Below are positions 1 through 64,000 of a DNA stretch of 64,000 nt, piece by piece; position 1 is the first letter of the stretch, and each line of letters starts with the position of its first letter. The position numbers and the translations under genes are program-made. The stretch comes from Halopelagius longus. GTDB taxonomy: Archaea; Halobacteriota; Halobacteria; Halobacteriales; Haloferacaceae. The stretch is from positions 248,001 through 312,000 of the forward strand of contig NZ_FNKQ01000003.1 in NCBI RefSeq assembly GCF_900100875.1, written 5' to 3'. Below the pieces are notes generated by a model. It ran no database searches and had not been told where the DNA came from. It was given only the letters and a program-made list of their open reading frames with translations.

Positions 1-477
1 GACGTACGCCAGATGCTCGAACTCGTCGCCCATCTTCGTTCCGCTCCCGGCGTCGCTCTCGATGAGGACGGTCACGTCGTCGGGGATATCGAGTTCGTCG
101 AGGACGGAGACGGCGTTGTCGAGGCCCTGCTGTTCCCCTGCGCCGGTGTGCGCGCCGAGGTGGACGTTGACGTACGGAATGCCGAGTTTGTGGGCGGCGT
201 CGACCTCCTTCTGCATCGAATCGAGCGACTTCTTCCGGAGGCCGTCCTTCGGCGTACAGAGGTTAACGAGGTAGGAGGTGTGGATGACCCACGGCCCCAC
301 GTCGTTCTCCTCCGACAGCGACCGAAACCGCTCCGCGTCGTCGTCGGCGATGTTCGGGTCCTGCCACACCTGCGGGGAGTGGGTGAATATCTGCCCGCAG
401 TTGCCGCCGTCTTCCAGTTGCCTGTCGACGGCGTTGAACACGCCGCCCGCGATAGATTCGTGTGCGCCAACTCGCAT
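1..477 (-). CDS. nfo: Endonuclease IV (AP endonuclease), N-terminal part
   Basis: This is the N-terminal 159 codons of a class II AP endonuclease; the gene runs off the left edge of the window. The enzyme nicks DNA 5' of abasic sites in base excision repair. The translation starts [12 protein letters not shown], the family opening, and carries the metal-ligand segments HTSYL (about residue 66), VHLGAH (about 106) and IESDAG (about 141), which match the His-69, His-109 and Glu-145 regions of E. coli Nfo. The ATG at 477 gives the expected N-terminus with no extension. The C-terminal half with the remaining metal ligands cannot be seen, so integrity is untested. Confidence 0.9.
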
Positions 478-577
478 GACGGAGCGCAGGAACTACGGGG
501 CTATAGGAACTTCGGAGTGGAGACAGTCAGTCGAACGGACGGGAGAGTGATCGAAGACGGCCGCCCGACGGACCCCG

Positions 578-1402
578 TTACCGACCCTTCGGACGCCGCC
601 GGACCCACTCGTCGTCGGCGTACTTCTCCGCTACGCGTTCCCGCGCGCGGTCCAGTTCCTCGTCGCTCCAGGACCCCGCCGCGGCGTCGGCCCACTCCGC
701 GAGGGCGGATTCGACGGCCGCCACCGCGTCCGAACGCGTCGTCTCCGAGAGTTCGTCGACGCCGACGACGCGTTCGCGGAACGCCTCCGGCGAGACGTCG
801 TGGCCCGAGAAGACGTCGAGGTGGTCCTCCGCGTGCACCGAGTACGTGAGCGACCCGTGCTGGATGACCGCGTCCCGCCGGCGGTACTGGGCGTTACCGC
901 TTATCTTCCGGCCCTCGGCCACCACGTCGTGGGCGGGGTGGAGTGCGCGCAGGTAGCAGGCGGGCGACCATATCTCGGGGGACTCCTCGGCCACGAAGTC
1001 GGCGCCGACGCCCATCCGGCGGAAGGCGTCGAGGATAGGTTCACAGAGGATGCGGTAACAGTCCATCAGGTCGCCCGGAAGGTCGGACTTCGGCGCGACG
1101 ATGGAGTACGAGACGTCGCCGTCGTAGTCGTGGTAGATGCCGCCGCCGCCCGTCTGCCGTCGGGTGACGGAGACGCCCGCCTCCGCGCAGTGATCCCAAT
1201 CGACGGTGTCGGGGTCTTGGTGGTAGCCGAGAGAGAGCGTGCTCGGTTCCCACCGGTAGACGCGCACGGTTCGCGGGCCGCCCGACGCCGCCGTCTCGGC
1301 GGCTATCTCGTCGAGCGCCATCTGCATCGGCCCGTCGCGGGCCTCCTCGCGTATCAGTCGCCACTCGCGGTCCGCGAGGGGTCCGCGGGCATCCTCGGTC
1401 AT
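578..1402 (-). CDS. lplA: Lipoate-protein ligase A family protein
   Basis: 274 aa protein of the BPL/LPL catalytic fold, predicted to attach or transfer lipoate (or octanoate) to lipoyl domains of 2-oxoacid dehydrogenase complexes or the glycine cleavage H protein. The signature RRQTGGGGIYHD near residue 82 is the lipoate-binding RRxxGGG motif. The lysine segment GRKISGNAQYRR near residue 165 matches the adenylate-binding GRKxxGxAQ motif. A separate C-terminal accessory domain of full-length bacterial LplA is not obvious; the tail is a short helix. Octanoyltransferase (LipM-type) is the alternative, because these share the fold. It stands alone, opposite in strand to the RIO2 gene. Confidence 0.85.
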   Translation of the reverse strand: MTEDARGPLADREWRLIREEARDGPMQMALDEIAAETAASGGPRTVRVYRWEPSTLSLGYHQDPDTVDWDHCAEAGVSVTRRQTGGGGIYHDYDGDVSYSIVAPKSDLPGDLMDCYRILCEPILDAFRRMGVGADFVAEESPEIWSPACYLRALHPAHDVVAEGRKISGNAQYRRRDAVIQHGSLTYSVHAEDHLDVFSGHDVSPEAFRERVVGVDELSETTRSDAVAAVESALAEWADAAAGSWSDEELDRARERVAEKYADDEWVRRRPKGR

Positions 1403-1471
1403 GCCCCGGGGTACGACTGAACGCCGGAAAGTGGTTTCGTCGCTCGGCGGGCGAACGGCGTCGGAGGGCCC

Positions 1472-1828
1472 TCAGGCCAGCAACTGACACATCAGCCTGA
1501 ACAACCGTTCGAGGTTCTTCGAGAGCGTCGACTGCTTCTCGCTCTGGAGGACGACGTTCTCCTTGGCCGTCTGCAGTTCGATGGTCTGGCCGTGGTCCGT
1601 GTGGTCCACCATCTTCAGTCCGGTGACGGCGTCGAGGGGGACGACGACGTACCGGAAGTCCTCGTCGGCGATGTCGGCCCGACAGTGCTTCCCTAAGACG
1701 TGGACGCTCCCTTCGGTCACGCCCACTTCGTACCCCACGTACTGCATCCCTGCGACTTCCGCGCCCGCGCGCTCTCCTTTCACCTTCGCTTTCAGGAGAT
1801 CGTCGCCGATGAGGAGTCCCTCGACCAT
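1472..1828 (-). CDS. Conserved haloarchaeal protein of unknown function
   Basis: 118 aa, acidic with no signal peptide or membrane segment. I do not recognise the family. The middle alternates short beta-like stretches (for example QYVGYEVGVTEGSVHVLG, then DFRYVVVPLDAVTGLKMV) and ends in a helix, as in a small beta-barrel or PH-like fold. A TATA-like TTTTATA lies about 25-30 nt upstream of the ATG (near 1852-1858 on the complement), so the transcript is probably leaderless. It is divergent from the RIO2 gene; the AT-rich spacer 1829-1870 serves this promoter. The coding call rests on codon periodicity and the promoter. Confidence 0.7.
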   Translation of the reverse strand: MVEGLLIGDDLLKAKVKGERAGAEVAGMQYVGYEVGVTEGSVHVLGKHCRADIADEDFRYVVVPLDAVTGLKMVDHTDHGQTIELQTAKENVVLQSEKQSTLSKNLERLFRLMCQLLA

Positions 1829-1930
1829 AGTCGCCGGTGTTCGAGCGACGATATAAAACTACGCGAGAATGTCCGGATTTCGTATCGCAATATGTGGTGT
1901 ACGAGCGGGCGGCGGGGAACTCGCGTCCCT

Positions 1931-1935
1931 TATAC
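1931..1935 (+). promoter_or_regulatory. TATA box of the RIO2 gene (leaderless)
   Basis: TATA-like sequence 25-28 nt upstream of the ATG at 1959. This places the transcription start at or next to the start codon and is the main reason for choosing 1959 over the upstream in-frame ATG at 1869, whose extra 30 residues resemble no RIO2 N-terminus. Confidence 0.6.
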
Positions 1936-1958
1936 GGCTCGCGGGCTTCGGGTCGGGT

Positions 1959-2870
1959 ATGGTGCGGAACGTCGCCGGCGTGATGGCCGAGCTCGAACCC
2001 GAGGACTTCTATCTCCTCTCGGGCGTCGAGCAGGGGATGCGCTTCAGCGAGTGGGTCAATCGCGGCAAACTCCCCGAACTCACCGGTCTCACCCCGGAGA
2101 ACGTCGAGTACAGGTTAGACCGGTGCGCGACGAGAGAGCTGATAGAGCGGAAGACCATCCAGTACGAGGGGTACAAGCTCTCCGTGAAGGGGTACGACGC
2201 CCTCGCCCTCCGGACGTTCTCGAAGCGCGACACGATACAGGGCGTCGGCGCGCCCCTCGGCGTCGGCAAGGAGAGCGACGTGTTGGAGGTGCAGTCGTAC
2301 AAGCCGCTCGCGCTGAAGTTCCACCGCGAGGGGTACACGAACTTCCGGGAGGTGATGCGCGAACGCGACTACACCTCCGACCGACAGCACGTCTCGTGGC
2401 TCTACACGGCCCGCAAGGCGGCAGAACGCGAGTACGAGGCGCTGGAGGACCTCTACCCCGACGTGTCGGTGCCGCGGCCCGTCGACCAGAACCGCCACGC
2501 CATCGTCATGGAGAAACTGGAGGGCGTCGAACTGGGAAAGGCCAAACTCGCCGACGAACAGGCGGTGGGCGTCCTCGATCTGATTCTCGCCGAAGTCGCC
2601 GCCGCGTACGAGGCGGGCTACGTCCACGCCGACATGAGCGAGTACAACGTCGCAGTCGCGGAGAACGGCGTCACCGTCTTCGACTGGCCGCAGGCCGTCC
2701 CGACGGACCACGACAACGCCCGCGAACTCCTCGCCCGCGACGTGAAGAACCTGCTCGGCTACTTCCGGCGGAAGTACCCCTCCGCGATGCCCGAGGCGGT
2801 GGACGAACCGAGCGTCTGCGACGCCGTCGCCGCCGACGAGTTCGAGACGGTCCGCGACCACGCCGAGTAA
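1959..2870 (+). CDS. rio2: RIO2-type serine/threonine protein kinase
   Basis: 303 aa atypical kinase/ATPase that in eukaryotes and archaea acts in late maturation of the small ribosomal subunit. An N-terminal winged helix (about residues 1-85) precedes the RIO domain. Visible motifs are the ATP-loop LGVGKESDV near residue 107, the catalytic loop YVHADMSEYNV near 226, and the metal-binding VFDWPQ near 241. This order is diagnostic of RIO2 rather than RIO1. The start at 1959 yields MVRNVAGVMAELEPEDF, the normal family N-terminus. It ends 9 bp from the convergent prenyltransferase gene. Confidence 0.92.
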   Translation: MVRNVAGVMAELEPEDFYLLSGVEQGMRFSEWVNRGKLPELTGLTPENVEYRLDRCATRELIERKTIQYEGYKLSVKGYDALALRTFSKRDTIQGVGAPLGVGKESDVLEVQSYKPLALKFHREGYTNFREVMRERDYTSDRQHVSWLYTARKAAEREYEALEDLYPDVSVPRPVDQNRHAIVMEKLEGVELGKAKLADEQAVGVLDLILAEVAAAYEAGYVHADMSEYNVAVAENGVTVFDWPQAVPTDHDNARELLARDVKNLLGYFRRKYPSAMPEAVDEPSVCDAVAADEFETVRDHAE

Positions 2871-2879
2871 CGTTCGTTC

Positions 2880-4076
2880 TCACTCCGAGGCGTTCGACGA
2901 ACGGGCCGCGGGAGGGTCTCTGGCCGCGAGCGTCTCGTGAATCCCGAGGACGAACGCGGGGACGACGACCATGAAGACGTGTTCTTCGAGGGGGATGCCG
3001 AGCAGTTCGACGCCCGTCCGCAACGGGATGGCGAAGACGCCGACTTCGAGCGTGTACCAGTCCCAGACGTACGCGACGGGGTAGACGACTGCTATCGTCC
3101 GGGCCGTCCGCCGAACGGCGTCTCGGCCGGCGCGAACGAGGAGGACGGCGGCGAACGTACCGAACAGGACCTCCGTCGCCAGATACGTGTACGGCCCGAG
3201 GACGCCGATATCGGGGAGCGGAACGCCCGCGAGGGGGCGGTACGCGACGGCGACGACCAACAGGGCGAGGAAGACGTACGCGCCGCGGATGAGAAGCATC
3301 GTCGCGAGTTGCGGCGTCGCCCCGCGCGCGACGACGACGACGGCCCCGAACGCGACTGCGGCGACGGGGGCGAACGCGGGGAACAGGCCGGTTATCGCGC
3401 CCGCGACGACGAGAAACAGGCCGAGGCCGACGAGGGCGTCCGCGAGGCGGAAGGCGTTCGCGTACCCGAGGGCGACGGCGACGGTTCGCTTGCCGATAGA
3501 GCGGTCGTACTGGTAGTCTTGGGCGTCGTCGATGATTTTGACGCCCGAGAGGACGAGCAGAAACACCGCCGCGAACGCCGCGGGCGTCGCGGCGACGCCG
3601 CCCGTCTGCGCGTAGTACCCGCCGAGGATGCTGAGCGCGATTCCGGAGGGGTAGCCCGCCGTCGCCGTCACGGGGTTCGTGTCGAGTTGCGGGGCGTGAA
3701 AGAAGCCGAGAAACCACGTGGGAACGACGAGGGCGAGGACGCCGACGTCGACGAGGGAGGCGAGGGCGGCGGCGCACGCTACGAACCCGAGCGTCGCGCC
3801 CGCTAACCCGACGTGACACCCGCGGCGACTCATCGGATGGTCGTCGTCCTCGCCGCGGCGGTAGAAGTCCACGTACCCGTCCTTGACGTGGGCCGTGTAG
3901 ACGGCGAAGAATATCGTGAGGGCGTGGACTGCGCCGACGAGGAGGCCGAACTCGCCCGCGAGGATGGCACCGAACCACGACGCCGCAAGCGGCGGCAGCA
4001 TGAACACCGGATGCACCTGCGACGCGAGGGCGCCGACCGCCGCTCTCGTCCCCGTCCCGTGGCGTGCGATGGCCAT
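2880..4076 (-). CDS. UbiA prenyltransferase fused to a lycopene-cyclase-like half domain
   Basis: 398 aa polytopic membrane protein. Residues about 15-280 form a UbiA-superfamily prenyltransferase: a first Asp-rich loop (HVKDGYVDFYRRGEDDDHP) and the second motif IIDDAQDYQYDRSIGKRT, both needed to bind Mg2+-diphosphate. The last ~115 residues are three membrane helices that include YPVAYVWDWYTLEVG and IPLEEHVFM, the pattern of one repeat of CrtY/CrtYcd lycopene cyclases (PLEEHxFF motif). A complete cyclase needs two such repeats, so cyclisation by this half alone is doubtful. The start at 4076 (MAIARHG) is preferred to an in-frame ATG at 4160, because a TTTTC box lies about 25 nt upstream and the longer N-terminus is basic and odd. 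Substrate is unknown; carotenoid, menaquinone or lipid prenylation are options. Confidence 0.82.
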   Translation of the reverse strand: MAIARHGTGTRAAVGALASQVHPVFMLPPLAASWFGAILAGEFGLLVGAVHALTIFFAVYTAHVKDGYVDFYRRGEDDDHPMSRRGCHVGLAGATLGFVACAAALASLVDVGVLALVVPTWFLGFFHAPQLDTNPVTATAGYPSGIALSILGGYYAQTGGVAATPAAFAAVFLLVLSGVKIIDDAQDYQYDRSIGKRTVAVALGYANAFRLADALVGLGLFLVVAGAITGLFPAFAPVAAVAFGAVVVVARGATPQLATMLLIRGAYVFLALLVVAVAYRPLAGVPLPDIGVLGPYTYLATEVLFGTFAAVLLVRAGRDAVRRTARTIAVVYPVAYVWDWYTLEVGVFAIPLRTGVELLGIPLEEHVFMVVVPAFVLGIHETLAARDPPAARSSNASE

Positions 4077-4392
4077 AGCGTCTCTAGCGGCGCGACGCCG
4101 AAAACGGTAGGGACCGATTCGCACGCCGTGCAAGCGGTGTCCGCAGACGGGAAGATACACGCGAAAGAGACACGATAAACTGAATGACGCGATATCAAAT
4201 CGGTCCGAACGGGAGACGGTCAGGGATACAGACGAGCGTCCCGCCCGGACCGCGATGTCGGCGACTCGGGCGCTACGCGGCGTAACTGCTCGAATCGGCG
4301 AATCGGCGAACCGCCGGGCGGGACGACGTAGAGGCGGCGAACGCCGCCGGCGGTGACGCGGGAAAGTGAGAAACTGGGGGACCGACCCCGCG
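4077..4392. other. Intergenic stretch with long-range inverted repeat
   Basis: 316 bp without a convincing gene. It contains a perfect 12-bp inverted repeat (arms 4237-4248 and 4314-4325, CGTCCCGCCCGG and its complement) separated by 65 bp. The loop holds a smaller palindrome TACGCGGCGTA and tandem GAATCGGC repeats. Such a stem with internal structure could be a small RNA or a terminator of the flanking convergent-facing transcripts. A weak AT-rich patch near 4186-4200 might be its promoter. No protein signal was seen. Confidence 0.4.
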
Positions 4393-4749
4393 TTAGTCTG
4401 CGACGATTGGGTCTTTCAGGGCCGCGACTTCCGACATGATGGCCTCGACGTTGTCGTCTCCGACGCCGTTCTCGCGGAGTGCGCGTTCGAGGTGGTCGGC
4501 GACGGCGTCGAAGTCCGCCTCGGTGATGTCGAGGTGGGCGTGCGCCTCGTACATGTCGGCGGAGTAGTCCACGGGGCCGCCCGCGACGGAACTGATGAAC
4601 TGCACTTGGTGCGCGCGGAGTTCTTGCATATCCATCCCGTCGAAGTACCCGACGAGTCGTTCGTCGGACAACACCCGTTCGTAGAAATCGTCGACGACTG
4701 CTTTCACGGCTTCTTTACCGCCTATCTGCCGATATACGGATTCGGACAT
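4393..4749 (-). CDS. Group 1 truncated hemoglobin
   Basis: 118 aa 2-on-2 globin (trHbN class). The sequence starts SVYRQIGGKEAVKAVVDDFYERV, the classic group 1 A/B-helix pattern with Tyr in the CD/B10 region (VDDFYERVL). The proximal His lies in the YEAHAHLDITEADFDAV segment (F helix) near residue 70. These proteins bind O2 or NO and often detoxify NO. A strong TTATATAA sequence at 4810-4817 is about 63 nt upstream, implying a short leader. It is followed, further upstream, by a Bat-type regulator on the same strand, though the promoter lies between them. Confidence 0.9.
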   Translation of the reverse strand: MSESVYRQIGGKEAVKAVVDDFYERVLSDERLVGYFDGMDMQELRAHQVQFISSVAGGPVDYSADMYEAHAHLDITEADFDAVADHLERALRENGVGDDNVEAIMSEVAALKDPIVAD

Positions 4750-4844
4750 CGGGGACGCACGTACGTTGACGGAGCGTCACCGTAGTCTCTCACACCCACA
4801 TGTCCGGCGTTATATAAGCGAGAGGACGAAACCCGACGGACGGA

Positions 4845-5483
4845 TCAGACTCGGAGAATTTGGTTCAGAAGTTTCGACTGCGCGACGGCGAGATGTTCGG
4901 TGAACGTGGAGACGGAGACGCCGAGTGCCGACGCCACGTCGGCGGAGTCGGCCTCCTTCGGTCGTTCGAAGTAGCCCATCTCGTGGGCGGTGCTGAGCAC
5001 TTCGTACTGCCGGTCGGTGAACGCCGACCGGTCCACGAGGAGCAACGACCGTTCGTCGTCCGGCCCGGACCGCACCAGTCGGCGGACGCCGACGGCGTCG
5101 CACCGCGACCGGAGGTCCGAGACGACGCGCCGCACCGTCTCCACGTCGGGCGCGACGAACGAGACGGCGACGGTTCCGCCGTCGGCGTCGAGTGCGCGGA
5201 CGGGACAGCCGTGGTTCGGGACGCGCCCGCAGGGGCAGTCCTCGCCCGCCGCCTCGAACCGGAACACGGACCGCGAACCGTCGGCGAACACTCGTTCCGC
5301 GTCGTCGGGGACGGGCGAGTCGTCTCCGTCGCGTTTCACCGTCACCTCGCCGACGACGGACCCGCCTCGGGACGCCGCCTGCCTGTCGGTGACGACGGAC
5401 TCCACCTCCAAATCCTCGCTCATCGGGGCGACGGGACATCCGGTGACGCCGTCGACTTCGAGCTCGGCGTGGACGCCGACCAT
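4845..5483 (-). CDS. Bat-type HTH transcriptional regulator
   Basis: 212 aa haloarchaeal regulator with a C-terminal HTH_10 (bacterioopsin-activator type) domain, about residues 155-212: LTDRQYEVLSTAHEMGYFE-like register (here FTDRQYEVLSTAHEMGYF) then ADVASALGVSVSTFTEHLAVAQSKLL. The N-terminal part is a beta-rich sensor-like domain with an acidic middle. A Cys cluster (CPCG, then HGCPV) sits near residues 83-93 and could bind a metal or sense redox. It lies just upstream of the hemoglobin gene on the same strand with a 95-bp gap, so control of that gene is possible but unproven. Confidence 0.82.
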   Translation of the reverse strand: MVGVHAELEVDGVTGCPVAPMSEDLEVESVVTDRQAASRGGSVVGEVTVKRDGDDSPVPDDAERVFADGSRSVFRFEAAGEDCPCGRVPNHGCPVRALDADGGTVAVSFVAPDVETVRRVVSDLRSRCDAVGVRRLVRSGPDDERSLLLVDRSAFTDRQYEVLSTAHEMGYFERPKEADSADVASALGVSVSTFTEHLAVAQSKLLNQILRV

Positions 5484-5648
5484 ATCGGACGAACTCGCGG
5501 CTGATACAAGTTCCTACGGAAACGACGCGCCCTTTCGGCCGACGCACGAAGCAGGGGGCCGACCGAGATACCGAAACAGGCCCGGACAGCCGACCGTACC
5601 GCAGCGGCGGTCCCATACGTCGTGAACGGCGAGTTCTGGCCGGAGCGC

Positions 5649-6698
5649 TCAGAGGACGGAGAGTTCGACGGTGTCGGCCTCGAAATCCTCGACGAACGCG
5701 CCGCCGCCGCCGACGCTGAACGTCCCCTCCTCGGCGGTGACGACGAGGGTGTTCTCGACGGGGAAGGAGTTCGTCGAGGGTTCGAGCAGTCCCTGCCGCA
5801 CGTCCACTATCTGCCCTTCGAGTTCCGTCGGGCCGTCGTCGACGTGGACCGGACGGCCGGCGACGCGCGCCGCCACGTCGTGGCCCGCGCGGAGGTGGAG
5901 CGTCGCTTGGAAGACGGCGTGCCGGAAGTCCTCGTACGTCGCCGGCAGGTCCGCGGGTTCCCGCGTGTACACCTCGGCGGCCATCGGCCAGTAGTTCCCG
6001 AGGAACGACCCGACGATGACCGGGCCGAGCTGCTCTTGGGCGAAGACGATGGCCTGCGCCTCGCTGTTGGACCGGGTGACCATCTCCGCGGGGGCGACGA
6101 GACCCGCCTCGTAGTCGACGGTGAGCATCGTCGGCATCGGTTGGTCCCACGCCCGCGCGACGGAGGCGAGACCGGACAGTTCCGCGTCCGTGCCGGGTTC
6201 GACGCCCGTGACGATGAGGAGGACGAGGACGCCGCGTTCGACGGCGGCGCGCAGTTCGTCGGCCACCTCGTCCAGCAGGTGGTAGGGGATGCCGAGCGTC
6301 ACCTCCGTCTCCGCGCGGGCGACGAGTTCGGAGACGCGCTTCAGCACCGTCACCCGCGATTTCACCACCTCGAAGCGCTCCGACCGGGGGGCCGCCCGCG
6401 AGAACCGCGACTCCAGCGCGGGGCGCATGTCGTCTAAGTCCGACGTGAGCGTCTCAACCACGTCCGCGGGCGGGTTCGCCCGAATCGTCGTCGGGACGGC
6501 GTGGTCGTTGACCTCGACGAACCCCCTATCGTCGAGTTTCTCCGCGATGCTGTACACGTACCGCTTCGAGACGCCCGCCTCGTCGGCGATGGTGCTCGCC
6601 TTCGCCTCGCCGAGCTCCAGAATCGTCAGATACGTATCTACCTCCTTGTCCGAGAATCCGAATCGCTCCAGCATGTCGGCGAGCGACGCATCGTCCAT
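5649..6698 (-). CDS. trmB: TrmB family sugar-responsive transcriptional regulator
   Basis: 349 aa. An N-terminal winged helix (residues 5-75: LERFGFSDKEVDTYLTILELGEAKASTIA) matches the TrmB DNA-binding domain. A coiled segment follows, then a sugar-binding TrmB_C domain (about 110-349). TrmB proteins repress or activate sugar ABC transporter and glycolytic/gluconeogenic genes in response to maltose, trehalose or glucose. Its position next to a GH13 glycosidase, a glucoamylase and a complete sugar importer makes it the likely regulator of this island. It is transcribed in the same direction as the GH13 gene (78-bp gap), so the two may share a transcript. Confidence 0.87.
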   Translation of the reverse strand: MDDASLADMLERFGFSDKEVDTYLTILELGEAKASTIADEAGVSKRYVYSIAEKLDDRGFVEVNDHAVPTTIRANPPADVVETLTSDLDDMRPALESRFSRAAPRSERFEVVKSRVTVLKRVSELVARAETEVTLGIPYHLLDEVADELRAAVERGVLVLLIVTGVEPGTDAELSGLASVARAWDQPMPTMLTVDYEAGLVAPAEMVTRSNSEAQAIVFAQEQLGPVIVGSFLGNYWPMAAEVYTREPADLPATYEDFRHAVFQATLHLRAGHDVAARVAGRPVHVDDGPTELEGQIVDVRQGLLEPSTNSFPVENTLVVTAEEGTFSVGGGGAFVEDFEADTVELSVL

Positions 6699-6776
6699 AC
6701 GGCTACATGCAGAGGGGCCGTACTTACATCACTCGGTCAGTTCGACCCCCGAAGCGCCGGGGGTGGGCGGTTCTCG

Positions 6777-8837
6777 CTACTCGACCCGGAGGACGACGGC
6801 GTCCTCGACGCGAATGCCGTCCCCGGTGCCGACCTCCTCGTCGGAGACGAGGTCGGTCGTCGCCGAGGGAACCCGGTCCAGCCTCACCGTCGCGGCGTCG
6901 CCGCCGAAGTTCAGGACGACGACGAGTCGGTCGTCGCCCTCGCCGCGTTCGTAGGCGACCACGTCGTCGGCCGCCGCGCCCGTGACCTCGACGTTCACGG
7001 GTTCGACGCGTTCGCTCCGGAGGGCGGGTTCCGCGTTCCGGACGGCGACGAGGCGGCGGTGGAACTCGGTGAGTTCGGCGTCGCCGTCGTGCCACTTCAT
7101 CGTGCCGCGTTGCTCCGTCACGCCGCGTTCCTGCCCGTAGTATATCATCGGCGCGCCGGGGAGCGTCAGCGTCGCCGCCGCCGCGGCGGGGAGGGCGTCT
7201 GGGCCGCACTCCGCGAGGTAGCGGTCCTCGTCGTGGTTCTCGACGTACCGCATGTGGACCGCCTCGTCGGGGTAGCCCCGGCGCTCCGAGTCCGCGAGGG
7301 CGTCGAACAGTTCCGTCGCGGAGGCCTCGCCGCCGCCTATCCGCCGGAGGGTGTGATAGAGGTCCGTGTCGTAGTGCAGGTCGAACTCGTTCTCCCGGAA
7401 GTCGGCGTTCCGCGGCACCGTCTCGTCCAAGAGGAGGAACTCGGGGTCCCGTGCCTTCGCGCGGGCGCGGACCTCCTTCCAGAAGCCGTGGGGGACGCCC
7501 CACGCCACGTCGCACCGGAACCCGTCGACGACGGGTAGCCACTCTTCGACCACGTCGAGCATCCACTCTCTCGTCCGGAGGGAGTCGTAGTTGAGGTTCG
7601 GAATCTTCGTCCAGTTGAAGTAGTAGGCGGGCGCGCCGTCGGCGGACCACTCGATTTCGGAGGTGTCCTCCGCGGCGGGGACGCGGCCGTACAGGTCCTC
7701 GTACCCCTCGACGCCCGCCTCGTGGAGTTGGTAGGCCGGGTGGTCCCGGGAGGTGTGGTTGACGACCAAATCGAAGAGGACCCGAATTCCGGCCTCGTGG
7801 AGTCGGTCGACCAGCGACTCGAACTCCTCGCGCGTCCCGAGGTCGGAGGCGGTGTCGAACAGGTCGGTGATGTGGTAGCCGTGGCGGGTCGGACTCTCGG
7901 CGACGGGCGTCAACCAGAGCGTATCGACGCCGAGGTGTTCGAGGTACGGGACGCGGCGGCGAATCTCCTCGAACGTCGTCTCCACCGTCTCGCCGGCGAA
8001 CTCGCGGACGAATATCTGATAGACGGTGGCGTCGCGGACCCACGCCGGCGGGTCGGCGGGGCGGCGGAACGACGCCTCCCCGCCCTCGACTGCGAGTTCG
8101 AGGGTGTCGGCGATACCGTGGCGTTCGGCCACCGGGACGGCGTGGACGCGCGTCAGTTCCGAGATTGCATCGGCGGGGACGCGCAGTTCGTCGTCGGCGA
8201 CGAGAACGTCGCCCCGCGAGAGGGCGTCGCGGCCGTCGAGGTAGAACTCCACTTCGGGGGCGGCACCGTCCGGCGCGGGGTCGGCGTCCGCGGCGACCAC
8301 GAGTTCGTCGCCCTCGCGCCGACCCCGAAGGGAGACGCGCGGGCGGCCCGGCCCCGCCACGGAGACGTCCACGTCGGCGTACGGTTCGAACTCGTCGTCG
8401 AACGCGAAGACGAGGTTGTGGTCGCCCGGCGGGAGGCGCGCTTCGACGGCCCACTCTTCTCTCTCTTCGTCGTACTCCGCGCGGTGTCGACCCATCGTGA
8501 AGTCGTTGAACCGCCCGATGACCGAGGCGGAGTCGACCGATTCGGGGTCGACGTCCACCTCGTCGGCCGCCACGGAGACGCGGACGGTCGTTCGGGGGTC
8601 GGGGAACGCGCGGACGGTCTGTCGGTGCGTGCCGTCGGGCGCGTCGAGTTCGAGTCTGTACGTGCCGGTCACGTCCGGGTCGAGGTGGACGACCGGCGAA
8701 TCGCCGACCGTCGCCTCGCTTCCGTCGGGCCGTTCGAGGAGGCGCCACGAGAACGCGGCCGTCGCGTCCGGGTTCCGAGGCGCGAGTTCGACCGGCGACC
8801 CGACGTGCGTGAACCGGGGCGGTCCGGGATGGTGCAT
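6777..8837 (-). CDS. GH13 alpha-amylase family glycosidase (neopullulanase/cyclomaltodextrinase-like)
   Basis: 686 aa. About 260 N-terminal residues are beta-rich (CBM34- or CBM48-like modules). Then comes the GH13 barrel starting at WVRDATVYQIFVREF. Conserved regions are DLVVNH (region I), GFRCDVAW with the nucleophile Asp near residue 441, LLLDETVP with the general acid Glu near 471, and VENHDEDR with the third Asp near 540. No Sec or Tat signal is visible, so it probably acts in the cytoplasm on imported maltodextrins or cyclodextrins. It is divergent from the glucoamylase gene over a 105-bp spacer carrying a candidate operator. Exact linkage specificity cannot be read from sequence. Confidence 0.88.
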   Translation of the reverse strand: MHHPGPPRFTHVGSPVELAPRNPDATAAFSWRLLERPDGSEATVGDSPVVHLDPDVTGTYRLELDAPDGTHRQTVRAFPDPRTTVRVSVAADEVDVDPESVDSASVIGRFNDFTMGRHRAEYDEEREEWAVEARLPPGDHNLVFAFDDEFEPYADVDVSVAGPGRPRVSLRGRREGDELVVAADADPAPDGAAPEVEFYLDGRDALSRGDVLVADDELRVPADAISELTRVHAVPVAERHGIADTLELAVEGGEASFRRPADPPAWVRDATVYQIFVREFAGETVETTFEEIRRRVPYLEHLGVDTLWLTPVAESPTRHGYHITDLFDTASDLGTREEFESLVDRLHEAGIRVLFDLVVNHTSRDHPAYQLHEAGVEGYEDLYGRVPAAEDTSEIEWSADGAPAYYFNWTKIPNLNYDSLRTREWMLDVVEEWLPVVDGFRCDVAWGVPHGFWKEVRARAKARDPEFLLLDETVPRNADFRENEFDLHYDTDLYHTLRRIGGGEASATELFDALADSERRGYPDEAVHMRYVENHDEDRYLAECGPDALPAAAAATLTLPGAPMIYYGQERGVTEQRGTMKWHDGDAELTEFHRRLVAVRNAEPALRSERVEPVNVEVTGAAADDVVAYERGEGDDRLVVVLNFGGDAATVRLDRVPSATTDLVSDEEVGTGDGIRVEDAVVLRVE

Positions 8838-8888
8838 ACGGACACGCCCACGTTCGACCCTGTTTACTGTTTCGCTCCGAGATGAATC

Positions 8889-8905
8889 TGTGAACGAATA
8901 TTACA
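8889..8905 (+). promoter_or_regulatory. Candidate sugar-island operator upstream of glucoamylase
   Basis: Imperfect palindrome TGTGAACGAATATTACA. Its core GTGAACGAATA (8890-8900) is repeated exactly at 12363-12373 in front of the binding-protein gene. It lies immediately upstream of the TATA-like TTATG at 8913-8917, which is 26-30 nt from the ATG at 8943, an activator-like position. TrmB or another local regulator could bind; the published TrmB consensus (TACT-N7/8-AGTA) does not match. Confidence 0.45.
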
Positions 8906-8942
8906 CCAAAAGTTATGTCGCTGCGGCGGGGAGGCTCCCACG

Positions 8943-11042
8943 ATGCAACTTCGAGACGCGCTGAACGACTACAAGCGTCACCGGGACCACGAGACCCGGT
9001 TTCCGGGCGAGTGCCGGACGACGACCGGTCGCTTCTCCGGACTGGACGGTCGGTTGGTCCACGTCGACGAAGACGGGCGATTACGCGACTTCAGCTACCC
9101 CCTCGTCGGACTGACCGGCGTCGTCCGGTCCAGAGTGGGCGTCCGGCCCGCGGGCGCGGCGGACTCCGAGACGACGTGGTTCGACGCCGAGGGGGGCGAC
9201 CAGCGCTACCACGGGGACACCGCGCTCGTCGTGACGACGCACGAGACGCCGCACGGCGTCGTCTCGCAGTACGACCTGACGCTGGGCGACGTGCACGTGA
9301 CGCACGTGGACGCCTCGGAGGCCGACGGCGAACTCGACGTGGCGGCGTGCGTCGGCTTCGGCCCCGACGGCCGCGACACGCAGATCGGTCAACTGCGCCA
9401 CGGCGACGCCGTCGAGGTGTACCACGCCGAGGAGCACGACTACCTCGCCAGCGCGACGGGGTTCGAGACGCTCCGCGGCGAGGCGTTCGGCGGGTTCGAC
9501 GGACTCGCGGGCGACGCCCCCGACCCGTACCCGCGTCCCGTCTCCGAGGACCGGTACGAGGACGGCCAACTGAGCGGCGACGTGGTGGGCGTCCTCCCCG
9601 CGCCCGACGGGTCGGCGACGTTCGCGACGCTCCTGACCGACCGCTCCGAGCGCCCCCGGGCGGACGCCCTCGACGCCGTGCGGACGGCCGCAGCGGAGTA
9701 CGCCGACGTATCGGCGCTGGAACGCGCCGCCGAGGCGCAGGTGGGAGACGTCTCGGGACCGTACGCCGATGCCGTCGCCGCCGACCTGCGCGTCCTCTCT
9801 CTCCTCTCGGGACCGCGCGGCCTCCGCGCCGCCGGTCCGGATTTCGACCCCTACTACGTCTACTCCGGCGGGTACGGCTACACGTGGTTCCGCGACGACT
9901 CGGAGATATCGCTGTTCCTGCTGGAGTCGGACCGGCGGTTCGGGCTCGGACTCTCGGAGTGGCACGAGAAGAGCGCGCGGTCGTACCGCGAGACCCAACT
10001 GGACGACGGGTCGTGGCCCCACCGCGTCTGGCCGTTCGACGGGTCGTTAGCCCCCGGATGGGCGAACGGCCGACTCGAAGCGGGCGACGACGTGGAGTAC
10101 CAAGCCGACCAGACCGGGAGCGTCGTCTCCTTCCTCGCGTCGTACCTCGCGGAGACCGACGGCGAGGAGGCCGAGGCGGTTCGAGAGACGCTCGAACGCG
10201 CGTTCGACGGGATGGACGACACGCTGGCCGACGACGGCCGCCCCGCGACGTGCCAGAACGCCTGGGAGGACGCGTCGGGGCGGTTCGCCCACACGGCGGC
10301 GACGTTCCTCGAAGCCTACTCGGCGCTCGCGGCGGCCGATATCGAGGGGCTCTCGGAGCGAGCGCTCGCCCGCGCCGAGGACGTCTACCGCGCCATCGAC
10401 GACCTGTGGGTGCCGGAACGCGGCATCTACGCCCTCCGGGAGTACGGCCCCGACGCCGACCGGGCGGGCGAACTCGACGAACGCTGCGACTCGGCGGCGC
10501 TTGCGCTTTCGAGCGCGCACCGCACGTACGCCGAGGTGGGCGAGGTGGACGAACGGCGACTCGACCGCCTCGTCTCCCACGTCGAAACGGTCACCGAGGA
10601 ACTGTACCGCGACCCCGCAGAGAGCGACGTGGCGGGACTGATCCGCTACGAGGGCGACGGCTGGCGGACGCGAACGCAGGACGACGAGAAGATTTGGACC
10701 GTCTCGACGGCGTGGGGCGCACACGCCGCCGCGAGCCTGAGCGCGCACCTCTCGGACCGCGGCGACGACCGGGCGGAGTCGCTGGCGGCGACGGCGAGCG
10801 AACTCCTCGGGCACGTCCTCCCCGGCGGGTCGCTCTGTCTGGCGAACGGCTACCTCCCCGAACAGGTGTTCGACGAGGGGACGCCCGATAGCGCGACGCC
10901 GTTGGGGTGGCCCCACGCCCTCCGACTCGCGACGGTGGCGCTGATGGACGAGTACGAGATGATAGATGCGGGATCGGCGGCGACGGAGCGTCTGCCGCCT
11001 CGGCGGAGCGCGAACGTCGGAACGCCCGACGCCGACGACTGA
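8943..11042 (+). CDS. GH15 glucoamylase (glucan 1,4-alpha-glucosidase)
   Basis: 699 aa. An N-terminal beta-sandwich (about residues 1-270) precedes an (alpha/alpha)6 barrel, the layout of prokaryotic GH15 enzymes. Catalytic segments are visible: NAWEDASGRF with the general acid Glu near residue 440, and GYLPEQVFDEGTPD with the general base Glu near 638. Substrate-site motifs include YTWFRDDSEI near 320 and WEDASGRFAHTAATF. No export signal, so it likely releases glucose from imported maltodextrins or internal glycogen-like polymers. The stop is 8 bp from the convergent ATPase gene. A TATA-like box at 8913 supports the chosen ATG. Confidence 0.9.
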   Translation: MQLRDALNDYKRHRDHETRFPGECRTTTGRFSGLDGRLVHVDEDGRLRDFSYPLVGLTGVVRSRVGVRPAGAADSETTWFDAEGGDQRYHGDTALVVTTHETPHGVVSQYDLTLGDVHVTHVDASEADGELDVAACVGFGPDGRDTQIGQLRHGDAVEVYHAEEHDYLASATGFETLRGEAFGGFDGLAGDAPDPYPRPVSEDRYEDGQLSGDVVGVLPAPDGSATFATLLTDRSERPRADALDAVRTAAAEYADVSALERAAEAQVGDVSGPYADAVAADLRVLSLLSGPRGLRAAGPDFDPYYVYSGGYGYTWFRDDSEISLFLLESDRRFGLGLSEWHEKSARSYRETQLDDGSWPHRVWPFDGSLAPGWANGRLEAGDDVEYQADQTGSVVSFLASYLAETDGEEAEAVRETLERAFDGMDDTLADDGRPATCQNAWEDASGRFAHTAATFLEAYSALAAADIEGLSERALARAEDVYRAIDDLWVPERGIYALREYGPDADRAGELDERCDSAALALSSAHRTYAEVGEVDERRLDRLVSHVETVTEELYRDPAESDVAGLIRYEGDGWRTRTQDDEKIWTVSTAWGAHAAASLSAHLSDRGDDRAESLAATASELLGHVLPGGSLCLANGYLPEQVFDEGTPDSATPLGWPHALRLATVALMDEYEMIDAGSAATERLPPRRSANVGTPDADD

Positions 11043-11049
11043 ACTCCGA

Positions 11050-12177
11050 TTACGCCGTCGCTTTCTTCCGTTCGGTCGGTTCCTCCCAGAGGAGCGACTC
11101 GCCCGACGCCGCGTCGAACAGGGTGACGTCGCGTTGGTCGAACGTCACGCGAATCGCGTCGCCGTTCGACGGTTCGACGTGCGAGTCCACGCGGGCGATG
11201 AAGTCGGGACCGAGGTCCAAGTGGAGGTAGTTGTCGCTCCCGACGGGTTCGACCACCTCGACGGTGGCGAGGAGGCCGTCCTCGCCGTCGGTGACGGTGA
11301 CGTTCTCCGGGCGGATTCCGAGGCGCGCCTCGGTCACGCCCGTCTCCGAGACGGCGCGGGCCGCCTCGCCCGTCAGTTCGTACTCGAAGCCGTCGTCGTT
11401 CGTGAGGGCGACGCGTCCGCCGTCGCCCGCAACGGCCACGTCGAGGAAGTTCATCGACGGCGACCCGACGAACCCGCCGACGAACTCGTTGCGCGGGTTG
11501 CGGTACACCTCCTTCGGCGCGCCCGTCTGCTGGAGGACGCCGTCGTTGAGGATGGCGATGCGGTCGCCCATCGTCATCGCCTCCTCTTGGTCGTGCGTGA
11601 CGTAGATGGCGGTGATGCCGAGTTCGTTCTGGAGGCGCTGAATCTCCGTCCGCATCGTCGTCCGGAGTTTCGCGTCGAGGTTCGAGAGCGGTTCGTCGAA
11701 CAGGAACACGTCGGGTTCGCGCACGATGGCGCGCCCGAGGGCGACTCGCTGTTTCTGCCCGCCGGACAGTTCGTCTGGTCGGTCGTCCAGCAGTTCCTCG
11801 ATGTCCATCATCTCGGCCGTCTCGCGGACTCGCTCCTCGCGTTCGTCCTTCGAGAGGTCGGTGCTCATCCGCAGACCGAACGCCATGTTCTGCCGGACGG
11901 TCTTGTGCGGGTACAGCGCGTAGTTCTGAAACACCATCGCCACGTCGCGCCGGCGGGCGTGCACGTCGGTCACGTCCTCGCCGTCGATTTCGATGGTCCC
12001 CGACGTGGGCGATTCCAGTCCCGCCAGCATCCGGAGCGTGGTCGATTTCCCGCACCCCGAGGGACCGACCACGGTGACGAACTCTCCGTCCTCGACGTCG
12101 AGCGACACGTCGTCCACCGCGACGATGCGCCCGTTGTCGAACTCCTTTCTGAGATTATCGAGCGTTACGGTTGCCAT
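11050..12177 (-). CDS. malK: Sugar ABC transporter ATP-binding protein (MalK/UgpC type)
   Basis: 375 aa. ABC domain with Walker A GPSGCGKST, Q-loop FQNYALYPH, signature LSGGQKQR, Walker B VFLFDEPLSNLD and switch HDQEEAM, followed by a C-terminal TOBE/regulatory domain (about residues 235-375) typical of MalK, MsmK and UgpC. It energises the importer encoded on the opposite strand immediately to the right. A TATA-like TATA at 12201-12206 sits about 27 nt upstream of the ATG, so the transcript is probably leaderless. C-terminal domains of this class may interact with regulators, which fits a sugar-induction circuit. Confidence 0.93.
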   Translation of the reverse strand: MATVTLDNLRKEFDNGRIVAVDDVSLDVEDGEFVTVVGPSGCGKSTTLRMLAGLESPTSGTIEIDGEDVTDVHARRRDVAMVFQNYALYPHKTVRQNMAFGLRMSTDLSKDEREERVRETAEMMDIEELLDDRPDELSGGQKQRVALGRAIVREPDVFLFDEPLSNLDAKLRTTMRTEIQRLQNELGITAIYVTHDQEEAMTMGDRIAILNDGVLQQTGAPKEVYRNPRNEFVGGFVGSPSMNFLDVAVAGDGGRVALTNDDGFEYELTGEAARAVSETGVTEARLGIRPENVTVTDGEDGLLATVEVVEPVGSDNYLHLDLGPDFIARVDSHVEPSNGDAIRVTFDQRDVTLFDAASGESLLWEEPTERKKATA

Positions 12178-12237
12178 TGCCCCGTGACTTGTTACGACGG
12201 TGTATAGTTCTTACCCTCTCTCGTGGATTTGTGATGC

Positions 12238-12250
12238 ACTATTTCGTAGT
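12238..12250. promoter_or_regulatory. Inverted repeat upstream of the ATPase gene
   Basis: ACTA-N5-TAGT palindrome about 60 nt upstream of the malK-like start, in the 215-bp divergent region shared with the binding-protein gene. It is short, so chance is a real alternative; listed because it is the only symmetric element near that promoter. Confidence 0.25.
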
Positions 12251-12361
12251 TCTTTTACGGCCTCTGCTACCGAGACGCTATCGCCGGCCCGTTCGGGCTT
12301 CGACGCCCCCTTTCCCGCTCCACTCGGATGATAAACGGTGAGGGATCCGAATGAATTAAGT

Positions 12362-12378
12362 CGTGAACGAATAATTCA
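12362..12378 (+). promoter_or_regulatory. Candidate operator/TATA region upstream of the sugar-binding protein
   Basis: CGTGAACGAATAATTCA contains the 11-bp core found upstream of the glucoamylase (8890-8900) and a TGAA-N7-TTCA inverted repeat. Its AT-rich half lies 15-24 nt before the ATG at 12393 and may double as the TATA box, so a bound protein would overlap the promoter here but lie upstream of it at the glucoamylase gene. Confidence 0.45.
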
Positions 12379-12392
12379 TCTCACGTTCAGCC

Positions 12393-13661
12393 ATGACCAT
12401 GGAACGCAGAACGCTGCTGAAGCGTCTCGGAACCGCGGGCGTCGCCGCGGCGCTCGCGGGGTGCGTGGGCGTCCAGAGCCAAGGAGACCAGACGGCGCAG
12501 TCGGGCGGCGAGTCGTCCGCCGAGGGTGGGACGGACGACGCCTCCGCCGGAACCGCGAAAGCGTGGTACAGGCTCTCCGATACGGAGCTTCCCGCTCGGG
12601 AGGCCGCGCTAAAGCAATTCAACGAGCAGTCCGAGCACACGATAAAGGGCGCGGACATCTCGGACATGCGCAAGAAGACGACGAGCGCGATTCCCGCCGG
12701 ACAGGGACCGGAGACGTTCGAGTGGGCGCACGACTTGGCGGGAGACTACCTCAACCGCGGCTTCATCGTCGGCCAAGGGGACGAACTGAGCCTGAGCCTC
12801 GATGAGTTCACCGACGCGGCGGCCGAAGCGGCGCAGTACGACGGGAACGTCGTCGGACTGCCGCACACGGCCGAAACCGTCGCCCTCCTCTACAACAAGG
12901 AGTACGTGGACGAAGCGCCGGAAACCGTCGCGGACATGAAGGCCGTGATGGAGGAGCACCACGACCCGAGCAACAACCAGTACGGGCTGGGGATGCCCTT
13001 CGCTGACCCCTACTTCCTGAGCGCGTGGGCGCACGCGTTCGGCGGCTACTACTTCGACCACTCGAAGGACGAACCGCTCGGCGTCGCGAAGTCCGAAACC
13101 GTCGAGGGCGTCCAGTTCGCGGTGGACAACTTCGTGCCGTACATGCCGAACGACCCCACGTACGAACCGCAGGCGTCCGCCTTCGCGGAGGGTAACGCCG
13201 CGTTCGCCATCAACGGCCCGTGGTACCTCTCGACGCTCAACGAGAAGGGCGTCGACTACGGCATCGCGAAACTGCCGACGCCCGAGGGCGGCGAACCGAG
13301 GCCCTACACGGGAATCACCCTCTGGTACTTCTCGAAGAAGATGGGCGAGGGCGGCGCGTCCGCCGCGGCGGCCCGCGAGTTCATCGAGTGGTACGTCACG
13401 AACGAGGACCTGCTTCGGAAGCGCGCCGAGGAGACGGGGAGCATCCCCGTCCTGACGAGTCTCGCCGAGAGCGGCGACCTGCCGGAGAACGTGCAGGGCT
13501 TCGCCGAGGCGGTCCAGCAGGGCTACCCGATGCCCGCGCACCCGAAGATGAACAAGGTGTGGGACCCCGTGAAGGCCGCGCTGACGAAGGGGTTCAACGG
13601 GAAGGACGTCCAGAAGGCGATGGATGCGGCCGCGACGGAAATCCGCGGAAACTGGGAGTAA
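12393..13661 (+). CDS. malE: Sugar ABC transporter substrate-binding lipoprotein
   Basis: 422 aa extracellular solute-binding protein (family 1, MalE-like). The N-terminus MERRTLLKRLGTAGVAAALAGC combines a Tat-type twin Arg with a lipobox (LAGC near residue 24), so the protein is folded in the cytoplasm, exported by Tat and lipid-anchored outside. A Ser/Gly/Asp-rich linker follows. The remaining ~370 residues are the two-lobe binding domain, with FAINGPWYLS and related MalE motifs. The ligand is most likely a maltodextrin, judged by the neighbouring glucoamylase and GH13 genes. First gene of a binding protein-permease-permease operon (9-bp gap to the next gene). An in-frame ATG 6 bp downstream is an alternative start. 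Confidence 0.92.
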   Translation: MTMERRTLLKRLGTAGVAAALAGCVGVQSQGDQTAQSGGESSAEGGTDDASAGTAKAWYRLSDTELPAREAALKQFNEQSEHTIKGADISDMRKKTTSAIPAGQGPETFEWAHDLAGDYLNRGFIVGQGDELSLSLDEFTDAAAEAAQYDGNVVGLPHTAETVALLYNKEYVDEAPETVADMKAVMEEHHDPSNNQYGLGMPFADPYFLSAWAHAFGGYYFDHSKDEPLGVAKSETVEGVQFAVDNFVPYMPNDPTYEPQASAFAEGNAAFAINGPWYLSTLNEKGVDYGIAKLPTPEGGEPRPYTGITLWYFSKKMGEGGASAAAAREFIEWYVTNEDLLRKRAEETGSIPVLTSLAESGDLPENVQGFAEAVQQGYPMPAHPKMNKVWDPVKAALTKGFNGKDVQKAMDAAATEIRGNWE

Positions 13662-13670
13662 GGACGACCA

Positions 13671-14690
13671 ATGAGTACTGCTTCACGCGTTGCACGCCGC
13701 GTCAAGGAGGTTCCGTTCCTCGACAAGAGCGACGTGTCGCTCCTCTTCGTCCTGCCGGGACTGTTCGTCTTCTCGGCGTTCATGCTGTTTCCGGTGCTGT
13801 ACCTGCTCGGCATCTCCTTTACGAACGCCGCGCCCGCGAACCTGTTCGCCGGCGAAGGCGCACTGTCGGTGCTGACGTTCGGAGAGGCGGCGTTCGTCGG
13901 CTTGGAGAACTACACACAGGTGCTGTTCGGCGGCACGTTCGACGTCGTGTTGTTCGGCGAGACGCTCCTTACCCTGCCGATAAACGGCCAGTTTTGGAAC
14001 TCCTTCGGCGTGACGTGGCTGTTCGTCGCCACGAGCGTCACGCTGAAGATCACGCTGAGTCTGACGATCGCCTTGGTCGTGACCGGCGAACGGGTCCGCG
14101 GCAAGCGGTTCATGCGTTCGCTCATCATCCTCCCGATGGGGCTGCCCGCCATCTTCACCATCACCGTCTGGCGCGGCATCTTCAGTTCCGCCGAGTTCGG
14201 GCTCGCGAACCAGATTCTCGCCGCGCTCGGGTTGGAGACGGTGTCGTGGCTCAGTAACCGGTGGATGGCGTTCCTCGCCTACAACGTCACGGAGGCGTGG
14301 TTGGCCTACCCGTTCATGGTCATCATCACCGTCAGCGCGCTTCAGGACGTGCCCGACGAACTCCACGAGGCGGCGATGGTCGACGGCGCGGGCTACGTCG
14401 CTCGCTTCTTCCACGTCACCCTTCCCTCCATCAAGAAGCCGGTGCTGTTCGCGTCGATTCTGACCGCGGCGGCGTCGTTCCAGCAGTTCCTCATCCCCTT
14501 CGTGTTCAACGAGGGCGGACCGGCGCGGCAGAACGAACTCATCGTCGTGTACGGCTACCGCGAGGCGTTGTCGTTCTCGCAGTACGGTCGCGGGGCGGCG
14601 ATAAGCCTCATCGCCGTCCTGTTCATCGGCGCGTTCATGTGGTTGAACGTCAAGCGCGGACGACTCGCAGACGGGGTGAACGAAGCGTGA
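13671..14690 (+). CDS. malF: Sugar ABC transporter permease (MalF-like)
   Basis: 339 aa integral membrane protein with about six transmembrane helices; the first is near residues 24-46 (FVLPGLFVFSAFMLFPVLYLLGI). The cytoplasmic EAA loop that contacts the ATPase is visible as ELHEAAMVDGAGYVARFFHVTLP near residue 230. It has the shorter N-terminus of archaeal MalF proteins, without the large periplasmic P2 insertion of E. coli MalF. It overlaps the next permease by 4 nt (GTGA), a sign of translational coupling. Confidence 0.93.
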   Translation: MSTASRVARRVKEVPFLDKSDVSLLFVLPGLFVFSAFMLFPVLYLLGISFTNAAPANLFAGEGALSVLTFGEAAFVGLENYTQVLFGGTFDVVLFGETLLTLPINGQFWNSFGVTWLFVATSVTLKITLSLTIALVVTGERVRGKRFMRSLIILPMGLPAIFTITVWRGIFSSAEFGLANQILAALGLETVSWLSNRWMAFLAYNVTEAWLAYPFMVIITVSALQDVPDELHEAAMVDGAGYVARFFHVTLPSIKKPVLFASILTAAASFQQFLIPFVFNEGGPARQNELIVVYGYREALSFSQYGRGAAISLIAVLFIGAFMWLNVKRGRLADGVNEA

Positions 14691-15835
14691 GCCTCTTCGA
14701 CGGCGTCGCACGGAAGTTGAAGGAGGACACGCTCACCGTCGTCTCCGCACCCCTCGAAGTCGCCCGCGACGCGGCGTACACCGTCGAGGGCGTCCGCAAC
14801 GGCGAGATATCGCCCGTCGAACCGCTGAAGACGACGGGCGCGACGCTCGGCGCACTCGTCGGCGTCCTGTTGCTCCTGTTTCCCATCTACTGGATACTCA
14901 TCGCGGCGCTCTCGGGGACCGGCGGCTCCATCTACTCCTCCAGCGGTCTGAAACTGTTCCCGGAGAGTCCGTCCTTGGTGCCGTTCCTCTGGGTCGTCGG
15001 CGACCTGATAATCCCGGCGTACAGCATCTCGCTGAACGTTCCGTTGAGCGATATCGCCGTCGTGTTCAACACGCCGCAGGTGGTGTTCCTCGACGTGAGC
15101 GCGCTGAAACCGGGGACGGTCGGGCGAATCGCGTTCGGTTCGACCGAACTGTTCCCCGGGTTCGGCGTCCAACCCGTCGAGAACCCCTCGACGTTCAAGA
15201 AGTTCTTCTGGAACAGCCTCACCGTGGCGATTCCGACGGTCATCATCTCGATGTGTCTGGTCGTCCCGGCGGCATACGCCCTCTCGCGGCGGGAGTTCAT
15301 CCTCCGCCGGAAGATTCTGTTCGTCTACGTGCTGATGACGCAGGTGGGGAGCGGACTCGGCATCGCCCTCCTCATCGGACTGTACACGGTGTACGTCCAG
15401 TTCGGCATCAACGACAACAAACTCGCACTCGCCGTCTACTACGCGGCGACGGCGGTGCCGTTCAACACGTGGCTCTTGAAGACGTACATGGACGGCATCC
15501 CCGTCTCCTACGAGGAGGCGGCGGTGGTGGACGGCGCGCCGCCGTGGCGCGTCGTCACCGAAGTCATCGTCCCCCTGTCTGCGGCGGGACTGGCGACGGT
15601 GTTCATCTTCACCTTCCTGACGGGGTGGACGGAGTTCGTCGTCGCCCAAACCCTCCTCGGCACGGAGAACTACACGCTCCCGGTCGGGTTGTTCTCGCTG
15701 ATAAGCGAGTACTCCATCCCGTGGGCGCGGTTCTCGGCGTTCGCGCTCACGTTCGCCGCGCCCATCATGCTCGTGTACCTGTTCGCCCAACGGTACATCG
15801 AGGGCGGCCTCTCGTTCAGCGGGATGGAAGGCTGA
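14687..15835 (+). CDS. malG: Sugar ABC transporter permease (MalG-like)
   Basis: 382 aa. A cytoplasmic N-terminal extension of ~55 residues precedes the first helix (GALVGVLLLLFPIYWILIAAL). A ~110-residue external loop is inserted between helices 1 and 2, longer than in E. coli MalG. The EAA motif is SYEEAAVVDGAPPWRVVTEVIVPL near residue 280. The GTG start at 14687 overlaps the upstream stop; the alternative of a long upstream extension in this frame lies inside malF and is rejected. A T-rich tract just after the stop (15843-15857) may terminate the operon. Confidence 0.92.
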   Translation: MSLFDGVARKLKEDTLTVVSAPLEVARDAAYTVEGVRNGEISPVEPLKTTGATLGALVGVLLLLFPIYWILIAALSGTGGSIYSSSGLKLFPESPSLVPFLWVVGDLIIPAYSISLNVPLSDIAVVFNTPQVVFLDVSALKPGTVGRIAFGSTELFPGFGVQPVENPSTFKKFFWNSLTVAIPTVIISMCLVVPAAYALSRREFILRRKILFVYVLMTQVGSGLGIALLIGLYTVYVQFGINDNKLALAVYYAATAVPFNTWLLKTYMDGIPVSYEEAAVVDGAPPWRVVTEVIVPLSAAGLATVFIFTFLTGWTEFVVAQTLLGTENYTLPVGLFSLISEYSIPWARFSAFALTFAAPIMLVYLFAQRYIEGGLSFSGMEG

Positions 15836-15842
15836 ACCCGCG

Positions 15843-15857
15843 GTTATATCTTTTCTT
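15843..15857 (+). terminator. T-rich tract after the sugar importer operon
   Basis: TTATATCTTTTCTTC begins about 8 nt after the malG-like stop. Archaeal transcription often ends at such T-rich runs, and no gene in this direction follows for 225 bp. Confidence 0.4.
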
Positions 15858-15957
15858 CGCGTGCGCGCGTATCGGCGACGGGGCGCGGCGACCGACGCCC
15901 TCCCGTCCCCCGAGAGACGTTCCCACGCGTTCGGTGCGGATTCGAAGTCGTTAAAGG

Positions 15958-16057
15958 CGAACCGAAGGAAGGTTCGGTAACTCGCTGGTCAGACGGGCAC
16001 GCCAGCGGGCACCCGTGAGAACGGGACGAAATGTGGAGGAGCGTCGAACGCCCCTCC
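15958..16057 (+). promoter_or_regulatory. Structured 5' leader of L15e with stacked hairpins
   Basis: Four hairpins in a row: CGAACC/GGTTCG (15958-15976), CGCTGG/CCAGCG (15983-16007), CCCGT-GAGA-ACGGG with a GNRA tetraloop (16012-16025), and GGAGG-A-GCGT paired with ACGC-C-CCTCC (16035-16057), ending 26 nt before the ATG. A TTAAA box at 15951-15955 predicts transcription starting near 15978, so at least the last three lie in the mRNA. This is unusual in a group where most mRNAs are leaderless. Ribosomal-protein autoregulation or an embedded small RNA are the likely explanations. Confidence 0.5.
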
Positions 16058-16083
16058 GAATCGCAAGCGCCCGTGGTGAAACT

Positions 16084-16674
16084 ATGGCACGAAGCTTCTA
16101 CTCTCACATCAAGGAGGCATGGAAGCAGCCCGGCGACGGCAAACTCGCCGAGCTGCAGTGGCAGCGAAAGCAGGAGTGGCGCGACCAAGGCGCGATAGAG
16201 CGCATCGAGCGTCCGACGCGCCTCGACAAGGCCCGCGAACTCGGCTACAAGGCAAAGCAGGGCATCGTCGTCGCGCGCGTCTCCGTCCGCAAGGGTAACG
16301 CGCGCAAGCAGCGCCACAAGGCCGGACGCCGGTCGAAGCGGCAGGGCGTCAACCGCATCGGTCGCCGCAAGAGCATCCAGCGCATCGCCGAGGAACGCGC
16401 CTCGCGGAAGTTCCCGAACCTGCGCGTCCTCGCGTCGTACTGGGTCGGCGAAGACGGCTCCCAGAAGTGGCACGAAGTGATTCTCGTGGACCCCGAGCAC
16501 CCCGCCATCCAGAGCGACGACGAACTCAACTGGATCTGCAGCGACGACCACAAGGGCCGCGCCTTCCGCGGTCTGACGAACTCGGGCAAGTCGAACCGCG
16601 GCCTCCGCAAGCGCGGGAAGGGTTCGGAACACACCCGTCCCAGCGTCGGCAGCAACCGCCGCCGCGGCAAGTAA
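16084..16674 (+). CDS. rpl15e: Large ribosomal subunit protein L15e
   Basis: 196 aa, basic in contrast to most proteins here. Starts MARSFYSHIKEAWKQP and contains KQGIVVARVSVRKGNARKQR and NLRVLASYWVGEDGSQKWHEVILVDP, diagnostic of eL15. It binds 23S rRNA in the large subunit. The ATG at 16084 is chosen because family members start exactly there; the open frame runs further upstream only through the structured leader. Monocistronic as far as can be seen, with a T-rich tract after the stop (near 16692-16702). Confidence 0.97.
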   Translation: MARSFYSHIKEAWKQPGDGKLAELQWQRKQEWRDQGAIERIERPTRLDKARELGYKAKQGIVVARVSVRKGNARKQRHKAGRRSKRQGVNRIGRRKSIQRIAEERASRKFPNLRVLASYWVGEDGSQKWHEVILVDPEHPAIQSDDELNWICSDDHKGRAFRGLTNSGKSNRGLRKRGKGSEHTRPSVGSNRRRGK

Positions 16675-16748
16675 CGCGCCGCTCCGATTCGGATTTTCTT
16701 TCGCGACCGCCCGAACAGCGACCGCTCCGGCGATTCGACGGGCCGCCC

Positions 16749-17576
16749 TCAGGAGAGCACGACGACCAACAGCGAAAGCGTCACGAAGACGACGTGGGTT
16801 CCGGCGTGCGCCAGCATGGCGGCTTCGAGGTGGTACCGCCACGCGAACCACCCGTAGACGACGCCGCCGAGGGCGTTCAAAAGCACCGTCCGGGCGACGA
16901 CGGACGGCGTGAGCGTCCCGATGCCCGCCACCGCCGGGAGGTGGCCCAGACCGAACAGGAGGGCGGTGATGCCGATGGCGGGCCACATCACGGTCGGTCC
17001 AGGTTTGCGGACGCCGCCGGTGGCGCGCCAGCCCACCCACGCGACGGCCGAGAGCACCCCCCACCGGAGGATGAGTTCCTCGGTGATGCCGCCGTAGAGG
17101 AACCGGACGGGCACCGACGCGAACACTTGAAGGAACGTCGGCCGCCCCTCCACCGCGGGCGTCGCCCCCAACGGCGCGAAGACGACGTCCAGCGACGCCA
17201 ACAGGAGGCCGACGGCCGCACCCGCGCCGATAGCGTAGGGGGCGATATCGCCGAGTTCGGGGAGCACCGGCGTTCCGTGGGTCACCCGGTCGGCGACGAG
17301 GGAGCGAAGGCCGACGAGGGAAGCCGCCCGCGTCCCGACGAGGACGGCGAGGAGGAGAAACGTCGTCGGAGCGACCAAGGAGAGAAATAACACCGCGAGC
17401 GTCGAGAGTCCGGGCACGACGGGGAGCGCACCCGTGAGCGCGATGGTCGCCCCGAGGGAGGCGACGCCGACGAGCCCCAACCCGAGGAGCGCACCCGCGC
17501 GCCGCAGATACGACCCGCCGCCGGCGTCGGTTCCGCCGGACCCGGCGGACGCGTCGGTGGGCGAGCGCATCGTCAT
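16749..17576 (-). CDS. CPBP family intramembrane metalloprotease
   Basis: 275 aa with about seven transmembrane helices. Motif 1 is TEELILRWG (EExxxR) near residue 165, motif 2 is FGLGHLPA near 212, and motif 3 is the NALGGVVYGW/AHAGTHVV segment near 235-260; together these supply the Glu and His metal ligands of the CAAX/Abi (Rce1-like) family. Proposed roles of the family include prenyl-protein processing, bacteriocin immunity and signal cleavage; none can be assigned here. It ends 74 bp from the L15e stop and is convergent with it. Confidence 0.85.
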   Translation of the reverse strand: MTMRSPTDASAGSGGTDAGGGSYLRRAGALLGLGLVGVASLGATIALTGALPVVPGLSTLAVLFLSLVAPTTFLLLAVLVGTRAASLVGLRSLVADRVTHGTPVLPELGDIAPYAIGAGAAVGLLLASLDVVFAPLGATPAVEGRPTFLQVFASVPVRFLYGGITEELILRWGVLSAVAWVGWRATGGVRKPGPTVMWPAIGITALLFGLGHLPAVAGIGTLTPSVVARTVLLNALGGVVYGWFAWRYHLEAAMLAHAGTHVVFVTLSLLVVVLS

Positions 17577-17624
17577 AGTGGCAACATGTCCGGTGAGCGG
17601 ATAAACGCGGCGACGAACCGCCGG

Positions 17625-17945
17625 TCAGTCGTCCGCCGACTCCGTGGGACCGTCCCACGCGTCGAACCCGCCGCTGAGACTGGAGACGTCGGCGTCGAGG
17701 CGCGAATCGAGTATCGAAGCGACGCGCCGAGAACTCTTGCCGACGTAGCAGGCGACGACCACCTCGTCGCCCCACTCGCGGTCAAGCGTCTCCGCCGAGA
17801 GTCGCTGGGCGGGGACGTTCTCCGCGCCCGCGACGTGGCCCTCGTCGTACGACGAAGGGTCTCGGATGTCGAGGACGGTGAGGTCGGTCTCTCCGTCGGC
17901 GTCGAGTTTCGACGCCAGTTCGTCGGGAGTCGTCTCGGGTACCAT
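17625..17945 (-). CDS. Rhodanese-like sulfurtransferase
   Basis: 106 aa single rhodanese domain. It starts MVPETTPDELASKLDADG, has the LDIRDPSSYDEGHVAGAENVP substrate/CH2A-type motif, and the active-site loop ACYVGKSSRRVA with Cys near residue 65 able to hold a persulfide. It is divergent from the E1-like ubaA gene over 157 bp. In eukaryotic MOCS3/Uba4 these two activities are fused in one chain; here they are separate neighbours, which suggests this protein supplies sulfur to SAMPs for tRNA thiolation or molybdopterin synthesis. The reading frame is open further upstream, but the ATG at 17945 gives the normal domain start. Confidence 0.87.
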   Translation of the reverse strand: MVPETTPDELASKLDADGETDLTVLDIRDPSSYDEGHVAGAENVPAQRLSAETLDREWGDEVVVACYVGKSSRRVASILDSRLDADVSSLSGGFDAWDGPTESADD

Positions 17946-18102
17946 ACGAGGAGGTTCGGACGGCGACTGAAACCGGCTACGGTTCGGCTTCCGCGCGTGC
18001 GTCCACACCTGCGTTCGCCTCGGCCGCCGCGTTCGCCGTCCGGTACCGGCGCGTTCGGCCGGGCGGGGAGGAGTTATCCGGGTCCGATTCCGACGTAGGG
18101 GT

Positions 18103-18912
18103 ATGCCCCTCTCGCTCGACTCCACGCAGTTGGACAGGTACTCCCGGCACATCATCATGGACGAAGTCGGCCCGGAGGGACAGGAACGACTCCTCGACTC
18201 GCGCGTCCTCGTCGTCGGCGCGGGCGGACTCGGGTCGCCCGTCGTCCAGTACTTGGCGGGCGCGGGCGTCGGCACCCTCGGCATCGTCGACGACGACGCC
18301 GTCGAACGGAGCAACCTCCAGCGACAGGTCGTCCACGGCGACGACGACGTCGGCCGGCCGAAAGTCGAGAGCGCCGCCGACTTCGTGGCGAACCTCAACC
18401 CCGACGTGACCGTCGAGACGTACGAGACGCGACTCGAGAAATCGAACGTCTCCGAGGTGGTTCCGGGCTACGACGTGGTGGTGGACGCCTCCGACAACTT
18501 CCCGACGCGCTACCTCCTCAACGACTTCTGTCGCCTCCGGGAGATTCCGGTCGCCCACGGGGCGATATACAAGTTCGAGGGACAGGCGACGACGCTCGTC
18601 CCCGACGGCCCCTGTTACCGGTGTCTGTTCCCCGAAGCGCCCGAACCGGGCACCGTCCCCGACTGCGCGACGACGGGCGTCCTCGGCGTCCTGCCGGGGA
18701 CGCTCGGCTGTCTGCAGGCGACGGAAGCCGCGAAACTCGTCCTCGACGTCGGCGAACCCCTCGTCGGCCGCATCCTCTTCTACGACGCGATGGACGCGAC
18801 GTTCGAGACGGTACAGTACCGGCGGAACCCCGACTGCCCCGTCTGCGGCGACGACCCCATCGACTCCGTGACGGACGTCGAGTACGCGGACGCCTGCGCG
18901 GTGTCGCGGTAG
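18103..18912 (+). CDS. ubaA: E1-like SAMP-activating enzyme UbaA (HesA/MoeB/ThiF family)
   Basis: 269 aa. Adenylates the C-terminus of ubiquitin-like SAMPs for protein conjugation and for sulfur transfer to tRNA and molybdopterin. The nucleotide site VLVVGAGGLGSPVVQYLAGAG (from residue 35) is intact. Other motifs are the DDDAVERSNLQRQ metal/adenylate segment, the catalytic cysteine in PDCATTGVLG (Cys188 by my count, the position reported for the Haloferax enzyme), and two zinc CxxC pairs, CYRC (171-174) and CPVC near 246. Divergent from the rhodanese gene. MoeB is the alternative name, but haloarchaea use one E1 for all branches. Confidence 0.92.
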   Translation: MPLSLDSTQLDRYSRHIIMDEVGPEGQERLLDSRVLVVGAGGLGSPVVQYLAGAGVGTLGIVDDDAVERSNLQRQVVHGDDDVGRPKVESAADFVANLNPDVTVETYETRLEKSNVSEVVPGYDVVVDASDNFPTRYLLNDFCRLREIPVAHGAIYKFEGQATTLVPDGPCYRCLFPEAPEPGTVPDCATTGVLGVLPGTLGCLQATEAAKLVLDVGEPLVGRILFYDAMDATFETVQYRRNPDCPVCGDDPIDSVTDVEYADACAVSR

Positions 18913-18959
18913 TCGCGTCGCTCCGCGGCGCGCGGCGAACGAAAGAAGCCGATTCCGAT

Positions 18960-20750
18960 TCAGGTGTCGAACTCGAATCCGCCGTCAGACTCCGTCTCAC
19001 GTTCTCCCGCATCGGAAGATGCGTGACCGCCGTCGGACTCCGTCCGACGTGCTCCCTCAGTTGCGTGACCCCCGTCGGTCTGCGCCTGACCGCCGCCGGT
19101 CATCTGCTCTACGTCCGCCTCTCCGTCGCTCCCGCCGTCCGGGCGCGTCTCCGCCGTCGCCTCGTCGCCGTTCGAGTCCGCGCCGTGGGCGTCGAAGTCG
19201 ATGTCCACGTCCGTAGCGGAGGCGTCGCCGCAGAGGCGGGCGACGCGTTCCGTGAGTTCGTCGAGGGCCATCGTCTGGTCGGCGGTGGCGTCGGTAATCT
19301 CCGCGGACGCCTCCTCCGTGTCGCTTGCGTGCGTCTGTGCGGACTGAATCGTCGTCGTGACGCCCTCGATGTTCGTGGCCTGACTGTCCGTCGCGCGCGC
19401 GACTTCCGAGACGCCGTTTGCGGCGGCGTCCGCCGCGTCGGCTATCTCTTCGAGCGACCCCAGCACGTCCTCTATCTCGCCGGAGGCGACCTGTATCTGC
19501 TCGTGGGACTGTTCGGAGGCGTCCACGGTCACGTCGGCCTGTTCCTGAATCTCCTCGATGCTCTCGGCTATCTCCTCGGTGTGGGTGTGCGTCTGGTTGG
19601 CGAGTTGCTTCACCTCGTCTGCGACGACGGAGAAGCCCTCGCCGGCCTCGCCCGCCCGCGCCGCCTCGATGTTGGCGTTGAGGGCCAGCAGGTTCGTCCG
19701 GTCCGCGACTTCCGCGATGACCTCGACGACTTCCTCTATCGCGCCCATCCGCTCTTGGAGTTCGGTGACGCTCTCCAGTAGGTCGTCGGAGATGTCGATG
19801 ACGTTGTCCGTCGCCGTCCGGACGGACTCGCCGGCCTCGCGGCCGTTCTCCGCCGCGGACCGGGCCTGTTCGGCCGCGGTGGCGACTTCGTCCGAGGTGG
19901 CGGCTATCTCCTCCATGCTCGCAGAGAGGTCCTGCATCTCGTCGGCTCCCTTATCGAGGAGCGTGCTCTGTTCGCCCACCTGCGCCTCGATGCGCGTCGC
20001 GGCGTTGGCCGCGCGCTCTATCGCCTCGCCGAGGTGGGCGGCCTTCTCGTCTACCTCGTCCGCGAGTCGTTCGAAGCGGGAGGCCATCGCGTTGAACTCG
20101 GGGACGATGGTGAGAACGTCCTCGTCGAGGACGCCGCGTTCGTCCCGGTACTCGACGCGCGCCGACAGGTCGCCGTCGGCGAGAGCGCCGATGGTGTCGA
20201 GGAGTTCGTGAACGAGTGCGAGCGACGCGTTGTCCCGCGCGACGGTGTCCGTCTGGTCGTGGACGACTTCCATCACCGCGACGAGTTCGTCGCCGTCGAA
20301 GATGGGTTGGGCGACGAAGCGGATGTGCCGTTCGACGCCGTCTGCGGTCACCATCGTGCTCGCGTCCTCGAAGGCCACCGTGTCCTCGACGGAGGTGACG
20401 CCGAACCGTTCGTCGGCGTCGCGCGGCGCTTCGAGCACCTTGTCCGCGAGCGTCTTCGCGCGGCGGCCGTCGGGGTAGAACGCCTCGCTGGCGTGCTCCG
20501 AACCGAGCGCCTCCTCCGCGGAGACGCCGGTGAGACCCTGGATGGGCCGGTTCCACGCGACGACTCGTCCGTCCGCGTCGAGGACGAACACGGGCGACCC
20601 CACGCCGTCGAGCAGTTGCGCCGGTGCGAGCGAACGCGCAACTCCCGTTACGGTCCGTGCGTCACCGGTGGTAACCCCACCATCCGCCCGGGTTCGCTCG
20701 CCGCCGAACGGCAGTACCGCGGCGAGTCGAGAGAACAACGAGTCTGACAT
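18960..20750 (-). CDS. Soluble PAS-containing methyl-accepting transducer
   Basis: 596 aa. No transmembrane helix is present, so this is a cytoplasmic transducer. A PAS domain (about residues 55-185: [19 protein letters not shown] to [11 protein letters not shown]) is followed by a HAMP-like segment, then the coiled-coil signalling domain (about 260-520). The signalling tip [27 protein letters not shown] (about 355-381) is the CheA/CheW contact region. The C-terminal ~75 residues are a low-complexity Asp/Gly/Thr tail. The start at 20750 ([12 protein letters not shown]) is chosen because a TTATG box lies 25-30 nt upstream; an ATG nine codons earlier would lie on top of that box. It may sense redox or a small ligand through PAS. 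Confidence 0.88.
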
Positions 20751-20958
20751 CGTGAACACCTCACACATCCCCAACATAACTCTGTCGCGCCGATTCCCAC
20801 ATTTGATAATTCACGACCGGCGAGAAGGGGAGTCGTGCGACCGGAACGGCCGATTTATCGTCTCGGTATCGGCGTTCGAGTTCGGGCATTCGAGGGACCC
20901 GCCGCGGGGCGGACGGGCCAGTTTTGATACGCGCCGCGTGCGACCGGACGGGTACAGG

Positions 20959-21894
20959 ATGAGTTCTCGCGACCGAGGGCGCGACGACAGCGCGGTCAGA
21001 GATACGGCCGACCGTTCCCGAAGCGGTGCCCCCGCGGTGGGCGGCGCGGTCAGGGACCGCTTCTCGACTGACGAAATATTCCAGCGCGTGGTCGCCACCG
21101 CCGACGAGGAAGTCGGAGCGTCGGCGACGAGACTTTTCCTCAGCGGTCTCGCCGCGGGGTTCGCCATCACGCTCACCTTCTTCTTCTACGCGTCGATGAC
21201 GGCGGCGGCGGAGGGTATCGACGCCGCCGGACTGCTCGCTCCCCTCCTGTATCCGGTCGGCTTCGTCTACATCATCATCGGACGGTACCAACTCTACACG
21301 GAGAACACGCTCACGCCCGTCACGCTGGCGTTGACCCGCGTGACGAGCGTTCCGTCGGTCCTCCGCGTCTGGGTGTTCGTCCTCGCGGGGAACCTCACCG
21401 GCGGGGCCGTCGGCGCGTTCGTCTTGGCGAACACCGGGGTGTTCTCCTCGGCGGCGGCGACGGCCGCTGTCGATATCGGCACCAAGGGCGTCGAGACGGC
21501 GTGGTGGGACCTCGTGTTCAAGGGGATGTTCGCGGGGTGGTTGGTCGCCGGGATGGTGTGGCTCGAACACGCGGTTCGGGACTCAATCTCCCGCGTCGTC
21601 CTCGTGTACCTCGTCATCTTCACCATCCCCGCGACGGGGCTGAACCACATCGTCGTCAGCTTCACCGACGCCGTCTACGTCGTCTTCGCCGGCGAACTGG
21701 GACTTCTCACGGCCCTCGTCCAGTTTCCGCTTCCGGTGCTCGTCGGCAACACCCTCGGCGGGGTGGTGCTGGTCACCCTGCTGAACTTCGGCCAGACCGA
21801 ACACCGATTCCCCGACGAGAACCGGCGGCGTCGGCTCTCCCTCCGAGAGTGGTTGTTCGAGCGTCACACCGGGCGCGTCGAGGACGACGACTGA
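20959..21894 (+). CDS. Formate/nitrite transporter (FNT) family channel
   Basis: 311 aa with a ~60-residue acidic, Arg/Ser-rich N-terminus and six transmembrane helices in the aquaporin-like FNT arrangement (first helix FLSGLAAGFAITLTFFFYASM near residue 66). Conserved elements include LYTENTLTPV near 115, VLAGNLTGGAVGAFV, FKGMFAGWLVAGMVWL, and TLGGVVLVTLLNFGQTEHR at the end. FNT pentamers move formate, nitrite, hydrosulfide or related anions. YfdC-like members are the closest in feel. The substrate is not deducible. TTTTGATA at 20922-20929 is a likely promoter; the frame extends upstream but homologs start near the chosen ATG. Confidence 0.85.
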   Translation: MSSRDRGRDDSAVRDTADRSRSGAPAVGGAVRDRFSTDEIFQRVVATADEEVGASATRLFLSGLAAGFAITLTFFFYASMTAAAEGIDAAGLLAPLLYPVGFVYIIIGRYQLYTENTLTPVTLALTRVTSVPSVLRVWVFVLAGNLTGGAVGAFVLANTGVFSSAAATAAVDIGTKGVETAWWDLVFKGMFAGWLVAGMVWLEHAVRDSISRVVLVYLVIFTIPATGLNHIVVSFTDAVYVVFAGELGLLTALVQFPLPVLVGNTLGGVVLVTLLNFGQTEHRFPDENRRRRLSLREWLFERHTGRVEDDD

Positions 21895-21951
21895 CGCGGG
21901 AGGAGAGACAGAAGCGGAGAAAACGAGAGCGGAAACGCGAGCGACCGGAGC

Positions 21952-24390
21952 TTACTCGCCGCCGTCGGTGACGGTGGGCGTCCGGTCGGCGTCGGGGGGG
22001 GTCGGCGACGGCGACCCGTCGTCGCCCGCCGCCGCGCCCGTCGCCGCGTCGCTACCGACGGTGAACTGCGCGACGAGCGACATGAGGCGCTCGGACTGCG
22101 AGGCGAGTTCCTCCGTGCCGTCGGACACCTCAGAGAGCGACGACGACTGCTCCTCGGCGGCGGCGGCGACGTTCTGCGCCCGGTCGGCCGCCTCGTTGCT
22201 GAGGTCGGTCACCCGGTCCATCATCGAGGCGACTTCCTCGGTGGAGGCCGCCTGCTCGTCGGTCGTGCGGCTTATCTCCGCGACGCCCTCCGTCGTCTCC
22301 TCGACGTTCGTCACGATGTCGTCGAGCGAGGAGTGGGCGTGTTCGACCGCTTCGACGCCCTCGTCTACGGCCTCCCGCGCGCCGTGAACCTCCTCTAAGG
22401 CGTCGGCGGACTTCTCTTGGACCGTGTCGATGGTCTCCTCTATCTCCTGTGCGGACTCTTGGGTCTCCTCGGCGAGCGATTTGACCTCCTCGGCGACGAC
22501 GGCGAACCCTTCGCCGGCCTCGCCCGCCCGCGCCGCCTCGATGTTGGCGTTGAGCGCGAGGATGTTCGTCTGCTCCGCGATGCTGGAGATGAGTTCGACG
22601 ATGTCGCCGATGCGGCTCATGTCGTCTTCGAGGTCCTCGATGTGTTCGACCGTCTCGACGGTCTGTCGCTCGATTTCGGACATCGTATCGAGGGCCGTCT
22701 CGGCCGCCTCGCGCCCCTCGTCGCTCGCGGCTTCCGTGTTCTCGGCCGTCTCGGACAGCTCCGAGGCCGACGAGGCGACTTCCTCGATGGTCGCAGAGAG
22801 GTTGCTCGTCTCCGTGGCGGTCTGTTCGAGGTGTTGTTGTTGCTCGTCGGCCCCCTCGGCCATCAGCTGCGTCGATTCGCTCACCTCTTGGCTCGCGCGC
22901 TCTATCTCCTGAGCGCTCGCGGTCACTTCCTCGCTGGCGGCGGCGACCGTCTCGGCGAACTGCGACACCTCCGCGATGGTCGCTTCCAGTTCGACCATCA
23001 TCTCGTTGAACGACCGCGCGACGCCGTTCATCGACTCGTTGTCGCCGTCGACGGCCATCCGGCGAGTCAGGTCGCCCTCGGCCGCCGACGCCATCACGTC
23101 GCCGAACTCCTCGGCCTTCCGTTCGAGTTCCGTGATGAGGCCTTCGAGTTCGGTCTGCGTGCGCGAGAGCGACTCGCCGAACGTCCCCGGCACCTCCTCG
23201 TCGAGGACCGGGTCGTCGAAGTCCTTCTCCGCGAGCGCTTCGGTCTGCCCCGCGACGGTGTCGAGGTAGTCGCTCATCGAGTCGAACGAGTCGTAGAGCC
23301 GACCCATCTCGTCGATGCGGTGGGTCTCGGGTACGTCGACGTCCAAGTCGCCGCCCGCGATGGCGTCGGCGCTCGCGGCGATGGTCGAGAGCGACTTCGC
23401 GGTGCCCCGACCGAGCGTCGCACCCACCAGCAGGAGGGCCGCGAGTGCGAGTCCGACGAGGAGTTCGAGGTTAGTCGTCACCTGCGACTGGAGCGCGAAC
23501 GCGCGCTCCTTCGGAACGTGGTAGGTCAGCACCCAGTCGGTTCCGACGACGGGGGAGTACGCCATGGCGTACTCGCCGGACTCCATGCCGGTGCGCGCGC
23601 CGACGACGTGGTAGCCCGCGTTACCGTGGAGTCCCGACTCGATAGCGGTCACGTTCCCCCCGCCGAGGGGTTCGTACGCGTCGAGCAGGTTCTGGTTCCT
23701 GCTGTCCATCAGGATGGTGCCCTCGGCGTCTACGACCTTCGTGTCGCCCGTCGCGATGGGCGATTTGAACTGGTAGGAGCGCTCTCGGAGCGACGCGGTG
23801 AGGACGACGAACCCGTCCTGCCCCGAGACGGGCGCGACGAACGCGACGACCGGTTCGCCGTCGAGCGAGTACGGACTCGTCACCGTCGTGTCGGTGGTTT
23901 CGAGGAACGACCCGGCGTCGGAGGCCCACGGCGCGTCGTGGCCGGAGAGTCCGGTCCCGCCGAGGCTGTCCGTCGTGCTGGCGGCGACGTTCCCCGTGTC
24001 GGCGTTGACGTAGTGAATCGCTCGAACGTCGCTCGGCATCTCGATGAGTTTCTGTTCGAGCCACCGTTCGTTCTCCGCGTCGGTGGTGTTCGCGCCGCGT
24101 TCGGAGAGCGACCCCGCGAGCAAGGAGGCGGTCGAGCGCTTCTTCGAGACCCACTCCGCGACGGCCCGGGCTTCAGTGTCGGCGACGCCGCGAATCTGCG
24201 ATTCGGTCTGCTGTTCGACCGACGCCTTCGTGTCGAGGTGGATGAACGTCCCCGCCGCCGCGATGAGGACGACGATGACGAGGAGGACGAGTCCGAACTT
24301 CGCGGCGTACCGCCGGCGAATCACGTTCGGCAGGAGGCGTTCGAACGTGCCGAGGAGGCGCGAGACGACGCCTCGAGACCCGTCGCTCAC
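21952..24390 (-). CDS. Membrane methyl-accepting transducer with extracellular sensor (BasT-like)
   Basis: 812 aa. TM1 lies near residues 32-52 ([19 protein letters not shown]), an extracellular Cache-type sensor spans about 53-300, and TM2 is near 305-325 ([17 protein letters not shown]). Two HAMP-type segments follow, then the signalling coiled coil with tip [29 protein letters not shown] near residue 605. The start overlaps by 4 nt the stop of a branched-chain amino-acid-type binding lipoprotein, so the two are co-translated. This arrangement is that of Halobacterium BasB/BasT, where the lipoprotein binds Leu/Ile/Val/Met/Cys and docks on the transducer. Chemotaxis toward amino acids is the inferred role. 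Confidence 0.9.
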
Positions 24391-25652
24391 TGGCCGTCAC
24401 CCCCGAAGTACCCCTTCTGGATGAGTTCGAGCTGTTCCACCCCGCCGTCCGTGACGCGTTCGACGACGTAGGGGCTGAGCGGTTCGAGGTCGGCGTTCAG
24501 GTCGACGCCGCTCGCGGCGCCCTGATAGTTCACGTCGCGACCGGCGTCCAGAAGCGCCCGTGCGCGGTCGAACTCGCCGACCGAGAACGTGTGACCCGTT
24601 CCGCCGGACACCGCCCGAATCGAGTCGGCGATGGCCGGCCCCGCGGCTTCGCCTGCGTGCTCCGCCGCGGCGGCCATGAGCATCAGCGCGTCGTAGCCGT
24701 TGACGGCGTACGGCGCGATGGGGTCGAGTTCGGAGAGCTTCTTCGTCAGAGTGAGGTAGCCGTTCGTCCGGACCGACGACAGCGACGCGCTGTAGAACCC
24801 CTCGTAGTAGGAGGGAAGGTCGCCGGAGAGCATCCCCGTCGAGAACACCCACGGCGCTTCGTAGTCGGAGGCGTCGTAGGCGTCGAGGACGCCCTTCTCC
24901 TGTCCGGACGCGCTGACGAATCCGACCGCGTCGGGGTCGTCGGCGAACGCTTCCTCGACGACGGGAGCGAAGTCGTCCGCCGAAGGATCGTACGCGACAT
25001 CCGCGGCGACGGACGCGGAGAGGTTCTCGTGAAGCGCCTCCGCGAGTCCGCTCCCGTACGCGTTGTCGATGTAGACGAGCGAAACGCGGTCGGCGTCGAC
25101 GTACCGCGGGTCGTCGAGCGCCTTCGCCATGACGACAGACTGGAGGAGGTCGCTGGGGATGGTCCGACCGAAGAAGGTGCGGTCGCCGTTCACCCCGGCC
25201 CCGGTCAGCGAGGGGCTGGTACTCGCGGGGCTGACCTCCATGAGTCCGTCCTCCGCCGCTTTCGGCGCGAGGGCTATCGACACGTCGCTGACGAGGCCGC
25301 CGACGAAGCCGACTACGCCCTCCCCGCGCATGGACTCGTACTCGGAGACCGCGGTTTCGGCGCTGGCACCGCTGTCTACGACCACGAGTTCGACCGGCCG
25401 GTCGAGGACGCCGCCCGCGTCGTTCACGTCGGCGACGGCCTGTTCGACCGCGCGCTTGCAGTGCGTCCCGATACGTTCGAGCGACCCGCTCAGGGGAGCG
25501 ACCATCCCGAACTTGACCGGGTCCCGGCCGTCTCCCCGAACCGAGCTCAGACACCCGCCGAACGTACCGAGTCCGAGGGTGCCGACGCCGGCGGCGAGGA
25601 AACGCCGCCGCGACGTCGTACCGTCGCTCCGTGTAGAGATATCTGACTTCAC
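24387..25652 (-). CDS. Periplasmic-binding-type lipoprotein, amino-acid receptor partner (BasB-like)
   Basis: 421 aa. GTG start giving [22 protein letters not shown]. The twin-Arg RRRFLAAG and lipobox FGGC near residue 38 mark Tat export and lipid anchoring. The rest is a type I binding fold of the Leu/Ile/Val family: [17 protein letters not shown] near residue 52 and [20 protein letters not shown] near 205. No permease or ATPase genes accompany it; instead it overlaps a transducer, so it likely serves taxis rather than uptake. GTG at 25652 is chosen because the nearest upstream ATG is followed by a stop after six codons, and a TTTTTATG box lies about 45 nt upstream. Confidence 0.88.
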
Positions 25653-26019
25653 GTTAGCTCCCCGGAACGTACATCTGTTGATAACGTTTAGCCATAAAAA
25701 CGAATATCGGAACTGCGAATTAAACTTCCGCGGAGGTGACAGCCGAACGAGATGAATCGATCGCCCCGCTTCCGTCCGTCGATTTTCGCCCTCGTTGAAT
25801 CGTTCGTGAAAGAAATCCCGGCCGAGTTTACTATCAGCGATGATAACGAGAGTGCTCGACGGCGGTTCGCCGACGGGGGTCTCGGAGCGTCTCGCCGCAA
25901 TTTTTACCGCGCGCGCCGTCGGCGTCGTCGGGGCGTCCGGCGACTCGCCCGGGAGATGGGGGAGGGTGTCGAACCCCGGGACCACAGCGTTTTATCCGCC
26001 TGAACCCCCACCTTCGGAT
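25653..26019. promoter_or_regulatory. Divergent promoter region between receptor and mutS genes
   Basis: 367 bp, locally AT-rich. Leftward, TTTTTATG (complement, near 25692-25700) is the probable TATA box of the BasB-like gene. Rightward, TTTTAT at 25990-25995 lies 25-30 nt upstream of the mutS ATG. A reading frame of 83 codons (25752-26003) crosses the spacer, but its basic, repetitive composition argues against a gene. Confidence 0.6.
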
Positions 26020-28782
26020 ATGACTTCGCAGGGAATCGTCGGGGAGTTTCTCTCTCTCAAGTCCGAGACGGACGCGGACCTCCTGACGATGCAGTGCGGC
26101 GACTTCTACGAGTTCTTCGCCGACGACGCCGAGTTGGTCGGCGAGGAACTCGACCTGAAGGTCTCACAGAAGTCCTCCCACGGGTCGTCGTACCCGATGG
26201 CGGGGGTCCCCCTCGACGACCTGACACCGTACCTGAAAGCGCTGGTCGAACGCGGCTACCGGGTGGCCGTCGCCGACCAGTTCGAGGACGACTCCGGCGG
26301 CCACTACCGGGAGGTGACGCGCGTCGTCACCCCCGGGACGCTACTGGAGACGACGGACGACGACGCGCGGTACATCGCCGCCGTCGTGTCGGACGACGCC
26401 GGAACCGAGGCGGGCGTCGGCCTCGCGTTCGCCGACGTGACCACCGGCCGGTTCTTCGTGACCGAGGCCGAGGACGCCGACGCCGCCCACTCGGAACTGT
26501 ACCGCTTCGCGCCCGTCGAGATACTCCCCGGGCCGACCGTTCGGAGCGACGACGAGTTCCTCCGCCGCCTCCGGGAGGGGACCGACGCCTCCCTGTCTCT
26601 CTTCGAGGCGGAGGCGTTCGCGCCCGGCCGGTCGAAGCACGTCGTCCGAGAGCAGTTCGGCCGCGAGACGCTCGAAAGCGTCGGCTTGGAGTCCGACCTC
26701 GCGGTTCGGGCCGCGGGCGGCGTCCTGCGGTACGTCGAGGAGACGGGCGCGGGCGTCCTCCAGTCGATGACGCGCCTGCAGACGTACGAGACGCGCGACC
26801 ACCTCGAACTCGACGCGACGACACAGCGGAACCTCGAACTGACGGAGACGATGCACGGCGAGCGAAAAGGGACGCTCGTGGACGCCATCGACCACACCGT
26901 CACGAGTCCCGGCGGCCGCCTCCTGCGGGAGTGGGTGACGCGTCCCCGCCGCGACACCGAGGAACTCCGCCGCCGCCTCGACTGCGTGGAGGCCCTCGCC
27001 GCCGAGGCGTTGGCGCGCGAACGCGTCCGCGACGCCTTAGACGGCGCGTACGACCTCGAACGACTCGCCGCCCGCGCGGCGTCCGGAAGCGCCGACGCGT
27101 CGGACCTCTTGGCCGTCCGCGACACCCTCGCGGTCCTCCCGGAACTCGCGGAGGCGATAGAGGGGAGTCGCCTCGCCGACTCGCCCCTCGCGGACGTGGT
27201 GGCCCGACCCGACAGGGAGGCGGCCGCCGACGTCCGCGAGGAACTCGAAGCCGCACTCGCGGAGGACCCCCCGAAGACGGTGACGCAGGGCGGCCTGTTC
27301 AAGCGCGGGTACGACGACGAACTCGACGAACTCATCGACCGCCACGAGTCCGCAGAAGAGTGGATAGACACCCTCGCCGAGAGGGAGAAGCGCCAGCACG
27401 GCCTCTCGCACGTGACGGTGGACCGCAACAAGACGGACGGCTACTACATCCAAGTCGGCAAGTCCGTCGCAGACCGGGTGCCGGAGCACTACCGCGAGAT
27501 AAAGACGCTGAAGAACTCAAAGCGGTTCGTCACGGAGGAGTTAGAGGAGAAAGAGCGGACGATACTCCGCTTGGAGGAGACGCGCGGCGACGTAGAGTAC
27601 GACCTCTTCTGCGAACTGCGCGAACGGGTGGCCGCCCGCGCGGAACTCCTGCAGGACGTGGGGCGGACGCTGGCGGAGGTGGACGTGTTGGCGTCGCTGG
27701 CCGTCCACGCCGCCGGCAACGACTGGACGCGCCCGACGCTCTCGCCGTCCGGTCCCCTCCGCATCGACGCCGGGCGACACCCCGTCGTCGAACGCACCAC
27801 CGAGTTCGTCCCGAACGACCTTCACATGGACGAGGAACGCGGCTTCCTCATCGTCACCGGGCCGAACATGTCGGGGAAGTCCACGTACATGCGGCAGGTG
27901 GCGCTCATCGTCCTGTTGGCGCAGGTGGGGAGTTTCGTCCCCGCGCGCGACGCCGAAATCGGCCTCGTGGACGGTATCTACACCCGCGTCGGCGCGCTGG
28001 ACGAACTCGCGCAGGGTCGCTCGACGTTCATGGTCGAGATGCAGGAGCTTTCGAACATCCTCCACTCCGCGACGGAAGAGTCGCTGGTCATCTTAGACGA
28101 GGTGGGCCGCGGGACGGCGACGTACGACGGCATCTCCATCGCGTGGGCGGCCACGGAGTATCTCCACAACGAGGTGCGAGCCAAAACGCTGTTCGCCACC
28201 CACTACCATGAACTTACATCGTTGGCCGACCATCTCGAACGCGTGGCAAACGTCCACGTCGCCGCGGAGGAACGAGACGGAGACGTGACGTTCCTGCGGA
28301 CGGTCGAGGAGGGCCCGACGGACCGTTCGTACGGGATTCACGTCGCGGAACTCGCCGGCGTCCCCGGCCCGGTGGTGGGGCGCGCCGACGAGGTGTTAGA
28401 GAAGTTGCGCGAGGAGAAGGCCATCGAGGCGAAGGGAAGCGGCCGAAGCGGCCCCGTGCAGGCCGTCTTCGACCTCTCGTCCGGCCAGTTCGCCGCGGCG
28501 AACGGCGACTCCGAGTCCGCGACGGCGGGCGACGGCGGTCGGACGCCGTCTCGAGAGGGGTCGCCGTCGAACGGAAGCGCCGAAGGGAGTTCGGCGGGCG
28601 GCCGGACGGCGTCCGGCGACGCCGCAGTGGGAGAAGAGCGCAAGACAGGAGAAACCATGGACCCCGAGATGGAAGCGATACTCGACGAACTCGAATCGAC
28701 GGACGTGAACCAGACGTCACCGCTGGAACTGATGCAACGAGTACAGGAGTGGCAGGACCGACTCGGCGGTGACGGAGCGTGA
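26020..28782 (+). CDS. mutS: DNA mismatch repair protein MutS
   Basis: 920 aa. Mismatch-binding N-terminus with the Phe-x-Glu motif in CGDFYEFF (about residues 27-34), connector, core, clamp, and ATPase with Walker A GPNMSGKST (about residue 616), Walker B LVILDEVGRGT and the helix-turn-helix near 800. The C-terminal ~130 residues include a long Gly/Ser/Asp-rich linker before a short helical end (MEAILDELESTDVNQTSPLELMQRVQEWQ), which resembles the MutS tetramerisation tail. The start at 26020 fits the leaderless promoter TTTTAT. It overlaps the nudix gene by 4 nt (GTGA). This is a bacterial-type MutS1, common in haloarchaea but absent from most archaea. Confidence 0.96.
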   Translation: MTSQGIVGEFLSLKSETDADLLTMQCGDFYEFFADDAELVGEELDLKVSQKSSHGSSYPMAGVPLDDLTPYLKALVERGYRVAVADQFEDDSGGHYREVTRVVTPGTLLETTDDDARYIAAVVSDDAGTEAGVGLAFADVTTGRFFVTEAEDADAAHSELYRFAPVEILPGPTVRSDDEFLRRLREGTDASLSLFEAEAFAPGRSKHVVREQFGRETLESVGLESDLAVRAAGGVLRYVEETGAGVLQSMTRLQTYETRDHLELDATTQRNLELTETMHGERKGTLVDAIDHTVTSPGGRLLREWVTRPRRDTEELRRRLDCVEALAAEALARERVRDALDGAYDLERLAARAASGSADASDLLAVRDTLAVLPELAEAIEGSRLADSPLADVVARPDREAAADVREELEAALAEDPPKTVTQGGLFKRGYDDELDELIDRHESAEEWIDTLAEREKRQHGLSHVTVDRNKTDGYYIQVGKSVADRVPEHYREIKTLKNSKRFVTEELEEKERTILRLEETRGDVEYDLFCELRERVAARAELLQDVGRTLAEVDVLASLAVHAAGNDWTRPTLSPSGPLRIDAGRHPVVERTTEFVPNDLHMDEERGFLIVTGPNMSGKSTYMRQVALIVLLAQVGSFVPARDAEIGLVDGIYTRVGALDELAQGRSTFMVEMQELSNILHSATEESLVILDEVGRGTATYDGISIAWAATEYLHNEVRAKTLFATHYHELTSLADHLERVANVHVAAEERDGDVTFLRTVEEGPTDRSYGIHVAELAGVPGPVVGRADEVLEKLREEKAIEAKGSGRSGPVQAVFDLSSGQFAAANGDSESATAGDGGRTPSREGSPSNGSAEGSSAGGRTASGDAAVGEERKTGETMDPEMEAILDELESTDVNQTSPLELMQRVQEWQDRLGGDGA

Positions 28783-29183
28783 CCGAACGACCGCTCTGCG
28801 CCACGGTGAGTCTCCGCGGGGTGCTGTTCGGCCCGCAGGACGACGTTCTCGTCGTCAAGCGCGCCACCGACGGCGGGTGGGAACTCCCCGGCGGGCGACT
28901 CGGCGCGCAGGAGGACGCCATCGACGGCGTCTACCGCGAGATAAAGGAAGAGACCGGTCTGGACGTCGACGTGCGCCGACCGGTCCACGCCATCTCGTGG
29001 CGCAACGACGACGACGACGGGCGGTTCGGCGTCTACTACCACTGTCTGACCCCCGAGACGGAGGTGTCGCTCAGCCACGAGCACACCGACTTCGAGTGGA
29101 TGTCGCCGCGGAACGCCGCCAAGCGTCTCAGCGACGCGCAGGGAAAGGCTGTTAGGCGCGCACTAGAGGAACACGACCAGTGA
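28779..29183 (+). CDS. NUDIX hydrolase
   Basis: 134 aa. The Nudix box GRLGAQEDAIDGVYREIKEETGL begins near residue 40, with the metal-binding REIKEE intact. GTG start overlaps the mutS stop, and its stop overlaps the mutL GTG start, each by 4 nt, so three proteins are made from one coupled mRNA. Nudix enzymes hydrolyse nucleoside diphosphate derivatives; a house-cleaning role on oxidised dNTPs (MutT-like) would suit a mismatch-repair operon, but ADP-ribose or NADH hydrolysis cannot be excluded. Confidence 0.88.
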   Translation: MTERPLCATVSLRGVLFGPQDDVLVVKRATDGGWELPGGRLGAQEDAIDGVYREIKEETGLDVDVRRPVHAISWRNDDDDGRFGVYYHCLTPETEVSLSHEHTDFEWMSPRNAAKRLSDAQGKAVRRALEEHDQ

Positions 29184-31543
29184 GCGACAGAGAAACGGAG
29201 ACGGACGGGGACGGCACCGACCGGACGGAGGCGGACGCACCGACCATCACGGCCCTCGACGACCGCACGATACGACAGATCGCGGCGGGCGAGGTGGTCG
29301 AGCGTCCCGCCTCCGTCGTGAAGGAACTCGTCGAGAACAGCCTCGACGCGGGCGCGAGTCGCGTCTCCGTCGCCGTGGACTCGGGCGGCACCGAGGGCGT
29401 CCGCGTCCGCGACGACGGGCGCGGCATGACCGAATCGGAGGTGCAACTCGCAGTCGAGGAGCACACGACGAGCAAGATAGCCGACATCGACGACTTGGAG
29501 TCCGGGGTCGGTACCCTCGGCTTCCGCGGCGAGGCGTTGCACACGATTACGGCGGTGTCGCGGACGACCATCCGGACGAAACCGCAGGGCGGCGAGGCGG
29601 GGACGGAACTCCGCGTCGAAGGCGGCGAGGTGACCGACGTGCGCCCGGCGGGGTGTCCGGAGGGAACCGTCGTGGAAGTCGAAGACCTGTTCTACAACAC
29701 GCCCGCGCGGCGGAAGTTCCTGAAGACGACGGCGACGGAGTTCGACCACGTCAACACCGTCGTCACCCACTACGCGTTGGCGAACCCCGACGTGGCCATC
29801 TCCCTGGAACACGACGACAGGGAGGTGTTCGCCACCGAAGGCCGCGGGAGCCTCGAATCGACGGTGCTCTCCGTGTACGGCCGCGAAGTCGCGGAGTCGA
29901 TGATTCGCGTCGAACACGAACCCGAGGCGGGGCCGATAGCGTCGGTGTCGGGACTCGTCAGTCACCCCGAGACGACCCGGAGCACCCGCGAGTACCTCTC
30001 GACGTTCGTCAACGGCCGGTACGTCACCGCGCGCGTCCTCCGGGAGTCCGTCCTCGACGCCTACGGCGGGCAACTCGCCTCGGACCGCTACCCCTTCGCG
30101 GTGCTTTTCGTGGACCTTCCGGCGGACGCGATAGACGTCAACGTCCACCCCCGGAAGATGGAGGTGCGGTTCGACGACGAGAGCGCGGTGAAAGACGCCG
30201 TCGAGGAGGCCGTACGGTCCGCGCTCTTGGAGGAAGGGCTGATTCGAACGTCCGCGCCGCGGGGGCGGTCCGCGCCGGACGAAACCGCCGTCTCGCCGGA
30301 GTCGCCGACCGAGGAGGTGACCGGCGGCGCGGGACACAGCCCCCAACCCGAATCGTCCGGCGGACGGACGACGCGTTCGCGTTCCCGTTCGCTCGACGGG
30401 GACGCCGGACGGTCGACGCACACCGGGAGCGACGCGGGGTCTGCGTCCGCCGCGGACGGTCCGGAATCGAACCGGGCCGACGACTCGACGCAGGCGTCGT
30501 TCGAGGGCGTCGCCGAGGCGGCGGACGGGACGGGAGACGGGTCGACCGGCGGGGACGACTCCCTCGACGACGACGGCGGATGGACCGACTCGGCGGACCG
30601 CACCGCCGACGCCGCGGAGACCCCCTCGACGGCCGGTCGGACGGACCCGAGCGACGACGACGCGTGGACAGTCTCGACCGGATCCGGAACCGCGTCGGAC
30701 GACGGGGGCGGTCGGTCGAAGCGCGGGTCCGGCCGCCCGGCGTCGTCGCCGACGGGGCGGGACGTATCGCACTCGAACGTCGGCCCGTCCGGCGGGGACG
30801 ACGCCCTCGATACCGAATCGCGTTCTTCGACACCCCGACCCCGGACGGAGTTCGGCGGCGTCGAGGGACCGACGGTGCAACGGGACTTGGGCGGCGGCGA
30901 GGCGTCGCTGGAACCCGAGTTCGACAGTCTACCGTCGATGCGCGTCCTCGGGCAACTGCACGACACGTACATCGTCGCGGAGACTGCGGAGGGCCTCGTC
31001 CTCGTGGACCAACACGCCGCCGACGAGCGGGTGAACTACGAGCGTCTGCGGGCCGAACTGGACGGCGACGTGGCGACGCAGACGCTGGCGGACCCGGTTG
31101 AACTCGAACTGACCGCGCGGGAGGCGGCCCTCTTCTCGGAGTACCGCGACGCCCTCGCGGACGTCGGCTTCCGCGCCGAACGGACGGGCGAGCGAACCGT
31201 CGAGGTTCGGAGCGTCCCCGCGGTGTTCGCGTCGGCGTTGGACCCGGAACTGCTCCGAGACGCCCTGACGGCGTTCGTCGCCGAGGGCGACGACGGCGGG
31301 CGCGAGACGGTGGCGAACGTGGCGGACGAACTGCTGGCCGACCTGGCGTGTTACCCCTCCGTGACGGGCAACACCTCGCTCACCGAGGGGTCCGTCGTCG
31401 ACCTGCTCTCGGCGCTCGACGACTGCGAGAACCCCTACGCCTGTCCGCACGGGCGGCCGGTGGTCATCGAGTTCGACCGCGAGGAGATCGGCGACCGCTT
31501 CGAGCGAGACTACCCCGGTCACGGCGGACGGCGGGCGGAGTAG
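29180..31543 (+). CDS. mutL: DNA mismatch repair protein MutL with endonuclease motif
   Basis: 787 aa. N-terminal GHKL ATPase: IRQIAAGEVVERPASVVKEL near residue 31, ENSLDAG, DDGRGM, and GFRGEAL near 113. A long Ser/Thr/Gly/Asp linker (about residues 365-585) joins the C-terminal domain, which carries the nicking-endonuclease motif DQHAADERVNYE (fits DQHA-x2-E-x4-E) near residue 610 and the zinc-site CPHGRP near 755. MutL proteins with this motif replace MutH by nicking the strand themselves. About 22 acidic residues precede the conserved start; the coupled GTG at 29180 is nevertheless the best start. Confidence 0.95.
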   Translation: MSDRETETDGDGTDRTEADAPTITALDDRTIRQIAAGEVVERPASVVKELVENSLDAGASRVSVAVDSGGTEGVRVRDDGRGMTESEVQLAVEEHTTSKIADIDDLESGVGTLGFRGEALHTITAVSRTTIRTKPQGGEAGTELRVEGGEVTDVRPAGCPEGTVVEVEDLFYNTPARRKFLKTTATEFDHVNTVVTHYALANPDVAISLEHDDREVFATEGRGSLESTVLSVYGREVAESMIRVEHEPEAGPIASVSGLVSHPETTRSTREYLSTFVNGRYVTARVLRESVLDAYGGQLASDRYPFAVLFVDLPADAIDVNVHPRKMEVRFDDESAVKDAVEEAVRSALLEEGLIRTSAPRGRSAPDETAVSPESPTEEVTGGAGHSPQPESSGGRTTRSRSRSLDGDAGRSTHTGSDAGSASAADGPESNRADDSTQASFEGVAEAADGTGDGSTGGDDSLDDDGGWTDSADRTADAAETPSTAGRTDPSDDDAWTVSTGSGTASDDGGGRSKRGSGRPASSPTGRDVSHSNVGPSGGDDALDTESRSSTPRPRTEFGGVEGPTVQRDLGGGEASLEPEFDSLPSMRVLGQLHDTYIVAETAEGLVLVDQHAADERVNYERLRAELDGDVATQTLADPVELELTAREAALFSEYRDALADVGFRAERTGERTVEVRSVPAVFASALDPELLRDALTAFVAEGDDGGRETVANVADELLADLACYPSVTGNTSLTEGSVVDLLSALDDCENPYACPHGRPVVIEFDREEIGDRFERDYPGHGGRRAE

Positions 31544-31572
31544 CCCCCGTCCGTCGGGCAGACCTCCCGAAC

Positions 31573-31577
31573 TTATG
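31573..31577 (+). promoter_or_regulatory. TATA box of the KDG kinase gene
   Basis: TTATG 25-29 nt upstream of the ATG at 31602, predicting a leaderless transcript separate from mutL. Confidence 0.5.
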
Positions 31578-31601
31578 TACCGGTCCGATGAACGGTGATT
31601 T

Positions 31602-32564
31602 ATGAGCGACCTCGTCACGTTCGGGGAGACGATGCTTCGGTTGTCGCCGCCGCACGGCGAGCGATTGGAACGGACCCGCACGCTCGACGTCCAAGCCGGC
31701 GGCGCGGAGAGTAACGTCGCCGTGGCCGCCGCGCGTCTCGGCGTGGACGCGGTGTGGTTGTCGAAACTGCCGGACTCCTCGCTGGGCCGGCGCGTCGTCT
31801 CGGAACTTCGGAGTCACGGCGTCCGGACCGGCATCGTCTGGGACGACCCCGCAGAGTCGCGCATCGGCACCTACTACCTCGAACCCGGGACCGAACCCCG
31901 CGGCACCGACGTCATCTACGACCGGGCCGACTCCGCCGTGACGACGACGGTACCGGAGGAACTCCCGTTGGGCGCGATTCGCAACTCCGAGGTGTTCTAC
32001 ACGAGCGGAATCACCCCCGCCCTCTCGGAGACGCTTTCGGCCACCACGGAACGCGTCCTCGCCGCCGCGCAGGACGGCGAGTCCACGACGACGGTGTTCG
32101 ACCTGAACTACCGGTCGAAGCTCTGGTCGCCCGCGGAGGCGCGCGAGGAGTTCGAGTCGCTGTTCCCGGCCATCGACGTCCTCGTCGCGGCGGAACGCGA
32201 CGTGCGGTCGGTGCTCGAACGCGAGGGCGAGGCGACCGAACTCGCCCGCGGACTCGCCGACGACTTCGGGTTCGAGACGGTGGTCGTCACCCGCGGCGAG
32301 AACGGGTCCGTCGCCCTCCACGAGGGCACGGTGTTCGAACAGGACGTCTACCGCGCGGAGACGGTGGACGCCATCGGCACGGGCGACGCCTTCGTCGGCG
32401 GGTTCCTCGCGAAGCGACTCGACGGCGGCGGCGTGGGCGAAGCGCTCGAATACGGCTCCGCCACCGCCTCGCTGAAACGCACCATCAACGGCGACTTGGC
32501 CGTCATCTCGCCCGAGGAGGTGGACGCCGTCGTCCAACGGGAGGCCGGCGGGATATCCAGATGA
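31602..32564 (+). CDS. kdgK: PfkB family sugar kinase, probable 2-keto-3-deoxygluconate kinase
   Basis: 320 aa ribokinase-fold enzyme. The N-terminal [15 protein letters not shown] (near residue 33) and C-terminal [18 protein letters not shown] with the catalytic Asp near residue 262 are the two PfkB signatures. The start [22 protein letters not shown] and the [20 protein letters not shown] segment are typical of haloarchaeal KdgK, which phosphorylates KDG in the semi-phosphorylated Entner-Doudoroff pathway. Together with the Azf-type glucose-6-phosphate dehydrogenase at 61.4-62.2 kb it fits haloarchaeal sugar catabolism. Fructokinase is the alternative. Confidence 0.85.
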
Positions 32565-32680
32565 GCCCGGATTCAGCCGAATTATCGTAATTTTTCTAAA
32601 TTAGTCGCCGCTTTCTCTGAACTCTTTCACAAGTCATCCGCAAAGAATATCAGTGAGTGGCGATTGTGGGCCGAAACGCA

Positions 32681-33967
32681 ATGAAACGCGTAGCAGTGGT
32701 GTTGGCAGCGATGCTCGTCGTCGCCGCAGTCGCGCCCGCCGCGGGCGCCGCGACGGCGACCGAAGCACAGGAGAGTTCGGCGTCGGCGTACGCCGGAACG
32801 CACGTCGCCTTCGACACCGAGTCGAACGCGGTGACGAACTACAGCGTCGACGGCGCGGTGATGATGGATTCGCTCCGCGTCGAAGCGGCGAGCGAGTCCG
32901 AATCGTCCGGTAGCACCGGCCTCGACGGCGAAGCCTCGCTCTCGGTTGAGGCGGACGCCGGCGGAAGCGCCGTCTCCGTGACGACGACGGCGGAGGCGAA
33001 CGCCACCGTCGAAACCGAAAGCGGCGCGACCCTCCGGGCGCACGACAACCCGAAGGGGAGCCTCGTCGTCGAGAGCGGTAACGGGACGCAGGTCGTCCGC
33101 GCGAACGTCAGCGACGGCGCGACGGCGTCCGCCGAGGGCGACTCCCGCGTCGTCGTCGAACGCGACAACTCGACGGGCGTGTTCGTCGCCGTCGGGAACG
33201 CTTCCGTGAACGTCACCGACGACGGCGACGTGAGCGCGCAGGTCGAGGAGGACGGCCGCGTCGTCTTCCGCGCGTACGCCGGAGAGCGCTCCGAGAGCGA
33301 CGAACGCGCCGAAGCGTTCATCGCCAACGGAACCGCGACGGCGCAGGTGTACGTCGACGAACGGAACGGCTCCCGGACGACCGACGTGGTGAACTACGGT
33401 TCGAACACCACCGTCGAGTTCGAGGAGAGTTCCGACGAGAGCGTCACCATGACCGTCGATCGACCCGTCCACAACGGCACCGTGGTGCTCACCAGCGTCT
33501 CCGACGCCGTGGTGAACTCCTCGGGCGACCTGAACGTCTCCGTGGACGGTGAAGCGGCCGCGGAAGCCTCCACCTACGCGGAACTGGCGTCCGCGGCGAA
33601 CGACGGCGAGCGGTCGGCGTTCCTCGTCGCGAACGAGTCCGCCGACGCCAGCGCGGAGGGTCAGACCGACGTGTACGTGGCGCTCAACCACTTCTCCGAG
33701 CGCACCGTGACGATGCAGTCGGAGAACGAGACGACCGAGACGGCCACCGAAACGTCGAGCGAGACCGAGACGGCCGCCGCCACGGCTACGGACGAATCGA
33801 CCGACGCCTCCGAGGAGACGACCGACGCCTCCGAGACGACGGAGTCGTCCGACGCGTCCGAGACCGACCACGGTGAGGAGACGTCGTCCACGTCCGCGCC
33901 CGGATTCGGCGCGGCCGTCTCCGTCGTCGCACTCCTCGGTGCGGCACTCGCCGCCCTCCGCCGGTAA
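32681..33967 (+). CDS. Surface protein with PGF-CTERM anchor
   Basis: 428 aa secreted protein. A Sec signal (MKRVAVVLAAMLVVAAVAPA, cleavage near AGA at about 25) is followed by a long beta-rich, Ala/Ser/Glu/Val ectodomain with many NxT/S sequons, then a Thr/Glu/Ser stalk (about 350-400), and finally APGFGAAVSVVALLGAALAALRR. The latter is the PGF motif, helix and basic tail processed by archaeosortase A, which lipid-anchors the protein. Start at 32681 is preferred to a GTG eight codons upstream because it begins exactly at the signal peptide. AATATC at 32646-32651 may be the TATA box. No catalytic motif was seen. Confidence 0.85.
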   Translation: MKRVAVVLAAMLVVAAVAPAAGAATATEAQESSASAYAGTHVAFDTESNAVTNYSVDGAVMMDSLRVEAASESESSGSTGLDGEASLSVEADAGGSAVSVTTTAEANATVETESGATLRAHDNPKGSLVVESGNGTQVVRANVSDGATASAEGDSRVVVERDNSTGVFVAVGNASVNVTDDGDVSAQVEEDGRVVFRAYAGERSESDERAEAFIANGTATAQVYVDERNGSRTTDVVNYGSNTTVEFEESSDESVTMTVDRPVHNGTVVLTSVSDAVVNSSGDLNVSVDGEAAAEASTYAELASAANDGERSAFLVANESADASAEGQTDVYVALNHFSERTVTMQSENETTETATETSSETETAAATATDESTDASEETTDASETTESSDASETDHGEETSSTSAPGFGAAVSVVALLGAALAALRR

Positions 33968-34114
33968 CGTCCGAGACGCCCCGGACCGCACCGGAGGCGT
34001 CCCGAAGTCGTGACGAACCGCCCGGGAGGGTCTGAGCCCCCCGAACCGCTACTCGTTCTTTCGAACTCCTCGGTTCTCCCGAACCACTATCCGTCCGCGC
34101 GCCACTGTGTCAGT

Positions 34115-35524
34115 ATGACGCACGTACTCGTCGTGGGCGCGTACGGAAGCGCCGGCGTCGCCGCCGCGGAGGGGTTGCTCGACGCGGTGGGCGAGGACAT
34201 CGACCGCCTGACGCTGGCGGACGACGGCGAACCGGGCGGGGGACTCTGCATCCTCCGGGGGTGCATGCCGTCGAAGGAGGTGCTGTCGGCGGCGGCCCAC
34301 AGGTACGAGGCGCGACACGACGACAGACTCGTCGGCGACCCGCCGGAGATGGACCTCGAACGAATCGTCGAACGGAAGGACGAACACGTCTCCGACTTCG
34401 CGGCGCACCGCCGCGGCGCGGTCCACGAGATGGCCGACCGCCCCGGAGTCGAGTTCCGCCACGAACGCGCGGAGTTCGTCGGCGAACGGACGCTTCGCGT
34501 CGGCGACGACAGGATCGAAGCGGACTACGTCGTCGTCGCCACGGGGTCGGAACCCGTCGTCCCCGACATCCCCGGCATGGACGAAGTGGAGTACTACGGG
34601 AGCGCGGACACGTTAGACGCCACGGAGTTGCCCGACTCCGCCGTCGTGATGGGGTTCGGCTTCGTCGGCGTGGAACTCGCGCCGTACCTCGCGGAGGCGG
34701 GGGTGGACGTGACCGTCGTCGAACACGACGAACGGCCGTTGGACGAGGCGGACCCCGCCTTCGGCGACGAGATACTGTCGATGTACCGCGAGGAGTTCGG
34801 CATCGAGGTGCTGACGGAGACGTACGAAACGCGGGTCGAACCGACCGACGAGGGCGTGCGACTGCACGTCGAAGGGCCGGACGGCGGGCGGTCCGCGGTG
34901 GACGCCGAGGGGTTGTTCTGCTTCACGGGGCGGCGACCGAACGCCCGGGGACTCGGCCTCGAACGCGCCGGACTGTCCGTCGGACCGAAGTCGGTGACGG
35001 AGACGATGCGGTCGGTGGACGACCCGCGCGTGTTCGTCCCGGGCGACGCGAACGGCAAAGAGCCCATCCTCCACGTCGCCAAGGAGCAGGGGTACCTCGT
35101 CGCGGAGAACATCCTCGCGGACCTCCGCGGCGAATCGCTCGAAGCGTACGAGAACGTCCACCACCACGTCGTCTTCTCCGGGGCGTCCGTCTACCCGTAC
35201 GCCAGGGTCGGCCACTCGGAGGCGTCCGCGGCGGCGGCGGGCCTCGATCACGTGGTCGCTCGCAGGGAGGCGTCCGACGACGGCGTGTTCAAGACGAAAG
35301 CCGCACCCCGCGGGCGGGCGACGCTCGTGGCCGGAACCGACGGCACCGTCCTCGGCTATCAGGGGTTGCACTACCACGCCGACGCGATGGCGAAGACGAT
35401 GCAGGTGGTGGTCGAACGCGGGATGGACGTCCGGACGATTCCCGACAGGGCGTACCATCCGACGACGCCGGAGATTCTCGACGGGCTGATTCGAGAGGCG
35501 GCCGAGAAAGTAGAGCGGGCGTGA
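34115..35524 (+). CDS. FAD/NAD(P)-dependent disulfide oxidoreductase (dihydrolipoamide dehydrogenase family)
   Basis: 469 aa. The redox-active disulfide CILRGC (near residues 45-50, pattern CxxxxC of LpdA, GorA and MerA) is present, as are VVVATGSEPVVPDIPG, the FAD motif RVFVPGDANGKEPILH, and the C-terminal HPTTPEIL base motif near 450. The first dinucleotide fold reads VVGAYGSAGVAAAE rather than GxGxxG, and the second reads VVMGFGFVGVELAPYLAEAG. It is not in an operon with acyltransferase genes, so a true lipoamide role is unlikely; mercuric, CoA-disulfide or bis-gamma-glutamylcystine reduction are possibilities. Confidence 0.82.
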   Translation: MTHVLVVGAYGSAGVAAAEGLLDAVGEDIDRLTLADDGEPGGGLCILRGCMPSKEVLSAAAHRYEARHDDRLVGDPPEMDLERIVERKDEHVSDFAAHRRGAVHEMADRPGVEFRHERAEFVGERTLRVGDDRIEADYVVVATGSEPVVPDIPGMDEVEYYGSADTLDATELPDSAVVMGFGFVGVELAPYLAEAGVDVTVVEHDERPLDEADPAFGDEILSMYREEFGIEVLTETYETRVEPTDEGVRLHVEGPDGGRSAVDAEGLFCFTGRRPNARGLGLERAGLSVGPKSVTETMRSVDDPRVFVPGDANGKEPILHVAKEQGYLVAENILADLRGESLEAYENVHHHVVFSGASVYPYARVGHSEASAAAAGLDHVVARREASDDGVFKTKAAPRGRATLVAGTDGTVLGYQGLHYHADAMAKTMQVVVERGMDVRTIPDRAYHPTTPEILDGLIREAAEKVERA

Positions 35525-35545
35525 CCCCCGGCGCGACGGCCGGGT

Positions 35546-36751
35546 TCAGACGTCGGGGTCCGCGCCGGAGACGGCGACGGAGCCTCCGTCCCCGCAGTCG
35601 CCGTGCGGCGTCGTCGCGGCGTCGTCGGACCCCGACTCGGGGTCGGACGCGCGCGGAAGCGAGACGGTGACGACCGTTCCGACCGGCCGTTCCTCGAAGT
35701 CGAGTCGACCGCCGGACTCGGCGACGACCCACCGGACGAACCAGAGACCGAGACCGTTGGAGTGCTGTAGGGGCGTCTCGACGCCCGAATCGAGGACGGC
35801 CAGTTCCTCGTCCGGAATTCCGGGACCGTCGTCCGCGACGCGCAGGAGGACCGCGTCGGGGCGGACGCGCACCTCGACGGAGACGGAGGGTTCCGAGGAG
35901 GGGTTGTGGACGACGGCGTTCTCGACCAAGTCGTCCACCATCGCATCGAGGAGGGGGACGCTCGAGACGTACGCCGCCTCCGGGAGGTCGACGGTGACGG
36001 CGGCCTCCGGGTGGTCCACCCGGAGGGCGTCGACGCTGTCGCGGACGACCGCCGCGAGGTCCGAGCGCATCGACGACACGTCCTCGTTCTCCGCGAGCAA
36101 CTGTTCGAGTTGGCGCGCCTTCTCGCTGAGGCGGAGAATCTCCTCGGACTTCCGTTCGATGACGGCCGCGCGGCGTCGGGCGTCCGCCCCCTCGGCCTCG
36201 CCCTCGGCGATGAGCGAGGCGTACCCTTGGACGACGTTCACCTCGTTGCGCAAGTCGTGGCGGAGGACGCGGTTCAGGACGTGCAGTCGCTGACTCAACC
36301 ACTCCGCGCGGCGTCGCTCCGACCGGAGGCGCGCCGCGGTTCGGGCCGCGCGGGCGTCGTAGACGCCGACGAGGAGGCCGACGAACGCGCCGCCGGTCGC
36401 CGCGTTGGCGACGAGGTACCACCACCGTTCGAGGTCGATTCCCTCGGCGCGGAGGTACAGCACCGTGAGGACGCCGAGAGCGCCGACGACGACGACGGCG
36501 GCGAGCGTCCAGCGGACGAGGTGGGCGACGTAGTCGCGACCTACGCCGGTCCGGAGGAGCCACCCCGTCGCGACGAGGAACGCCGCCGACGCGACGAGGG
36601 GGCCGAGCGTGGCGAACACGAGCGACGCGTAACTGTGCGTGTGTCCCCCCGCGTCGTCGACGAGGTGGACGACGTGGACGAGGGTCAGAACCCCCCCGAC
36701 GGCCCAGAGTATCGCCGGGCCGTACCGCGAGAGTCGGGGGGTCGTCGCCAT
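35546..36751 (-). CDS. Membrane sensor histidine kinase
   Basis: 401 aa. Four predicted transmembrane helices in the first ~135 residues (ILWAVGGVLTLVHVVHLV, YASLVFATLGPLVASAAFLVATG, LAAVVVVGALGVLTVLYL, LVANAATGGAFVGLLVGVY). A coiled segment leads to the H-box VLRHDLRNEVNVVQGY near residue 165. The HATPase domain has the N box DDLVENAVVHN and G box DDGPGIPDEE. No response regulator gene adjoins it, as is common for haloarchaeal orphan kinases. The C-terminal ~30 residues are low complexity. The signal is unknown. Confidence 0.88.
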   Translation of the reverse strand: MATTPRLSRYGPAILWAVGGVLTLVHVVHLVDDAGGHTHSYASLVFATLGPLVASAAFLVATGWLLRTGVGRDYVAHLVRWTLAAVVVVGALGVLTVLYLRAEGIDLERWWYLVANAATGGAFVGLLVGVYDARAARTAARLRSERRRAEWLSQRLHVLNRVLRHDLRNEVNVVQGYASLIAEGEAEGADARRRAAVIERKSEEILRLSEKARQLEQLLAENEDVSSMRSDLAAVVRDSVDALRVDHPEAAVTVDLPEAAYVSSVPLLDAMVDDLVENAVVHNPSSEPSVSVEVRVRPDAVLLRVADDGPGIPDEELAVLDSGVETPLQHSNGLGLWFVRWVVAESGGRLDFEERPVGTVVTVSLPRASDPESGSDDAATTPHGDCGDGGSVAVSGADPDV

Positions 36752-36893
36752 TCTACCCCATCTGTTCGTTCACGTCGCATTAGGGTTTCGTCGCGGCGGA
36801 GGCGACGTTGGGTACCGCGACCCACGAGATTTGGTACCGAGGAAGCGGTACACCGACGAATACAAACTCGCCATCGGCATATTCGACCTGTAC

Positions 36894-38372
36894 ATGGCGA
36901 CATTATCGTTCGAACCGCTGACGTACGAAGACATCCCCGAGGACGAGCGACCGACGCTCGGGCAGGCGCTCGTTCCCGTCGTCGGGATGCTCGTCTTCCT
37001 CAGCGTCGGCGCGGTTCTGCTCGGCCTCGACCCCCAGATACCGCTTCTGTTCGGTATCGCGCTGACCGGTCTCGTGGGCCGGTACTGGCTCGGAAAGTCG
37101 TGGCAGTCGATGTACGAGGGCATCGCCGACGGACTCCTGATGGGGATGCAGGCGATTCTCATCATCTTCGTCATCTACATGCTCATCTCCACGTGGACCG
37201 GGGCGGGCACCATCCCCTCGCTCATCTACTACGGGCTGGAACTGCTCACGCCGACGGTGTTCCTGCCGGTGGCGACGCTTCTCGCGGCGGTCGTCGCGTT
37301 CGCCATCGGGTCGTCCTGGACGACCGCCGGGACGCTCGGCGTCGCGTTCATCGGCATCGGCGCGGGCCTCGGCGTGCCCGAACCGATGACGGCGGGTGCG
37401 ATACTCACCGGCGCGTACACCGGCGACAAGATATCGCCGCTGTCGGACACGACGAACCTCGCGGCGGCGGTGACGAACACCGACCTGATGACCCACGTGA
37501 GGACGATGCGCGTCGGGACGGGCATCGCGCTCCTCGCCTCGTTGGTACTGTACACCTACCTCGGATTCTCGGCGACGGGCACCATCCCGCCGGGCCGAAT
37601 CGAGACGATTCAGTCGGCCATCGCGAACAGCTACGTCGTCTCGCCGGTGACGTTCGCGCCCCTCGTGTTGACGTTCGCGCTGGCGCTCCGGGGGTACCCG
37701 GCGCTGCCGGCCATCACGTCCGGCGTCTTCGCCGGTGTCGCGACGCAGATTCTCGTGCAGGGCCCGCTCACCTCCGAGGGGCTGGTCGCCGCGATGAACG
37801 TCGCGCAGTCCGGAACCTCCGTCGAGACGGGCGTCACCCTCGTGAACGAGCTGATGGCCACCGACGGCCTCATCGGGTCCTCGTGGACGATAACCGTCGT
37901 CGTCGCGGCGCTTGCGCTCGGCGGCATCCTCGAACGGACGGGCATCCTCGCGGTCATCGCTTACCGCATCGGGCGGTCGCTGAACAGCGTCGGGAGCCTC
38001 ACGGCGGGAACGGCGCTGTCTGCGTTCGGGATGAACGTCCTCGCCGCCGAGCAGTACATGTCCATCGTCGTCCCGGGGATGAGCCTCCGCGGCCTGTACG
38101 ACGACTTCGACTTGGACAGCCGGAACCTCTCGCGGGCCGTCGAAGCCGCGGGGACGACGACGAGCGCGCTCGTCCCGTGGAACGCGGGCGGGGTGTACAT
38201 GGCGACGGTGCTCGGCGTGCCGACGCTTCAGTACGCGCCGTACTACTTCCTCGGCTACCTCTCGCCGGCCGTCCTCATCATCATGGGCTTCACCGGGTGG
38301 CGCATCACGAAGCAGAGCGAGGAGACGCAGGCGGGCATCAAGGGTGCGGTCGAGTCGCTGAGCGACGACTGA
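36894..38372 (+). CDS. nhaC: Na+/H+ antiporter NhaC family protein
   Basis: 492 aa with 11-12 transmembrane helices. Motifs IGSSWTTAGTLGVAF near residue 140, GAYTGDKISPLSDTTNLAAA near 174 and TALVPWNAGGVYMATVLGVP-like ALVPWNAGGVYMATVLGV near 425 are characteristic of NhaC. It extrudes Na+ in exchange for protons, or may exchange malate/lactate as in MleN. The start at 36894 (MATLSFEPLTYEDIPEDERP) is chosen since the frame upstream encodes Arg-rich nonsense that overlaps the histidine kinase gene. Confidence 0.92.
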   Translation: MATLSFEPLTYEDIPEDERPTLGQALVPVVGMLVFLSVGAVLLGLDPQIPLLFGIALTGLVGRYWLGKSWQSMYEGIADGLLMGMQAILIIFVIYMLISTWTGAGTIPSLIYYGLELLTPTVFLPVATLLAAVVAFAIGSSWTTAGTLGVAFIGIGAGLGVPEPMTAGAILTGAYTGDKISPLSDTTNLAAAVTNTDLMTHVRTMRVGTGIALLASLVLYTYLGFSATGTIPPGRIETIQSAIANSYVVSPVTFAPLVLTFALALRGYPALPAITSGVFAGVATQILVQGPLTSEGLVAAMNVAQSGTSVETGVTLVNELMATDGLIGSSWTITVVVAALALGGILERTGILAVIAYRIGRSLNSVGSLTAGTALSAFGMNVLAAEQYMSIVVPGMSLRGLYDDFDLDSRNLSRAVEAAGTTTSALVPWNAGGVYMATVLGVPTLQYAPYYFLGYLSPAVLIIMGFTGWRITKQSEETQAGIKGAVESLSDD

Positions 38373-38463
38373 CGACCGACGATAAGCACCGGCAGCGACC
38401 CGCTCGAACGCTTCGTCCGGCCGTCGAACGGCGCAGGACCAGACGCTCGGGGAGCAGTTCATA

Positions 38464-38481
38464 CGCTTCGGGAGCGAAGCG
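38464..38481 (+). promoter_or_regulatory. Perfect hairpin/operator before a Bat-type regulator
   Basis: CGCTTCG-GGAG-CGAAGCG, a 7-bp perfect inverted repeat with a 4-nt loop ending 5 nt before the ATG at 38487. A TATA-like TTCATACG overlaps its left side. Position around the transcription start suggests autorepression by the downstream regulator, or a hairpin in a very short leader. Confidence 0.4.
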
Positions 38482-38486
38482 AGGGT

Positions 38487-39137
38487 ATGACCACGCCGAC
38501 GGTCATCGCCGAAATCGAACTCACCCACCCGGATTTGGTTCTCACGCGGACGATAGAGGCGGTTCCGGCGATGAAGACGGAGTTAGAGTATCAGACCGTC
38601 GCCGAACCGGGGACGTACTACCTGTTCTTCGAGGCGCACGGCGGCGACTTCGACGCGTTCGACGCCGCCGTCGCGGAGGACCCGACGGTGTCCGACAGCA
38701 GGGTGATAATCGACGCGCCGGAGTTCCGCGTCTACCGGATGACGCTGACCTCGACTGAGCGACTGGTGCTGCCGAAGGCCGCCGAGTTGGGAATGCGGAT
38801 ACTCACCGCCGAAAGCGGTGAGAGCGGGTGGCTCGCCACGCTGGAGGTGCCCGAGATGGAGACGCTCAGGGCGTTTCGGTCGCACTGCGCCGAGCGAGAC
38901 GTGGCGATGAGGGTGAAACGCCTCTATCATCCGAAGGACCGAGGCGGCGCGGAGTACGACCTCTCCCCCGTCCAGCGCGAGACGCTCGTCGCCGCCTACG
39001 AACGAGGATATCTGGAGGTGCCCAGGGAGACGTCGATACGGGAACTCGCCGACGTGTTGGGCGTCTCCACCGCTTCGGTCAGCGCGCGCCTCCGGCGCGG
39101 CACGAAGAACCTCGTCGAGAACACGATTCTGCGCTGA
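38487..39137 (+). CDS. Bat-type HTH transcriptional regulator
   Basis: 216 aa. The C-terminal HTH_10 domain spans about residues 158-216: LSPVQRETLVAAYERGYLEVPRE then IRELADVLGVSTASVSARLRRGTKNLVENTILR. The N-terminal ~145 residues form the usual haloarchaeal effector domain (MTTPTVIAEIELTHPDLVLTRTI). Its targets are unknown; the NhaC antiporter lies 114 bp upstream on the same strand, with its own promoter in between. Confidence 0.85.
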   Translation: MTTPTVIAEIELTHPDLVLTRTIEAVPAMKTELEYQTVAEPGTYYLFFEAHGGDFDAFDAAVAEDPTVSDSRVIIDAPEFRVYRMTLTSTERLVLPKAAELGMRILTAESGESGWLATLEVPEMETLRAFRSHCAERDVAMRVKRLYHPKDRGGAEYDLSPVQRETLVAAYERGYLEVPRETSIRELADVLGVSTASVSARLRRGTKNLVENTILR

Positions 39138-39156
39138 CGGCCGTCCGCCGCGTGAG

Positions 39157-39303
39157 TATATAAATACACGAATTATGGAGGCCGCGCGCTCAATCCCGTA
39201 GAGGTGCGATACACAGTCGGTGGTTCGTAACCGTCGGCGCGGGGGGCCGTCGGCACGGGGGACCATCGTCAGAGGCACCCACACACGCTCCGGTTTTCTA
39301 TTT
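39157..39303 (+). ncRNA. Candidate small RNA with orphan TATA box and T-rich end
   Basis: TATATAAATA at 39157-39166 is the strongest TATA box in this part of the window, but no gene starts 20-40 nt downstream; an ATG at 39175 opens only eight codons. Transcription would begin near 39187. The segment contains a GGTT-CGT-AACC hairpin (near 39221-39231), two CCGTCGGC repeats, and ends at the T-rich TTTTCTATTT (39294-39303). The next gene (39370) has its own TTATT box about 35 nt upstream of its ATG. A ~115-nt non-coding RNA is the simplest reading. Confidence 0.4.
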
Positions 39304-39369
39304 CGTCCGCGCACAGAGTTTTCCGTCGGAACCGTCCGGCTTATTCGCCGCCGGCCGTAAGCGTCGCGC

Positions 39370-40023
39370 ATGGACCTGACGACGACGGGTCGATACCGCG
39401 TGCTGGGGCGGCCGCGCGACCCGGAGGAACTCCTCCTCATAGATGTCGATATCGACGCCGAGGGCGACGCCGAGACCGATTCGGAGGCCGACTCCGAGGC
39501 GTTCGGCCCGACGTACGTCGCGGCGACGGGGTACGACGGCGAACTCGGCGAGGAAGTCGCGTCGCTGGAGGCGGGGAACCTCGTGGACGCCCGCCTCTCG
39601 TGGAGGGACGGCGACCCGCGGTTCGAGTCCGTCGAGGTGGTCGCCGAGACGACGTTCGAGTTCCTCGACGGCGTCACCGGGATGTTCGAGGCGGCCAAGG
39701 AGACGTGGTGGGCGGCCGAGGCCGACGGCGAGGCGATGAACAGTCGGGTGACGAGAGACACCGACGGCGAACCGAACGGCGCGCTCTACGTCTTCGCGAA
39801 GCAGTCGGGGGCCCGCGACCTGTTCGCGGAGTTCAAAAGCGGCGTCACCCCGTTGGAACCCCTCGTCGAACGGGCGAACGAGGGCGAAGAGCGCGCTCCG
39901 GAGGCCGAACAACCCCGCGCGGTGTTCGTCCTCCGCCCGGCGGACGAACCGTTCATCGCCGTCTACATCGCGTTCCGGCGCGACGGGATGCTCGCGCGGA
40001 CGGTTCGGGACACCTACGCCTGA
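39370..40023 (+). CDS. Conserved haloarchaeal protein (DUF6663-like)
   Basis: 217 aa acidic soluble protein; no signal or membrane segment. The first ~75 residues (MDLTTTGRYRVLGRPRDPEELLLIDV) look like a small beta-barrel interrupted by an Asp/Glu/Ala run. The second half is alpha/beta with conserved-looking MFEAAKETWWAAEADGEAMNSRVTRD and RAVFVLRPADEPFIAVYIAF. I recall similar haloarchaeal proteins annotated only as a domain of unknown function, but cannot verify the number. A CTTATTC box lies about 35 nt upstream. Confidence 0.72.
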   Translation: MDLTTTGRYRVLGRPRDPEELLLIDVDIDAEGDAETDSEADSEAFGPTYVAATGYDGELGEEVASLEAGNLVDARLSWRDGDPRFESVEVVAETTFEFLDGVTGMFEAAKETWWAAEADGEAMNSRVTRDTDGEPNGALYVFAKQSGARDLFAEFKSGVTPLEPLVERANEGEERAPEAEQPRAVFVLRPADEPFIAVYIAFRRDGMLARTVRDTYA

Positions 40024-40106
40024 GGCGTCCCGGGGCCGGGGGCGAAAGGAGGAGGCGCCGAATCGAGGGAAGCGCCCCCGTACGGGTCCGACGGCGGGGA
40101 TACCAG

Positions 40107-40117
40107 TATTTAATACC
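40107..40117 (+). promoter_or_regulatory. Palindromic TATA region of nikR
   Basis: GTATTTAATAC, a perfect 11-bp palindrome around the TATA box, 23-33 nt upstream of the nikR ATG. It may serve as an autoregulatory operator; the E. coli NikR half-site GTATGA is only partly matched. Confidence 0.35.
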
Positions 40118-40138
40118 GAAAGCGCCCTCGATTAATAC

Positions 40139-40564
40139 ATGACCGTTGTCAGTGTCTCCATGCCGGAGGAGTTGTTGGAACGCATCGACTCTTTCGCCGG
40201 CGAACACGGCTACACCGGGCGGAGCGAAGTCGTCCGCGAGGCGGCCCGAAACCTCCTCGGCGAGTTCGAGGACAAGCGTCTCGAAGACAGGGAACTGATG
40301 GCCGTCGTCACGGTCATCTTCGACTTCGAGACGACGGCCGTCGAAGAGAAGATGATGAAACTCCGCCACGAGTACGAGGGACTGGTCGCCTCGAACTTCC
40401 ACAACCACGTGGGGAACCACTACTGCATGGAACTGTTCGTCCTCGAGGGCGAACTCGAAGACATCTCCAACTTCGTCGGGCGCATCCGGGCGACGAAGGA
40501 CACGCTGAGCGTCGATTACTCCGTGATGCCCGTGGACGACTTCACCGCCATCACGACGGCGTAA
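40139..40564 (+). CDS. nikR: NikR-type nickel-responsive regulator
   Basis: 141 aa. The N-terminal ribbon-helix-helix ([20 protein letters not shown] to [12 protein letters not shown]) binds DNA. The C-terminal ACT-like domain carries the Ni site: [18 protein letters not shown] near residues 88-105 supplies His and Cys ligands, matching the H87/H89/C95 pattern of E. coli NikR, with an additional His in LRHEYEG. It represses nickel uptake genes; none lie in this window. Convergent with the RdfA-like gene 9 bp away. Confidence 0.9.
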
Positions 40565-40573
40565 GGTCGCCCG

Positions 40574-41329
40574 TCAGGCGACGCCGAACGACGCGAGTAC
40601 GTCGAACAGGAAGGGGAACTGCTCCGACGCGGGCGTGAGGAGGCCGAACGCCGTCTCGGCGGGGAGGACGCCGAGCGACGACTCCCGTTCGGAGGCGTCG
40701 GAGTCGCCGTCCGCCGCCTCGTCTGTCGAGTGGTCGTCGCAGATGTACCCCCGTTCGACGGCGTCCGCCATCGAGACGGCGGCGTCGCAGTCGGGACACG
40801 AGAGCGTCACGTCCACCGCGACTGCGGCGTCCTCGGCGCCGCGGAGTCGGTCCTTCGAGGAGAGAGAGCGCAACGCGGCCCGGACTTTCTCCTCGAGGCG
40901 CCCCCGCGCCACGTCCACGCTGTTTACCTCCCACTCCGTCGTCGCGCCCGCGCGGGGTTTCTCGCCGTCGAGGCAGTCGGTGAGGTGCCGACGCATCGTG
41001 CTCCACGAGACGAACGACCGCCCGACCGTCTCGGGGTCGATGCCGTCCCGCCGCAGGTCGTCGGCCACCTCCGCCCGACGTTCGTCGTCGGCCCCTTGAA
41101 GAGCCTCGTACTCGCTTTCGATGCGAACGTCCGTCGCCGTCCGGCCGTGTTCCTCGTATATCCGGGCCAGCAGACGACGGTTGAACCACTCGGTCAGGGA
41201 TTTGTACCCCTCGCTTTCGGCCTCCCCTCGCCCGGTCCACCGAGCGAGGAGGTACCCGTCGAGCGAATCGTACTCCGGCGACGGCGCGGCGAGGCCGTAC
41301 CGGTCCGTCACCACGTCCACTTTACACAT
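40574..41329 (-). CDS. rdfA: RdfA family protein (rod-determining factor-like)
   Basis: 251 aa. The N-terminal half (MCKVDVVTDRYGL, then LLARWTGRGEAESEGYKSLTEWFNRRLL, IESEYEALQGADDERRAEVADDLRRDGID, FVSWSTMRRHLTDCLDG) matches the haloarchaeal RdfA family, one member of which is needed for rod formation in Haloferax. The second half has a helix-loop region and a CPDC...C zinc-like motif near residue 190. Haloarchaea often carry several paralogs, so a direct shape role is not certain. The start at 41329 gives the conserved opening and has a TTATT box about 35 nt upstream. Confidence 0.7.
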   Translation of the reverse strand: MCKVDVVTDRYGLAAPSPEYDSLDGYLLARWTGRGEAESEGYKSLTEWFNRRLLARIYEEHGRTATDVRIESEYEALQGADDERRAEVADDLRRDGIDPETVGRSFVSWSTMRRHLTDCLDGEKPRAGATTEWEVNSVDVARGRLEEKVRAALRSLSSKDRLRGAEDAAVAVDVTLSCPDCDAAVSMADAVERGYICDDHSTDEAADGDSDASERESSLGVLPAETAFGLLTPASEQFPFLFDVLASFGVA

Positions 41330-41792
41330 TGTCTCGCCGTCTCCGGGGTCGGCCCGGGCGAACAATAAGACTGTTCCGTTCGTCCGCCGGCGACGACGCC
41401 CACCCCTCGACAATCACTTAGTCGTTGCCGGCTGTTTCATCAGATTTCTCGGTGGAAAAAGACTATAGGAAAACCGGCGAAAGTCGGACGTGCCGCGAAA
41501 GCGGCGTCGGCGCGGCGCGAGTAGTCGGGTCAGTCGTCTCCTCCACCACCGCACCGTCGGTATTTCGTCCCCGAACCCGCCCGACGGAACGACTACCGGT
41601 CGCGCCGGGCGGCGGCCGCCCCGGTCCGGCGCGGCGTTCGGCTCTCCTGCTGGAGTCGGCGTCGCGTCGGCGGGCGGCCGTCGAGACGTCTCCCCTCTTC
41701 GGGGTACGTCCTTGGGGTGTCCGCTCTCAACCTCGCGCCGTTAGCGAACTGTACCGACTCCGTTTTGTGACTCGCGCGGCAACGCAAGCCGT
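41330..41792. other. Intergenic region with paired tetraloop hairpins
   Basis: 463 bp between divergently oriented genes. Two adjacent GNRA hairpins, CCGGC-GAAA-GTCGG (41474-41487) and GCCGC-GAAA-GCGGC (41492-41505), lie just after an AT-rich GACTATAGG patch (41461-41469). The rest is GC-rich, with open frames of irregular Arg/Pro/Ser composition that I judge non-coding. TTTTGTG near 41763-41769 may be the promoter of the membrane protein gene at 41793. Confidence 0.45.
41474..41505 (+). ncRNA. Candidate structured RNA core (two GAAA-tetraloop hairpins)
   Basis: Both stems are 5 bp and both loops are GAAA, with four nucleotides between them. The second stem is fully Watson-Crick, the first has one G-T wobble. 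Tetraloops are thermodynamically favoured RNA features, and their tandem occurrence outside genes suggests a transcript. Boundaries and strand are uncertain; the TATA-like patch to the left favours the plus strand. Confidence 0.35.
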
Positions 41793-43328
41793 ATGAGCAC
41801 GGGGAGACGGCTACGGACGCGGACGGGAGCGACGACGGGCGCACGGACCGTAGCGCGGACGCTACTCGTCGCAGTCGTCCTTTCGCTCGCCGCCCGCCCC
41901 GTCGCCGCACACCAGTTCTCCTCGCGGTTCGACGCCCCGATTCCGCTGGAACTCCTCTACGGCGGGGCGGCCGTCGCCGTCGGGGCGACGGCCGTACTCC
42001 TCGCGGCGGTGGACGAGACGCCGACGCTCCGGCGGCGACTGTTCGCGGTGCCGCGGTCGGTCGGACGCGCGGCGTCGGCGGCGGCGCGGGCGGCGTTCTT
42101 CCTCGCGTTCGTCGGCGTGTTGGTCGCCGGCCTCGTCGGCCCGAGGGCCGCCGCGGAGAACTTCGCGACGCTCTTCACGTGGTCGATATGGGTGAAGGGC
42201 GTCGGACTCGTCGCTATCGCCGCGGGGAGCCCGTGGTGGGCGCTGTCGCCGTGGCGGACGCTGTACGACGCGCTGTGCCGACTCGAAGGCGGGGAGATAC
42301 GACTTCGGGCGTACCCCGCCGGACTGGGGCACTGGCCCGCACTCGCGTGGTTCGTCGTCCTCGTCGGCGTCGCGGAGAACCTCACGCAGGTCCCGCAGTT
42401 ACCGACGGCGACGGCCGTCGTCGTCGCCGTCTACGCCCTCGTCACCCTCGCCGGAGCGCTCCTGTTCGGCCGCGAGTGGTTCGAACGCGGCGACGTCTTT
42501 GAGGTGTTGTACGACTTGCTCGGCCGAACCGCTCCCCTGTCGGCGACGCCCCGCGACGGCGGGGGGTGGGTCGTCGGACTCCGCGCGCCGTGGCGCGACT
42601 GTTCGGCACCGCTCTCGACGCGGACGCTGACCGCCTTCGTCGTGGCGATGGTGTACACGGTCACGTTCGACGGCTTCGCGGAGTCGCCGCTGTATCAGAG
42701 TCTCTACTTCGGTGTCCGGGAGGCGTTCGGCGTCGGGCCGTCGGTGAGCGTCGTCCTCTACGAGGCCGGGCTGTTCGGCTTCCTCCTCGCGTACGTCCTC
42801 GTCGTCGTCGCCGTGGACCGACTCACCCGCCTCGCGCGAGGCCGGTCCGGGAGCGAGGGTGACGGTTCGCGGGGGGACCCGGAAGCCAAAGCCGACGGCG
42901 GCGGGGGCCGCGCGTCCGACTCGGTGTCTCCCCCGCCGTCCGCCGCACTCGCGTTCGGCGGGACGCTCCTCCCCATCGCCGCGGGGTACGAAGTCGCGCA
43001 CAACTACGCGTTCGTGGCGACGTACGTCGGCCGCCTTCCGACGCTCGCGGGATTCGACTCCGCGGACCCCCTCTGGTGGCTGTCGATTCCGGCGTTCTGG
43101 ATCTCGCAGGTCGTACTCATCGTGGCGGGGCACGTCGTCGCCGTCGTCGCCGCCGACGCCGCCGTCAGGCGAAGGCTGACCGTCGGTCGGATACAGTCCG
43201 GCGACGGGACGCGGCGCCGCGCCCCGTCGAAGCGGTGGGCACTCCTCGCGCACGCGCCCCTCGTCGCCCTGATGGTAGGGTACACCGCCCTCTCGCTTTG
43301 GGTCGTCTCGCTTCCCGTCGCGGGGTGA
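41793..43328 (+). CDS. Polytopic membrane protein of unknown function
   Basis: 511 aa. A signal peptide (about residues 20-40, ending RPVAAHQF) is followed by about 11 transmembrane helices and a ~50-residue acidic linker (about 345-395, GRSGSEGDGSRGDPEAKADG). If cleaved after AA the mature chain begins HQFSSRFDAPIPLELL. I recall bacterial membrane proteins that begin AHxFGxRYDLPxPL and lie near copper genes, but the family has no function I know. Conserved-looking aromatic and His residues (WSIWVKG, SPWWALSPWRT, AAGYEVAHNYAF) occur in helices. It precedes a beta-propeller and a metal-type lipoprotein on the same strand. Confidence 0.8.
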   Translation: MSTGRRLRTRTGATTGARTVARTLLVAVVLSLAARPVAAHQFSSRFDAPIPLELLYGGAAVAVGATAVLLAAVDETPTLRRRLFAVPRSVGRAASAAARAAFFLAFVGVLVAGLVGPRAAAENFATLFTWSIWVKGVGLVAIAAGSPWWALSPWRTLYDALCRLEGGEIRLRAYPAGLGHWPALAWFVVLVGVAENLTQVPQLPTATAVVVAVYALVTLAGALLFGREWFERGDVFEVLYDLLGRTAPLSATPRDGGGWVVGLRAPWRDCSAPLSTRTLTAFVVAMVYTVTFDGFAESPLYQSLYFGVREAFGVGPSVSVVLYEAGLFGFLLAYVLVVVAVDRLTRLARGRSGSEGDGSRGDPEAKADGGGGRASDSVSPPPSAALAFGGTLLPIAAGYEVAHNYAFVATYVGRLPTLAGFDSADPLWWLSIPAFWISQVVLIVAGHVVAVVAADAAVRRRLTVGRIQSGDGTRRRAPSKRWALLAHAPLVALMVGYTALSLWVVSLPVAG

Positions 43329-43401
43329 GCGAGGTGGTGCGACGGCCGAACGCCGACCGAGATGCGGGCGCTTATCTCCGTTCCCCCGCGTAGACGGAGC
43401 G

Positions 43402-44646
43402 ATGAGAGTCGTCACGGCCCTCGTAGCACTCGTCGTCGTCGGGGGACTCCTCGCCGTCGCCGGGTACGGACTCGTCGGCGCGGACGGCGGCACCCTCTCT
43501 GCGACGTGGGTGAGCGACACCGGCCGCCAGATATCTTCCAACCACCACTCCGCCGCGGTGGCAGACGGGACGGTGTACGCCCCGATTAGCGGCGCCGACG
43601 GGAGCGACGGGTGCGCCCTCGTCGCCATCGACGCCGAACGCGGCGAGACGAGGTGGCAGCACGGGATTCCCCCGGCCAACTGCACGATTCACTCGGTGGC
43701 CGACCCCGCCGTCGCGGACGTGACGGGCGACGGCGCGCCCGAGGTGGTCGCCGCGACGACGGAGAAGGAGGTGACCGGATTCGACCCCGAGGACGGCGAC
43801 GTGGCGTTCCGACACGAACTGTCGGACTACGGCTACACCAAGCCCGTCGTCGCCGACATCGCGCCCGCGCCGGGCGAGGAACTCGTCGTCGTCGACGTGA
43901 CGGGGACGGTGTTCGTCGTCGGCGCGGACGGGTCCGAGCGGTGGACGTACGCCTTCGAGGAGTACGTGTGGGCGCGACCGGCCGTCGACGACTTCGACTC
44001 CGACGGGCGGGCGGAACTGCTCGTCGCCGGGCGGAGCGGAACGGCCGTCCTCTTCTCCGGGAACGGGAGCGTCGAGTGGCGAAGCCCGGTCGCAGACGGC
44101 GATTCGGTCACGTGGGCGACGACCGGACAGGCCGACGGCGACGACGCCGTCGAAGCCGTCTTCTCCACCGTCGACGGCGACGTGGTGGCGGTGGACGGGG
44201 CAGACGGGAGCGTCGAGTGGCGGCGGAACGTCGGGGAGTTCGCCGCCGTGAACGCGCTCTCTGCGGGCGGGTCCGACGGCGCTGCGGTCGTGTACGCCAC
44301 GTCGAAGGACGGCAGCGTACGGGCACTCGACGCCGAGACGGGGGCCGTCGAGTGGACGACCGAAATCGTCACCGAACGCGTCCAGATGATGCCGCCGCCG
44401 AGCGTCGGCGACGTGGACGGCGACGGCGACGAGGAACTCGTCGCGCCCGGAAACGACGGGAGCGTCACCGTCCTCGACCCCGAAACGGGCGACGTACTGG
44501 CGACGTACGCCCGAGACGCGCCGATTTTCGCCCCGGCGACGCTCTCGGACGAGAACGGCGACGGTGCGGCGGAGGCGTACGTCGTCTACGCCGACGGCCG
44601 AGTCGTCCGCCTCGAGTACGAGGCGTCGGAGTCGCCGGGTCCGTAA
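43402..44646 (+). CDS. Membrane-anchored PQQ-like/FG-GAP beta-propeller protein
   Basis: 414 aa. One N-terminal hydrophobic segment (MRVVTALVALVVVGGLLAVAGYGLVG) acts as an uncleaved anchor or signal. The remainder has about seven repeats of the kind DGTVYAPI...GETRW, DVTGDGAPEVVAATTEKEVTGFD, DVDGDGDEELVAPGNDGSVTVLD, that is, PQQ-type Trp blades mixed with Ca2+-binding DxDxDG loops of FG-GAP blades. Such external propellers act as scaffolds or ligand sensors. It lies between the 511-aa membrane protein (73-bp gap) and a metal-type lipoprotein (56-bp gap), all in one direction. Confidence 0.85.
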   Translation: MRVVTALVALVVVGGLLAVAGYGLVGADGGTLSATWVSDTGRQISSNHHSAAVADGTVYAPISGADGSDGCALVAIDAERGETRWQHGIPPANCTIHSVADPAVADVTGDGAPEVVAATTEKEVTGFDPEDGDVAFRHELSDYGYTKPVVADIAPAPGEELVVVDVTGTVFVVGADGSERWTYAFEEYVWARPAVDDFDSDGRAELLVAGRSGTAVLFSGNGSVEWRSPVADGDSVTWATTGQADGDDAVEAVFSTVDGDVVAVDGADGSVEWRRNVGEFAAVNALSAGGSDGAAVVYATSKDGSVRALDAETGAVEWTTEIVTERVQMMPPPSVGDVDGDGDEELVAPGNDGSVTVLDPETGDVLATYARDAPIFAPATLSDENGDGAAEAYVVYADGRVVRLEYEASESPGP

Positions 44647-44702
44647 CGCCGTTCGACGGGTGCACCAGAACCGGTATCCCCTCGCATCTCTCGAATTCGA
44701 CC

Positions 44703-45767
44703 ATGCAGCGACGCCGCGTTCTCGGTGCGTTCGGTGCCGCGGCCTCGGGGTCCCTCGCGGGGTGTCTGGGCGGCGCAGCGAGCCTCTTCGAGACGACGAA
44801 CAACGAGGAACCGCCGTTGGTCGAGAACCGCCCCGACGCGGTGTACGTCCCGACGCACCGCGAGGGGATGAACATGGTCGGAACGACGGACGCGGGCGAC
44901 CTGAAGGTCGGACTGTTCTACTCGTACCCCCACCGCTTCTGGACCGTCGATAACGAGGGCGGCGAGTACGTGGTCAAGCAGACGCCCATCGAGGACGACG
45001 ATTCTGTCCACCTGATGGCGACGCCGTGGGACCCCGAAACCGGAACCGTCGTCCCGAACACCGGCATGTCGCTGGAAATCACGCGGGACGGCTCTTTGGT
45101 GTCCGAGGAGGTCATCTATCCGATGCTCTCTCAGCGCATGGGCTTTCACTACGGCGCGAACTTCCCCCTCGACGGCGACGGGACGTACGAGGTTCGGGTG
45201 AGCGTCGGCGGGATAGACGCCGCGCGGTTCGGCGCTCTGGCGGGGGAGTTCGAGGACGGCGCGGCCGGAACCGTCGAGTTCGAGTTCTCCACCCGTGACC
45301 TGAACGACATCCCGTACAAACTGCTCGAAGACAAGCAGGGCCAACGCGGCGCGCTCAGACCGATGGAGATGGAGATGGAGATGGTTCCGACGGGCGACGC
45401 GCCCGACTCTCTGCCGGGAACGTCGCTCGGGCGCGGAACCAGCGGTGACGCGGCGTTCGTCGGGAGCGTCGTGGAAGCCGACCGGTTCGGCGAGGACCCC
45501 TACCTCGTCGTCTCCGCGCGGACGCCGCACAACGCCCTGACGATACCGGGGATGGCGCTCTCGGCGGAGGCGGACGGCGGTGAGACGTACAGCGGCCGGT
45601 TGACGCCCGGCCTCGACCCCGAACTCGGCTTCCACTACGGCGCGTCGGCGGCGGGCCTCTCCGGCGACGCCGACGCGACCGTCTCCGTGGACGTGCCGCC
45701 GCAAGTCGCCCGCCACGAGGGCTACGAGACGGCGTTTCTCGACACGGGGACGTTCGAGTTGCAGTGA
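44703..45767 (+). CDS. Tat lipoprotein with Tp34/P19-like metal-binding domain
   Basis: 354 aa. MQRRRVLGAFGAAASGSLAGC gives a twin-Arg signal and lipobox Cys at residue 21. The segment LSQRMGFHYGANFPLDGDGTYEVRVSVG (near 140-168) is the P19/Tp34 fold motif that binds Fe/Cu through His and Met, and a second HYGA block (GFHYGASAAGL near 315) hints at a duplicated domain. A Met-Glu repeat (MEMEMEM, near 222-228) and MNMVG near 58 add Met-rich sites. P19-type proteins work with iron/copper permeases such as FTR1; none is adjacent, unless the 511-aa membrane protein plays that part. Confidence 0.8.
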   Translation: MQRRRVLGAFGAAASGSLAGCLGGAASLFETTNNEEPPLVENRPDAVYVPTHREGMNMVGTTDAGDLKVGLFYSYPHRFWTVDNEGGEYVVKQTPIEDDDSVHLMATPWDPETGTVVPNTGMSLEITRDGSLVSEEVIYPMLSQRMGFHYGANFPLDGDGTYEVRVSVGGIDAARFGALAGEFEDGAAGTVEFEFSTRDLNDIPYKLLEDKQGQRGALRPMEMEMEMVPTGDAPDSLPGTSLGRGTSGDAAFVGSVVEADRFGEDPYLVVSARTPHNALTIPGMALSAEADGGETYSGRLTPGLDPELGFHYGASAAGLSGDADATVSVDVPPQVARHEGYETAFLDTGTFELQ

Positions 45768-45798
45768 GAGGCGGTGCGACGACTCGCCCTCGCGGCGG

Positions 45799-45987
45799 TC
45801 AGAAGAAGAGCGCCATCCACGCGCCGGAGACAACGCACAGTAGCCCCAAGCCGCGGAAGAACCACAGTCCGCGTTCCGTCGACGCCCCCTCCGTCAGCGA
45901 CCCGAGGAACGAAAACCGGAGCGTCCGTTCCGGTCGGAGAAACCCCGCGAGGCCGACGAGGACGAGTAGCAGGGGAGCGAACTCCAT
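45799..45987 (-). CDS. Small integral membrane protein
   Basis: 62 aa with two hydrophobic helices (EFAPLLLVLVGLAGFLRP and FFRGLGLLCVVSGAWMALFF) joined by a short polar loop. A CTTATCTA box at 46010-46017 lies 23-30 nt upstream of the ATG, supporting a leaderless gene, and the longer open frame upstream has no such promoter. I know similar short haloarchaeal membrane proteins only as unknowns. Convergent with the Tp34-like gene, 31 bp apart. Confidence 0.65.
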   Translation of the reverse strand: MEFAPLLLVLVGLAGFLRPERTLRFSFLGSLTEGASTERGLWFFRGLGLLCVVSGAWMALFF

Positions 45988-46174
45988 CGGTCGGACGACA
46001 ACTCGTTGGTAGATAAGCGTTCGGTCGGTCAGATATCCCCGTGTCGCGCCGACGCGTCGGTCCCCGACGCCAGTTCGGGCGGGCGTCTCGGCGCTCGGAC
46101 GGACATAATCTTTGAGTGTCGCACCGGCGTGTGTACCACGCGATGGTTCCACGTTTTCGCGCGGAGGACTCCCC

Positions 46175-47185
46175 GTGAACCCGGCGTCTCTCGCACTGGG
46201 CGGACTCCTCCTCGTCGGCACCGTCGTCGACATCCTCTGGACGACGCTCTGGGCGGAGGGCGGCGCGGGGCCGTTCACCTCGAAGATGATGCGGTGGACG
46301 TGGAGCGCCTTAGAGCGGGGAAGCGGCGGACGGTCGCGCGTCCTCACCCTCGCCGGACCGGTCATTCTGACGCTCACCCTCGCGTTCTGGCTCCTGTTCA
46401 TCTGGCTGGGGTGGGCGTTGCTCTTCGCCGGCGGGGCGGACGCCATCTACAACACGAGTACCGGGCGGGCGGTTTCGTTGGCCGACACGATATACTTCGC
46501 CGGATACACCGTCTTCACCCTCGGGAACGGCGGGTTCTCGCCCAGAGAGGGCGTGTGGCAGATGGCCACGGTGCTGGCGACGGCGAGCGGGATGCTGTTC
46601 GTCACGCTGAGCGCCACCTACCTCCTCTCGGTTCTCAGTGCGGTCACCCAGAAGCACGCGTTCGCCGGCGGCGTGACCGGACTCGGGACGGACGCCGACA
46701 CCGTCGTACGGGCGTTCTGGGACGGCGACGGGTTCCGCGGCCTCGACCACCAACTCGATACGTTCTCCGCGCAGGTCAATACGCTCACGGCGAACCACAA
46801 AGCGTACCCGATTCTCCACTACTTTCACAGCGAACAGAGGGAGAACGACCCCATCGCGGCCGTCGTCGTCCTCGACGAGACGCTGACGCTCCTCCGATTC
46901 GGGCTCGCGGAACGGAACCGACTGAGCGAGGCGCTCCTCGATGGGACGCGTTCGAGCGTCGGGGACTACCTCGACACGCTCAGCGCACTCAGCACGTCGG
47001 CGCAGTCCGTCGACAGCGACCCGCCTCCGCCGGACCTCGACTCCCTTCGCGAACGGGGGCTTCCGACCGTCTCCGACGAACGGTTCGCCGACGCCCTCGA
47101 CGACGACCTGAACGAACGACGGCGGACGCTACTCGCGTTCGTCGAAAGCGGCGGGCGGGAGTGGCCCTCCGCGGAAGAAGAGTAG
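46175..47185 (+). CDS. Two-TM ion channel-like protein with unusual filter
   Basis: 336 aa. Hydrophobic segments at about residues 4-22 and 58-85, a re-entrant pore region TIYFAGYTVFTLGNGGFSP (about 105-123), then a third helix (MATVLATASGMLFVTLSATYLLSVLSAV). This is the TM-P-TM layout of K+ channels, but the filter reads TLGNGG instead of TVGYGD. The C-terminal ~180 residues are a soluble helical domain (DTFSAQVNTLTANHKAYPILHYFHSEQ). The GTG at 46175 is chosen because GGAGG (46163-46167) lies 7 nt upstream; a start at 46112 would add a polar leader. Confidence 0.75.
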   Translation: MNPASLALGGLLLVGTVVDILWTTLWAEGGAGPFTSKMMRWTWSALERGSGGRSRVLTLAGPVILTLTLAFWLLFIWLGWALLFAGGADAIYNTSTGRAVSLADTIYFAGYTVFTLGNGGFSPREGVWQMATVLATASGMLFVTLSATYLLSVLSAVTQKHAFAGGVTGLGTDADTVVRAFWDGDGFRGLDHQLDTFSAQVNTLTANHKAYPILHYFHSEQRENDPIAAVVVLDETLTLLRFGLAERNRLSEALLDGTRSSVGDYLDTLSALSTSAQSVDSDPPPPDLDSLRERGLPTVSDERFADALDDDLNERRRTLLAFVESGGREWPSAEEE

Positions 47186-47228
47186 CGACTCTCGTTCGCG
47201 GAGCAGCGAAAACAGCGGTCGCTCGGAC

Positions 47229-47561
47229 TCAGCGGTGAATTAACCCGAGTATCCGGCTTCGAACGTCGTCGGGAGAGTCGTACGCCTGTTCGCCGGTCGA
47301 ATCGAGCACCGATTCGACGGACTCCTTCCCGTCCCGGGTTTGAACCTCGTAGTCGCCGTAGGCCTCGACCAACTCGTCGGTCGTGGTCGGATACTCGTGC
47401 GATTCGAGCGCGTCGTCTAAGTCGCCCAGTCGGTCGTCGGCGTCGCCGCTCATCGGTTCCTCCTCGTCGGCGCGGTCGCGCGCCTCCTCCATCTCCCGCT
47501 TTCGCTGGCGTTTCTCTCTGTCGTCCGCCTGCTTGTTTCGGCCTTTTTTGTCGTCCGGCAT
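47229..47561 (-). CDS. Haloarchaeal protein of the DUF5789 type
   Basis: 110 aa, highly charged. A basic/acidic N-terminus (MPDDKKGRNKQADDREKRQRKREMEEARDRAD is a predicted helix) precedes a compact region LGDLDDALESHEYPTTTDELVEAYGDYEV and ends RSRILGLIHR. I recall this as a widespread haloarchaeal domain of unknown function. A CTTATCC box (complement, about 47586-47593) lies 25-32 nt upstream, giving a leaderless start at 47561. The motif GATAAGAG occurs twice there (47569-47576 and 47586-47593). Confidence 0.75.
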   Translation of the reverse strand: MPDDKKGRNKQADDREKRQRKREMEEARDRADEEEPMSGDADDRLGDLDDALESHEYPTTTDELVEAYGDYEVQTRDGKESVESVLDSTGEQAYDSPDDVRSRILGLIHR

Positions 47562-50051
<2,490 letters not shown>

Positions 50052-50225
50052 TCTCGGTCGAGGGCTTTCGGGCCGGCGGCCGTCCGCGACGGGACGACGG
50101 TCTGTAACCGCGGTCCTCCGTCGGTCAACGGACGGTAGCGACTGGCTGTACGCTCCGAAGAAGATCCGTGCGGCCGCAAAAGGGCGAGAGAAATTATTTG
50201 GGGAAGGGGTGGACTACTGAATACG

Positions 50226-50708
50226 ATGGTGTCCCCGGCTGTGAAAACTGTAGTTGCGACCGCCCTGATTCTCGTCGGCGTCGCGGGAGTTGTCTGTGCC
50301 ACGATGGAACCGACAACGACGTGTATGCAAACGAAGGTTGACGGTGAAGTGGTACAGGAGGACTGTCAGACGGACGAGCAGTCGCGAAATTCGATGCTCT
50401 TGGCGATGGGGGCTGGATTGGCGGTTACGGTGCTCGGCGCCGGTGCGGTGTGGAGGTATTCCGACGGTACGAATCCGGTCGCGGACGTCGTTTCGGGGGC
50501 GGTGTTGCTGTTAGTCGGAGTTTGCGTGACGTGTCTGTTCGGAGCGTGGCTCTGGGACACCCTCACAACGCCGACGTTGCGGGAGTGGTCCTCGTGGAGC
50601 GGTTTGGTGGAGTTGCTGGCGTTCACGGCGATGGGGTTGTCCATCGCGGTACTCGGTAGTCGGGGACTCTGGCAGGTGGTCCTGGTTCGGCGGCGACGGC
50701 AAACGTAA
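50226..50708 (+). CDS. Small four-helix membrane protein
   Basis: 160 aa. Hydrophobic segments at about residues 8-26, 55-74, 86-110 and 126-150. The first loop (about 27-54) has three Cys and is probably external (TTTCMQTKVDGEVVQEDCQT). No family recognised. GC content and codon use are less extreme than in the genes before it, which may mean it belongs with the accessory segment that follows. AATTATTTG near 50190-50200 is a probable TATA box. A strong hairpin follows the stop. Confidence 0.65.
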   Translation: MVSPAVKTVVATALILVGVAGVVCATMEPTTTCMQTKVDGEVVQEDCQTDEQSRNSMLLAMGAGLAVTVLGAGAVWRYSDGTNPVADVVSGAVLLLVGVCVTCLFGAWLWDTLTTPTLREWSSWSGLVELLAFTAMGLSIAVLGSRGLWQVVLVRRRRQT

Positions 50709-50712
50709 AGAG

Positions 50713-50746
50713 GACGATAAGAGGTTCTCGACGAACCTCCGTCGTC
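50713..50746 (+). terminator. Hairpin after the small membrane protein gene
   Basis: GAGGTTC-TCGAC-GAACCTC (50721-50739) extended by an outer GACGA/TCGTC pairing (50713-50717 with 50742-50746). It starts 4 nt after the stop codon and is followed by CTCTT. It also marks the left edge of the tRNA-derived repeats. Confidence 0.5.
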
Positions 50747-50751
50747 TCTTG

Positions 50752-50853
50752 GGGCCCGACGGCTCGAACCGGGGAGCGAACGGAGGGAGCGACCGAGGTT
50801 CGAATCCGTCAGCACGTGTGCGGTTTTACTGCTCGCTTCGTTCGCAGATCCCC
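50752..50853. repeat. tRNA(CAU) 3'-end-derived repeat, left copy (att-like)
   Basis: Begins GGGCCCGACGGCTCGAACC, a diverged copy of the acceptor/T-arm end of the tRNA(CAU) gene at 53480-53554 (GGGCCCTGACGGATTCGAACC), and continues through GGTTCGAATCCGTCAG to TTTTACTGCTCGCTTCGTTC and GCAGA. The unit at 53375-53475 has the same order and length, with about 88% identity in its last ~50 bp. The two would be the ends of an inserted segment of about 2.6 kb. Confidence 0.6.
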
Positions 50854-51024
50854 CAAGGCGGGCTGGAGAGGACTTATCGCCAGTCCAACGGTGCGTTAGT
50901 AACTGGCAAAGAATTCTCCTCTTCGAGTGTGAACACACCGAGTCGGACTGACCCAAGCCAGACGAACCATCTCACCGGATTCCGCATAGTAACGCTATAG
51001 GGGTCCCCTTACGGATTGCGGATA

Positions 51025-52542
51025 ATGGGCCTAAGGGGTTGGACCTATTCCGACGTTGTTGGAAGGAGATTCGTCGTAGCCCTCGGCGGAATTTTCGTCG
51101 CGCTCGTAGTCAGCTATCCGTATCTCCCCGTCGTTACCGATGCCTCGTCTAACCTCTGGATCGTACTCGGTGTTCTGGTCGGTATCCCCGGTCTCGCCCT
51201 GTTGTACGGAGGCTATCAGTTGCCCCAGTCTGACATCCGTCCCGAACTCTATCCCACCGTCGGTGAGTGGTGTCTCCGGGGTATTCTGGTCGGTCTCGCC
51301 ATCGTGATTCCTATCGTTCTTGCTAGTGACGATCCAGATATCGTCGGAAATACGCTCTTGCTCACGGCATTAGGTAGTTTCGCGGGCTTCGGCGCAGGTC
51401 GTTACGATGCGCGAGCCAAAACGCGGCGACTCGAACTCCAAGAGACGGTTGATCAACTCGAAACCTCGAACGAGCGCCTAGAACGACACCGGCAGTACAC
51501 CGACGATATTCTCGACGCAATCGACGACGTGTTCTACGTGTTAGACGAAAGTGGATCTCTCAAGCGGTGGAACCGGAGCCTCTCGAAGGTTACTGGCTAC
51601 ACGGACGAGGAGATATCCTCGATGACTGTAGCCGACTTCTTCGACGAGGACAGCGATGTTGCTACGGCTGCGGTCCGAAACGGCTTCGAGAGTGGTTCGG
51701 TGAACGTAGAGATCAGTATACGCACCAAGGACGGCGATACCGTCCCCTTCGAGTTCGTTGGGTCCACGCTCGAGGACACGTCCGGAGACCCTGTTTTGGC
51801 CGGTATCGGGCGCGACGTTACGGACCGGGTCGAACGCGAACGGCGGCTCAAAGAGTCCAACGAGCGCTTAGAGCAGTTCGCCTACGCTGCCTCCCACGAT
51901 CTCCAAGAGCCCCTCCGGATGGTCTCGAGTTACCTTCGACTCCTCGAACGTCGGTACAGCGATGACCTCGACGAAGACGCCCGAGAGTTCCTCGAGTTCG
52001 CCGTGGACGGAGCCGATCGCATGCGCGACATGATCTACGGACTACTGGCGTACTCGCGCGTCGAGACCAAGGGAGAACCGCTCGAACCGGTGGACCTCAA
52101 CGAAGTGGTCGGGGACGTGCTCGAGGATCTCGACGTACAGATAACCGAAAGTGGCCCCGACATAGAAATCGAGGAGTTGCCTCGCGTGATGGGAGACAAA
52201 GGGCAGTTGCGGCAGGTGTTTCAGAACTTGATAAGCAACGCGCTCGAGTACAGCGGGAACGACCCGCCGCAGGTGCGTATTTCCGCCGAGCGGAACAGTT
52301 CGACGTGGGAGGTGTCGGTTCGGGACGAGGGAATCGGAATCGAACCGGACGAGCAAGACCGCATCTTCGAGGTGTTCCAACGGCTCCACGCTCCCGACGA
52401 GTACGAGGGCTCGGGCATCGGCCTGGCACTGTGCGAGCGGATCGTCGAACGTCACGGCGGCGACATCTGGGTCGAATCCGAACCGGGCGAGGGATCGACG
52501 TTCTCGTTTACACTTCCGGCGGCGGACGACCGCAGCGAGTGA
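51025..52542 (+). CDS. PAS-domain membrane histidine kinase
   Basis: 505 aa. Four transmembrane helices in the first ~135 residues (FVVALGGIFVALVVSYPYL onward), a coiled coil, a PAS domain (about 160-280: ILDAIDDVFYVLDESGSLKRWN to GIGRDVTDRVER), HisKA with YAASHDLQEPLRMVSSYLRLLE near residue 290, and HATPase_c with NLISNALEYS, DEGIGI and GSGIGLALC. Codon use is less GC-biased than in the core genes around it, in line with recent gain. ATG at 51025 (26 nt after CTATAG) is preferred to a TTG three codons earlier. No partner response regulator is adjacent. Confidence 0.88.
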   Translation: MGLRGWTYSDVVGRRFVVALGGIFVALVVSYPYLPVVTDASSNLWIVLGVLVGIPGLALLYGGYQLPQSDIRPELYPTVGEWCLRGILVGLAIVIPIVLASDDPDIVGNTLLLTALGSFAGFGAGRYDARAKTRRLELQETVDQLETSNERLERHRQYTDDILDAIDDVFYVLDESGSLKRWNRSLSKVTGYTDEEISSMTVADFFDEDSDVATAAVRNGFESGSVNVEISIRTKDGDTVPFEFVGSTLEDTSGDPVLAGIGRDVTDRVERERRLKESNERLEQFAYAASHDLQEPLRMVSSYLRLLERRYSDDLDEDAREFLEFAVDGADRMRDMIYGLLAYSRVETKGEPLEPVDLNEVVGDVLEDLDVQITESGPDIEIEELPRVMGDKGQLRQVFQNLISNALEYSGNDPPQVRISAERNSSTWEVSVRDEGIGIEPDEQDRIFEVFQRLHAPDEYEGSGIGLALCERIVERHGGDIWVESEPGEGSTFSFTLPAADDRSE

Positions 52543-52763
52543 GTCCGCGAGTGGCGAGCCGGTCGACACTTTCCTCGTGGAGGATGACGAAGCGGGATAG
52601 CGTGGGTCAGTTCACACCACCCCCGGGCAGTCAGTCCCGGCGAGTGATTGCGATCGTCCCGATATCAGTCGGGAGAACCGGATCAGATGACATACATTCT
52701 CCAATTCACCAAACTCTTTAGGGCGATATATTTCGTGGGTAGAGTACATCCGTAGAAGTAGAG

Positions 52764-53111
52764 ATGGCAGTCAAACAAGACGGCATTCCGTCCGGGCGTT
52801 CAACTACCGACTCTCTCGCCGTCCTTGACGACAAGCACCGACTCACCGTGGTCGGTATCCTCGCAGCAGAAGACCGCTCAGTCACCCTCTCGGATCTCGC
52901 AGAAGGGGTTGCCGGGGAACTCCGAGGCGTCGAGCAAGGGAAGATACCCGAGCAAGATATCGAACGAGCGGAGATAACCCTCCACCACAACCACCTCCCG
53001 AAGTTGGACGATGCGGGTGTTCTCGAGTACTCTCCCGAGGACCACCGCGTCGTTCCGACCGACGACCTGAAAACGGCAGCGACGCTCACAAAAACGGTCG
53101 ATACGAACTAA
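52764..53111 (+). CDS. Haloarchaeal winged-helix protein (DUF7344-like)
   Basis: 115 aa. LAVLDDKHRLTVVGILAAEDRSVTLSDLAEGVAGEL (about residues 17-52) is the helix-turn-helix part, and ITLHHNHLPKLDDAGVLEYSPEDHRVVPT (about 73-101) the recognition helix and wing of the pattern LxHxHLPKLxDAGVxEYD. Such small regulators are abundant in haloarchaeal accessory regions. It sits in the tRNA-bounded insert with the histidine kinase. Codon use is moderate in GC. Targets unknown. Confidence 0.75.
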   Translation: MAVKQDGIPSGRSTTDSLAVLDDKHRLTVVGILAAEDRSVTLSDLAEGVAGELRGVEQGKIPEQDIERAEITLHHNHLPKLDDAGVLEYSPEDHRVVPTDDLKTAATLTKTVDTN

Positions 53112-53256
53112 CGGTCCCGCGCTCTCCCGGATTTTGTGAGGTTTTTCGAGAGGTGGTACTCGTGGCGGTAGGGATACTCAACGGTCGAAGTCGGGAATGG
53201 CCGATGCCGAACGGTGTATCTCACATCCGCTCCATAGTTCGTCCGCAGAAATCGAT

Positions 53257-53374
53257 GGGCCCTGACGGATTCGAACTTTGGCCGTTCCACTCGCTTCGCT
53301 CGTTTCACTCCCGAGTTCGATTCCGTCACGACAGAGTCGAAACACCGCTCGCTTACGCTCGCGGGTTTCTTCGT
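53257..53374. repeat. tRNA(CAU) 3'-end-derived repeat, second copy
   Basis: Starts with an exact copy of the tRNA 3' end (GGGCCCTGACGGATTCGAAC, 53257-53276) preceded by GCAGAAATCGAT, which also precedes the real tRNA at 53468-53480. It ends with an inverted partner GAGTTCGATTCCGTCA (near 53313-53328), then a CTCGCTTACGCTCGCG hairpin. Unit length 118 bp. Confidence 0.65.
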
Positions 53375-53479
53375 GGGCCCTGACGGATTCGAACCGCGAG
53401 AACTCGCGTTGCTCGTTCTCTGGATTCGAACCGTCAGAGCGTGTCGATTTTACTGCTCACTTCGTTCGCAGAAAATCGA
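53375..53479. repeat. tRNA(CAU) 3'-end-derived repeat, third copy (att-like)
   Basis: GGGCCCTGACGGATTCGAACC (53375-53395 is 21 bp, identical to the tRNA end) followed by GCGAGAACTCGCG and the inverted partner GGATTCGAACCGTCAG, then TTTTACTGCTCACTTCGTTC and GCAGAAAATCGAT up to the tRNA. It closely parallels the unit at 50752-50853. Unit length 106 bp. Confidence 0.65.
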
Positions 53480-53554
53480 TGGGCCCTGACGGATTCGAAC
53501 CATCGACCACTCGGTTATGAGCCGAGCGCTCTAACCAGGCTGAGCTAAGGGCCC
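53480..53554 (-). tRNA. tRNA with CAU anticodon (Met elongator or Ile2)
   Basis: 75-nt cloverleaf. Acceptor GGGCCCT pairs with AGGGCCC, discriminator A. D arm AGCTCAGCCTGGTTAGAGC, anticodon stem CTCGG/CCGAG around CTCATAA (anticodon CAU), T arm with GGTTCGAATCC-type loop. CCA is not encoded. The GGGCCC acceptor resembles haloarchaeal tRNA-Ile more than initiator tRNA, so tRNA-Ile2 (CAU modified to agmatidine) is as likely as elongator tRNA-Met. Its 3' end is the source of the repeats at 50752, 53257 and 53375. Confidence 0.9.
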
Positions 53555-53664
53555 TCGTGCGTTCACCACTTCCCGCGGGCACCTCTTTAGCGTTGTCGTT
53601 GTCCGTCGGGCGAACCGGCGGACGGAGTGACGACTCGGCGGTCGGAGACGAGAGGAAGTGGAAG

Positions 53665-53737
53665 CGCCGTCGCCAGGACTCGAACCTGGGACCACCTCGT
53701 TAACAGCGAGGTGCTCTACCAACTGAGCTACGACGGC
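53665..53737 (-). tRNA. tRNA-Asn (GTT)
   Basis: 73-nt cloverleaf. Acceptor GCCGTCG pairs with CGACGGC, discriminator G. D arm TAGCTCAGTTGGTAGAGC, anticodon stem CCTCG/CGAGG with loop CTGTTAA (anticodon GTT), T arm CCAGG-TTCGAGT-CCTGG. It lies 110 bp upstream (in its own direction) of the tRNA(CAU) gene, with no repeat copies of its own end nearby. Confidence 0.95.
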
Positions 53738-53879
53738 TCGGGCGTTCTCCGCACTCCTTCGTACACCGAGGTTGTTTGTAGGGCTTTCGTTTTGGAGCCA
53801 TAGTGCGACTTGTCACCGTGCGTCCGGCGGCGGACGCACCGACACCCTTTCGCCCGCCCGCGGTCAAGCCGGGACGAAC

Positions 53880-55244
53880 ATGGCCGACTCGGAGGACATC
53901 TCGCGCGTCGTCGAACGCGTCCGGGAGCGAATCGATCCGGACGAGGACGAACGGACCGCGCTTCGCGAGGCCGCATCCGCGCTGACCGCCCGCGTGGAGG
54001 AGGAACTCGCGGACCTCCCGGTCGACGCCGACGCGATTCGCGTCGGCTCTACCGCCCGCGGGACGTGGCTCTCCGGCGACAGGGACATCGACCTGTTCGT
54101 TCGCTTCCCCGAGGGCCTCGACAGGGAGTCGCTGGAGTCCTACGGCCTCGAAATCGGTCGCGCCGTCCTCCCGGACGGACAGGAGGAGTACGCCGAACAC
54201 CCGTACGTCACCGGCGAGTTCCGCGGCTTCGACGTCGATTTGGTACCCTGTTACGACGTGGAAGACGGCTCCTCGCTCCGGTCGGCGGTGGACCGGACGC
54301 CGCACCACAACGCCTACCTCCGAGAACGCATCGACGACGAACTCGCCGCCGACGTGCGCGTGTTCAAGCGCTTCCTGAAAGGCATCGGCGCGTACGGCAG
54401 CGACCTCCGAACGAGGGGGTTCTCGGGTTACCTCACCGAACTGTTGGTCTTGGAGTACGGGGGGTTCGAGGAACTCCTGCGGGCCGCCGCCGACTGGCAC
54501 CCGCCGGTCGTCTTCGACCCCGAGGACCACGGCGAACGGTCGTTCGACCACCCCCTCGTCGTCGTCGACCCGACCGACCCGGCGCGGAACGTGGCGGCCG
54601 TCTGCTCCGCGGAGAACGTCGCCCGGCTCCAACACTACGCCCGCGCGTTCCTCGCAGGCCCCGACGAGTCGTTCTTCTTCTCGCCGGCCCCCGACCCCCT
54701 CTCGCCCGACGAGGTTCGCTCGCACGTCGAACGGCGCGGGACGACGCCCGTCGCAGTCGTCTTCGACGCGCCCGATATCGTGGCGGACCAACTGTACCCG
54801 CAACTCCGCAAGTCGCTGTCGGGCGTGCGGTCGGAACTCGACCGCCGCGGATTCGGCCCCCTCCGGGCGACGACGTTCGCCGAGGACCGAGCGGTCCTCT
54901 TCGTCGAACTGGCGCACGCGACGCTTCCGACCATCTCCCGCCACGAGGGCCCGCCGGTGCACGTTCGCAACCACGCGGAGGGGTTCTACGACGCCTACGC
55001 CGACAGCGGCGACTACGGCCCGTTCCTCGACGGCGACCGGTACGTCGTCGAACGGGACCGGGAGTACGCCGAAGCGTCGGCGTTCCTCGAAAGCGACGCC
55101 ATCTTCGACGTCGGACTCGGCTCTCGGGTGGAGTCGAAGCTCGAAGAATCGTACGAGGTGCTCGTCGGCGAGGCGGTGGCGGAACTCGCGGAGACGGAGG
55201 CGTTCGGCGTCGAGTTCGCCCGTTACTTCGAACCGAGTCCGTGA
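53880..55244 (+). CDS. cca: CCA-adding tRNA nucleotidyltransferase (class I, archaeal)
   Basis: 454 aa. Adds or repairs the 3' CCA of tRNAs, needed here since the tRNA genes in this window lack encoded CCA. The nucleotidyltransferase signature IRVGSTARGTWLSGDRDIDLFVRF (near residues 55-80) holds the catalytic GS and DxD. Other class I features: DVDLVPCYDV with the third Asp near 120, FKRFLKGIGAYGSDLRTRGFSGYLTELL near 162. Start at 53880 (MADSEDISRVVERV) fits family length. The 3' end overlaps the convergent deacetylase-type gene by 22 bp. Confidence 0.94.
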   Translation: MADSEDISRVVERVRERIDPDEDERTALREAASALTARVEEELADLPVDADAIRVGSTARGTWLSGDRDIDLFVRFPEGLDRESLESYGLEIGRAVLPDGQEEYAEHPYVTGEFRGFDVDLVPCYDVEDGSSLRSAVDRTPHHNAYLRERIDDELAADVRVFKRFLKGIGAYGSDLRTRGFSGYLTELLVLEYGGFEELLRAAADWHPPVVFDPEDHGERSFDHPLVVVDPTDPARNVAAVCSAENVARLQHYARAFLAGPDESFFFSPAPDPLSPDEVRSHVERRGTTPVAVVFDAPDIVADQLYPQLRKSLSGVRSELDRRGFGPLRATTFAEDRAVLFVELAHATLPTISRHEGPPVHVRNHAEGFYDAYADSGDYGPFLDGDRYVVERDREYAEASAFLESDAIFDVGLGSRVESKLEESYEVLVGEAVAELAETEAFGVEFARYFEPSP

Positions 55245-56242
55245 GCCTCGCGCACGTCCGAGACGAGCGTCTCCGTCTTCTCGTTCGGTTCGTCGTCAGG
55301 TTCCATGGGCGAGCGACCGTCGAACGTCTCGTGGACTATCGCGACGCCCTCCGAGAGCGTATCGAGGCCGTAACCGCCCTCTAAGACGAACGCCAGCCCA
55401 GCGTCCACGTCGTCGCAGAGTTGTCTGATCCGGTCGGTCATCAGCGCGTACCCCTCCGTCGAGACGCGCATCCGGGAGATGGGGTCGTGTCGGTGCGCGT
55501 CGAACCCCGCGCTGATCAACAGGAGGTCGGGGTCGAACCGTTCGAGCGCCGGTCGGAGGAGTTCGTCGACGACGAGGAGGTAATCGGAGTCGCCCGCGCC
55601 CGCCGCGAGAGGAGCGTTCAGCGTCGCGTTCTCGCCGTCGCCCTCGCCCGTCTCCTCGATTTCGCCGGTGCCGGGGTAGAGACCGTCCTCGTGGACGGAC
55701 GCGTAGAACACGTCGTCCCGGTCGTAGAAGATGTCCTGCGTGCCGTTGCCGTGGTGAACGTCCCAATCGAAGATAGCGACGCGTTCGGCGTCGAGTTCGT
55801 CGTCGTCGAGTACCGTCTGGGCCGCGACGGCGGCGTTGTTGACGAAGCAAAACCCCATGGCGTCGTCTTCGACGGCGTGGTGCCCCGGCGGGCGTCCGAG
55901 GGAGAACGCGGTGTCTCTCGCGTCCGCGCCTTCCACCGCTTGCCGGGCGGCCCACTGCGCGAGTCCCGCCGACGCGAGGGCGGCGTCCCACGTCTCCTCG
56001 GAGGCGACGGTGTCGGGGTCCCAGCTCCCGCCGCCGTCCTCGCAGAACTCGCGGATTTCGGCGACGTAGTCGGCGTCGTGGACCGATTCGACGTCGTCGT
56101 CGGTGGCGGGGGGCGCGTCCACGTAGTCGGCCCCGTGGCGCTTCGCGAGGGCGCGCCTGATGGCGCGGAGTCGGTCGGCCGTCTCCGGGTGTCGTTGACC
56201 GGTGTCGTGCGCGAGGCAGGTCTCGCTGTAGCCGAACTGCAT
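55223..56242 (-). CDS. Histone deacetylase family protein
   Basis: 339 aa arginase/deacetylase fold enzyme. Motifs: GYSETCLAHDTGQRHPE at the N-terminus, RPPGHHA near residue 125, the zinc ligands in WDVHHGNGTQDIF near 165 and SAGFDAHRHDP near 247, and the catalytic Tyr in EGGYGLDTL near 302. It lies 4 nt downstream of the histone gene on the same strand, so the two are co-expressed. Substrates could be acetylated proteins or acetylpolyamines; the histone partner makes a chromatin link tempting, but archaeal histones lack the long tails of eukaryotes. Start 56242 (MQFGYSETC) matches the family. Confidence 0.92.
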   Translation of the reverse strand: MQFGYSETCLAHDTGQRHPETADRLRAIRRALAKRHGADYVDAPPATDDDVESVHDADYVAEIREFCEDGGGSWDPDTVASEETWDAALASAGLAQWAARQAVEGADARDTAFSLGRPPGHHAVEDDAMGFCFVNNAAVAAQTVLDDDELDAERVAIFDWDVHHGNGTQDIFYDRDDVFYASVHEDGLYPGTGEIEETGEGDGENATLNAPLAAGAGDSDYLLVVDELLRPALERFDPDLLLISAGFDAHRHDPISRMRVSTEGYALMTDRIRQLCDDVDAGLAFVLEGGYGLDTLSEGVAIVHETFDGRSPMEPDDEPNEKTETLVSDVREAHGLGSK

Positions 56243-56246
56243 CGGT

Positions 56247-56678
56247 CTACTCGAAGAGGGCGAAGTACGTCTCGATGTCTTCGGCCTGTATCGTCCGCCG
56301 GTCGGCGTGGCGCGCGAGCTTCGCGGCGGCGCTCGCGACGTTGTCGGCGTAGTCCTCCAAGATGTCGGCGAGTGCGATGCGCGCACCCATCGACACACGA
56401 TACCGGTCGTCGATGTCGAGTCGGGCGATGCGGTCCACGGGGGCGATGGGCAGTTCCAGCTCCTCCCGTTCGACTACCTGTTCGACGCCGAAGTCCTCGG
56501 CCATCAGGGTCTTTCGGCCGTCCTCCTCGGCGCGTTCGGCCGCGTCGGCCGCGAGGTCTGAGCCGCGGCGCTGGATGCGCCGGGCGAGTTCCTCGGACGC
56601 GTCGGCGCTGACCCGGAGCTCGCCGGCGTTGCGCCGGATAATCGTATCGACCGGGGCGAACGGTAACTCGACGCTCAT
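56247..56678 (-). CDS. hstA: Archaeal histone doublet
   Basis: 143 aa made of two fused histone folds: residues 1-68 (MSVELPFAPVDTIIRRNAGELRVSADASEELARR) and 76-143 (LPIAPVDRIARLDIDDRYRVSMGARIALADILED, ending RTIQAEDIETYFALFE). Each has the three-helix pattern, so one chain equals a histone dimer. Such doublets are typical of haloarchaea. The protein is unusually acidic for a DNA binder, which fits high internal salt and the finding in Halobacterium-type species that the histone may act as a specific regulator rather than packaging DNA. First gene of a unit with the deacetylase. Confidence 0.94.
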   Translation of the reverse strand: MSVELPFAPVDTIIRRNAGELRVSADASEELARRIQRRGSDLAADAAERAEEDGRKTLMAEDFGVEQVVEREELELPIAPVDRIARLDIDDRYRVSMGARIALADILEDYADNVASAAAKLARHADRRTIQAEDIETYFALFE

Positions 56679-56828
56679 ACCCTCATATGCCGTCCGTGCG
56701 GCGTATAATCCTTTCCGTAGCGGCTCTCGTGGGTTCTCGGCATCTCTCGGCCCTTCTCGACGCCACGAGGCCGGTGTCGCGACTACGCGCGCCGTTCGGT
56801 TCGCCGAAAGAGAAGCGTCGTCCGACGT

Positions 56829-58295
56829 TCAGCGGTTCTCCAAGGCGACTTCGGTCGCCTCGATGCGCCCGTCGCGAACCGCGCCGCGAACCGTGACCTC
56901 TTGGCCGAGTTTGAGCGACTCGTTCGTCTCCACGCTCCGCGTCTCGGTGCCGTCGTCGAGGACGACGGGGTCGCCGGCCTGAACGACGGTTCCGGTGAAC
57001 TCCTCTATCTCGCCGTCGTCGGCGTTCGACTCCGAGGAACCGCCGGACGACGAAGCGCCGTTCGCCGCGGACGAGTCGGACGACCCCTCGGCGTCGCCCG
57101 CGTCCTCGAACGCGCCGAGTCCCTGCGATTGTGACTCCGCCTGCGCCTCGTCTGCACCGCCCGCGGCGTTCCCGGCGTTCGCGCCGTCGGGAGCCTCGTC
57201 CATCACGCTGATAGTGGACCGCCACCCGGCGGAGGCTTCGAGGTCCTCCTGCCAGCCGTCCTTTATCTCGACGTCCGTGAGGACGACGTAGTCCGCGAGG
57301 TCCACGTCGGTGTCGGCCTTCTCGCCCCACATGGCGACGCGGATGTCGCCGGTGTCGTCCTTGACGCGGATGTTCCGGACCTGCCCCTCGGACCCGTCGT
57401 CTCGGTCGAACGTGCGCTTGGGGTCCGTCTCGATGACGCCGCCCGCGATATCGACCGTCTCGCCGAGTTCCAACTCAGCGATGTCGGTCGTCTCGGGGAC
57501 GTACTCGATATCTTCGTCGAGTTCCTCCACCGCGCCGCGGTTGCCGACGTGGAGTTCGAGCGACCCGTCGCGTTCGCGGACGTACCCGTCGACGACTTCG
57601 ACGGTGTCGTCCGGTTCGTACTCGTCCGCGAGGTCGGCCTTCTCGTCCCAGAGGGTGACGCGGATGCGGCCGGTGGGGTCGCCGAGCGTCAGGTTGGCGA
57701 CGCGACCCTCGGACCCGTCGTCGCGGTCGAACGTCCGCACCGAGTCGGTGCTGAGGACGCGGCCCTTCAGGTTCACGTCCGAGAGGCCGAGCGAGAGGTC
57801 CTCGACGCGGTAGGAGTCCTGCATCTGGACGTCCACCTCGGCGTCCGGGTCGGGTTCGACCTTGTCGACGCTGACCTCGACGCCGTTGTACCCCTCCTTG
57901 GGTCGCCCCGCGATGCGGAGCACGTCCCCCGCTTCGAGGCTTTCGAGGGCGTCCACGGCGACGTTGTCCCAAAGCGAGATGCGGATGCGTCCCGTCTCGT
58001 CTGCGACTTCGACGTTGAGGACGCGGCCGTCCTCGTCCTCGCCGTCGCGTTCGAAGGTCCGGAGTTCGCCGATGCTCATCACCTTCGCGAGGAACTTCAC
58101 GTCCTCCATGCCGGGTTCGATGTCGGCGACACCCTCGACCTCCTCGTCGCGGAGTTCGTGCGCGATGAGCATCGCCGCCGTCTCCTCGTCGGCGAGTCCG
58201 CCCATCTGTTCGACCTTGTCTTCCACGGCGGCCTCGAACTTCTCGAACGACACGTCGGTTTCGAGGTCCTCGTAGACGTCTTCGATCGCACCCAT
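56829..58295 (-). CDS. rpa2: Single-stranded DNA-binding protein RPA2 (multi-OB-fold)
   Basis: 488 aa. A helical N-terminus (MGAIEDVYEDLETDVSFEKFEAAVED) precedes three OB folds, each with the signature (I/V)RxxLWDxxA: RIRISLWDNVAV near 105, RIRVTLWDEKADL near 212, DIRVAMWGEKADTD near 315. A Ser/Ala/Gly/Gln linker (about 365-425) leads to a short fourth OB-like end (FTGTVVQAGDPVVLDDG). It coats ssDNA in replication and repair. In Haloferax the homologous gene is essential and also neighbours the histone gene. It is on the same strand as the histone but 150 bp away, with its own promoter likely. Confidence 0.94.
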   Translation of the reverse strand: MGAIEDVYEDLETDVSFEKFEAAVEDKVEQMGGLADEETAAMLIAHELRDEEVEGVADIEPGMEDVKFLAKVMSIGELRTFERDGEDEDGRVLNVEVADETGRIRISLWDNVAVDALESLEAGDVLRIAGRPKEGYNGVEVSVDKVEPDPDAEVDVQMQDSYRVEDLSLGLSDVNLKGRVLSTDSVRTFDRDDGSEGRVANLTLGDPTGRIRVTLWDEKADLADEYEPDDTVEVVDGYVRERDGSLELHVGNRGAVEELDEDIEYVPETTDIAELELGETVDIAGGVIETDPKRTFDRDDGSEGQVRNIRVKDDTGDIRVAMWGEKADTDVDLADYVVLTDVEIKDGWQEDLEASAGWRSTISVMDEAPDGANAGNAAGGADEAQAESQSQGLGAFEDAGDAEGSSDSSAANGASSSGGSSESNADDGEIEEFTGTVVQAGDPVVLDDGTETRSVETNESLKLGQEVTVRGAVRDGRIEATEVALENR

Positions 58296-58537
58296 CTACG
58301 CGACACCTCCGTCCCGTCGTCCGCGTCCGACGCTGCGAAGAGAGAAACCCGTGGTTCGGGCGATAGCGGCCATAATCCTATCATCGTCCAAGGTAGGCCC
58401 GCGCTTAAGCGTTGTCTTCGCGGGAGTACCCCGTCGCAGTCGGGCGATTAGGTCGGCGGGTCGGAACACGTGCTTCGGTGGCCGCGCGTTCGTACAAAAA
58501 GTCTCGTCTCGGCGGCGACTGCGCTCGGAAGCCGTGG

Positions 58538-59065
58538 TCAGCGCTCCTCGCGGGCGACTTCCCGCTTTCCGTTCACGTCGTCGTGGACGACGGCGACGGC
58601 GGAGGGGACGGTGCCGTCGAGTGCGACGCGCGCCTCGTAGCCGAGGTTCTCCAGCGCCTCGGTGCACATCTCGTCGTCGTCGCGTTCCTCCACGGCGGCG
58701 ACGACGAGCGTCACCAGCCCTTCGCGGCCGTCGTAGGTGAGGTCTTCCATCGAGGGGACCGTACAGCCGTTCTTGCCGACGATGCACCCGGTGACGGTCA
58801 CACCCTCGTCGTCGAAGGCGACGCTGGCTTCGCCCGGCGACGAACACTCGTCGCGGGGGGTGAGCGACGACTCGGTGAAGCGGGGGTGCGTCCCCGACGT
58901 GCCGTCGCCTGTCGTCGGTAGTTCGTCGGTTCCGGTCGTTTCCGTCTCGGTCTGCTCCGTCTCGGTGTCCGTCTCCCCGTCGGACCCGGCGGAGCCCCCG
59001 AGACAACCGGCGAGGGCGAGAGGGAGGAGCGCGGCAGTTCCGGTGAGGACCGTTCGGCGGTTCAT
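58538..59065 (-). CDS. Tat-exported lipoprotein of unknown function
   Basis: 175 aa. MNRRTVLTGTAALLPLALAGC has a twin-Arg-like motif and a lipobox (Cys at 21). A Thr/Glu/Gly linker follows to about residue 58. The globular part has five Cys (DECSSPG, VTGCIVGKNGCTVPS, DEMCTE), likely disulfide-linked outside the cell, and a beta-rich pattern ending VAVVHDDVNGKREVAREER. No family known to me. It stands alone between rpa2 and the tRNA-Arg cluster. Confidence 0.75.
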   Translation of the reverse strand: MNRRTVLTGTAALLPLALAGCLGGSAGSDGETDTETEQTETETTGTDELPTTGDGTSGTHPRFTESSLTPRDECSSPGEASVAFDDEGVTVTGCIVGKNGCTVPSMEDLTYDGREGLVTLVVAAVEERDDDEMCTEALENLGYEARVALDGTVPSAVAVVHDDVNGKREVAREER

Positions 59066-59203
59066 ACCTGACAGTCGCGCCGTCGGGAAATAGTCGTATC
59101 GTAGGCACAAACAGTCCTTGGTGCTTTCCGCGCGACGGGGTGGCACACCGCGAGGGAGTGGCCGCATCGCAAACCATTTCAAGGGGTGACGCCAATCCAG
59201 GAG

Positions 59204-59401
59204 TGAGTCCTGATAGGGTAGTGGACTATCCTCTTGGCTTGCGGAGCCAGGGACCGGAGTTCAAATCTCCGTCAGGACGTTTCTGCGAGGCGCTACGCGA
59301 CGAGCGAAGCGAGGAGCCTGCGCCTCGTGAAACTCCTCCGAGGTGATTTGAGCAGACGAGACGAGCAACGCGAGTCTCGGCGAGTTCAAATCTCCGTCAG
59401 G
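59204..59401 (+). repeat. 198-bp duplication, copy 1
   Basis: Identical to 59572-59769 except for two substitutions. It contains a complete tRNA-Arg(GCG), a ~100-bp spacer rich in CGAGCGAAGCGAGG-type sequence, and a 20-bp copy of the tRNA 3' end (59382-59401, same as 59257-59276). The copies are 368 bp apart. Confidence 0.9.
59207..59279 (+). tRNA. tRNA-Arg (GCG), copy 1
   Basis: 73-nt cloverleaf. Acceptor GTCCTGA pairs with TCAGGAC, discriminator G. D arm TAGGGTAGTGGACTATCCT, anticodon stem TTGGC/GCCAG with loop TTGCGGA (anticodon GCG), T arm CGGAG-TTCAAAT-CTCCG. CCA not encoded. Identical in sequence to the second copy. Confidence 0.92.
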
Positions 59402-59571
59402 GCGCTCATTTCACTCGCGACCCGACTTGCTCCCCGTGCGCGCTGAGCGTCGTCTACCTGTTTGCGGAGTCTGCATCAATACAGTTGAAGTAGTCTCACA
59501 GTGGCGACATCGAGGAGGCGGCCACCCGCACACATCGTAACCGTCTTAAGCAAACGAGGTGTAGCGAAGGA

Positions 59572-59769
59572 TGAGTCCTGATAGGGTAGTGGACTATCCT
59601 CTTGGCTTGCGGAGCCAGGGACCGGAGTTCAAATCTCCGTCAGGACGTTTCTGCGAGACGCTACGCGACGAGCGAAGCGAGGAGCCTGCGCCTCGTGAAA
59701 CTCCTCCGAGGTGATTTGAGCAGACGAGACGAGCAACGCGAGTTTCGGCGAGTTCAAATCTCCGTCAGG
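59572..59769 (+). repeat. 198-bp duplication, copy 2
   Basis: Second copy of the tRNA-Arg-containing unit, 196 of 198 positions the same as copy 1. Its own partial tRNA 3' end is at 59750-59769. A further 13-bp piece of the same end, CTCCGTCAGGACG, occurs at 59879-59891. Confidence 0.9.
59575..59647 (+). tRNA. tRNA-Arg (GCG), copy 2
   Basis: All 73 nt equal to the gene at 59207-59279, so both are expected to be functional. CTTAAG at 59545-59550, about 25 nt upstream, is a possible TATA-type promoter; a CATTTCAAGG sequence lies at about the same distance upstream of copy 1. Confidence 0.92.
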
Positions 59770-59798
59770 TCGCGAATGAAATGAGCGCCCTGACTTGC

Positions 59799-59877
59799 CC
59801 CACGCTCGCGTCCACTCGCGTGGGACTCCGTGAGGCCCAAAGGCCTCACGTGCCCCCGTTCACGGTGTTCACGGGGG
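59799..59877. other. Cluster of three perfect hairpins
   Basis: CCCACGC/GCGTGGG (59799-59824, 12-nt loop), CGTGAGGCC-CAAA-GGCCTCACG (59829-59850, 9-bp stem), and CCCCCGT/ACGGGGG (59853-59877, 11-nt loop), directly followed by another 13-bp tRNA-Arg 3'-end copy at 59879. No gene covers this segment. It may be a structured RNA or a recombination site at the end of a lost element. Confidence 0.5.
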
Positions 59878-59981
59878 ACTCCGTCAGGACGCCATTCTAC
59901 CGAGGCAAGACGGCGAGAGACTTCTGGTACTACGCGGTGAGCGAAGCGAGTCGTCTGCATCACGTGTGACAGAGGTGTTCC

Positions 59982-60134
59982 TCAGCGTGTACAGGGCAAG
60001 AGGAGTCTGCCGATGGAGGCGAGCAAACTGCCGAGAACGGCAGTAAGCACGAGCGCCAATATTGCCGGGAGCGCCACGCCCGAAACTGAAAGTGCGGTTC
60101 CTACGAGGCCTTTCGCGGTTACGGTCGCTAACAC
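59982..60134 (-). CDS. Possible 50-aa hydrophobic protein
   Basis: GTG start, 50 aa, beginning VLATVTAKGLVGTALSVSGV and continuing with a second hydrophobic stretch ALPAILALVLTAVLGSLLAS to a basic, Cys-containing end. The strongly hydrophobic, low-Arg composition is unlike the random frames of this GC-rich genome, hence the call. The frame is open further upstream into a tRNA-like fragment, so the true start may have been lost or lie upstream. Could be a remnant of an accessory gene. Function unknown. Confidence 0.35.
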   Translation of the reverse strand: MLATVTAKGLVGTALSVSGVALPAILALVLTAVLGSLLASIGRLLLPCTR

Positions 60135-60177
60135 TGATAGTATGAGGTCTTTGATGGTGCATTTCGCTCTTGCCAGA

Positions 60178-60240
60178 GACCTCCCCGAGGAGTCGAACCT
60201 CGGTCTCAGCGCACCACGTTGTCCCTCTACCAGCGATTAA
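60178..60240 (-). pseudogene. tRNA-like remnant
   Basis: On the complement a good T arm (CCGAG-GTTCGACTC-CTCGG type) is preceded by a D-arm-like TGGTAGAGGGAC, but the anticodon stem cannot be formed and no 5' acceptor pairs with the 3' side. It looks like a decayed or truncated tRNA at the right edge of the tRNA-Arg accessory region. Confidence 0.35.
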
Positions 60241-60350
60241 TAGCATATTGCTCTTTGGAGAGTATAAATATTCGGGGAATTTAGTAATTCAAGATAAATG
60301 AACTGTGGGAGAGTGACTGAAGGAATTAGATATTTCGTATCCGGTGCGGA

Positions 60351-60587
60351 CTACTCCTCGTCGTACCGCGACGGAACGTCCTCCTCGTCGTCGCTCTCCT
60401 CGATGGGGCGAACCGACGGGGTGCGGCGCTTCCGAATCGGCCGCGGCGACGGGTCACGGGAGGAGTCGTCCTTCGGCGACCCGACCCACTTCTCGTGACA
60501 GTCCGGGCAGTAGTTACCCTTGTACGTCCCGGTGAACGAATATTCGGTGCCGCAGGCGACGCAGACCGGTTCGTGCGTTCGCTTCAC
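60351..60587 (-). CDS. Small zinc-ribbon protein
   Basis: 78 aa with GTG start. CVACG and CPDC (about residues 9-13 and 27-30) form a four-Cys zinc ribbon. The C-terminal ~45 residues are charged and disordered-looking (DDSSRDPSPRPIRKRRTP, then an acidic end). Small single-ribbon proteins of this sort are numerous in haloarchaea and often affect fitness or biofilm in Haloferax, but no specific role can be read here. Confidence 0.72.
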   Translation of the reverse strand: MKRTHEPVCVACGTEYSFTGTYKGNYCPDCHEKWVGSPKDDSSRDPSPRPIRKRRTPSVRPIEESDDEEDVPSRYDEE

Positions 60588-60737
60588 TCGGCCACCTCCG
60601 AAATGGTCGGATTACCGACTATTTTCATGTGCTATCACGGGCCCTACGGTACGGATACGTATAAGCGTATCACCGGCGTGCTGAAGCCCGAACGGGCGAA
60701 CGTCGGCTATTTAGGATGCGGACGACGTGTTCGAAGT

Positions 60738-61388
60738 ATGGAACGAATACTCCGCGTCGGAGCGGCGGTGTTCAACGCGGGCGACCACCACGCCGCCCAC
60801 GACGCGTGGGAGCCTCGGTGGCTCGAACTGGCGGACGGGACGCCGGACGAACGACTGCTCCACGGCCTCATCCAGTACACGGCGGCCGTCCACCACGCGC
60901 GGAACCGAAACTGGAGCGGTGCGGTCGGGTTGGCGACGAGTGCGCGCGAGTACCTCGGGGAGGTGGCCGACGGAGACGGAAACTACCGGGGGGTGAACGT
61001 CGCCGCGGTGCGGCGGTATCTGGGTCGCCTCGAGGCGGACCCGGAGTTCGCCGAACGCGCGCGTCCGCTCCCGTTGCGCATCGAGGGGCGAGTCGTCCGG
61101 GCCGACGACCTGCCGTTCGAGGACGTCGCCGACGCCGCGAGAGTCGTCGCCGAGGACTACGACGCCTACGACGAGGAGGTAATCGAACGCGCGGTGGAGT
61201 ACGCGACCGAGGAAGTGCAAGAAGACGAACCGGGTGTGGGCGGCGGACGGGCGGGCACGAGGTACGTCGCGTTCCTGTTCGACTTCGTCGGCGACAGGGA
61301 GAACAGAGATATCCTCTACGAACGGTTGTTCGCGCACGTCGAGCGAGAACGCGCGCGGGAACGCGACGCGACCGGACTGTTCGAGTGA
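60738..61388 (+). CDS. DUF309 family protein
   Basis: 216 aa. The N-terminal AAVFNAGDHHAAHDAWEPRWLEL and GLIQYTAAVHHARNRNWSGAVGLATSAREYL are the DUF309 pattern, with HxxHxxWE able to bind a metal. The function of the family is unknown. A TATTTA box at 60708-60713 lies 25-30 nt upstream of the ATG, so the start at 60738 (MERILRVGAAVF) is preferred to the upstream GTG. Convergent with azf, 7 bp apart. Confidence 0.85.
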   Translation: MERILRVGAAVFNAGDHHAAHDAWEPRWLELADGTPDERLLHGLIQYTAAVHHARNRNWSGAVGLATSAREYLGEVADGDGNYRGVNVAAVRRYLGRLEADPEFAERARPLPLRIEGRVVRADDLPFEDVADAARVVAEDYDAYDEEVIERAVEYATEEVQEDEPGVGGGRAGTRYVAFLFDFVGDRENRDILYERLFAHVERERARERDATGLFE

Positions 61389-61395
61389 GCCACCG

Positions 61396-62178
61396 TCACT
61401 CGCCGTCTCCGTCCTCGTCTTCGAACTCCGCGGAGTTGTCTATCGGGTCGAAGCCGAGAACCTCCTTCGCGCGGTCGATGGAGTAGTACTTCCGGTCGTT
61501 GTTGCTGATGCCGTAGACGATTTCGAAGTCGTAGTCGGCCTCGATGCACCGCGAGAAGAGGTGCGCGCAGTCCCGATACGAGAGCCACATCGCCTGTCCG
61601 CGTTCGTAGTCGATGGGCGGGTGCCCCTCCGTCAGGTTGCCGATGCGCACGTTGACGACGGAGATACCGTACTCGTCGTGGTAGTAGCGGGTGAGAATCT
61701 CGCCCGTCGCCTTGCTGACGCCGTAGAGGTTGCTCGGACGGGGGAGTTCCGTTCCGTCGAGTCGGAACTTGTCGTGCGAGCGGTACATGTCGGGCGTGCG
61801 GTCCTCCGTCTCGTAGCTGCCGACGGCGTGGTTCGACGAGGCGAAGGCGAACTTCTCGACGCCCGCCTCGGCGGCGGCCTCGAGAACGGTGTGCGTCCCG
61901 TCGATGTTGTTCTGCAGGACGCTGTTCCACGGCGCTTCCGGCCGCGGGTCGCCCGCGAGGTGGATGACCGCGCGGACGCCGGCGACGGCTTCTTCGACGG
62001 CCTCTCTGTCGGTGATGTCCGCGGCGTACACCGCCTCGTCGCCGACCCTCTCTGGAATCTTGTCGTCAGACAGCGGTTCGCGGTCGAGCAATCGCCAGTC
62101 GTAGTCGGTCCCGATGTGGCGGAGAATAGCCTGACCGACGCGCCCACCCGCCCCTGTCAAGAGAACCGGGTCGTCCAT
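61396..62178 (-). CDS. azf: NAD-dependent glucose-6-phosphate dehydrogenase (Azf-type SDR)
   Basis: 260 aa extended short-chain dehydrogenase. Nucleotide motif VLLTGAGGRVGQAIL near residue 5, FASSNHAVGSYE near 110, and the catalytic YGVSK (Tyr and Lys near 149-153). The whole resembles Haloferax Azf (zwischenferment), which oxidises glucose 6-phosphate with NAD+ in the oxidative pentose phosphate pathway and is unrelated to classical Zwf. The gene neighbourhood is consistent with Haloferax. A TTTCTTAG box (complement, 62204-62213) lies about 26-35 nt upstream. UDP-glucose epimerase or uronate dehydrogenase are related alternatives. Confidence 0.83.
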   Translation of the reverse strand: MDDPVLLTGAGGRVGQAILRHIGTDYDWRLLDREPLSDDKIPERVGDEAVYAADITDREAVEEAVAGVRAVIHLAGDPRPEAPWNSVLQNNIDGTHTVLEAAAEAGVEKFAFASSNHAVGSYETEDRTPDMYRSHDKFRLDGTELPRPSNLYGVSKATGEILTRYYHDEYGISVVNVRIGNLTEGHPPIDYERGQAMWLSYRDCAHLFSRCIEADYDFEIVYGISNNDRKYYSIDRAKEVLGFDPIDNSAEFEDEDGDGE

Positions 62179-62277
62179 TCGGTCGTTACTGGGCGAAGGA
62201 TGGCTAAGAAAGACCCGATTCGCGTCTGCGAGGAAGCGAGCCGACACGTCTATCTTCGGGCGGGCGCGAGAGACCCC

Positions 62278-62622
62278 ATGCCGAGTACGGCAGAGACGGC
62301 TTGCTTCGAGGCGGGTATCAAGTTCGGGTCGCTGTACCACCAGTTCGCCGGGACGCCGGTCAGCCCCTCCAGCGCGGACTCTCTCGCCACCGCGATGGAG
62401 GACGCCATCGAGAACCAACCCCACTGCGAGTCGGTCGAAGTGGACGTCCTCGTGGACGACCTCGCCTCCGAACTCGCCGAATCGACGGCGGACTACGCGG
62501 AGTTGACGGGGCGGTTCATAGAAGTCGAGATGCTCGTGGAGTACGAGGGGACGCGCGTCCGGACGCGAATGGAGATGGAGGACGACTACCCCATGATGCG
62601 ACTCGTCTCCGTCGAGGACTGA
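62278..62622 (+). CDS. mptD: Archaeal dihydroneopterin aldolase (MptD family)
   Basis: 114 aa. AACFEAGIKFGSLYHQFAGTPVS-like opening (here TAETACFEAGIKFGSLYHQF), then MEDAIENQPHCESVEVDVL and YPMMRLVSVED at the end, the pattern of the DUF372/MptD family. MptD converts dihydroneopterin derivatives to 6-hydroxymethyl-dihydropterin and glycolaldehyde, an early step in folate or methanopterin synthesis. It is divergent from azf with a 99-bp spacer. Length equals other family members. Confidence 0.85.
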   Translation: MPSTAETACFEAGIKFGSLYHQFAGTPVSPSSADSLATAMEDAIENQPHCESVEVDVLVDDLASELAESTADYAELTGRFIEVEMLVEYEGTRVRTRMEMEDDYPMMRLVSVED

Positions 62623-62706
62623 ACGGGCGTCAGAGCCGCTCCGAGACGAGATTTCACTTTCACTTTCGGGCGTGTATTTAAACTACCGGGAGCCGAAGGG
62701 AGAGGC

Positions 62707-63219
62707 ATGAGTAGTCAAAGCACGCTCGGGGACGACGACCTGTTCGGAGAGGCCGCCGAAGAGATGCGCTCTGAGGTCGAGGAGCACCTCGACGCCGTGC
62801 GGGGTTCCCTGCCCGACGCCGACGCCATCTGGGACACCGAGGCGCAGAACGTCCTCGGCGTACTCAACGGTCTCAAGTCGGCGCTGGACGTCGAGGAAGC
62901 CGAGGAGAACCTCCGGCAGGCGAAGAAGACGTTCATCGTCGGCCAACGCGCCGACGCGTTCGAGGACCCCGACTCCCTCGAATCGGAGATAGCGTCCGTC
63001 CAAGAACTGTTGGAGACGGTGAGCGACGCGGAGGAACTCGTCGGCGAACTGACGAGCACCATGCCGCAACTGCGGAGTCAACTGCAGGAGGCCGCAGACG
63101 CCGCCGAGGAACGGGACGCCGCATCCGACGCGGACGCCGATGCGGACGCCGACGACGGCGAAGATACGGACGAAGCGGACGCCGACGCCGAAGAGGAAGC
63201 CGAAGAAGACGAAGAGTGA
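62707..63219 (+). CDS. Acidic helical haloarchaeal protein (DUF5790-type)
   Basis: 170 aa, very acidic. Residues 1-135 are helical (MSSQSTLGDDDLFGEAAEEM, WDTEAQNVLGVLNGLKSALDVEEAEENLRQAKKTF), followed by a low-complexity Asp/Ala/Glu tail (DADADADADDGED). I recall this as a conserved haloarchaeal family without known function. TATTTAAAC at about 62675-62683, 24-32 nt upstream of the ATG, supports a leaderless start. Convergent with the next gene, 2 bp apart. Confidence 0.78.
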   Translation: MSSQSTLGDDDLFGEAAEEMRSEVEEHLDAVRGSLPDADAIWDTEAQNVLGVLNGLKSALDVEEAEENLRQAKKTFIVGQRADAFEDPDSLESEIASVQELLETVSDAEELVGELTSTMPQLRSQLQEAADAAEERDAASDADADADADDGEDTDEADADAEEEAEEDEE

Positions 63220-63221
63220 TT

Positions 63222-63968
63222 TCAGTCGCGCCGACGCGGCCGGTCGACGTCGCGTTCGGCGACGGCGTCGAGGAGTTCGGCCAACGACTCGGCCGACAGG
63301 TCGAGTAGTGCTTCCCCCAGCGACGCGTCGCCCTGTCTCGGGTCGCCCACCACGCCGTTCTCGGTGAACTCAGCGGAGTCGTGCGAGAGGTTCACCCCCG
63401 ATACCCACTCGCCCCAGCGGTCGCTCCCGCCTTCCGCGGCCGCTTCTACTCGCTCCTCGCGGACGAGTTCCGGCCGGAGGTGTCTGAGGAACGCGGTCTC
63501 TAAGGGTCCGCCGTGGCCCATCTTCGCGGCGTGGTCGCCGACGGCGTCGAACCACGTGAACGCCACCGCGTAGGCGTCGTCCTCGCGGGTTATCGTCCCC
63601 GCCACCTCGTTCAACGCGTCCACGTTGCCGCCGTGGCCGTTGACGATTACGACGCGGTCGAACCCGTGTTCCGCGAGGCTACCGACCGTCTCGCGGACGG
63701 CCGAGCGGAACGTCTCCGGAGAGAACCACAGCGTGCCGGGGAACTGCCGGTGTTCGGCGGCGACGCCGACGGGGAGGGTCGGAGCGACTGCCGCGTCGCC
63801 GTCGTACGCCTCCGCGCCGGCCTCGGCCACCGCCTCGGCGGTGAACGCGTCGGTTCCGAGGGGAGCGTGGGGACCGTGCTGTTCGGTGCTGCCGACGGGC
63901 AACAGCGCGAGGTTCGTCTCCGCGGCGAGATTCGACACGTCGGTCCACGTCGCCTCCGAGAGTCGCAT
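63222..63968 (-). CDS. Creatininase family amidohydrolase (ArfB-like)
   Basis: 248 aa. Metal-binding pattern of the family: GSTEQHGPHAPLGTD (Glu, His and Asp ligands, about residues 27-41), VNGHGGN with His near 110, and GGPLETA with Glu near 155. In archaea ArfB of this family deformylates the formamido-pyrimidine intermediate of riboflavin/F420 synthesis; haloarchaea carry several paralogs, so creatininase-like or mycofactocin-related activities remain possible. The start MRLSEATWTDVSNL is near the right edge of the window and complete. Confidence 0.85.
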   Translation of the reverse strand: MRLSEATWTDVSNLAAETNLALLPVGSTEQHGPHAPLGTDAFTAEAVAEAGAEAYDGDAAVAPTLPVGVAAEHRQFPGTLWFSPETFRSAVRETVGSLAEHGFDRVVIVNGHGGNVDALNEVAGTITREDDAYAVAFTWFDAVGDHAAKMGHGGPLETAFLRHLRPELVREERVEAAAEGGSDRWGEWVSGVNLSHDSAEFTENGVVGDPRQGDASLGEALLDLSAESLAELLDAVAERDVDRPRRRD

Positions 63969-64000
63969 ACACGGCGGTGTGGGCTCGGGCGGCTTGTAAC

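Follow-up and report, generated by a model that had tools for sequence, protein, structure and literature searches.

Introduction

Islands integrated at tRNA genes, with partial duplications of the tRNA, have been described for Haloquadratum prophages (PMC3119063) and for archaeal tyrosine recombinases (PMC8371274). In Methanopyrus kandleri, about half of the tRNA genes are followed, at a distance of about 10 bp, by the palindrome CGTTA(N)9TAACG (PMC5217627). The DNA analyzed here (the window) is a stretch of 64,000 nucleotides of Halopelagius longus (contig NZ_FNKQ01000003.1, positions 248,001 to 312,000). In a preliminary description, repeats of the 3' end of a tRNA(CAU) gene were taken for the attachment-site ends of an insert, either a cargo element or an island that had lost its recombinase. 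The repeats are part of hairpin units, about 100-140 bp long, that are resident downstream of tRNA genes, and only there, throughout the class of haloarchaea, and that apparently constitute an undescribed family of tRNA-matched repeats.

The unit array at tRNA-Met(CAU)

The array is anchored by a tRNA-Met(CAU) gene on the minus strand (53480-53554; ARAGORN; Rfam RF00005, 69.3 bits) and extends leftward from it through units A and B, the truncated start of a third hairpin 1, a DUF7344 gene, a PAS histidine kinase gene, unit C, a boundary hairpin and a 160-aa gene. Three tRNA-tail hairpin units thus stand behind tRNA-Met, and a two-gene cargo of 2.4 kb is lodged between the second and the third. 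Unit A (53374-53479, minus strand) consists of hairpin 1 (about 53444-53479), hairpin 2 and an exact copy of the last 22 nt of the tRNA (53374-53395), and it is matched by the covariance model of the family, R1, at 53374-53437 with 27 bits. Unit B (53256-53373, minus strand) has the same composition, with its exact 22-nt copy at 53256-53277 and an R1 match at 53256-53329 (40.5 bits). Sequence comparison identified the truncated start of a further hairpin 1 (TCGATTTCTGCGGACGAA; 53230-53255, minus strand), which forms the right edge of the cargo. Unit C (50752-50856, minus strand) comprises a diverged tail (50752-50773; TGGGGCCCGACGGCTCGAACC), hairpin 2 and hairpin 1. Beyond it lie the boundary hairpin GACGATAAGAGGTTCTCGACGAACCTCCGTCGTC (50709-50748, assigned to neither strand), which the sister species also carries beside its unit, and the gene for a 160-aa membrane protein (50226-50708, plus strand), whose homologue in the sister species has 66% amino acid identity.

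The recurrence of the tRNA 3' end in two exact copies and a diverged one had been located correctly, with the right identities. The exact copies match the tRNA at 22 of 24 positions over 24 nt and are beyond chance, the best match in 30 Markov-shuffled windows being 16-18 of 24. Recomputation also upheld the reported similarity of two units, with 88% identity over 50 bp between 53374-53479 and 50752-50853 (E = 6e-14). Overlooked at that stage were the apical core of unit C, which is inverted relative to the usual orientation as judged by sequence and by the strand of its R1 match (50756-50818, plus strand, 56.5 bits), and the presence of like units at many other tRNAs. These include the two tRNA-Arg(GCG) genes of the window, at 59207 and 59575, each followed by an R1-matched unit of the same family on the plus strand (59280-59404 and 59648-59772, respectively).

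Fold and covariation of the units

A unit is composed of two hairpins, the second of which contains the reverse complement of the local T-arm, a stem-loop core and a copy of the tRNA from G53 to N73, with the T-loop and the 3' strand of the acceptor. Identity between tRNA and copy forms a sharp block, -22 to -1, with G52/G53 as its first position and the discriminator base N73 as its last; on the left it falls to background, and immediately to the right it is about 0.5. Most units measure about 90-150 bp, and direct repeats bound every one of them. These features raise the possibility that the units derive from sites for tyrosine integrases of the T-loop type, as relics or as tandem copies, and represent miniature integrated elements without a recombinase, since G53-N73 is the block that a T-loop crossover must restore. 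Such an origin is unlikely; a tRNA-matched anti-T-arm is no known feature of attachment sites, and further evidence on it comes from viral contigs and from the integrase elements of the genome.

The anti-T-arm follows the tRNA behind which it stands. Across 23 aligned units, pairing is found in 92% of cells, and 36 cells of arm and tRNA have changed on both sides compared with 14.7 after shuffling; the covariation score is 0.241 compared with 0.124, and neither value was reached in any of 500 shuffles. In 39 of 42 units, the corresponding base of the arm tracks that at position 57 of the tRNA (Fisher P 8.5e-8). Pairing with the unit's own T-stem (2.90) exceeds that in all 20,000 permutations (2.30 +/- 0.11).

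In the core, two Watson-Crick pairs and tandem G-A pairs form a ladder with a C-GNA-G cap, and the core sequence GAATCAGGGA...GACCGWGGTTC is conserved across families. The 46 GNA loops comprise 28 GAA, 11 GGA, 4 GCA and 3 GTA, and GNRA/GNNA loops are also present. Identity as a K-turn was rejected for want of a 3-nt bulge. DNA minihairpins with GNA loops, d(GCGAAGC), are cited as extraordinarily stable (Hirao 1994 and Yoshizawa 1997, cited in PMC6479982); they resemble the apical loops of the units in having C-GNA-G flanked by G-A pairs, but they are a structural motif and not a genetic element. Because GNA loops form such unusually stable DNA minihairpins, single-stranded DNA is favored here as the probable folded form.

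The fold is strand specific. Tandem-GA hairpins number 107 on the tRNA-sense strand and 20 on the antisense strand, with 7.2 expected, and the sense strand gives the more stable fold in 53 of 59 units when RNA parameters are used. An explanation that has to be weighed here, although it is rather unlikely, is that the unit is a structured RNA co-transcribed with the tRNA, whose hairpins terminate transcription, pause it or time processing. The anti-T-arm would pair with the T-arm of the tRNA or with its copy, and the second tail would free the tRNA once the unit had been transcribed. The favored sense strand is consistent with such a trailer, as are the U-G pair retained in 15 of the 23 units and the placement of units at the loci checked, where they are always on the strand of the tRNA and start 29-204 bp behind it. 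For Haloferax volcanii, a study of RNA 3' ends reports that many of them are preceded by hairpins and that two lie behind tRNA-Pro (PMC7237163). Against a trailer stand the loops, which are mostly of the DNA-type C-GNA-G form, and the copying of even the discriminator base, a base that a trailer could fold without. An intrinsic terminator alone was rejected because it leaves the copying of the tail unexplained.

The T-arm is itself quasi-palindromic, so functionless hairpins could be made repeatedly by tandem slippage at the tRNA end together with template switching at the T-arm. The fast turnover and reordering of units described below would suit this neutral origin, which is nevertheless decidedly unlikely given the conservation of the core across families, the excess of tandem-GA hairpins (107 versus 7) and the restriction of the units to one class.

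Distribution among tRNA genes and across haloarchaea

The last 24 nt of each tRNA were sought in the 450 bp downstream and upstream of the gene. A copy of the gene's own tail lies downstream of 23 of the 45 tRNA genes in H. longus, 12 of 29 in the sister species, 11 of 28 in Haloferax marinum and 8 of 30 in three genomes of other haloarchaeal families, compared with a chance expectation of 0-1.6 from the tails of other tRNAs (1.6 for H. longus). None lies upstream, barring two tandem-tRNA artefacts in H. longus, and none was found downstream of 30 tRNAs in one genome from another family of the phylum. Tandem units occur, up to three among the arrays listed. Each R1 match listed for H. longus either follows a tRNA or has a tail that points to one; some have been displaced from the tRNA by integrase islands or cargo, and the tail of one fits a tRNA outside the list, perhaps an intron-containing tRNA-Trp.

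About half of the tRNAs have no adjacent unit, including all 11 tRNA-Thr genes examined, which argues against a trailer RNA. Among the other sampled haloarchaeal tRNAs, an adjacent own-tail copy was seen at 0 of 6 tRNA-Ile and 0 of 5 tRNA-Leu genes, and at 8 of 10 tRNA-Lys, 3 of 3 tRNA-Phe and 9 of 15 tRNA-Arg genes. No significant correlation between species was seen in which tRNAs bear a unit (9, 10, 1, 6; P 0.19), which suggests fast turnover. At tRNA-Leu(UAG), two unit types shared by H. longus and its sister species stand in opposite order, suggesting that units change place or are swapped inside arrays.

A scan of named genomes with the core pattern gave 27 loci, most of them 44-154 bp behind a same-strand tRNA and with its own tail, in Haloferax, Halobellus, Halogeometricum, Haloarchaeobius, Halomarina, Halorubellus, Halorarius and other genera. 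The exact pattern, found in 4 of 393 genomes of the phylum, was too strict, and R1 was used instead. R1 matches 22 of 23 sampled haloarchaeal genomes from five families, with 1-31 matches each; elsewhere in the phylum, seven genomes have one marginal match each. In 16 of the 20 top-match loci, each taken from a different genome, a tRNA lies 29-204 bp upstream and the arms match. Of the remaining four, one seems to have been moved away from tRNA-Gln, and another has a tandem array that bears its own tail. Among 2.9 million viral contigs the core turned up in 1, a match that has no tRNA; viruses were rejected as the carrier of the units, and this rarity also argues against integrase-site relics. 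Matches in a plasmid search were confined to the tRNA end of the query, none covering 80% of it.

Rfam has no gathering-level match at any unit, in the window searched at the gathering threshold or at 12 loci searched at E <= 0.5. Apart from two sub-threshold matches, these searches gave tRNA and a leader of a ribosomal protein, the Euryarchaeal eL15 leader (RF03144, window 16012-16067). A tRNA-Ala(CGC) called by ARAGORN at 56299-56394, overlapping a 143-aa ORF, lacks Rfam support and is probably false. Neither a description of the units nor their literal sequence was found in open-access papers, many journals being beyond reach.

Cargo at tRNA-Met and relation to integrase elements

The larger cargo gene (51016-52542, plus strand) encodes a 508-aa PAS sensor histidine kinase with an archaeal 4TM region (HisKA_4TM; PF02518, PF00512, PF13426, PF16926), and the smaller (52764-53111, plus strand) a 115-aa winged-helix-type protein of the DUF7344 family (PF24035, E 9e-17). 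Pfam agrees with the identities first given to both proteins, and the absence of a recombinase between units B and C was borne out by the gene content of the segment. Their codon use, reported as unlike that of core genes, is indeed so: GC3 is 0.71 and 0.66, compared with 0.87-0.90 in katG, the CCA-adding enzyme gene and a 488-aa gene (56829-58295). The DUF7344 gene has no match closer than 56% identity among 119 genomes of the family.

A relative without the insert had been proposed as a check, and in the one relative concerned, the sister species, the same tRNA-Met carries one unit and neither cargo gene, so that the pair was gained here or lost there. For the boundary hairpin, window 50713-50770 corresponds to sister locus L022, 5259-5201, with 88% identity. 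The counterparts of 50226-50712 and 50713-50770 are both conserved there, about 7.4 kb apart, with the gap falling at window position 50712|50713 and holding genes for an integrase, a NorB-like protein and a VWA protein. The homologue of the 160-aa gene sits at the far end of this integrase island. tRNA-Met is an island site.

That the window holds a decayed island of the sister's type, which lost its integrase and later gained the kinase and DUF7344 genes, is a possibility of some weight, though short of an even chance. The boundary hairpin and the 160-aa gene are common to both, and the three sister genes lie exactly between them, but gain and loss cannot be polarized from two genomes, and no counterpart of the far attachment-site copy of the sister island (L022:13366) turned up in the window. 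Judging from these comparisons, the kinase and DUF7344 genes are best regarded as species-variable cargo at an island site, and the flanking repeats as resident units. Of the original reading as a cargo element or a lost-recombinase island, the variable segment and the island site stand. The repeats as attachment-site ends do not, because the same units occur at 23 of 45 tRNAs, mostly with nothing between them; they are not unique to the ends of one element. Ordinary repeats spread genome-wide had been named as evidence against an element, and the repeats are largely of this kind, except that they are linked to tRNAs and not dispersed intergenically.

A search for the repeat pair around other cargo had been proposed, and a second integrase-less case with the architecture seen here is an 826-aa gene between two tRNA-Arg(UCG) units (317274-319754 in G000:C2:316400-320500, where G000 is H. 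longus). The 826-aa protein has an apparent Tat-type start. DUF7344 and/or kinase homologues are also seen beside units of tRNA-Gln and tRNA-Ser(CGA), and of tRNA-His and tRNA-Arg(CCU) in the sister species.

Three integrase-bearing elements of H. longus, at tRNA-Leu(UAG) (about 10.4 kb), tRNA-Glu(UUC) (about 11.5 kb) and tRNA-Arg(CCG) (about 28 kb), each stand between a tRNA and the unit displaced from it. The first two (L272, G000:C1:999400-1012400; L273, G000:C2:68800-80300) encode related integrases of 365-370 aa, and each ends in a long copy of the tRNA 3' end, followed by the displaced hairpin unit. That the same tRNAs host integrase islands is in keeping with an origin of the units from integrase sites, but for all three elements the tRNA itself was the point of entry and the resident unit was pushed aside, and the blocks that they have in common with the tRNA measure 60 nt or more, 57 nt and about 13 nt, compared with 21-22 nt in the units. 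Because the blocks differ, the units are neither relics of the attachment sites of these elements nor their preferred targets. A role as integrase decoys was likewise rejected, since 3 of 3 elements entered the tRNA.

Origin and significance of the units

The explanation favored here, with a somewhat better than even chance of holding as a whole, builds on the architecture, breadth, covariation, strand asymmetry, reordering and presence or absence of the units documented above. A unit would originate by insertion at the 3' end of a tRNA gene, leaving a 21-nt direct repeat. The tRNA-sense strand would fold, more probably as single-stranded DNA than only as RNA, and the DNA in question would be the non-template strand of a gene in heavy use. 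The arm may stay matched to its own tRNA through template copying inside the hairpin, and units may be expanded, deleted and reordered by exchange between the tail repeats. Repeats downstream of the tRNA would then make an island hot spot that traps cargo such as the kinase and DUF7344 pair, a step that would require no present mobility. Against this explanation, the exact end at N73 and the kept discriminator base also fit attachment-type repeats, folding of RNA explains the strand bias equally well, GNRA/GNNA loops are present too, the lack of correlation between species points to fast turnover, unit C violates the orientation rule, and the site is seen free of this cargo in a single relative.

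A repeat tailored to each tRNA gene, retained class-wide and apparently undescribed, poses the question of its role. Candidates are tRNA 3' end formation, protecting or guiding integration at tRNA genes, and simple spread, and Haloferax genetics could address the question directly. As a caution, repeats of tRNA 3' ends in haloarchaea do not by themselves prove mobile elements.

Comparison with known systems

An integron-like cassette array would have a folded single-strand site, an integrase and cassettes with one site each; the units show a strand-specific fold and two cargo cases, and no dedicated integrase was identified. Integron-like arrays, in which the folded single strand of a unit would serve as a tRNA-matched recombination site and cassettes such as the kinase and DUF7344 pair would enter between units through a host recombinase of the XerA type, are quite improbable. 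Miniature inverted-repeat elements (MITEs) would have constant terminal inverted repeats and a target duplication across copies; the unit ends vary with the tRNA, and a direct repeat of 21 nt is present. Like the tRNA islands of haloarchaea (PMC3119063, PMC8371274), the units involve copies of tRNA 3' ends downstream of genes at which islands and integrases also occur. Unlike them, the units have no recombinase, possess a fixed two-hairpin body with an anti-T-arm, stand without cargo behind about half of the tRNAs and carry a 21-22-nt block that differs from the attachment blocks of the H. longus elements checked. The PATE and SMR repeats of Haloquadratum (PMC3119063) are also short and non-coding and lack a transposase, and PATEs carry palindromes, but they are described as dispersed and mobile, whereas the R1 matches listed for H. 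longus are linked to tRNAs and the units are customized for each. The closest precedent is the Methanopyrus palindrome (PMC5217627), which like the units stands in the 3' flank of about half of the tRNA genes. It is short and confined to one species and has neither a copy of the tRNA end nor a tRNA-specific arm, whereas the units have both.
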